A stretch of DNA of 41,985 nucleotides from Desulfosporosinus sp. Its GTDB lineage: Bacteria; Campylobacterota; Campylobacteria; Campylobacterales; Arcobacteraceae. Below, in pieces: positions 1 to 41,985 of the stretch. The stretch is from assembly GCA_020719775.1 (NCBI GenBank), contig DYPS01000009.1, positions 1,340 to 43,324 of the forward strand. Reading direction: 5' to 3'. Under the pieces are notes generated by a model. That model made no database searches and was not told the origin of the DNA. It saw only the letters and a program-made list of their open reading frames with translations. Within the stretch, counting starts at the first letter, position 1; the number at the start of each line of letters is the position of its first letter. Position numbers and translations under genes: made by a program.

Positions 1-55
1 TACTCTAAATACAATGTTATAAGATAGATATCAAGGAACTCTCTTCGAGGGAAAA
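1..55. repeat. 55-bp direct repeat, copy 1
   Basis: These 55 bases are identical to 951-1005. The copy lies about 100 bp upstream of the start codon at 155, so it sits in that gene's presumed promoter or 5' UTR. The window opens on the first base of the repeat, so its true left edge cannot be seen. Confidence 0.9.
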
Positions 56-154
56 AAGAGAGAAAAGGCAAGGACATAACTTCAATTTTTAATTTTTATA
101 AAACTGCAAGAGTTAATTTGTTATAATAATTCCTAGTACAATATCGCCATCAAA

Positions 155-817
155 ATGGGAAACAATCCAGATCCAGTACGACTGCCTTCTTAAGCAGTTA
201 ATGCGTTTTGTGAAAAGGGAAATAATCTTGTTTTTTCATTTAAGGGATGTGGTAAACTTCCTTATAAAGTCAGAGGGATCTATCTAAATGAAGAATACAG
301 ATTCGACGAACAATCTTTGCATTTAAGCTTTGAGCAATAAAATCTTGTTGATGGAGTAGGCATAAATGTAGTGGAAAATAAGAAACACTATGGTTATAGT
401 TATGAACAGATATCAACCACTACTACAAAAACTTAAAGACCGTGTGGAGCTTTCGATGCCTGTTTCAATAAGAGAAAAGTATTATATATTTGTCTAAATT
501 GTTTTAAGGAGAATTTTAACGATCTTTAATTTAGATTCCGAACTATGTACAAATAGATGGAATATCAAAAGGCAATGTAAAAAGAAAAGGAGATTATACG
601 AAAACAATAATAATTTGACAAAAAATCGCCTGAAGAAAAAGAATAAATTTTAACAGCGAGATTATTAAAGTAAAAAAAATAGTAAGAAGAACGAAAAAAA
701 AAAGATCGGTTGCAGTGGTTAAAATTCTTTTGTCACTACCTTTTATGCTGTTGTATTTGGTAATAAGTTTGCTGTGAGTGTTGCGAGTGTTGTTATGGCT
801 GCTTGAAGGCTGTTTGA
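155..817 (+). CDS. Unknown 220-aa protein with CxxC pairs and a cysteine-rich tail
   Basis: Not recognised as a known family. The frame is intronless, starts at the first ATG after the repeat and ends at TGA 815-817, with many in-frame TAA/TAG read as Gln. Residues about 20-105 look like a small folded domain. At about 109-130 there is a CGAFDAC pair followed by CLNC, a possible zinc site. A Lys/Gln/Glu-rich helical stretch follows. The last 30 residues are very cysteine-rich (CCCIW, CCECCECCYGC), which suggests palmitoylation or metal binding. The gene lies entirely between the two copies of the 55-bp direct repeat. The coding call is strong; any function is inference. Confidence 0.75.
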
Positions 818-950
818 AGTGAATATTTATGCTTTATTGTAAGCTGCATTATTATTAAAAAAAGTATTAAATATTATTCCAGTTTCTCCCACGAAGTGAG
901 TTCCTATTTCTATTACAAGGTTCTATATTCATACCCCTTTTTGGGGATTA

Positions 951-1005
951 TACTCTAAATACAATGTTATAAGATAGATATCAAGGAACTCTCTTCGAGG
1001 GAAAA
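951..1005. repeat. 55-bp direct repeat, copy 2
   Basis: Identical to 1-55. It lies 134 bp after the stop of the first gene and 239 bp before the start codon at 1245. It is preceded five bases earlier by a GC palindrome at 934-946 (four C, five T, four G) in otherwise AT-rich sequence. Confidence 0.9.
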
Positions 1006-1244
1006 TACTGTGACGTTACTATGACCTTTCTAGTTTCGTGGGATTCCAATATCACACGCTTATTATTATTTTTTTCTTAATTTATCTATATGCGATTAGT
1101 ATTTGATGTATATATTTTGTAACTAACATTTTGCATGAACATATATCAAGTATTTCATTTTTTCAATATTCATGAGATTATGATTAATTCCAAAGTTGTT
1201 TGTATATTATTTTAATACAACTCATAATGTCGATCCATTAAAAA

Positions 1245-1875
1245 ATGCAGTCGGATTATCTGTGGGTACGCCATGCTCCAGTTTAAGAAGGAGTCAAGGT
1301 TAGGTAGCTCTCATTTTATTCAGAAACCATGGTTACTCATTCATGTACGATAGAGCCCCCAACGGTCTTGAAAGACTCGAAATGACCTACAGGTAATTTA
1401 TTCCTTAAGCAGATCTATTGGAAAGCAATATGATTGGGAGTTAGAGAAATTTAGACTTGGAAAAAAAAGCAACGATAGAGGTAACAAAAAGAGAGGATTC
1501 AAGAACTTATTCCGTTTTATCAAAAACCCAATTGCTTACATCGGTTGGAAAACGCATAGATGGATGTTCCCAATGCCTAAAATGCTCACTTATGGCGCAG
1601 TTTTATATTGGGCAGCTGTAATTTACTATTGGAAATCTATTTCAGAAGAGTACAAAGAACTTGATGAGGTTTTGCAAAACTATGGTAAAAATGTTGAAGG
1701 AACAAGCGGCAGAATGAAAGGTTATCATAACAAGCATCTTTTACACAATCCAAACATGATTGAGGGGCCCATGAGAACTCACTTCTTCCCTGAATTAGTG
1801 ACTCTTAATCCAACCTGGAAACAAAACATCCGTAAAGAACTTCAACTTACTAATCATTACAACGTAGTCTTTTGA
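1245..1875 (+). CDS. Unknown single-TM protein, possibly mitochondrial, 196 aa
   Basis: Two 20-nt introns (1304-1323 and 1393-1412) join three exons into one frame ending at TGA 1873-1875. An in-frame ATG at 1227 would add six residues; I chose 1245 because the residues between are low-complexity. The protein is basic near the middle (KKSNDRGNKKRGFKNLFRF). One hydrophobic segment follows (about residues 112-130, MLTYGAVLYWAAVIYYW), then a soluble tail. Size, the single TM and the charge pattern resemble small accessory subunits of respiratory complexes, but I recognise no family, so that is only a guess. The gene lies just downstream of the second direct-repeat copy. Confidence 0.75.
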
Positions 1876-1982
1876 TTATCTAACGCAACTCGCTTATAAA
1901 ATACATTCAAATTGTAATTTAATAAATAGAAGCAGGTTAATAAAATATAAACAGAAAGAAGATTTATTAAAATGTTTTAAAA

Positions 1983-2468
1983 TCAAAATGGGGTATAAGT
2001 ATCGACAAAACTGTTATTACCAATCTTTAATAAAGGTCTCGGAATTGAGTAATCTCTTTTGTCACTTGCACCTACTTTTAAAGCAACTTCAGGCTGTAAC
2101 ATTAGACTATTGTTTAATGGACTTCGAAAAAAAGATTCATATCCTGTTCTCCTCGCAACTTCTTGTTTTGTTGTTTCAGAAGAGTTAATCATATTTAGAA
2201 AGTAGCTGTCTTAATTTCTACCTTAAAATTGTTTTTTAGGGTTATTGAACACATCAAAAGTACGTTACTATATGAGAGTGTGTCTATGAGGTCTAACTTG
2301 TGAATCTCTGCGATAGTGATCAAAGTTTACAGCCATCCACTATGGGTTATCATAGCTCGTCCTTCTAAATTGCTTAAAAAATACCCAGTCTTCATTAACA
2401 TTTCTGATCTCTCCATTTCTATCTATTTATTGAATCTTTTCTTGAGATAGGAATTATCCTTTGGCCAT
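1983..2468 (-). CDS. Unknown 161-aa protein, possibly ciliary
   Basis: An open minus-strand frame from ATG 2466-2468 to TGA 1983-1985 without introns, with TAA/TAG as Gln. It is rich in Arg, Asn, Gln and aromatic residues (for example NPQWMAVNFDHYRRD) and has no TM or signal peptide. Short proteins of this look in ciliates are often microtubule-associated, but there is no recognisable domain here. A second frame overlaps the first 80 bp, so the 5' end is less certain than the rest. Convergent with the gene ending at 1875. Confidence 0.6.
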
Positions 2469-2839
2469 CTAAAAGAATCATCTTTTGTTTATTATACTCG
2501 TTGCATTTTGTGGCGATATATAGTAGGCATTTTTTATCTCGGACGAATTGGTGAGAGATTACCATTTCTGTGAAGCTAAATGAGTGAAAGTTTACTTGAG
2601 ATGGTTAAAAAAATGATTTATCTATATTTTTGTTCATGCTTAGATTAATAAATTTATAATATCACGACATTGGCAAAATCTGGCTGAATAATTATAAACA
2701 TCATTACTTTTCACAAAAAATATAAGTTATAAAAAAATTAATATTTTGTCTATAGTTTCATTTCATAAAATTAAAAAGTAAGTTTGATATTAATGATAAT
2801 TTTTATAAATGATGATTAAAATGATGCAGAACATATCTT
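2469..2839. other. Intergenic, AT-rich
   Basis: 371 bp between the start of the gene at 2468 (-) and the stop of the Rieske gene (-). One overlapping open frame enters from the left; otherwise there is only AT-rich sequence, with no recognisable RNA or repeat. Confidence 0.5.
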
Positions 2840-5262
2840 TCAAAGTTCTTTGAGAACTCCTCCTGCTCCAACTTCCACACTTGGATACTCTTATTGAATG
2901 ACAGGTCTATCGTTTTAAAATCCAGCATCCGCAGTTCTTTCCATATAAATTAAGTCCTTTTTATGCACGCTCTATCTGTTAGCAAAAATTAGATCACGGT
3001 AGCAACCTGATTTGTTAAGTTTCTAAATTAAATTAATTATACCTTGATCAAATTCTAAAGATTTTAAATAGACCAATAACCATTAACGAGTTCTTCAAAC
3101 ATAGGCATACAGTTGACTCTAAATGCTTCTCTTAAAATGGTTAGATGTTTTGATTTTGAAGGAGATGCACTGATAGCTTTTACTTTACTTCCAATACCAT
3201 AAATAGCAACAAAGTCCCACTATTCAATCGATCCAATCACAAGAATGCTGTCATAAAATTAGCGTGAACCAACATACAATAGTTTTTTATCAAAAAACTT
3301 ATAACTTTCAAAGGGAACATAAGAAAAAGGAATTCTCTGAATAAATAAGTAATTACCAATGCTAACATGTTTAGACCGACATTGAAACCTTGCTCATAAG
3401 CGATTGTTGGGCTATTGCTGACTAATCTTTTATTCAGCAAAAAATATTCATTTGCTGAACTAAGTCCAGCAGAGAAAATACGAATATTATCAGTTCTACC
3501 AAAAGTATCTCCGCTTAATCTTTCTTCATGGAAGAAATCAAAATCAGTATATTTTCCATTTTTTACCCATTCCTAAATTTTAAAAGATTTACTGTATTTC
3601 CTGCAAAATGATGAGGGAAGATGACAACGCCATCAGCTTTCAATCTAAGTTAGTCAGACAACCGCACAGTCACTGATTATCCATACTTAAGTTTAGGATT
3701 TTCAACTATTTTTGATTTTTTCTTATTTCTTTCTTTAATTTCTTCAATTTCTCTTTTCTTAATGTTTTTGTAACTAAATTTATTTGAGAACATTAGATCC
3801 TCTTTGATTTTAATGAAAAATTAAATTCCCCTATCAGTATATTATTTTACTATTTTTTTTTCAATTTCTGGGCCAAATACTTCTGACACAGCTGAGTCAC
3901 GTTATCCATCAATAACTTTAATATTAATATCTGGAAATTAAGTTTTTAGTTCTTTAATAAACTCTAAACTTTATACATTATGTCCCAAAATTAGCAAACT
4001 TTTAATAACATTTTTGTTTAAGAAGCAAGCTAGTTTTTAATGCTGTTATTTTGATCTAAGAGGACAGAATACATTTTAAGCCAGATTAACATCTGTTTAT
4101 TTTTAGTTATTAACAGTTATTGATTCATAAATTGGAACCTTTTGAGTGAGACCAGTCGCAACCATCAAAGCGTCAAATTAAATTTTGGTTCCATCGTTGC
4201 AAGTTACATAAGGATAATATTGCTGTGTTATAAATTATTTACTTTATTAATGATTCTAAATGATTAATTATTGAAAACAAAGTCAATACCATAGTACTAG
4301 TACCAATCATCACGATAGAAGGAAAGTTTGTTGTATATCTTTTCCTAAAGTTGTTCTTTAATGTAATTTTACATTTATTTCTACGATATAACCAAAGAAG
4401 AGTCTTTATCTTTTTTCTTTTTTTCGGCATTTTTTAATTTCAGCTCCTCTTTAATTTTTTTTTAAAGCTCATTATCCTTTTAGTTTAAGTGCAAATTTAT
4501 GAGTTTTTTATGAAGATAATCTTTTTTATATGGATAATGGAATTATCCTTCCTTCATCACTGTTATTTCACCTTGATATCCGAATTGACGAAGACTGTTT
4601 ATACAACCGATAGTTGCATAGTCGTCTCCTCCAAGAATTAAAGTTTTTCTTAAATCCTATACATCTCTTTCAGCGAAGTTTGGGGCAATTGAGGTTGGAA
4701 TTGCCAAAGGATAAATGACTGAAACTATACCCTACTTTTCTTCGGCGAAAAAGATTGGCAAGTTCAAAAGGGCTGGACCATTTTCAATGCTGCCTGATTT
4801 AATATCAAATATGCAGCCATGATGTGGGCAAAATAGTTTATCGTTGAAGCAAACTCCTTCTTAGAGAGAGTAAGAGATGTCATCAGAATCGAAAGGCTCT
4901 TTATGCGGGCAATTAGCTGAGAAAGCATAAAGTTTATTATTAGATCGAATTACCATAATGGTGCGTTCTTTGCCTTCATGATCCTTGACAGTGATGACCT
5001 TTCTCTGCCCTTCTGGTAATTCCTTACCTTCACAGACATCAACCTTTTGCAGTTTCTTGATATATTATTCAAGATTTTAACCGATATCATCTTAAGGTTT
5101 ACCTGTCGGATTGGCTTTGTTATCTTCGTTGATATTGTTTGGAGATGAGTCAAGTAGATAGGGGTTTTTGAGCAGTGAATAGGCTAGAATAGCTGTGGTG
5201 GTAAGTATTTTCCTGGTGGAGAAAAGTCTCTTCCAAAGGGGGCGTACAAAGCGTGAGAACAT
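2840..5262 (-). CDS. AIFM3-like Rieske / pyridine-nucleotide-disulfide oxidoreductase, 780 aa
   Basis: Four 20-nt introns (4223-4242, 3573-3592, 3337-3356, 3023-3042) give a continuous 780-aa protein ending at TGA 2840-2842. The N-terminus is basic and then hydrophobic (residues 1-35), like a mitochondrial presequence with a membrane anchor. A Rieske [2Fe-2S] domain follows, with CPH (118-120) and CPHHGC (145-150). The rest has the order of an AIFM3-type flavoprotein: LILGGDD (208-214), LMVATGL (359-365), LLILGH (416-421), ADGVVIF and IFSAGL (582-587). Known role of the family: a mitochondrial Rieske/FAD oxidoreductase. Odd points: the GxGxxG of both Rossmann folds is missing and the usual FAD-binding Asp near the C-terminus is Leu. 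A charged Lys/Glu insert occupies about 250-320. The C-terminal part is longer than usual. Confidence 0.85.
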
Positions 5263-5447
5263 GATATTATTAATTTAGTTATTGTTTGTTGACAGAATTA
5301 TATATTATCAAAATCTATCAAAAGGAGAATCGGGAAAAAAAAGCAAAACTTTCAATATATCTAATAATTAGTCAAAAGTAATAAAAATGAAATTGAAATA
5401 AAATATCAATTCGCTTTTGATTATTTGAACTATGCTTTTGAGCTGCT

Positions 5448-6549
5448 TCATATCTCTTCCAACATTTAACTTATATTATCCACCATCTTTTATTCATCGT
5501 TAACTAAATTTATCTCCCCTACCATTTAAGATTTTTATTCTATCTTTTGAATAACAATGACATTTCCTTCTTTTAATTCTTCCTCAATCATTGGATTAAC
5601 TTATAGGTCTCTCTCTATTTAACGATAAATTTCTTCAACAAATAAACTAATTTTTTATGAATTTTGTCTATTGTAAATAAAAGCTGATAATACTCTTTCT
5701 TGAACTTCGTTTAAGATACGACTTTTGATTTTCAGGCAAGCGAGAAAGCAGCCATAGAAAATATCTTATGCGGATTCGTTAGTGAGTTGTGGGATTGTCA
5801 AGGCCAGGTCGATGAGCTTTGGAACGATCTGTTTAGCCCCTGCAAACCATGGAAATCCTTAGAAAAAGGGGATCATGTAGTGATTGGGAATTGTGAAGTT
5901 TAATTTAAACTACAACATCTGCAACAAATCCAACTCTGTTGCTTTTATCACGTCGTTTGATATCTCCCCTCCTAAAGCTGAACTGATGACCTGAATTGTG
6001 AAAATTTCAGAGACTGATCTTGACTCACAAAACTATATTAGAAAGGATTTATACCTTGATTGCGATCCAAACACAGCAAATTGCGATAACAGGTAGATCA
6101 AAGTTGAAGGGATTGCTGATTTTTTTGAAGAAGACTCCCAGATATGATTTGGCGTAGTAAGAAGTAATGTTGGAAAGTCCAGTGATTTCACAATACTAGG
6201 ATATGAAGGGGATAAAAATAAATGTGACGAGCAAAGTTGCTCGTGTTAAAGTTCTTACTTAGCTGATAGAGTTTATAAGTCTCTCATAGTTTTCAGGATG
6301 AATTTTAAGGACTAATTAGGATGTGGGGATTAGGGGCTGAATAAAAATGTAAATACCTTTTCTGCTTTGCGGTTTCTGGAAATGATTTAGTTGTTCTAGG
6401 CCCTGAGCATAGGTATAATGTAATTATGGGATTTTATTAAGAAAAGGCTTTAAGCCCTCAGTAAATGGGATGTTGCTTCAAACTTTGACAGGATAGTCAA
6501 AGTTGTTCGTTATGGAAGTTGCTGGTCTAGCCGATATTGTAAAACTCAT
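5448..6549 (-). CDS. Cyclin-box protein; 5' end and upstream exons unresolved
   Basis: From about 6300 down to TGA 5448-5450 the frame is clear, with one 22-nt intron near 6033-6054. It encodes a cyclin fold: ITSYYAKSYLGVFFKKI, then PVIAICCVWIAIKFCESRSV, then an LDLLQMLQFKLNFTIP helix. These match helices 2-5 of a cyclin box. The C-terminal 110 residues are charged and helical. Upstream, the frame continues past an in-frame TGA (6478-6480), so there is an unplaced intron, a sense UGA, or a frame change at a canonical 20-nt candidate intron at 6337-6356. Coding-like sequence reaches about 6830, so the true start may be further upstream. The subfamily (cell cycle or transcriptional) cannot be told. 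Confidence 0.65.
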
Positions 6550-7762
6550 TTTCTTCATTGATGGCAGCTTTATAATTTGAATTTCATATTTTAGCATATC
6601 AACAAATGAAAAGCGCTATACCAAGCCTAATTTTATTTGAGAGTATGTCAATGTTCCAAACTCTTCTCTATGTGTTGTTAATCACCATCAAAACTGAAAA
6701 TAACATCAACGCCAGCTCCTTTTTAATCATTTAGTTTAAATCATTTGGCGCTTTTTAGTTCAATATGGCGAAGTGACAATTGGTGTTCCAGGATAGTATA
6801 AACAGAAGCAACATAATGGAGAAAATACAAAGATGTTTATAATTTATTTATATGAAGAAATTTATTTGAACGATTTAATGGTCAACTGCCGTATTGTATA
6901 AATAGTCTGAGTTTAATATGATAATAAGTATAATCATGAGTGCATTTATCCGTTTATTTCTGAATTGTTTCTTCAGCTAATCATCGGGATTTGATAAAGC
7001 ATTTACTGTAATCGTTTTCCAAGTGATCGATTTAACTAATCACTTTCAGATATTTCAATTATCAGTATATTTATTTAAATAACCCTTATATTATATGATC
7101 TGATAAATTCTTTTTGTTCTATATTAATAATTATAGGGTTTTATGATTATATTAGTCTCATCTGACATACTAACCTAATTTTTTAATATAGTCTATATTT
7201 AAATCATGTTTGATAAACTAATAACAATTAACTTCCCATCATGGCTAAACATTTAAAATATGTTTATATCTCGAAACTAAAGAAGTCAAACTATCTTACA
7301 CTCGCTAAACTTATGTTCTCATTGTTAAGTCTAAAGAGTATCAAGATCATGAAAGGATATCGGTCAAGCAAATCGTCATTTAAATTGCACAAAATAGGAT
7401 TCAACTGATGAATCAAATGGATTTAGTTTGATAAATAAACATGAAGTAGCAGGTGCTACCAAATAATTAAATATCAGAAATATAATAAAGTTTTAACAAC
7501 TTGTAACTGTTTCATGTTAAAGGCAGATAAGGATGACTTAGATTACATATAGTTATGATGTTTATAATACTTTTTTGCTATTTAATTTATTTAAGAATCA
7601 CACTGAATTCAAAATTTCAAAGATTATTAATTACCTATCAAATTATTGGCATCTTATTGCTATGATTTACTTCATATTAAAGTTAGTTAACATATGTTTA
7701 ATTATTAATACTAATATTTTTAAAAATTATATTTGATTTTTTCACATCAATGCACATTCATA
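6550..7762. other. Coding-like remnant (6550-6830), then AT-rich intergenic
   Basis: 6550-6830 (-) looks like additional 5' exons of the cyclin gene: open frames joined by a possible 20-nt intron near 6663-6682, but no consistent start codon. From 6840 to 7762 the sequence is AT-rich. A plus-strand open stretch around 7230-7430 looks weakly protein-like but has no coherent start or splice pattern, so I do not call a gene. Confidence 0.4.
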
Positions 7763-8238
7763 TCATTCTTGATAGCGTGGAATCATATTCAAAAACTTAT
7801 TTAATGAATCTTAAACACGCAAAATTTGACTGCTAACCAATTCTACAATTCCCAAACCTACCAATAATTACCATACTGCAAATACTTCAGCTACAAAGAG
7901 CAATATCAGCCAGGTTGGTATAAGATAGGTGAGTTGTGCTACTACGCCGACTGAAAGAACAACAATCAACTCTGAATATTAAACGAAATACTTTTGGTGA
8001 AGGAGGAGGCTAGATATGAATTGAACAGTTAGTTGATACTATCTCCACAGCGACAGTTGTCCTATTTATTGGTAATTTGTTGGATCAGTTCTTGAGGATT
8101 GATGATGAGGATGAGAAGTATGGCTGTGAATAGGAAAGAGATGAAGTTTGGCATGATGAAATAGGTGATGAGAGTGAGATTGATCACTAAAATTCTTTTG
8201 ACAAGGGGAATATACTCTTTGATTGTAGCTGAATTCAT
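7763..8238 (-). CDS. Small multi-span membrane protein, 151 aa
   Basis: A single 20-nt intron (7972-7991) removes two in-frame TGA codons and gives a 151-aa frame from ATG 8236-8238 to TGA 7763-7765. There are two pairs of hydrophobic segments: about residues 18-47 (ILVINLTLITYFIMPNFI...), and about 88-125 (IVVLSVGVVAQLTYLIPTW...). A short polar Cys-containing loop (DNCRCGD) lies between them. The hairpin-pair layout resembles reticulon- or PRA1-like ER-shaping proteins, but no family signature is clear enough to name it. Confidence 0.65.
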
Positions 8239-8803
8239 CTAACACTTAATATTATAAGCATAATTGATTTATTAAAAATTTAAGAAATGCTTAATTTTAT
8301 AGGTCAACTTAGCTTTTTGCTTAAAATAAAATATTTCAACATAAAAATCAAATCTATAAAATTTAAAGAATTGTTTTTATTTTTACTTGCGAAAATAGTT
8401 TGTTATTATATTAAAAAAATAAAGAAACATTCATTAATAAATATTTGTATTCACAAAAATTAGCAATGAAAACTCTTAAGATTAAAAAAATTTAATTCCA
8501 GTTTTAAAAAGAATGGAGTAGTTGATAAAATTTCAGTTACATAATGGTTTCACAATATTCCTTTATCTATCATTACTTCTGAGTTTGAATTGTAAAACAA
8601 ATAAATTGATTATAAAAATCAACTAATTTGGTAGTATGAACTGGTTTACATATTTTGAAGTTGAAATAAATCATTGAGAACTGTAATTATTTATTTTACT
8701 TCAGATCTCAATTACTTTAGATAATTCAAAATAAATAAAATACGCGAACTCAAAAATGTGTTTATCATAAGTTATAAATAATTTGGAAAAAGATGAAAAT
8801 ACT
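8239..8803. other. Intergenic, nothing recognised
   Basis: 565 bp of very AT-rich sequence between the start of the small membrane-protein gene (-) and the stop of the next minus-strand gene. No open frame with coding character, RNA or repeat seen. Confidence 0.6.
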
Positions 8804-9589
8804 TCAGCACAACTTGCTCTTCCTTTCCGCCAGCTTATCCCTTATTCCTTAAATTTTTATGTCTGAGTACTGAGCTTTGTGAGAGTAAGTATTTTTTATC
8901 TTCTTTTAGAATTCTATCAACTCATTGATCTAGAGATGATTCTTTTTTTTGAAATTTCTCTTACTATCACTTTTCTTTGCTGCATTACTCCTTAAAATTT
9001 GTTCTTCTTTCTGTTGATTGTGATGAATTTTTCCATAAAAAGTAACAAGTTAAGGCATTTTGTTTGAAGATTTACCGACTGATTGTCCAAACTTACTTCC
9101 ATATAGAGTAATGGAACCATTTTGTCCTATTGTATCAGATTTCCTATGATATGGACTGACTGAGACTTGTTTAAGTCTAAAATTGGGCTTTTAACGGGAA
9201 GTGTGTTTGAGATAGGCAGTAGCATTCATGGAGATGCTGTTGATCTTCTGTCTGAGTGTGAAATCTGGTGTTTAGTTGTTTTGACGAAGAGTTTCTTTGG
9301 TAATCAGTTTCTGCTGATCTTTATTGAACTCATCTTGACAATACTAAATAGAATCCTCAGCACTCTCTTCGTCGATCTCCTCAATTAGATAGTGGTTTTT
9401 TCGTCCATCACTGCCAATTTCAATCTTTTGTAGGCAGCTCTCATATAAGTTTTATTCACTTTCATCTCCTTTTTCAGAGGTACAGGTAATGTTTCCAACA
9501 CTAATGCGGGCCATATAATCTTCAAGACTCATTCCCTTTACGAACCCGATTTCAGTTTAAGTGACTGATTGCTAAGATGTATCGAACAT
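8804..9589 (-). CDS. Unknown hydrophilic protein, 261 aa
   Basis: An intronless frame from ATG 9587-9589 to TGA 8804-8806, 262 codons with numerous in-frame TAA/TAG. No signal peptide, TM or recognised domain. The N-terminal half is acidic (for example IEEIDEESAEDS). The C-terminal half is strongly basic and probably helical, with KSDSKRNFKKKN and a Lys-rich end. Composition suggests a disordered or scaffold-type protein. Divergent from the gene starting at 9793 across a 203-bp promoter region. Confidence 0.7.
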
Positions 9590-9792
9590 TGCCGAAAGAA
9601 TTAGTTTTTGATTTATGTGTTAAATAATTATTTAGACATTGGCTAAACTAAATAAGGTTTAATCAGACAAGGTTAAATGTGCCTTAGAATGAGTAGTATT
9701 TAAATGGCGAGAATATTCTGTAAGTGGGGCAGCTGATAATTGTTTGTACTCTTATATTGCTCAATTATTACTAGTTAATATATTTAATCATA

Positions 9793-10460
9793 ATGTCCAA
9801 ATTCAATGTGAAATTCAGCTATGCTGGACAACCTGCTGCTAATGTATATGAGTTGCTATTTAGGTGCAAGAAATACATCGAGGACCCATTCATCTCAACA
9901 ACCTAGTTTAGACTTACTCAAACCCCAAATACGAATAAATCAATCTTCCAAATGTAGAACATCACCCTGCATAAACTGTCATTCCGGTTGTTCCTACAGT
10001 TGATGTCGAATCTAAACCACAATCTCCTCAAATTATTAGGGCTAAATCGAAAGAACACTTACCTAAAGTTACCGTACATGTTCATTCATTCAGCCTTCTG
10101 AAATCAAAGAAAAATAAGTGGATAACCTTAAACCAATTTTAAACATTGAGGAAGTGAACGAGAGTTAATTTAAGAACGTAGAGAGCCATAAAAAAGAAGC
10201 CAATCACAAAATCTAAAACAGTGAGGAAATAGTTCTGGTAATACGTTATTTTAAAATAGAAAGCCCCCAGCTTCAAATTCTAGCCAAAGAAGGAAGGCGA
10301 TATTAGTAGAGTTACTAAGAAAGAATATGTGAGAGCAGAAAATGCTTAAAAATATTTGTACAGCGGCATTCCTTAAAAAAGTTAGGACGAGTTTGTTGGC
10401 TGTTTTGGATGTATGCGTAAGAAACCCAAATCATACAGCATCTAAAAAGCCCATAAATGA
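9793..10460 (+). CDS. Unknown 201-aa protein
   Basis: Three introns (9844-9863 and 10074-10093 of 20 nt; 10238-10259 of 22 nt) produce a 201-aa frame ending at TGA 10458-10460. Without splicing the frame breaks at each of them, and every break is cured by a GT...AG intron of the local length. The protein is hydrophilic and proline-containing in the middle (TVIPVVPTVDVESKPQSP). It ends with a small Cys-containing basic motif (FVGCFGCMRKKPKSY). No known family recognised. Followed 180 bp later by the ABHD gene on the same strand. Confidence 0.7.
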
Positions 10461-10640
10461 TTTATTTCCAATCTTATTTATAGGATTACTGAAAAATAAG
10501 TAAAATAATAATTTAACTAAAAAGAAGATATCAATTTTTGATTTGGAATTATCAATCATCTAGACATTATTAGGCATGAAATTTACATTTTTATTATTAA
10601 GTTTTTTTAAAAATATCATCTGAATTAATAATTATAATCA

Positions 10641-11885
10641 ATGAAGGCGATTAATGGTTTCTTAAATCTTTTTCATAGAAAGCAGCGCTTCAGTCCATAA
10701 TACTAAACTTTAAGTTGGCTTAAAAAAGTCATGTTTTTTGGAGCCGGAGGATTCATGATTTCTCTGTCTATCTCAAAATTTATCCAGTCAAGTCTAATTT
10801 ATGCTTTCGAACCCACATAATAAAACAAACTGCTTATCAAACTTAATCCAGCCCTTGACAGAGTACTCATTTAAGTAAGCAGAGTGTATATCAACCCACC
10901 ATTCTGATGATATTCGGAATTTTTCAGCGAATGTATGCTAAATACAGATAGTAAGAGCCATATCTAAGAATAGAATAATAATAATTCGATGAGTAAACGT
11001 TGCATTGGGTGACTCTTCACGATAAAGCTACACATAATGTCAAATCAAATAAAAAAAATTAAATACCTGTTGTAGTAGTATTTGCTGGTAGCTAAGGATT
11101 GGATAATACAGCTAAACATCTCATGTTGGCAGCCTATACTTTAGGATATAGAACTGTAGCAATTGATCCCAAAGATTTTTATGATCAATAAAAAATTCAT
11201 AGGATTATGGTTCATATTCAGAAACAATATCCTTTGTCAAAAATAATGGGAATTGGAATATAGTATGGTGCCAATCTCTTAATCAACTATGCTGCCAATC
11301 ATCCAAAGCAACTAACAGCATTAATTTCGATTGGTAATCCTTTTGATTTATTTAAAAGTGAAGCCAATCTGCAAAATTCATGGTTTTGGAGAGAATTGTA
11401 CAATAGCATGCTGAAGGGGAAAATTTAAAAAGGAAAGAAGATCAATAAAAAATTAGATTAGAAAAACATTAGTTCGTTATTTGAACTTGACAAATTTGTC
11501 TATAACATAGATGATGACAAGTATCTCTAATGGAAAATAAAAAATTCCTGCATAAATTCAATTTCTAAGCTATAACAACCAACTCTATTTTTACAATCCA
11601 AGGAAGATCCCTTTACTCAGTACCAAATGATTTATACAGACCAATAGAGAATGATGACAGATTTTAGAATTAAAAATGTATATATGTTACTACTCAACGT
11701 GGAGGCCATAATTAATGGTTTTAAAATATATGGATGAATAGGGTATTTTATACTATATTTAGTGGCTGATAAGTCCAGTTAAATATTTTTTGAAACTTAA
11801 TTGTGAGGAAAGGGTCAAAAAAATTCAAGAGTCAGAGAAAAAGAGAGTTCAAGATGAGTTGACCACAAAACGTGCAACAGTATGA
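10641..11885 (+). CDS. ABHD1/2/3-type alpha/beta-hydrolase fold protein lacking the nucleophile serine
   Basis: Three 20-nt introns (10863-10882, 11620-11639, 11743-11762) give 394 aa ending at TGA 11883-11885. A hydrophobic anchor lies at about residues 31-50 (VMFFGAGGFMISLSISKFI), as in membrane-anchored ABHD1/3 proteins. Family landmarks follow: YQPTILMIFGIFQRM in the place of the N-terminal lid, PVVVVFAGSQGLDN for the oxyanion strand, IGNPFDLFKSE after the elbow, SKEDPF for the acid Asp and RGGHN for the catalytic His. The nucleophile elbow, normally GxSxG, reads GIQYGAN: the serine position (residue 201) is a TAG codon at 11261-11263, read Gln. Asp and His are kept. It is therefore probably a pseudoenzyme or uses another chemistry. 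Confidence 0.8.
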
Positions 11886-12014
11886 TAATTAAAATAAATG
11901 AGTTTAGTTTATTTGAATCCAAAAAATAAATTCATAATAATGTTGACGAAATCAGAATTTCTTTGCCTTCTTGCTGTGATCTAATACTTTTTGGTTTAGA
12001 TCAGTAGTTGTTGC

Positions 12015-12455
12015 TTATTTTTTTGCTTCACATCCCCCTTTCACTGAACTGCATTCAGCTCCCATCAAGTAAATAATAGCTCCAATAACTCCCAAAGAGT
12101 GCCACAAAGAAGTGTTGTTTAAGATATCAATGGTTGGTACAACTCTGAAGGTTTCGTGGTGCTGAATCCAAAGAAGGATTGATAGTCCCAAGAATGTTGG
12201 AATTTTAAAGCACCAACATTTAAAGAATAGGAAAAGAGCTGAACTGGCGAGAAGTCCTGTAAGTACAAGTCTCAAGTGCTCTTTGATGTGTGCTATGATT
12301 TCCGGAGTTAACATCTCACACTTGCAACTTGATAGAGCTTTATTGAGCTGACTATCAAAGCTATTGATTGAAGACTTATCCTGATAAAGAAGGAAGGCTT
12401 GGAAGCCGAGTGAGGCAATGATAAGAAGTTTACCCAAGAAGGTGATGAGACCCAT
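12015..12455 (-). CDS. Four-TM membrane protein, SURF4/DoxX-like, 146 aa
   Basis: An intronless 146-aa frame with no Gln reassignment needed, ATG 12453-12455 to the stop at 12015-12017. Hydrophobic helices lie at about residues 4-22, 61-80, 83-98 and 113-130. A soluble loop at 23-57 contains a CKC motif, and the end is short and Cys/Lys-containing (CSSVKGGCEAKK). The size and helix spacing resemble DoxX/SURF4-type small ER or redox membrane proteins. This is a fold-level guess, not an identification. Convergent with the ABHD gene, 129 bp apart. Confidence 0.75.
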   Translation of the reverse strand: MGLITFLGKLLIIASLGFQAFLLYQDKSSINSFDSQLNKALSSCKCEMLTPEIIAHIKEHLRLVLTGLLASSALFLFFKCWCFKIPTFLGLSILLWIQHHETFRVVPTIDILNNTSLWHSLGVIGAIIYLMGAECSSVKGGCEAKK

Positions 12456-12592
12456 TTTTATAAGTGAAGATATTTAAAATAATCAACAAATTTACTTTCC
12501 TCTGTTTAAAACTACTTAAAAAAGAAAAATGAATTTTTGTTCAAACTAATAAAAAAAAGATAAAATCAAGTTCAATGTACTTTTGAAAATGC

Positions 12593-14388
12593 TCATTATT
12601 ATTTTAAGTGAGACCGAAGGGATATCCTACTTTCTTATTGTTTTAAATCATTTGTAATAATAGTCTTTTTATTGTTTTTGTTTATCTTTAAGCCATGCCT
12701 TTATCCATTTTAGGCAATTAAACCAATAAATAGCTAGTTGAATGATTTTTAAATACATTCTCCTGCTGGTTAACCGTTTTTAAATTATCCAACATATTCG
12801 ATACTTTTTGAACGAAAATGACCATAACCATGAGGATATCCATTTTTAAACTATCCTTAATAAATTGATTATTTGTTCACTAACACTCCTTTACCTTCGG
12901 CTCTAGGCAAATATGCAAGACTGTTTTTTATTGATCCATAGTATAGTACACTATCTGGGTATATGATAAGTGTTTTCTATGAAAAAACATAGTATTAATT
13001 GATTTTTGTAGCGATAATGATGGGAGTTGTCGAGATTGATTTATCGCGGATATAGAAGAAGCACTATCCGATTGGTCGATCCCTTTGAATATTACCATAC
13101 AGGTAAAGATTGAACTTTAAAGTTTAGTACCATTGATAAGTGTTGTCTTTGGTACAATCAATCACATCAAACTTTTTTTCTTTATTAGCAGTTAAATACT
13201 GATTTTTTGAAAGAGCTGTTGATGCTGTTATTAGATTTCAATGAGTTTGTCTATCTTGATGAAGGTGGGAACGATAGGATTGAATTAACCTACTTCATCC
13301 TATTCTTTAATGTCCGAACACATGTTATTGCCCATAACGTGCTTTATAATAAACTTATAGTTTGGATTCCAACAGAGTCAAAATATATTTTATTTCGATC
13401 ATTTCTTTTCCACTGCATTAATTTTTTTAGGCACTATATACTCCTCCTCTTCTTCTTGTTTACTGTTATGCTTTTCTTATTCTTTTTTCTCTTCAAGACC
13501 GAGTCCTTTCATCAATTTGATGAGCTAATCTTCTTGATATTCGACAATACTTAAATCTCTTACAAAATTGAATGCTTAAGAGAACATAGTTTTCAATTCG
13601 TTCGTTTTGCACGTTTTTATTCTATCCACTCCTTCTTAAGTAAATCTTAATTACAATTAATACTTGATATTAAATCCTTTCTTTTCTTCTGAGTTCATAA
13701 TGGCAATGATATCTGCTGCAATATCTTCCCCTTTACTTATCAATAATTTTTTTATTTTGGCAAATTCCTACTCTTCATCGGTTTCATATACTATGCTACT
13801 GGCTATGTAGTAATTTTAGTGAATTTTAAAATGGTGAGTATGTTTAAATCTTAATACTCCTGTGTCTCTTTTTCTTCTTTCCATCATATCTTTAATTTTA
13901 TCGAGTACATGTTTTTCTTCCCTGATTTTTTAAGAAAGATCAATTCTAAACAAAGTATTTTTACTCATTACATTGAATTGATTACGAAACAATTGTTCTT
14001 TATAAAGACGAATCCATTCTTAGTGTTTACACTCATAACAATATTTTTATTCTCCATTGTTAGCAAAGAGTTAATAAATTTAGGAGACTTCACATTCTGA
14101 CTTTTTTTACAATTATCTCAATGTGTTCATTGCATTTTTGTATTGCTGGACTTCACATTTAGAGTTAATTTTATAATTTCTGTTATCTTTTAGCTGATTA
14201 AAAATGATTGGCTTGACCATGGAGGAGGTAACTAATGCTTTGAAGTTTTGCTGACTGGTACATTTTTTGAGATAAGCATACTTAAATTAAAGTTAGATTG
14301 AATCAGATTTGTATTATCTCTCATCTAGTATGCTTGCAAGATCTTAGATTATTGGATTGAACTCAAAGTAATAGGATTATCCTTTCAT
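12593..14388 (-). CDS. MORN-repeat protein, 577 aa
   Basis: Introns at 13413-13434 (22 nt), 13354-13373 and 13180-13199 (both 20 nt) yield 577 aa from ATG 14386-14388 to TGA 12593-12595. Skipping the first two would bring in-frame TGA codons. The first 330 residues are a helical, Lys/Glu-rich region with scattered Cys (CYECKHQEW) and an acidic run (EEEEEY). The last third carries MORN-type units, clearest in YQGQFKNGYPHGYGHF and YVGQFKNGQPAGEC. MORN repeats usually bind lipid or act as rigid spacers, and they are common in ciliary and cortical proteins. The exact role is unknown. Confidence 0.8.
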
Positions 14389-14506
14389 TTAAAATAAAAA
14401 TAAAAATAATAAATAATTATTATTTGTGAAGCTACAGACATTCATCAAAATCAAATTTTGAATTTGTGATTGATTATAGTCAGCCACAGAAATTTAATAT
14501 AAAAAT

Positions 14507-15380
14507 ATGAATGAAAGAGAGAGAAGACTAAAATATATTTAACTTTAACTTACATAAATGTATTAAGACTTATTCGGAGGAAAATATATACCAGGCTTGC
14601 AAAATTCAGAAAAAGCCTAATTTAACACCATCATTGAAGCATTTCGCTAAAGAATTTATCATATCAGACAAACTCAGGAGGAAAGATAGAAAAAATAAAA
14701 AAAGAAAGGATTTAAGCAATCAGCAGAACAAGTGAGACTCAATCAGGAAATTAGAGATTAAATTAAAAAGGCAGAGACTATTTTAGGAGAAGCTGTTCGA
14801 CGAATGAATACTGATTTAAAAGGAAAATAAAAAGGACTTACCAAAAAAATGTAGCAAAATCGTTAGCAAGCAATAAAAAATTGTTATGAACTTTTAAAGG
14901 ATGTGAAAGAGATAGATGAAGGAGGGGTTTATAAACCTCCGAAGCCCCAGCAAACTTTATAACAAATTAAAAGTAATAAGATTGTAAATTAGAGCTGGTG
15001 AATAGAAAATAAGATAACGATGAGATAAACTCTGAGTAATAAAATGCTCTGGATGCAATAAAAATAAAAGATCAAAATATTGATAAATTGCTTGATGAGG
15101 TCATCGATGTCGATGGAGAAATAAAACGAAATTTAATGAATACAAACTAAATGATTGGAATCACTGATTAAAAAATAAAAAATAATATGAGCAAAGCCAC
15201 CAAATTGGATACTCAAGTTAGAAAGGCCAATAGTGATTTAGTGTAAGTTCTTAAAAATGTAACTTTAATTTTACTAAGTACCGTAGACCAAATAAACTTT
15301 GCTTAGATATTACCTTTGTCCTTCTTCTTTTAGCTTTGATTGGAGTAATTATAAACATGATCAAGAACGGAGGTTTTTGA
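14507..15380 (+). CDS. Qc-type SNARE (SYP7/syntaxin-like), 277 aa
   Basis: Two 20-nt introns (14973-14992, 15259-15278) give 277 aa ending at TGA 15378-15380. The N-terminal 150 residues form a basic helical domain. A SNARE motif follows at about residues 175-245: ALDAIKIKDQNIDKLLDEV, then NTNQMIGITDQKI, with the zero-layer residue probably the Gln of NTNQ. After YRRPNKLC comes a C-terminal membrane anchor (FVLLLLALIGVIINMI) with a seven-residue lumenal tail. Layout and anchor context match plant SYP7-type Qc-SNAREs of the ER/endomembrane system. Convergent with the CFAP97-like gene, with only 25 bp between stop codons. Confidence 0.8.
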
Positions 15381-15405
15381 TAAAAATATAACTGTTATTA
15401 TTAAA

Positions 15406-15943
15406 TCATCTGGCACTAAACGGTCTTGCTGTTTCATTAAGTCTTTGTGTTGCATTACCCGTATATTTACATCTGCTGATGTTAGCTTTCCATTTTTCCA
15501 TTTATCTATGATTGATTTCAAATTTGCGAAAACTCATGGATGACGATGCATCTCTCAGTCTAACAACTAGTTTCTTAATTAAAGTTATATTACTTTATTT
15601 TCTTCATCGATTTGTTCTGTAATTTTTTTTAAATAGTCTCCATAAAGTGACTCCTTTTCAAAATGTCTTTGTGAGCCTGACCTTGGTCTGCTTTTAGTAT
15701 ACATCATTCTTCTAACTAAGTCTTTATTTTCTGTTTGTATTTAATGTTAATGTTCTGTTTTAGTTATCTTTTACATTGTGCTAATTGCTTAGTTTTTGGT
15801 TTGACTATCAAAAATTAATAGTGTGCTGGTGAAGTCACATTGACTTGCCCTTTTATTATTCTTAAGGCTGTTCTATGTTTCAGGTAAGATTCCTGCTTCA
15901 TTTTATGATCTAAAATTCTGTTAGAGGCAATGATGTTCCACAT
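15406..15943 (-). CDS. CFAP97/Hemingway-like small ciliary protein, 165 aa
   Basis: Two 20-nt introns (15755-15774, 15574-15593) give 165 aa from ATG 15941-15943 to TGA 15406-15408. The order of motifs follows CFAP97D-type proteins: an N-terminal RILDHKMKQESYLKHR segment, then VNVTSPAHYQF (the P/H motif), a HQIQTENKDLVRRMM segment (the family's Ile-x-x-Glu-Asn-x-x-Leu helix) and a second helix ITEQIDEENKKLVVRL. It ends in RPFSAR. Family members are axonemal proteins needed for normal cilia or sperm tails. The assignment rests on short motifs, so moderate confidence. Confidence 0.65.
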
Positions 15944-16785
15944 GTAATATTAATTTATTATAACGCCTATATAATTATCAACTCAATCGAGTTAGCTCAA
16001 ACAGTAATATAGAGATAGCAGACAGTTTAGATAATAAATTATATAGAACAGATGTTAGTTATTTTCAAATTCGATAGTTTGCTAAAGTATAACTAGATTT
16101 AGATATTAATTTAAGAAACCCCAAATTTTATGATCTAAAAATAAATAACAATATCGTTATCAACTATTATTGTATCTATAATGTCAGTTACATCTGTATA
16201 AATTTTACTGAATGTAAAATTTGAAGGTCGATATTATTTTTTCCTGCGAAAACTGTTTTTAATAAAAAAAAGAGTGAAATCGAAGAATTGCCAAAATTTT
16301 TGAAAATCTGTCATTTTATCTCAAAATATGTTGATCTCATTGAGAAATTATTTTTGAATTTATCATGATTCTATTTTTATAGTTTTGAATTTAAGACTGT
16401 ATTTTGAAGTAATTGACTCAATACTCATAAAGACTGTTTAACCTTTGAGTAAAAACAACTGAAAGATCCATTTTTTTGCAAGCATGATTAGTTTAGTAGT
16501 TCTGCCACTTAATTAAGTAATTTATGAATAAAATAGAAAAAGAGTGTGAAATGATTTTATATTGAGATACTTTATGTTTCAACTGAATCGGCTCTGTAAA
16601 AAAGAATGCTAGTGCTATAGTTTACGGCTAAATATTTAAATAATTTTGAGGAAAAAATGTTTAAGATGTTGTAAAATGTATTAACTAACATTATTAAATG
16701 ATATGCTTTTCAAATTAAACATAAAGTAGGAAGATAATAAATTCATCAAAATATCTGATAGTTATTGTTAAAAGAAATAAAAAAC
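15944..16785. other. AT-rich stretch with a possible decayed or unplaced exon (+)
   Basis: 842 bp without a supportable gene. On the plus strand, about 15998-16225 is open and protein-like (for example YFQIRQFAKVQLDLDINLRN) and about 16265-16366 is open in another frame (EIEELPKFLKICHFISKY). No ATG or 20-23-nt intron joins them. It may be a pseudogene or an unrecognised gene; the remainder is AT-rich. Confidence 0.35.
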
Positions 16786-17649
16786 TCAGAGATAGAAAGG
16801 GTTTTTTGTTGTATTAAAACTAGAAGCGAGCCAAGGTGATATATCAATATTTTTGTGCATATTTTTTGTTTTTTTAATTGGATCCAATAAATTTATTTTA
16901 GTTTTCAACTTATTTATTTCTTTCATCGCTTCTTTATCAATACTATTTTATGGTGATTCGCGAATGTGTTTCTATATTGTATTTGAAGCTATCTTAAATA
17001 GTTACGATTTTAGTTTATGATGTTGTTGCTTGTTGGAAAGATAGGGGAGATTGATAGAAATGCAAAGGGGTCTCACAGAAATCTATCTTTGAATTCTATT
17101 TATTAACTAAAAATTTGTTCTTTTCTTCTATGATTGGCTATTTATCACAATTAATTTCAAGTCATCTCTTTTTGATTGTTCAGATTTATAGGATTAAATA
17201 GTTGATATTTTGTCAAGAGGAGATGTTCTTTGTTTTTCTTTCAAACTAATGTTATCAATGCTTGGTTTTAAAACTGAAGCCTTCATATTTCTCTATTTAA
17301 CTGCTTTTGACAGATTTAACTATTTTTGAAGGCTTATCGATCTTTTGATTTTATTGTATTAGTCTTTCTCAATTGATTTCCATCGAGACAGTTGTAGATT
17401 CAAAGAGTTTTCATGATGATTAAGCTTCTTCCGAGCTAAAAATAATTATTTTTAAATCTTCAGTTCCTCTTACCTTCTTCCTTCAGTCTAAACTCTGCAA
17501 TTAAACATTTTTTTGGGTGAGAATATTTCTTTGCCATAAATGTTGGGCTGTGTTTTAAGTCTTTTCATGTAAATGCGATTGCAATCTCTACTGAGTTCAA
17601 TCCTCATGGACTAAATGACAAGTAATTCTTTATGGCTGGACTATTGCAT
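16786..17649 (-). CDS. Unknown basic, helical protein, 287 aa
   Basis: An intronless 288-codon frame from ATG 17647-17649 to TGA 16786-16788; an in-frame TGA lies just upstream of the ATG, which supports this start. It is strongly basic, rich in Lys, Arg, Gln, Ser and Asn, with helical stretches (RKKLNHHENSLNLQLSRWK, KEAMKEINKLKTKINLL) and no TM or known domain. The C-terminus has a short hydrophobic/aromatic motif (DISPWLASSF). It starts 75 bp downstream of the Sec24 stop on the same strand. Confidence 0.7.
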
Positions 17650-17723
17650 ATAATGTTAAGTCTAAAATCATAATAGTGATTTGCTTTCTTTTCTCTAAAT
17701 AAAATTAACGATAAATACTTTAA

Positions 17724-20228
17724 TCATTTAACAATCACAATTGCACTCTTTAAACTTTCAATAAAGTTATTGAATGTGCATTAGAAAAAGTCCTATCTTA
17801 GCAAGGTTGTCAGCAGCTAACTGTAGGGGCCTTTTTTGTGGAAGGTACGAATTAGTAATGGTTGATACATTCCTCCGTTTAGACTACTTCTTCGACGAAG
17901 TTAAGCTATTATATTTGCTACTCTGATGCTATGAGAAGTTTATAGTTCAGGTAATCCTCCCAATTCGATATCTTATAAGTTAGTGCAGTCAAATAGATCA
18001 TTCAATAGTTCATCTGACGCTTGACTTTGAACCAAAATATTTATTTGATCTCCAGAGTCGTATAGATAAATTCCATTATCATCAATTGATTGCTTTGTGA
18101 GTGCCAAATTGCGTGGAAGAACTGAAATTTTAGGTGCATCTTCAGATTAGTCTTAGTTTTATAAAAAATCTCCTGGAAGAATATCGCCTTCATATATGTC
18201 ATGAGTGAGAGGATATAGTTTAGAATAATAGCGAGTTGCAAAAAAATAAGGATTTGCTGAATTTATTTGAAGATATTAATTGATTCTATAGTCAGCACTC
18301 ACTTTGATGTAGTTAAGGAAAAGTCGACTATTTAGAATTGTGTGAATGTAAGACAATGCCCATGTAAGATTAGCAGGAAGGGAAAGATCATTAACTTTAC
18401 CCATTCGACCAGTAGGACATTTTGATCTGAACTATCCAATCATTGTGCCAAGCCAAGCAATAGCCTATTCTCTGATTTTAGCTGGTTAAAATTTAAGCAA
18501 TTTGGAAGTATGAGTTCTAACAAATATCTATATAATCGTAATCGTACATTGGCGAAGGTCAAATAATCGAGTGAATCATAAACAGGTTCCATCCTTGAAC
18601 TTACTTAAAATTTATAAGTAATAACTCTGATTCTTCGTTCTCCATGAGCGGTAGTATACATTATTGCAAATTGAATGAACGCTCCTAAATTATCCTACAA
18701 TCTGTTTTAATTTAAAATTACTTTTCTTATTGCTACAACTCAACTGTAAAGGAACTAGTTGAATCAACAACTGATAACCCTACATCTCTAGTTTCTCTGA
18801 GACCATCAGGAGCACCATAGCGTAGTACTGACAGTCCATTAGAAGCTCTACATGCAAAATCAGCGTCATAGTGGCAAACTTTGGTTATTGAATGAAAAAT
18901 GCTATAGTAAAGATGTTAACCGTGTCTAGATAATGATTAAAATACATATCGCTGTTGAAAGTAGAGTAAAGATGAAGTCCACCGCCTGTATTGGAGGAAA
19001 GAAAATGGGTAGTTGCTAATTAGTGACTTACTAAATTATCTTTGCTGAAGTAAAAATGTTAAATGCCTATTCTACTTTTTACAAATTATCTGGCTAAATC
19101 GTATATACCATTATGAAGTGGGCGTAAAGGTAATTTAGATTATTATTAGTTTCTCAGCCTTATAGAGCAAGATCCTGTGCGTGGGTCAAGGAAAGAAAAT
19201 AACAGAATTCTACCTGTTTATTGTTCAAATAGCTATTTTACACATTTCAAAGCATTAATGTAATTTGCACTATGGGTAAATTTGCTCTGTTTCCATGCAC
19301 TATCCGCATATTTTTGGAGAAAATCTAGCATTCCAGTTAATTGATCGCGGCTATTATTTGGATCAACTAAAAATTATTCATCGCTAAGAGGGCAACAAAA
19401 CATATTATCTTTGTTATTAGGAACCATAAAAATAATTGGTTACGAATTTTCATTGATGGGAGGTCTAATAAACCCGACCCCATTATCGCTGTAAAATACA
19501 ATACCAACTCTTACTTTATCTTCGAATTAATGACTTTGAAATACGCTTTTTAAACTATTGATAATACTTCCAAATATTCCCAATTCTATTATTGGCATAC
19601 TTAGTTCGATGACTGCGATCATTTTGATGATATCTGTACGCTTTTTGTAATAGAATTTATCAGCTACTTTGAAATCTAAAATGCATTGAGTTGCGATATC
19701 AGTGCTTTGCAAATTGGTTTTATCGAGGTTTTCGTCAATTGCAAATCTTAATCCACACATGTTGCAGGTTGCAGAGCGTCTAGTCCCATCAAATTGGAAA
19801 TAAGGATTTACATAAGCTTTACATCTTGTGCATCTAAGAGGGGAATTAAGATCAACAACATGAACTTGCTAGTTCGCGAAGGGAGTTATCCAGGCTCCAA
19901 TCGGCAAAATTGTTTTACGAGGTTGACTATGAAGAACTATATTGGTGGTTCTAATGAAGCAAGGATCAACTTCGGAATCTTTGATTATGTAGAGACTTTC
20001 AGGAGGAGGTAAGGAATGTTAATTTTTTCTAAAAGTGTTGCGATCGTATGACTTGTAAGTGTTTGTTGGTTCGAAGATGGGTCTATAATTTTGATTGATG
20101 CTGAAGTTATTTGATTGAGGAGAAGTTGCTCCTGAATTTTGAGAATGCTGAGTTTCTTGAGTTTGTTCAGCTTGCGTCTCAGTGGTATCAACTCTTCGTT
20201 TTTGCAGGTGATGCAATCTATGAGCCAT
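17724..20228 (-). CDS. SEC24: Sec24, COPII coat cargo-binding subunit, 814 aa
   Basis: Three 20-nt introns (18926-18945, 18702-18721, 18528-18547) give 814 aa from ATG 20226-20228 to TGA 17724-17726. A Gln/Asn/Ser-rich N-terminus of about 110 residues is followed by the zinc finger CTRCKAY...CNMCGL (about 148-169). The trunk follows, with LLFSFLDPRTGS and the SSNTGGGLHLY motif, then the CRASNGLSVLRYGA beta-sandwich region, GERRIRV, a helical domain and a C-terminal gelsolin-like domain (NGIYLYDSGDQINILV). This is the full Sec24 order at normal size. Sec24 pairs with Sec23 and selects cargo for ER-to-Golgi vesicles; p24 and SNARE genes nearby serve the same route. Residue numbers are approximate. 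Confidence 0.92.
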
Positions 20229-20299
20229 CAAATTTAAGTTTACAATTTCCACGTTAAATCACTGATTGAAGATATTGCTGAATCAAAAAAATCAAATTA

Positions 20300-20915
20300 T
20301 CAGTTTGTGTATTGTTTTAGGATTTCCTAGAGTTAGCGGATATGTGCATCTTTTCGTTATATTGAACGTTAAACGAGTGAAATTTTTTATTTCAAAAGAC
20401 TTAAAACTTCTTTCAGTTCATCTGCTTTGGAGGTTGCGTATAGTTTATTTCCCATTCCTTGAATTTATTTATTTTGTTCGTTCATAAATGGTTCATTTTG
20501 CATTTTATTTTCTTATTCCTTTGCCTTATTATCTTCCATCACCGATTTAAATTCAAAGAGAAGTGCTTCAACTGCTAGAGGAGTGCAAGAACTAAGTCTT
20601 TTGCAATCCTCAGCAGTGAGAGTTAGTCCAAGTCTGTTCAATACTTTATCTACATAGTGTTGTAATTACTATTGAGAGTGGTCCAATTAGATAGTTTTGA
20701 TTTGATTGCGTTCGTGGGAGGGTAGTTATGAAGTTCAACGAGTTTAGGGAAGTACTGATAAATGACTTCTGCCATCATAGTGCCATCTGAAAAATCTCGA
20801 CTGATATTCCTTGAGTTAGAAAGTTATACTTTTTGGGTTTGGACAACTCAAGAGAGTCAACCCAATCATAGAGTTCATCCAGTTCTCGTTCCTTGAGCAG
20901 TTTATCAGTAATCAT
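20300..20915 (-). CDS. SPEF1: SPEF1/CLAMP-like calponin-homology protein, 191 aa
   Basis: Two 20-nt introns (20810-20829, 20650-20669) give 191 aa from ATG 20913-20915 to TGA 20300-20302. The CH domain at residues 1-100 has the SPEF1 hallmarks: ELYDWVDSLELSKPKKNISR, DFSDGTMMAEVIYQYFPKLV, ELHNYPPTN, KLSNWTTLN and KVLNRLGL. A C-terminal coiled coil follows. SPEF1/CLAMP binds and bundles microtubules of the axonemal central apparatus and cell cortex. The short spliced form is typical of protist homologues. It lies 72 bp upstream of Sec24 on the same strand. Confidence 0.9.
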
Positions 20916-21188
20916 TCAAATTACGATTCGATCAATAACTAACTATAATCATAATTTTGGAGAAACTAAGATTGGTTATTAATAATAGTTTGATGTTGAT
21001 AATGAAAATGTAAGTAGTCATATGCAAATAAATTTATTCTGATAGTCTAGATTTTGATAATAATAATAATGGATTATTTGAATAGATTTATACTCATCAG
21101 CTTTGCTGTTGGGAAAACTATTAGTATCTCAATCAGAAATCATCAAAATACAATCAGCGGTCATCTTTACTACAATGATTACTAAGCA

Positions 21189-21905
21189 ATGAATGACAAC
21201 GAGGACACTTTCAATATCATTGTGTTTTGTATGGTTTGCGCATTCATGGCAGTTTCATGCTATTTTTGCTACCAATGTAGAAGGAATAGATATAATCAAA
21301 ACAATACAATCATTAGTCCCGCCTTGCAACAGCCCAATTACAATTTTGCCAACAATCAATACAACTCACCTCCACTGCCAGTCTATCAAAATAATTATTC
21401 GAACAATTATCCAAATAACTATCCATTCAACAACGCTCAACCTGTATTACCCTTTCATTAGGATAATGCAAATTATGCTTCCAATGGAGAAAATCCTTAT
21501 CTTGTAAGAACTCCTAAAAATTTATCATCAGATAAAAATAATTAAGTTTTTGAGATAAATGGAAGATAAAATCTGAAATAAAAATGTGTAATTTGTAATA
21601 ATTCTCTTGATAAAAACGGTTAAACATCGAGGATGATGGTTAATTGCAGTTATTCTCATATATTTCATACAAGTTGTCTCAGTTCATATAGAGCCAACAT
21701 TGTTAGAGCTTCAGGAAAATTTGCTAATGCTTCTTAATGTCCTAAATGTAAATAAAATTATTCAAATATTGTGAGATTATATTGCTAAAAATGCAGGAAG
21801 AACTATATGGAAATAAATATTGTATAAAACAGCGATGAGTCAGGATTCATTATGATGGATGTTATTAATGCCAAAAATGGGCAAAGATGTAATAGCTGCA
21901 CTTGA
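21189..21905 (+). CDS. Membrane-anchored RING-type protein, 238 aa
   Basis: An intronless 239-codon frame ending at TGA 21903-21905. A single hydrophobic segment at about residues 9-26 (IIVFCMVCAFMAVSCYFC) acts as signal anchor. A Tyr/Asn/Pro-rich low-complexity stretch (about 35-90, repeated NNY and NNYP units) follows. The C-terminal half has a RING-like cysteine/histidine pattern: CVIC, then C...HIFHTSC and CPKC, and a further CQKC. This suggests an E3 ubiquitin ligase at a membrane. The spacing before the last CPKC is longer than in a standard RING-H2, so the class is not fixed. Confidence 0.75.
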
Positions 21906-21969
21906 AGCATTGATTTTTATTTGATTCAGAATATTAAACAAAACTATAAATATAGTTATATAGTCTACA

Positions 21970-22980
21970 TCATTAGCCTTCACTATTTTAATAAATTTTC
22001 ATTTCTTCTACATCTGAAATTTACTCCTTTGCCCCTCCAGTATTAGGCATTCTAATCAATTTGTCAATTGGCTCAAATAATTATCTTTATTCATTTGAAA
22101 ATTATTCATCTTATTGGTTAATTTGCTGTTGATCTCCTTTATTTTCGCTATTATTGCGAATAATGGGAAAGCGATCAGTTAGTCCATTGACTTTGTTAGC
22201 ATACTAATTTTTGAATTTGATGCCTCTGAAATTTTTGCGAGCCATTTAAATATTGGGGAAGCATATTTTGAGTTGGTTGGTGAGTTCCATCTGAATACGA
22301 CTAATATAATCAATTTGAACAACTCTTTTACTTTAATGAGACCATGATAAATAGCAATTCAATATAATTTTCTTTTGAATCTAGGATCTTTCAGAATATT
22401 CAACCATTTTGGTTAGATGATCAAATGTAAACTATTTGATGAAATAGAACTATTGTTTTAGCTTTTGCTTGTAAGATTGGCTATTCTCATTCTGGGAAAA
22501 TCGCTCTGACCACATTGATGGCTATCTTTGAAGGGCAGGAGAAGTACCATTTTTCAAAGATACCAAATCTTCCCAATCTTGAGCAGGAGGATAACTTTCC
22601 GTTTCTTTATAATTGCTCATTTTTCCAGTTTTGGTTCTCCTATCAAATTTAGTTTTTTTCTGATTAATTCTGCTTGCTTTTAGATTGGCCAACTGATCTT
22701 AGCTGATCCAGTTGCTGAGTTATATTTCCATTAATCTTCTAGTTTCATAAATCAGATCATCATCTGGATTATAAAAACTTATTTTTTCAATTAGGGCATC
22801 ATAAATTCTTTTGATTCTATCAAGTGAATTCGCGTTTTTGTCAAGTATAAGTTTGACCAAGTTTAATAGTTCGTTGACTAGATTATTGATGTTGCCAATT
22901 TTGCTGATGCAGATTTGATTTTAATCTAGTAGACGGTCTCTAACGCGAGAATATTGCCCTAGATGCAAATATATAAGTAT
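21970..22980 (-). CDS. Unknown protein, at least 330 aa, 5' end unresolved
   Basis: A continuous frame runs down to TGA 21970-21972 with many TAA/TAG as Gln. It is convincingly coding from about 22960: LLDQNQICISKIGNINNLVN, LVKLILDKNANSLDRIKRIY and LIYETRRLMEIQLSNW suggest a helical N-terminal domain. A polar, Trp-containing middle part and a Gln/Asn/Glu-rich C-terminus follow. No ATG occurs in frame upstream of the methionine at 22729-22731, although the frame stays open to about 23160, so a short first exon is probably missing from the model. No family recognised. Divergent from the gene at 23154. Confidence 0.6.
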
Positions 22981-23153
22981 AGTTGGCTAATAACAAACAC
23001 TAAATTAATTGAATTTGTGGATAAGTTAATAAAGAAAGAGACAGTCAATATTAAGTACTTCTATCTATCTCTTGATCACAGTTTATTAAAGATATTCAAG
23101 TGGGTATTTGTTGAGATGGACTTCATTTATTAAATCATATATATTTATTAGTG

Positions 23154-23886
23154 ATGAACATTCTGTACAACTACTTCATCGGCAATACAGGTGCCAATTA
23201 CGTAGAAGTTGGCTTCTCCGATAGAGAGGGTCAAGCAATGGCTTGGCTTGCAGAACAAAAACCCAAAGGAAAGTTTTACGGAACACTTGTTGGAGGATTC
23301 ATGGCCTTTTCATGGGGACATTGGCACGAACGCATTTTTGCTCACTTTGGCTTAAAGTGCAAAAGACTCTATACTCAGCTTGCCATTCTCGGCGTACCTT
23401 TTTAATTACCAAGATTTTTATTACTGCTGGAGATTATTTAATTTGCCGACCTCGTTACGGAGCCAACGAGTATTTCGCCAATAACTTGCTACTCAACAAC
23501 AATCTCTTCACTGGAAATCTTCACTCTCTTGTGTATTTATTAATCTATTTAGCGATAACTTTGAAGTTTTGAATCGTAAATTCACCAAAGAAGAGGTCGA
23601 AATTTTCAACCAGCGCGCTAAAGCCATGAAATCTATCATTCCCCTCGATCAAAGGAAGTGGATCTTCAATCCTCTCATTGAAACCCAAGAGGAATTCGAA
23701 CGTAGACGCAAACTCAATCTTACCGCTCCTTGGGAAGATGCCCATATCAAAAAAATCATTCAATCCGAGAATCAGGACAAATCACATATTGTTTACGGTC
23801 CTCAAGAGTTGGGTAAACTCATCGACGAGAGTGGTCAGAAACTCGGCATCGTCAAAGACCATACCTTCGGTTGGAAACCTCTCTGA
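23154..23886 (+). CDS. Unknown conserved-looking protein, 230 aa, possibly mitochondrial
   Basis: Two 20-nt introns (23394-23413, 23533-23552) give 230 aa ending at TGA 23884-23886. GC and codon use are higher than in the neighbours, as in strongly expressed genes. The N-terminal half is aromatic and Gly-rich with two hydrophobic patches (GTLVGGFMAFSWGHWHERIF and the LAILGIFITAGDYLICRPR junction). The C-terminal half is soluble, with PLDQRKWIFNPLIETQEEFE and a KDHTFGWKPL end. Size and character would fit a ciliate respiratory-chain or ATP-synthase accessory subunit, but I cannot name a family. Confidence 0.7.
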
Positions 23887-24094
23887 TAGATATAGAAAGA
23901 TCAGATATCACCAATAATAATAAAACATACACTTTTTCCTGATATAAACTGGGGGAACATTAATAACTAATCAATTAACAATAATAAGTTAAATATTAAA
24001 TTAAATGCAGAAGATTTCTTTTTGTCTGCAATTAAATACTTTATCTTGAAAATTGAAATGTAAAGAAAGACATGTTAATTTAGATTGTAAAACA

Positions 24095-25029
24095 TCATTC
24101 ATTATCCTGAGACTTCAGTAAATCGTAATATGCGGTCTGGTAATGATTGTGAAGTTAAAGATGTCGATCTGCCATGTTCTGAAGATGCTGCAGTTATGAA
24201 ATTTTGTCAGTTACAATTCCTGCAATCGAACTCACTAAAGTTATTCTAATTGGCTCACATTTGCATTTGTATTCTTGGTTTTCCAAATTTTACTCTTTTT
24301 CGCCATTTTCATCTTAATAGTAACTTAGAGAATAACTTTATCCATTTTATTCATCAACTTCTTTCATAACTGGAGAATTTTTTTACGAAAATTGTTGCAT
24401 AAAATGATTTAAAAAATTCTGATAAGTTTATTTGCTTTAACGTATAATTTTTTAGCAGGACTTCTTTTCAATTTTAAACTTAAGTTTTTTGATGGTTCGA
24501 TATATGACGCTATAGGCTTCATAATCTTAATAAAAGAGTTATTACTGTTTTTAGCTTAATACATTTCTAAAAGAGCGTCGGTCTTGATATCGTTTATGAA
24601 ACCTGTGCTCTTTTTGAGAAAATATTTAACAATCAGTTTCAGCAAATAACGAATATTACCATAGAAATAGTTTTTGATCTTCGTCTGAGTTCTATATCAA
24701 ATCGTTAATACCTGCCGGGAAGATGTCTTTGCAATAAAAACCACTTGTTTCCGTATTCACTGTACTTGCTGTATAAGGTTTATAATTCCTCCGAACTCCA
24801 AAGTTATTTGTTAACGTTGGGGTCCAAATGATTTATATATCTAAAAATATTAAGCTGTTCTACCTTTCTCTACACTAAACGTCAGTCCTGTCAAAGCCTT
24901 TTCTTCTAAGTTCTTGAGAAGCTTTCTTCCACTTTTTGCTCTTGATGGTGCTGCTGATTCGTATAAGTATCTAGTCTTCCTGAATGAGTGTGAGAATACT
25001 TATGGTGCCCATATTTTAAGTTTTCCCAT
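24095..25029 (-). CDS. Two-repeat Myb/SANT protein 1, 282 aa
   Basis: Four introns (24980-24999, 24841-24863, 24692-24711, 24419-24441; 20, 23, 20 and 23 nt) give 282 aa ending at TGA 24095-24097. Myb repeat 1 starts IWAPQ/EDQILIRISS and ends with TDVQCRER/YINHLDP. Repeat 2 runs LWSSEELQTLYSKY...GNKW...HLPGR/TQTKIKNYFYG; slashes mark intron positions. This is the c-Myb-like R2R3 arrangement, though the usual Trp after CRER is Tyr. A non-Myb C-terminal part follows, with DEQNGQSYSLSYYQDENG and a helical end. If the last intron is ignored, the frame ends early at 24364. Likely a sequence-specific DNA-binding regulator. Compare Myb protein 2 at 34370. Confidence 0.8.
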
Positions 25030-25856
25030 GCAACAAAGTAAATAATAAGAACAATATATTAAAATTTAACACAGACTCTCAGAAGGTGAAAGAATGATCT
25101 TTTGATAGCTCATTATCTTAGTTATAAAATTGGAAGAAAAACTCCTACGATAAATTAAACCCATTGCAATAATTCTAATTAATTTTCATGGTTTTTACTA
25201 ATCATCTCATCAGAAAAATATAAAATATTTTATTGTAAATATTTTAATTTTTTTCAATTAATTGGTAGATGATTTAGTTTTTAAATATTTTAGTATTGTA
25301 TGCGTTTGATTTAAGCTTTACAATTTTTATTTATAAAGAATAATAGTAATAACATGTTTCTTTACAATATATAATTTATAGCTGAAATTTAAAAGTAAAA
25401 ATGTTAAAAACAATATCAAACTCACTGTTTTTTAATTTATATCCAAAATAACATCAGTCAATTAAATTACATTTTCTAAAATTAACTTTACAGTTTTAAC
25501 GTTTTTGTCTAATCACCTTAAATAAGTATTTGCTATGAATATAGCCCTTTTGATTATAAAAGATTAAAAATTAAGTAATTATTTGCTTTGATAGTTTATT
25601 CTTAATTAATTTGAGATAAATGATTACATTGAAACTAGAATTATAAAATTGAATTCAATATAATAAACCAAAATATAAAAAGAAATTTTTTTATAAATGA
25701 GTAGGAAAATCAATAAAATAGCTATCACCTAAAAATTAATATAATTTATCAATTTTTTATAAAAAATAAGAATTGTTTACTAAATTCATTATTTAACAAT
25801 AGTTTAAAAATCAAATTTACAATCCTAATTTTTAGTATTAATTGATATCAACATCA
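25030..25856. other. Intergenic, very AT-rich
   Basis: 827 bp between the divergent Myb 1 and thioredoxin-like genes. Dominated by poly-A/T tracts, with no protein-like frame, RNA gene or repeat family seen. It presumably holds both promoters. Confidence 0.6.
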
Positions 25857-26897
25857 ATGATTAAACTAATAATCTTTCTTTTGACGATCGTCATCTGCTC
25901 CTCGCAAAATAGAGTCATTTAAATTACTACAGTTAACGTTCAGCTCGTTCTTAGATCAGTAGGAAAATTGTATCTATTGCTGCATAATCCTAGTTGTCCT
26001 CACTCTCGTGATTATATCAAAAATTATTTGCTCACAAAAACTGAAATGAACCTGGGAATGACTGACTGCTCAAGAGAAGGATTGCTTTGTGATCATCTCA
26101 ACATCACCCATTATCCAACTTTAGGAATTTTATCAAATGTTTCCTTTACCATTATTGACGAGCAACTATTTTTAGCAAACGAAGAATTGATACCTTAAAA
26201 TGATCCAAAAATAATCACTAATAGTATCCTCAATCGTTTAAGAAATGATCCTAATTGGGCTGCTGTAATTTTGGAAGAGTAAAAGCTTCCTACTCTCGAT
26301 AAAGTGGAGGATAGTGAAAATAAAGGTATTTTTTATATATAAAATCCATCTAAATTACATGAGAGTTTGACTCAAATGGTGGGACAAAAGATTGGCTGTT
26401 GGATTTTATAAAAGAAAGCTGAAAGCATTAATAAATATTACTGTGGTAGTGGATATAATAGTGAATAAATTTTAAAATATGTTTAAAATCTCAACAAAGG
26501 ACGCTTAATTCCTCATATTTTTACTGCTGATAAAAATCATACTTATCTGCCCCAAACATAACTGAGTCAAATGATAAAAGATATTGGAGTCAAATACAAT
26601 AAGTGCAAATTGGTTTATTTTTTTTCAAAGAATTGTTAGCATTGCTCATTGAGAGATGTGTAAACTATTGGCTCTCTTCTCACATAGCTTAAAATATAAA
26701 ACAAATTTTCACTTTATATTTATGACATAGATTCTGAATAATTACCAACGATTTTCAAGTTGAGAAGAGTTCCATAATTAGTTTAATTTTGCAATTCTTA
26801 GGCCATTTTCTATGGTAACTTGTTTACAATTAAATCTTTGACCAAATTTCTATAAAGAAATCGTTAACTTGATAACTCAAAGTCAGAATAACTATGA
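25857..26897 (+). CDS. ER thioredoxin/PDI-like protein, 346 aa
   Basis: An intronless 347-codon frame from ATG 25857 to TGA 26895-26897. A signal peptide is seen at residues 1-19 (MIKLIIFLLTIVICSSQN). A first thioredoxin-fold unit follows, LYLLLHNPSCPHSRDYI with DCSREGLLCDHLNITHYPTL (cis-Pro after Tyr). A second unit in the C-terminal third has LVYFFSKNCQHCSLRDV, a CxxC active site, and LRRVPQLVQF as its cis-Pro loop. The first unit has CPHS, lacking the resolving cysteine. There is no clear KDEL-type end, so retention is unclear. The likely role is disulfide chemistry or substrate binding in the secretory pathway. Confidence 0.75.
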
Positions 26898-26923
26898 TTA
26901 TTATTAAATATTTGATAATTAAT

Positions 26924-27793
26924 ATGGCATAATTATTAAATTACTTATTTTCCATAACAATGCCTTTTGCAAATATTCATTTTTTAATCAATTGCAATAT
27001 CATACTATATCAAATTACTTATTTTCTCCACAGCTTATCCAAATTGGTATAAATTCTATGTCATATTAACAAAAATTATTGCATATTTTCTATATTGCTG
27101 CTTTCATAATAAAGAATCAATCGCAGCTTAATATTGAAAATGTTTTAAGTTAAAGTATTAAATATTACAGAATAAGAAGTTGCTGAGAATTATTACAAAT
27201 TTTACTATCTGATCATTCTGAACATAATACCAAATTTAGAAAATTGCGTTAAAGACTTTGTTTAAATTAAGCCCATAATATTCTTTATTTGAAAAATTAA
27301 GTGACGTAGAATGATAGTCTCAATTGATTACTTTTGATTTTTAAGAAACAGAAGACCATTAAATTATGTTGGAAAAGAAGTTATCTTGAAAGTAACTCAA
27401 TTCTACATGCTCATTTAATAAGGATAGATATAAATCAATCGAATGAGATTAATTCTTGAATAAACATTTAAGCTCTTCCATATAAGCTCACTTGTTCACA
27501 GTTATGATTAAACATTAAAAGATGAAATTCTTAAAAGTTCATCCGGAACCAAATAACTTATGAATTCGGATTTGCTGTAATCGTATTCTTTGGAGGAAGG
27601 ATATAATCCATCAGGCGATGAAAATAAGTGGTGGATAAAAAGAAGCAAAGTTATTGTAATAGTATTGATTTCATAATTTCAATATTATAATTTATTTATC
27701 ACAATTCAATCTGAAAAGAAAGGGAAAAATAATAATAAACTGATCTGCACATACCTTATTGATAGTTATTTTTCATAATTTATAACTGGCTGA
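26924..27793 (+). other. Coding-like region, gene structure unresolved
   Basis: Plus-strand open frames cover most of this stretch. 26924-27292 is a 122-codon frame from an ATG, and a 22-nt candidate intron near 27151-27172 links a second frame into EVAENYYKFYYLIILNIIPN. 27407-27793 is a 128-codon frame ending at TGA, with YDQTLKDEILKSSSGTKQL and EEGYNPSGDENKWWIKRSK. I could not join these with local-length introns; an in-frame TGA separates them. It is either one gene with missed exons or a pseudogene. No family recognised. Confidence 0.35.
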
Positions 27794-28158
27794 GTCTTAA
27801 GCGTTGGCATTTTGTACTTATTGATAATTAGTAAATTTGTAAAACATATTCAACAATTCAACATTTTTCTGATTTTCCTAAATATAAATTTATTTTAATA
27901 ATGCTGAACTATTGAGAAATAATAATTGAACGGAATTCAATATGAGTAATGTTATTTTTTATTAATGACATTAATTATAATCAAATTGAACAAAATTGAT
28001 TTTAATTACTTATAGCGAAAATTTGATAGCCATATTGACCATTCATGTTCAGTAGTCATTGAGAGAGACAGAAACTCTTTAATATATTTGATTTATTCTC
28101 CACTAGACCATATTTTAAATTTATTTGTTTTGATATTTCTATAATTATAACTAGTCTA

Positions 28159-28584
28159 ATGGCAAAAACTCTCAATAGTCAAGCCTGTAGAAAAGATAGT
28201 GAAGAATAAGAGAGTCAATAATCGATGAGCTAATCTTCTGATTTTTCACTATAAAAAAATAAACGCTTGTAAAGAAAAGCTTTCAAAAAACGAATCACTC
28301 GTATTGTTCATACATCCTGTTTTTTCTATATCACTCCTTTCGGTGAAAAAAAGACTGTTGTTTATCAGCAACAGCGGGAATCTCAGATGAGTGATCGTTC
28401 TGTCTTGAAAAACATAGCAAGAAGGCAAGCATAGGAATATAGTTCAAAGATAATAAGTGAAGTGGAACAGTCGACTGGATATTATATAAAAAGTCCTCAG
28501 CAAAGAGATGATCACTACCAACAGCAAACAAACTTATTTTGTTATGTGGGCGCTTCTTACTCTAAATACTTTGCTGTCATTTGA
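28159..28584 (+). CDS. Unknown small basic protein, 141 aa
   Basis: An intronless 142-codon frame, ATG 28159 to TGA 28582-28584. The N-terminus is Ser/Gln/Glu-rich. A basic segment follows (QRKAFKKRITRIVHT), then a hydrophobic/aromatic patch (SCFFYITPFGEKKTVVY), a Gln/Arg-rich helix (RSVLKNIARRQAQEYSSK) and a Tyr-rich end. No TM, signal or known domain. GC content is above that of the flanks, which supports coding. Confidence 0.65.
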
Positions 28585-29190
28585 AAAGTTGTTGCATATA
28601 ATTTATATTCTATTCACTTTATAATTAAGGAATTTAGTCAAACTGCCAAAAATAGTAAAAATTGCAGATCCTTACAATAAACTATTGCCTCTAATATTTG
28701 TTTCGATTTTAGATAAAAAAATATGAAAAATTTCATTTTTAAAGTTTAATATTTAAAGTTTTTACTTTAAAGTTCCACTTTGATCGATAATTGTATTCAA
28801 TAACTTTACTTCATTATTTGTTATGGAATTAGATATTAAATTTTCTATATAGGCAGAATAAAGTTTTTTGAAAAATAATATTATTTTTCAATATTTTTCA
28901 TAGGGAAAAGTAAATGCTTCAATTGAATACAAAAAACAACTTTGTATATTTAGCAAAAAACTCGAAACTTCAAACAAATTGGTTTTCGAAAAATTTGCAT
29001 AATATTGAAAAATTATTCCTTTATACAATTTACGAATAAATTCAAAGTGATTAAGAAAAGATATCACGGCTGATAGAGAATGGTGTATAATTAATTCAAA
29101 AATCATACCAGAAATATAAGATTGAACATTAATACATCTTTTAAAACCGAGCTTTTAAGGAAATTTAAAGTTTAGAAAAACCAAGAGAGA
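28585..29190. other. Intergenic, AT-rich
   Basis: About 600 bp between the small basic gene and the tRNA. Only AT-rich sequence with accidental open frames; nothing recognised. Confidence 0.55.
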
Positions 29191-29192
29191 AT

Positions 29193-29197
29193 AAAAA
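29193..29197 (-). terminator. RNA polymerase III oligo-T terminator
   Basis: Five consecutive T on the minus strand, one base beyond the tRNA discriminator position, as expected for pol III termination. Confidence 0.75.
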
Positions 29198-29198
29198 C

Positions 29199-29268
29199 AT
29201 CCCAACCAGGACTCGAACCTGGATCTAAAGTGCCGGAAACTTTCATGCTACCCTTATACCATTGGGAT
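29199..29268 (-). tRNA. tRNA-Arg, anticodon CCG
   Basis: The minus strand folds as a 70-nt intronless tRNA. The acceptor stem ATCCCAA pairs with TTGGGAT. The D-arm region is TGGTATAAGGGTAGC, a good A box. The anticodon stem AAAGT/ACTTT encloses a seven-base loop TTCCGGC, with CCG at positions 34-36. The T-arm CCAGG-TTCGAGT-CCTGG contains a perfect B box. CCG reads CGG, an Arg codon. It lies between a gene-poor stretch and the divergent Rpn10 gene, 83 bp away. The identity follows from the anticodon only; the D-stem is weak. Confidence 0.8.
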
Positions 29269-29351
29269 TTGGTAGTAGCAGCATAGCCTATTTAACTTTC
29301 TGCTGATCAAGAATTTAAGGACTTTCTATATTTGAATCATTTTTAAAATTC

Positions 29352-30274
29352 ATGTCACTATAAGCCACTCTCATTATGATGGATAACTCTGCATATGCTA
29401 TCAATGGAGACTATGAACCCACTCGTTGGGAAAGCGAAGTCGATGCTGCCTCACTGCTCATTCAAGCCAAGTTAGAAGCTAATCAACAATCATCAGTTGG
29501 AGTCGGATTGATTGGGGGAAACCAAGTTCAAATTCTTTGCACTCTAACTTCAGACTCGGTCAAGGCAAACTCATTTCTCTTCGGAGTTAAATGTAGTGGC
29601 TAATTACACTTCACTCAAGTTTTAATTTATCGATATAGGCAATTCAAATCGGGGCACTTTCTCTAAAGCATCGATCTAATGAAACTCAAAAGCAAAGAAT
29701 GGTATGTTTTATCGCATCTACGATCAAATAAGATGTATAGACACTTAAAATATTAGCAAAAAAATTAAAGAAAAATGGAGTTGCAGTTGATTTGATATGC
29801 TTTGGAGATGTAAGTGAAGAACAACTTAACAAAGCTCAAATTTTTGTTACAACTCTTCAAAATGATGATAATTCTCATTGTATTGTTGCTCAACCTGGAG
29901 AAAATTTAAGTGATAAACTTATTGGAAGTGAAATTTTTGGAGGAAATGGAGGAAATCCAGGAGGAATAGGAAATTTAGATGAAGAAGATCCAGATTTAGC
30001 TGCTGCAATTAGAATGAGTTTAGAAGAAAGTCAGCAACAGGCACCGTCAATTCAGCCGCAAGCTCAACAGCAACCAATTATTCAAGCCCCTCAGCCTTCA
30101 GGAAAAACTCAACCCTAAGTACACAGTCAACCTCATGAACCGACAGAATAATAACTGGAACAATTAGCCATTCAGATGAGCCTTTAATAATTTAATATTC
30201 AGTAAAAACAAGAATAAGAAAAAAAAAATTAAGGTAAAAAAGAAGAGAAGAAATAGGAAGAAAAAAAATAATGA
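29352..30274 (+). CDS. RPN10: 26S proteasome regulatory subunit Rpn10/PSMD4, 300 aa
   Basis: One 20-nt intron (29619-29638, GTTTTAATTTATCGATATAG) gives 300 aa from ATG 29352 to TGA 30272-30274. The N-terminal VWA domain shows the family signature: DNSAYAINGDYEPTRWESEV, VGVGLIGGNQVQILCTLTSD, IQIGALSLKHRSN, QRMVCFIAS and VDLICFGDVSEEQLNKAQIF. Two ubiquitin-interacting motifs follow: DPDLAAAIRMSLEESQQ (about 210-226) and LEQLAIQMSLQQ. A Gln/Lys-rich tail ends the protein. Rpn10 is a polyubiquitin receptor of the 19S particle. Six TAA/TAG codons lie in the UIM2 and tail region alone, so a standard-code reading would lose UIM2. Confidence 0.95.
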
Positions 30275-30310
30275 GAAATGATTATAGATTTCTGGATAAA
30301 ATAGTGATAA

Positions 30311-31241
30311 TCACATTTTTTTGAATTGTATGCTGCTTGTTGGCATTTGTTTTTTGTATTAATCAATTATTCTGCGATAATCTTTAGTGTAAGCAAAAAT
30401 GCTTTTTAATTTTTGAGTTGCTAACTTGCATTTCACTTCCATGTTGCTTTCCTCATCTTATGCTCTCATTTCTTATTCATTTTATCCTTTTTTTTGACGA
30501 TTTTTATCATCTCCCTTTTTTTAACCTTTTTTATTTTTTTTATTTTTTGTCTCAATTTACTATGCAAATTCTTCGTGACTATGCTTAATGCGTATGACAC
30601 CTTCACCACATTTTGAGTAAAGGTTATCAATGGCCATGAGCATTTTTGCTAGATCTAAATTTTTCTTTTCATATAAATCTCTGTTTCTTTAAAGCTCACT
30701 TTGTAGATCTCTCTTTTGATTAGCTTTATTTTCTAATTTTTTTGAAAGATCTTTAATTTAATTATTCAGCTGCATTATGTTTTGATTCATTTATTTTTCG
30801 AAAGTTGATGATTCTTTCTTTAAATTTTCTTTTTCATTTTCCATCAAATCTCTATCTCTCAAAAGATTTTGATTAAATTTTTTAAGAGTTTGATATCTAC
30901 TGAGAATATCAGGCATCTAAGGATATTGATCAGAATAATTAGCTCTTACCTTCTCTAAATACTGTTCGTATTTACGCAGAGAAGCCACTTTTCTGTCATA
31001 TTTTTACTGCTATTGATAAGCTAATGCTATTTAATGTTCCAAATCTTCATATTTCATTGAGTACCTTTGATATCATTTTATTTTTTTGTAAAAACTTATC
31101 GATCTTGCTTGAATCTTTATTCAGCTTTCTTTCGTTTGGAATCGTTTTACTGCAGATACTGACAAAAATTGATTAAATGAATCTGAATTTAAAGATCTCT
31201 CTTGCGAATATCTTATTATTTTGCTTTAAAGTTCTCCTCAT
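30311..31241 (-). CDS. CFAP73/CCDC42-like coiled-coil protein (DUF4200 type), about 299 aa
   Basis: Strong coding from ATG 31055-31057 (MKYEDLEHQ) to TGA 30311-30313. The hallmark of CFAP73/CCDC42 is RKYEQYLEKV followed by MPDILSRYQTLKKFNQNLL, inside an uninterrupted coiled coil; the C-terminus is basic with a helical end. Upstream sequence to ATG 31239-31241 also fits the family (KIDKFLQKNKMISK), but joining it needs a 31-nt intron (31065-31095) or a one-base frame change. CFAP73 (MIA2) binds CFAP100 (MIA1) and tunes inner dynein arms; a CFAP100-like gene lies at 37144. Convergent with Rpn10 with 36 bp between stop codons. Confidence 0.72.
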
Positions 31242-31544
31242 GCCTGACTGGGAAATTAATTACTTCTTGAATTATTATTTTTGCACTTCAAATGCTTAGT
31301 GAACTTCGTACATTTTCCTTCTTTCTTCCAAAAGTTTTGTAGCTGGAGAAACTGTCTAAAATTGAACATGTGCAGATATTTTTTGGATTTGTTATTTATT
31401 TTTCTTCATTTTATTTTTATAATGAAACTTATCTCGGCAAGACACTTAATCAACTTAAATAATATTTTTTTATTAGAAAGAGATTGCAAAATATTTGGAA
31501 TATTAATAGTTTTAAGTTAATAATTATTCCAATCATATTCAAAC
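31242..31544. promoter_or_regulatory. Divergent intergenic region
   Basis: 303 bp between the start codons of the CFAP73-like gene (-) and the p24 gene (+), so it must hold both promoters. An 80-codon plus-strand open frame crosses it, but it has the composition of AT-rich noncoding DNA. No specific motif recognised. Confidence 0.4.
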
Positions 31545-32238
31545 ATGAAAAAATATCAATTCAAACTCATTCTTATTTGTGTAGTAATGAGCCTAGCTAT
31601 GGCAATTGAAATACCGTTCAAACTGAATTAGAAAAAGTGTCTAGCTCTGATGAGTAGCTTCGATGTAATTAATTATTAAACCAGCCGATTAAAGTCGATT
31701 TAAAGTTTCCACCAGTTCCTGGCAAAGTTGATAAATAAAGTTTTAAACTGACTTTGACAAAGGTTATAACATAATAGGATATTGAATAAGTATAAGTCAA
31801 TGACAATACGATATATCGTAACAGCTATGATCTCATCAGTAGTATATAAATTGTAATTCAGATTAAATCTATGAGTTATGCATCGAGTATCAATCTGACA
31901 GATAGGTAAGTTAATTGCCAGAAATATATATTGGATATACTGCAAACTAAGATTTTGAAAGCTTTATTGGACAAATTTAAATACCTAAATAACTTGGAAA
32001 AGAGGAAAATTTGAAAAAAATGTATTAAATAGCCAAGAAGTTATAAGGTGTTAGTCGAGTTATTGCTTCACATCAATCAAAAGAAAGATAAGTCTAAGAT
32101 CAAATTATCAATCAAAATGTTCATAAATCCTAAAGAATATTGACTCTGGGTTTGATTGAAACTTTAGTCATCATTTTGAGTGGAGTATATCAAATTTTCG
32201 CTCTTAGAAAATTCTTGATGTCTAGAAATTTGTATTGA
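31545..32238 (+). CDS. p24/emp24 family (TMED) cargo receptor, 217 aa
   Basis: Two 20-nt introns (31665-31684, 31842-31861) give 217 aa ending at TGA 32236-32238. A signal peptide (residues 1-22, LILICVVMSLAMA) precedes the GOLD domain with its two cysteines: FKLNQKKC near the start and IYELCIEYQSD before LPEIYIGYTANQDF. A coiled coil and the family's C-terminal anchor follow: VHKSQRILTLGLIETLVII, LSGVYQIFALRKFL, then a short tail (MSRNLY). p24 proteins cycle between ER and Golgi in COPI/COPII vesicles. The tail lacks an obvious KKxx. Convergent with the kinesin gene, 21 bp between stops. Confidence 0.88.
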
Positions 32239-32259
32239 ATTAAATAATAATGTATTGAA

Positions 32260-34124
32260 TCAACTTTTTCTTTTTTGCAATTATTATAGAAGCTATCTTT
32301 ACCTATTTTGAAGTCTTTCTATTTATTTTTGAATTTGTTAGTTCTACATTTTAGTAATATTAGTATTCCCTGAGGTTTTTGTATTTTGCTAATATCCTAA
32401 TTCTCGTTTCTATTGCTATATTTATCTTAATTTTTTTTTTAAATCGGTATTTTATCCTAAAAGACTGCTCGTGACTATTTAATCTTATCCATTCCCATCT
32501 TTTTTTTTATTAAGAAATATTTGTTCCAAATTTTATAGTTTATTCTGAATGGAATTATTAGTCTCCATTAATTTTTTATAATTATCTTCTGACTAATCTT
32601 TTTGCCTTCTCATCAGTTAATTTTATTTTTTAATTTGCTAAAATTTCAATTGATATTAAGAAATAACTCCATCCGTCGATGTATTTTTGCCAAAGTTTAA
32701 TGTTCCTTTTTTAGAATATTCCCCTTTAGCTGAATATTGCTGCTACTTTTACAAAGGAGGCAGCATTGAACTATGGCTGAATTATAATTTCCCAGTTTTT
32801 ATCATATCTTGTTTACTTAACTATGGTATTTTAATGGGCAATCCTTTATTTAGTCGCTGATATTGCTCTCTTAGATATAAATTTTATCTTTTAAGCTCTT
32901 CTATTTAAGTTTGAATTTATTGAATAGCTTGATCCTTTTGATCCATTTGAACCATTGGCTTGTTTCGAATATTCATTGTTCTTGCAGCATAATTTAAAGT
33001 TGACAAAGTTTAATCATAGTAAAGTGCTGATGGACTGGCACAAGCGATCATTAATGCTTTTGAATTTCCTCTATATTATTTATATAAATACCCTAAAGAA
33101 TCCATAAGCAACATCGTAAGTTTTGAGTCTCTGTATGGGATATATGGAGTTTTTGATTTTTTATCAGTTAGTCCTTTTATTACTTTTCCCAATGTGAAAA
33201 GAGATTTATTTATACTGCCTGTTTATTTTATCATGTCACCTTGAGACTTAGATTATTTAAGTCTTTCACTTCCAGCTAAATCAACAAAACTCATTTTTCC
33301 ATATTTCTTAACATTTTGATTGCCTTGTTTTAATTCACTAATTATATACATAGTCATAATTGAGTGACTTCTACTCGAGTCTTTGTTCATTTAATGAGAC
33401 CCACTTTTACGATTACGCATCCCCTACAAAAGAACTGAAATCATGTCATCAACATTACTACAATCAACAACAATTAAATCTTAAACAAAAAAGCCATTTG
33501 TTGGATTCCACCTACAATGCAATACGCCAGAAGATAAATTGAGTAAATCCTTAATCTGTTAGTTGTAGATTTAGGTAAAACTTGCTTTAATTAGATAATT
33601 ATTTTTTCTTTATTTAATTTTTTTCCATAATTATTGTATTGCTCGAGGGATAATACCTTCTCTTTCATCTTGCTTATAAACTTATCGAGCAAATATTTAA
33701 TCTTTTCCTGCCATTGTATATGTTTTTCCTGAGCCTGTCTGTCCATAGGCGAATACTGTTGCACTATAACCATCGATCGCAGCATCAATAAGTTATGAAA
33801 CATTACATTCATGATAGCAATTAGATTGATTATCGTTTGGATTTAGGACATAATTGAATTGATAACTTTTAGAAGACCCTCTTTATTATGTAAATATTAC
33901 TTTTGAGTAATGCTAAGAGTGTTCGGATTTTATGCGTTGAGACAGGTGTTATCATTACGTGATTGTTCACTCTCGTTCATTGGTCGTATTCTTACTGCTA
34001 CTTTGACATTTTAGCTTTTATCTGATGGGGTATAAAACTAATTCTATTGCTATGTGCCAGTCTCTTCTTATTTTTTGCTTTCTCCTTCAGTCTTCTTTAG
34101 AGAATTAGATTTATTTTTTGCCAT
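32260..34124 (-). CDS. Kinesin motor protein, 607 aa
   Basis: Introns at 33881-33900 (20 nt) and 33071-33091 (21 nt) give 607 aa from ATG 34122-34124 to TGA 32260-32262. An N-terminal motor domain has [14 protein letters not shown], the P-loop [16 protein letters not shown], switch [11 protein letters not shown], switch [13 protein letters not shown], and [19 protein letters not shown] neck ([15 protein letters not shown]) and a Gln-rich coiled-coil stalk follow. It is an N-kinesin by layout; the stalk is short and has no tail domain I recognise, so the subfamily is open. Divergent from Myb protein 2 across 245 bp. Confidence 0.92.
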
Positions 34125-34369
34125 GTTGACTTTATTGCTTGCGCTTTTTTGCATAGTTTTTCCTAATTTTGTTTTCCAATGTTATAACTAACTATAACAA
34201 GTTCAGCAATATCAAAGAATACTCTATTTTTTAAATCATCAAAACCATAAATTTCAAAGTCTGTCGCTATGCTTTAAACATGAAAAAGATCTCATAGTTC
34301 AATTTTGAGATATTTTTACAGTAAATTGCTGCGATGGTTTCATTTTTCAAGTTCAAACAATTTAATATT

Positions 34370-35710
34370 ATGCGATCGAGAAGAAGTTGGACTGAGAAGG
34401 TACTATTTCTAGATTATTTTAGGAAGATTAGATGTTTAGTAGATTGGCCAAGAAATATTAGCCCAAGAACTGGGCTGTCATTGCCAAAAAGATGACATCC
34501 TAATTCGGATTCAAGAGGAGATCTGGCAAACAGTGTCGATAGAGGTAGTGCTTATACAATATAGATGGTATAATCATTTGGTTCCAGGTATTTCTAAGAA
34601 GATTTGGAGTCAAAGTGAAGAAGACAAACTTATGCTTTTACATAAAAAATATGGAAATAAATGGACTGTTATTGCAGATCATATGCCTGGTAGGTACATA
34701 TTTGACAACTCAGAACCGATAATAGCATTAAAAATTATTTCTACTCAACTGTCAGAAGAAGTTTGAGAAGAATGGGCAAACTGATTGGCTCAAAAAACAG
34801 TACTTCTCTTATGAGGTAAATTAAGCCATCGACTCTAACCAGAATATTTGGTGGAATAAATTAGTAGAAAGATGATAAATCTGAAAGATTTTTACCTTTT
34901 TAAGAAATGAGCATGGGAACAATAAAATAAACATGCTAAAATGTAAGAGATGAAATAATTCAATTTTCAACTTACAAACCTAAAAGAAAAGATTTTGTGA
35001 GTGAAGAAGAAATATAAAAGTATGAAAATGTATTTTCTTTGATCTTGAAACTCAATTAAATATATTAGAAATAAAAAGATTAGTAAAAAAATAAAAAAAG
35101 CCAGTAATAAATTTTCAAACAAGACTACAAACAAATGATGAACTAAGAAAGCTAAATTGATGAATCAAATTCTTCTTAATCCTTAATAGTTTAAGAATAA
35201 AACATTTAACTTGCAAGAACTAGAAGTATGAGCACTCGAACTAGATCAATTAAAATTCCTGAAAAATTAAACTCAAATATTTATATTTCTGCTGTTCCTC
35301 AAAATTAGCACAATTAAAAAATAACAATGTCATAAACTATAAAATAAATTAATAAATAAAAAATAGAAGCTCCATTAATTATAAATCTATCCAAAGTCGA
35401 TGATTATCTGGAAGAAGGATTACTATTCTAAGATCCTTAATTTTAAATTGAATTGCAGGATTAAATTTCAGCCCTTCATCCTATCTCCTCAAATCCTATT
35501 AATCAATCACCTTCATTTTATTTTGGAACTCCGAATAATCAAATTAATTTTTTTAAAAGTCCAATGGCAGGCAGACAGAAAAGTCATTTTGCAACATACA
35601 TTTCTAATTTACAACAAAATACACAAATTATAGATATTTAGTAATCTAAAAATGGATCAAATTTTTAGGAGTTACTCTTTCAAAATAAACTTGATGATGA
35701 GATCTTATGA
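34370..35710 (+). CDS. Two-repeat Myb/SANT protein 2, 425 aa
   Basis: Introns at 34400-34422 (23 nt), 34545-34564 and 34694-34713 (20 nt) give 425 aa ending at TGA 35708-35710. The R2R3-type DNA-binding domain fills residues 4-110: SWTEK/EDQMFSRLAKKY...KNWAVIAKKM...RSGKQCRQR/WYNHLVPGISKK, then IWSQSEEDKLMLLHKKYGNK, WTVIADHMPGR/TDNSIKNYFYSTVRRSLR; slashes mark introns. These three positions match those of Myb protein 1. The remaining 300 residues are Gln/Asn/Ser-rich and disordered, with a short SPSFYFGTPNNQI motif. It probably binds a c-Myb-type site and acts as a transcription regulator. Confidence 0.88.
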
Positions 35711-35900
35711 TATAAATATCTCTCTACTTGCCTTATATTTAATGATTAATAATAAAACTATTATTTATAAAGCAGTCTATTAAGTTTAATATAGCATTAA
35801 TTTAAACCAAATTTATTTTTGGAATAAAATTGTCAGTCCTTATCAAATAATAACTAATCTTCAAAGTCATAAAGTCATACAATAAAAATATAAATATCAC

Positions 35901-37081
35901 ATGAATAATAATGAAATTGAGGCTGCTCTCAAAAAAATCGATCGTAAATTTATTGAATAGCTGACATAGGAAGAGAAATAGCATACAATAAAATAATACA
36001 AAAAGCTTTATGCAGGTATTTTGTTGTTCACTCAGAAGAAATATCGAAGGTTACTATGGAAATATCAAAACGGAAAAAAATACAATAAAATCTCGATAAT
36101 CTAGAGAGTAATGACTTAAATTAAATGAAGGAAATTGACAAGTAACTCAAAAAGAGAATGGAAATTTACAAAGTCAATAGAGAAAAACTGCAGGATAAAA
36201 AACTAAAATAATATAAAGCTATTTAATAAAACTGGAAACGAAGATTTGATGACATTAATCGCAAAAAGAAAATTTAGGAAAGAAATGCTATTTAAAAAGC
36301 TGAAAAATTAAGAGACTAAAATGAACAATATTGGATTAAAAAAAGTGTTTCTCCTCATTCAGATTCAAAGAAAACTTAATTATTTTAAAGCAGAAAACAT
36401 CAATTCAACTCACTGTATAATAACTCCCATTAAACAATCAGTAAATCAAAACTTAATCGCACAGTATTTTAAAAAAGAGAATCATAGCATCACATAAAAA
36501 ACTCGATTTACCCAAAATTAAGCAAAACTAAATTTATGTAAAATGAACAAGAATTAAAAACTATAGAGCATAATGATAATATTTCTCCAGTGAAAAGCAT
36601 AGATATAAAAGGGCATTTGTAAAAGCATGAAAGAGTAAGATTAACAAAAGAATAAGATGTTATACAAAAAGTTATTAGAAAGTTATCTAGAATAGAATAA
36701 GCCAGACATAATGCTCATGAAAAATTAGAAAAACATGTAATAGAAGCTAAAAAGATAAGAGAAATAAAATAAAATCCATAGAAGCTGGCCTATAATCGAG
36801 GAAAGTCTATTGATGTTTTAAAAAGAAGATAAAAAGAACAAGGTAAACATAGACAATCAAAGTCAAGATTAAATTAATCAATTTCAAGAAGCAAAAAAAG
36901 ATTAAATTAATCAATCTCCAACCATCTTGAAATGAAACGTCAAATTTCTGAAAAATAATTTAAAATGAGAGAAAATAATTACGAAGCTAAACTAAAAAAA
37001 CTAAAAAATGGAAAAATACAAAAATTAATAAAATAGGCTGTTAATATTTTGAAGCATCAAACTCTGACTGACAAAAATTGA
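35901..37081 (+). CDS. Unknown coiled-coil protein, 386 aa
   Basis: One 20-nt intron (36016-36035, GTATTTTGTTGTTCACTCAG) gives 386 aa ending at TGA 37079-37081. It is Lys/Gln/Glu-rich nearly throughout, with predicted coiled coil over residues 1-140 and about 230-385 and a Ser/His-rich linker between. A 7-residue unit RLNQSIS occurs twice, 33 bp apart (36866-36886, 36899-36919). No known domain recognised. Composition and neighbours (the CFAP100-like gene follows 62 bp later) suggest a cytoskeletal or ciliary role, which is inference only. Confidence 0.72.
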
Positions 37082-37143
37082 GCAGTACATATTGATTTTT
37101 GATAAATTATTAATATATAACTGCAGCTACGATTCTATTAATC

Positions 37144-38875
37144 ATGAGTACCAATGATCTAAAAGTATTCATCCAATCATTTAGTTACCGCCTATTAATC
37201 AAAAAATAGATAATGCAGTCAGATTGCCTAATGATAATGAATTGCTTTTGGAAAATGATCAAAGTGGCATGTTGGTATTTATGTTATTAATGTAGGAAGA
37301 AAAAGGTTTAAAGATTTGGGATAAAAAAACTGCCTCATGCCGATCAAAGCTTAAAAGATTTGATAATTTTCAAACCGCAATCGATGATAAGTATGTGCCT
37401 ATAAATTCTTTCAATCAGAAATAAAAGAAGTTAATTGAGGTATTTTGGCCTTTATTCAGAATGCACTGTAAATCATTCAAATGAGAAAAAAAAATAAAGA
37501 TTTGGCAGGAAAAAATGAAACCATTGTCGAAATTTTATAACAAAAGAAAGAAATGTTTTTAGTGACAATGACTCATGGAATAATTGAGAAATAAATAGGA
37601 AATTTAACAAATCAAGCTGAATAAAGAGCGAAGGCTCTTCAGTAAAGCAATCAAATTTTGGAAAAAGACAAGTAAGATTTTGACCAATATTACTAAAAAT
37701 ATAAAACTTAGACTAAGAAAATAGAATAGCAATTTTAAAAGCAAGTTCAAAAGCGTTTGGCTAAAGAGCAATAGATAAAGGCTAGACAAATTACTGTAAA
37801 CTCCTTAAGAACTTTAAAAATAAGAAATGAATAGACCATAGCTTCTTCTTTGAGATACAAACAATTTTTAAATCAACTACCTCCAAAATAATGGGCTGAT
37901 TAACAATAAAATAGAAAATTAAAACGATTGAATTAAGTAAAGGAAAGATTAAAATCTGAATGGGTTATGACTAATAGTAGTATTTCAAAAAAATCAGGAA
38001 ATTCAGTTGAAGATTTTTAGAAATATTTTTAAAAATTAATTTAAACTGGAGAAAATTAGGAAATTTAATAAATTTTAAATGATGAAGAAATGTATTTCAA
38101 ATAGCCTTCTTAATTAATTGAATTTTTCAATAATTTGTAAGAAAGCAACTTATTCAATATTCAAAATTCACACATTGCTGAGCAAAAGTACCAATAGCTA
38201 AAAATAAAATCCTAATAAAAGAAAAATCAATTAAAAGTTACCTTTGAAAATCACAAAGAACAAAAAAAACAATTTTAAAAGCAATGGTATGATTTTGACA
38301 ATCAAATTAAGCAGTTGAGAAAGAAAAAGGAGCAAAACAGTTTGTTGGATGAAAAAGATAACAAAGACATCAAAGCAACTATTACGCAGTAATACGATAG
38401 TTTAAAATAATTAATGGGATCAAGCAAAGATAATCCCAATAGTCCATATCTACCAGAAATAGAATCTAAAAACTCAGAATCCCTTGCTTTGCTCTCTGTA
38501 CATTTCATATAACAAAGGCTATTTAAATTTGTATGGAAAGATTATGGGAAAAATTACGATAATGCTATAGTGAAAATCCAAAATTAATTAAATAAATTGT
38601 AAAAAATATCTGATTTTTAGAGATCTCAACTTGAAAAAAAAAAGAATACTGAAAAACGTGAGTAAGCAAATAAATTCAATAAATAATAGTAATAGAAAAG
38701 AAAGAACAGAAATAGCGAAAAAAAATAACCAACTCTAAAAATGTATTTATTTATTAAGGTTAGAACTGGAAGAATCGATATGAAGAGATCTCCTCCACAA
38801 TAAAAGGCCGCAGTTAAGAAGGTTTAATCTAATGACAAGAATATTGATGACGATCGCAAATACTTAGTTTAATGA
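37144..38875 (+). CDS. CFAP100-like (MIA1) axonemal coiled-coil protein, 563 aa
   Basis: Two 20-nt introns (37165-37184, 37440-37459) give 563 aa ending at TGA 38873-38875. The N-terminus has LPPINQKIDNAVRLPNDNE. A DUF4200-type coiled coil follows, with EMFLVTMTHGIIEKQIGNL, RYKQFLNQLPPKQWA and YFKQPSQLIEFFNNLQESNL followed by FNIQNSH. This last block, acidic residues then a YF-x-x-P-x-x-L helix and a QNS motif, is what I recognise from CFAP100/CCDC37. CFAP100 and CFAP73 form the MIA complex at the base of inner dynein arm f. The last 40 residues (from MKRSPPQQK) are of different character and could be a separate short frame. Confidence 0.72.
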
Positions 38876-38911
38876 TTTGAGCTTCTTTTGTATAATATTT
38901 TTGAAAATCAA

Positions 38912-39527
38912 ATGTCAGGACAGACTGGGGAAGTCAACTAGGACATGTTCGAGGAAGATTCAATATAAACACTCGTAATTATCCAAACATTCAGAAGCGG
39001 GAGTTGCTTTCTGTTGCTACTAAAATCAAGTATTCTGTTCTCATGCTTCCAGGAGATAGATAGGAAGCTATTACTAAACTAAGAGATTGGGACTTATGGG
39101 GACCTCTTCTTATTTGCCTTACCTTTTCTTTAGCGATCGGTTTGCATGCTAATGAAAAGTATAGTTATGATAGTTTTGTCAATGTTTTCATAATATTTTG
39201 GTTGGGCTCTTTCTTTGCAGGAGTAAACTGTAGATTGCTCGGAAACAAAGGGTAAATAATTAATAAAATAGATCAATCTTTCAGTCAATTAGTGCAATTG
39301 GATATTGCATGATTCCTATCGCTATTGTAGGGTTAATCATAGCCATAATTCCGAATTCAACGCCAGCCTTTGTCAAATTAATTTTAGTGTTGCTAGCTCT
39401 ATCTTGGTCAACAGTATCTTGCATTATAGTGATGCGTGATTTGATTTCTTAAACAAAAAAGGCATTATGTGCTTATCCAGTTTTGCTCTTTTACATTTAT
39501 CTATCGTGGTATGCCATTGTGGCATGA
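38912..39527 (+). CDS. YIPF/Yip1-domain Golgi membrane protein (YIPF6-like), 191 aa
   Basis: Two 20-nt introns (38975-38994, 39252-39271) give 191 aa ending at TGA 39525-39527. The acidic cytosolic N-terminus (DMFEEDSIQTL) leads to KIKYSVLMLPGDR and the Yip1-domain signature LRDWDLWGPLLICLTFSLAI. Four further hydrophobic helices follow, including FFAGVNCRLLG, SISAIGYCMIPIAIVGLII and a C-terminal FYIYLSWYAIVA. Yip1-domain proteins interact with Rab GTPases at the ER and Golgi. The gene starts only 37 bp after the CFAP100-like stop on the same strand. Confidence 0.88.
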
Positions 39528-39579
39528 TGAATGATTGTTTGCAAGTTTGTTGGCGGTATAAATATCAGATTAAGAGTTT

Positions 39580-41967
39580 ATGATTTATATTTTTGAACAG
39601 TCAAGCAACAATCGAATGACCACCCAATCGAAAACTAAAGACATAGAGATACAATCCACAAACTGCTCACTCAAACTCCTAACCACTCTTGGATCGACAG
39701 GGACATTTGCCACAACTCAGTTCAAACGCATCACCAATTTGCAAGGATTGAGCAAAAGACTGAAGGAAGTTAACACTAAACATGCAACTGAACATAAGCC
39801 TAATGATAAAGAGATAACAAAAGAATGGATAAACGAAGAAGGTATTAATTTTGCTTAAACTTATGATTTGGTTTAAGAAACTCGCAATCAAAAAATCATA
39901 TCTAAAAATAAAAAGATAGCTCTTTCATGGAACAGTATCGAATATGAGTTATTCAAAGATGTTTCTTTTGATTAACTGACTCTAAAAAGTTAGGAAAGAT
40001 TAGCTTACTCATCTGTAGCATTATCTTTAAATGGCTGTAAATAAAAAAATCAACATATGAAGCGGGCTGTTGGCAATGCTTTAAGTAAATTAAGTGAAAG
40101 AAGTGATAATATACCAAAGGATATTGGAAATCAAAAGCTGTTTACATAAAAATAACTAATTAAAAATTTTGGAGAAATTATTTAAGAAGGTGTTGAACTA
40201 GATGAAGAAGATGTTGTGGGGCAATTACATAGCAGATTATCAAAATGTTTCGGAGCAGAATCAATTTGGATTGATCTTTTATCATCCCAAATTTAAATGG
40301 CTAAATATTTGAGTGAAGCTGGCTAAAAAGTGTAGGACTTTACAAACTATATCTATATTGTATCTTTAAAAGCCCTTTAAAACTATTACGAATCATTCTT
40401 TAAAAGTGCTCGACTTCAAAGAGATGAGTTTCTACAAGCAACCTATAATCATGGGCTTTCAAATAGTGACAAATATTGGGCAAATTTTTATTTTTACTTG
40501 AGAATGGGTAAACATTAAAAATGCAAAACTATTTTACAAAATGAAAGAAATTTAAGTGAATATGTCGATAATTATATTGAATTAGTGAATCAAATAAATT
40601 AATTTAAGCCGATTGATATTAGCTATCAAACAGATCGAAATTCCAAAGATAATTTATTTGAAGCCATTATTAAACAGATTTATAAAGGAAAAGAAGATGG
40701 AGCAATCAATACGCTTAAAAAATATAGCAAAACATTAGATTAACCATGGTTTATACTTTTAGCTTTTGCAATTAAGAGGGCAAACTGTGATAATGCTAGT
40801 AAAAGATAACTGAGGAGATGCATTTAGGGCTATTTCGAAAGTAAAATAGGATAAACTAGTTTGGAAGAAAGTAAAGCATTACTAGTTGGATTAATGAGCT
40901 TAGGCGCTTATGATTTAGTGTTCCAACTGTACAATTAATGCACAAAGAGAAAGAATTGCTTAATTTTAACAATTGATTTCATACACATTTTCATACTGCT
41001 AGCGTCAAACCCCAATTTACTTTAGTTTTTGGCTCCATAGACGAAAAGAAAAACGAGGAATTATCCTCAAACTGCTTAGAAAATAATTTAAGACTGTTTG
41101 AGATAAATAATTAAATATGTGAAAGATCTTTCTAAAAATAATCCAACCAAATTTAAATCTTATGTTCAGCTACTATTGGAGATTATTACGAATTTATAGA
41201 TAAAATGTTAAAATATTTATTTGGACACAATAATTGCTGATCTATGTAAACATTTGTTTCCAACTGTTCACAGTGTAAAGCAATTATACTCATCTAAATT
41301 GTATTCAAATAATAATTCTGGAGAAATCAGTAAGAAGTTCTTTGCTTAATTAATGAGAAATATTCGATATGATACTCAATCTGAGTTCTTTGAATTAGCT
41401 TAATTTTGCAAAAGTCAAGATAGAAATGACCTAGCTTAGCATATATTAGTTCGATTAATCATCAAACTCTATATGCTAGAAGAAAACATTGAAGAAGATA
41501 TTCCTGCAAAGGCATTATTATCTGTGAATAGTGATGGATTTACTGTTTAATAGTACGCTGAAAAAGCAGAAAGATAATTAACTGATATAATTTCATCGAA
41601 CGGTAAAAAATTATTACATTTCATTAAAGATTTGAAATCCTTAAGAAAATTATTGCAACAACGAAAAAAAGATGAAATAGTTAGGATGAAAAAAGGATTT
41701 TAAAGATTTCGCGAAAACAGAGAAAACATTTTAAATTACCTCCAAGATATGAGTCGAATTGATGGCCATAGTTACCTTGATATTTTCGTTTCCTACTACC
41801 AGAAACTACAGAAAATGTACCAAATCTACTTTATTGAGCGCAGTATGATAAGTAGTCTAAGATAAATTAATCGATAATTGATAGATTAATTATAAATATC
41901 GAAGAGAAGATATCCCTCATTGAACAGCTAATTTTATGGACGAATTCTTACAGAATTTGCGAAATGA
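39580..41967 (+). CDS. Nup93/Nic96-like nucleoporin, about 795 aa
   Basis: A single open frame of 796 codons from ATG 39580 to TGA 41965-41967, no intron needed; ATG 39616 (MTTQSKTKD) is an alternative start. Almost all helical. Features I associate with Nic96/Nup93 are an N-terminal helical region, the YWANFYFYLRMGKHQKCKTI block, DQPWFILLAFAIKRAN, ALLVGLMSLGAYDLVFQLYN, and a C-terminal alpha solenoid. Nup93/Nic96 is an inner-ring scaffold of the nuclear pore. The assignment rests on pattern and length (family about 800-840 aa), so it is moderate. Over the last 90 bp another frame looks equally protein-like, so a 3' intron or a frame error is possible. Confidence 0.62.
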
Positions 41968-41985
41968 TTGCTATAAATAACTGTA

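Follow-up and report, generated by a model that had tools for sequence, protein, structure and literature searches.

The question raised by this locus is how a protein with the motifs of an alpha/beta hydrolase can carry a TAG codon (11261-11263, + strand) exactly where its relatives carry the nucleophile serine. A preliminary description of the DNA offered three options, namely a pseudoenzyme, a TAG that is decoded differently at this one site, or a sequence variant. The window (the whole stretch analysed, 41,985 nucleotides) is part of contig C5 (44,704 bases) of a 2.85 Mb assembly in 228 contigs. This assembly is listed as a prokaryote genome with a completeness of 100 and a contamination of 0.32. 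We found that the longest listed reading frame in the window reached 146 amino acids with the bacterial code versus 810 amino acids if TAA and TAG were read as sense codons, and domain searches revealed eukaryotic genes, coding for a kinesin and Sec24 in the window and, on a sister contig, for an adaptin. The DNA of the window therefore comes from a ciliate, in an assembly catalogued as bacterial. Seven further contigs (C2, C8, C77, C103, C171, C192, and C203) also appeared ciliate-like, with frames that are long only when TAA and TAG are sense codons and with inferred introns mostly of 20 nt.

Our initial assumption was that TAG encodes glutamine (code 6). The meaning of the codon was read from conserved stretches of five proteins, GlnRS, beta-adaptin, KIF9, kinesin, and Sec24, in which TAA and TAG were masked as X and the aligned residue was taken by eye from the first-listed solved structure of each search. 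The 15 aligned TAG codons (one adaptin and one kinesin TAG fell outside the aligned stretches and were left out) faced glutamate seven times, aspartate twice, glutamine once, serine once, and other residues four times (GlnRS: Glu, Glu, Ser, Pro; beta-adaptin: Glu at four codons, Asp at two, Gln at one; KIF9: Glu; kinesin: Arg; Sec24: Leu, Lys). Codons of the TAA type aligned with glutamate at 8 of 12 positions in adaptin and at a smaller share in GlnRS, and in the kinesin (frame at 32260-33951, - strand) they occupied the glutamate positions of EIYNE and of the K-E preceding INxSL (five printed alignments of three distinct proteins). The glutamates in the kinesin, GlnRS, adaptin, and KIF9 alignments led us to abandon code 6. 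Judged from these alignments, TAA and TAG encode glutamate in the source organism, not glutamine. Codon usage in nine long frames gave 294 GAA, 112 GAG, 295 TAA, and 95 TAG, so that TAG makes up 95 of the 796 glutamate codons counted. The same reading of TAA and TAG is that of the peritrich nuclear code (NCBI table 30), and an excerpt of PMC10553269 reports UAR as glutamate in the peritrichs Campanella and Carchesium; because of that report the source ciliate is probably a peritrich, a placement that we draw from the code alone.

Among the tRNA genes, one with the anticodon CUA lies at positions 10651-10722 of contig C203 and was labelled Pyl by ARAGORN; it was identical at 44 of 73 columns to one tRNA-Glu and at 44 of 72 to one tRNA-Gln, with similar values for others (tRNA-Gly: 46 of 75). 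The window itself holds a tRNA-Arg with the anticodon CCG (29198-29268, - strand). Two identical 85-nt tRNA-like genes were seen on contigs C29 and C31 (1501-1585 of excerpts L032 and L033, respectively), for which ARAGORN gave an incomplete anticodon, perhaps owing to a small intron.

Since TAG is an ordinary sense codon here, no special decoding is required at 11261-11263, and the elbow motif reads GIEYGAN, with TAG in frame as Glu201, rather than the GIQYGAN of the preliminary description, which had taken the codon as glutamine. Glutamate and glutamine differ in mass by 0.984 Da, and the peptide concerned here is IMGIGIEYGANLLINYAANHPK. The suggestion that TAG might be decoded differently at this one site finds no support, TAG being read as glutamate across conserved genes. 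A related reading, to which we assign almost no probability, is that the triplet is the end of an intron and that the true residue is another one: inferred introns in this DNA do end mostly in TAG or CAG, but none of the five 20-nt GTA..YAG sites on the + strand between 10000 and 12000 (starting at 10074, 10863, 11072, 11620, and 11743) ends at 11263, and excision would remove the conserved strand before the elbow.

The TAG lies within a stretch of 292 codons that is open with TGA as the sole stop. We modelled the gene as a spliced frame of 394 amino acids (10641-11885, + strand; code 30 translation) from which three 20-nt introns are removed, and which contains 22 TAA or TAG codons, four of them TAG. 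Position 10641 is the first ATG of the frame downstream of a TGA; the gene finder favoured 10731. In this model exon 1 (10641-10862) is followed by intron 1 (10863-10882, GTA...CAG), whose removal restores the frame, and by exon 2 (10883-11619), which carries the elbow, the acid, and the modelled hydrolase core. Intron 2 (11620-11639, GTA...CAG) separates exon 2 from exon 3 (11640-11742), and intron 3 (11743-11762, GTA...TAG) precedes exon 4 (11763-11885), a C-terminal tail that ends in a TGA stop at 11883-11885. The preliminary description had both remaining members of the triad in place, which we found to be right for the acid, as Asp316 (GAT, 11606-11608, + strand) of KEDPF is in the same frame as the elbow. 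The histidine of RGGHN (His343, CAT, 11707-11709, + strand) lies in another frame of the DNA and joins the elbow only if intron 2 is spliced out.

To what extent such introns are a feature of this genome was apparent from the distances within GTA..TAG and GTA..CAG pairs, which in 183 kb of ciliate sequence peaked at 20 nt (109 and 75 pairs, respectively, vs. about 60 and about 45 at neighbouring lengths), and from a simple gene finder that allowed introns of 17-30 nt without preference, which placed 56 of its 68 inferred introns at 20 nt. For the hydrolase gene, the output of this flat-length run was one exon (10931-11737) with no introns. When the finder was given a preference for 20 nt, it called all three introns at a penalty of -2 and intron 1 alone at -3, while penalties of -4 and -5 gave no intron; at every penalty but -2 its gene stopped at 11737, in the exon 2 frame and without RGGHN. 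Because the full model appeared at one of four penalties, the ab initio finder alone is no proof of it. Homology backs the three-intron model: the match to the NF008218 profile grows from profile position 278 to 304, spanning GGH, after removal of intron 2, and the alignment with relatives is continuous. The gene is probably spliced in this way and presumably expressed. A frameshifted pseudogene with three frame breaks was also considered and dropped, as all three breaks are explicable by 20-nt introns. Elsewhere in the window, a Sec24-like gene (17724-20228, - strand; Pfam) has three 20-nt introns under the 20-nt preference; in the flat-length run it came out as two separate genes, of which one has a 28-nt intron. 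The kinesin frame contains an in-frame 21-nt GTA..TAG insert at DSLG/GNSK that is intron-like and one base above the usual 20. A gene at 2840-5262 (- strand) with four inferred 20-nt introns codes for a Rieske domain and, after it, a stretch that weakly matches a pyridine-nucleotide oxidoreductase (22.0 bits, under the cut-off), a layout that we take to be AIFM3-like.

Relatives of the protein were retrieved by a contig search with an alignment (A1), which yielded at least 591 stretches and at least 198 relatives; the best 80, all with bacterial titles, were kept. Identity of the protein to relatives was 19-27%. The motifs HG(L)xG and DPF lie within the two retrieval patterns, one of which allowed H or A at column 142, with T, A, or E allowed at column 145; neither pattern includes the serine column 201. 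The residue at the Glu201 column was serine in all 80 of these bacterial relatives (the best 80 of at least 198) and in 7 of 7 relatives of alignment A1, so the earlier assignment of the TAG to the nucleophile serine position of an alpha/beta hydrolase holds. The His343 column was histidine in 80 of the same 80. Counts at columns 142, 143, 145, 146, and 316-318 are biased, because the retrieval patterns cover these columns, and have to be read in that light: Asp316 faced aspartate in 80 of 80 relatives, Glu145 (TAA, 11093-11095, + strand) faced glutamate in 60 of 80, and Ala142 (GCT, 11084-11086, + strand), which stands in the histidine column of HG(L)xG, faced histidine in 79 of 80 and a gap in the remaining one. 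The protein is also without the FRGCSG..RxYHSGDT and FDxxYTAP segments found in relatives; in pattern searches FRG-like, RxYHxGxT, and YTAP-like patterns were absent from it and present in 65, 47, and 32, respectively, of the best 80 of at least 198 relatives. Since the HG histidine and two segments are missing along with the serine, the loss of the serine looks old and not like a read error.

Next, we examined the family and the fold. The nearest family was YheT (NF008218, PRK10985), matched over residues 182-352 with an E-value of 3.3e-8 and a score of 33.2 bits, which lies well under the curated 267-bit cut-off, and the hydrolase locus was the sole match to this model in the assembly. Among Pfam models searched with the final sequence, Ndr (PF03096) alone passed its cut-off (24.0 vs. 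23.3 bits; residues 179-224, 46 residues), and Abhydrolase_1 stayed below its own (22.8 vs. 25.8 bits). An AlphaFold2 model of exon 2 only, built with 53 relatives, reached a pLDDT of 83.4 and a pTM of 0.83. In this model Glu201 (model residue 127) is placed between a strand (121-126) and a helix (128-139), as expected of a nucleophile elbow, and Foldseek and VIA-align placed the model among alpha/beta hydrolases (best VIA Z 15.8; rmsd 3.4; 172 aligned residues); exon 2 is therefore predicted to have the alpha/beta hydrolase fold. Near the N terminus, the best 19-residue hydrophobic window (residues 30-48) has a mean hydropathy of 1.62, which is borderline for a membrane anchor. Searches for a close ciliate orthologue in 398 genomes from the order and 397 from the phylum (some genomes recur) found none; a contig search with the single protein gave 10 stretches that fit the pattern, none of which was confirmed as an orthologue, and a search of viral contigs for an orthologue likewise found none.

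What the protein shares with YheT-type hydrolases (NF008218) is the order of the motifs, the aspartate in (D/E)DPF, the histidine in GGH, the elbow G-x-x-x-G-A/G-N, and the fold; it differs from them in having glutamate for serine and alanine for the HG histidine, and in the two missing segments. We take ABHD1/2/3 and EMB8 to be eukaryotic members of this group. Taken together, we consider it likely that the locus codes for an intact YheT-type alpha/beta hydrolase relative, from a ciliate in which TAA and TAG are glutamate, that is non-catalytic and probably membrane-anchored. Of the three options in the preliminary description, the pseudoenzyme is the best supported by the sequence, because other features of the pocket are lost together with the serine; the loss of activity that it entails is, as for the membrane anchoring and the binding role proposed below, something that we infer. 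Speaking against inactivity, Asp316 and His343 are retained, which would not be required in a fully dead enzyme, and they may leave room for residual chemistry.

Several other explanations have to be set against this one. TCG to TAG is a single base change, and an assembly error or a polymorphism, with TCG as the true or alternative codon and an active enzyme as the product, would fit the retained aspartate and histidine. TCG is also in use in this DNA, with 37 of 525 serine codons in the nine long frames. Against such an event stand the alanine in place of the HG histidine and the absence of two segments, losses that are independent of the serine and lie in the same part of the protein. In addition, TCG is the second-rarest of the six serine codons counted, and a search of the assembly found no second copy of the locus; we regard this reading as unlikely. 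We consider it improbable that the locus is a recent pseudogene whose frame has stayed open by chance after selection ceased. The low identity to relatives and the lost conserved segments would be in keeping with such decay, as would the finder models, which omit exons 3 and 4 under most settings; against it, no in-frame TGA occurs before the stop in the 394 spliced codons (the 245 codons of exon 2 have none, compared with 4 and 9 in the other frames of this exon), the reading frame is joined up by three 20-nt GTA..YAG sites, and the aspartate and histidine motifs are kept.

The glutamate could also belong to a working enzyme, in which Glu201 at the elbow would act together with Asp316 and His343, either as the nucleophile or as a base. 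In haloalkane dehalogenases and epoxide hydrolases, entries of which were among the fold matches, the nucleophile at the elbow position is an aspartate, not a glutamate, and the retained Asp316 and His343 would suit a reaction of this kind. The residue here is glutamate, however, and the HG histidine and the nearby segments are lost, which makes a catalytic Glu201 highly improbable in our estimate. A literature search on this point led to PMC3097144, an excerpt of which describes glutamate in place of the acid aspartate and not in place of the nucleophile.

Returning to the non-catalytic reading, the catalytic serine would have become glutamate and the HG histidine alanine, two conserved segments would have been lost, and the aspartate and histidine would have remained. 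Because the serine, the HG histidine, and the nearby segments are gone, an acyl-enzyme route is unlikely, and the protein would most likely be unable to form an acyl-enzyme. Catalytically inactive relatives of enzymes are already known, and the NDR family is regarded as working through a hydrolase fold that has no activity. By analogy to that family, the protein may have a binding role at a membrane without catalysis, its target being either a partner protein or a lipid or acyl ligand. The likeness to the NDR family (NDRG1-4) extends to a nucleophile position that is not serine and to the elbow, which resembles that of NDRG2 (E-value 0.1). For NDRG3, an excerpt of PMC7022630 describes a fold that is kept and triad residues that are all substituted; in contrast to the protein described there, the ciliate protein retains Asp316 and His343.

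The analysis also bears on how this DNA is read, as an assembly catalogued as bacterial contains protein-coding DNA of a ciliate that would be misread if it were annotated with the standard code. Under the right code and with 20-nt introns, a reassigned codon at a catalytic residue is no longer a puzzle, and the protein that is left is probably an inactive one with a hydrolase fold.
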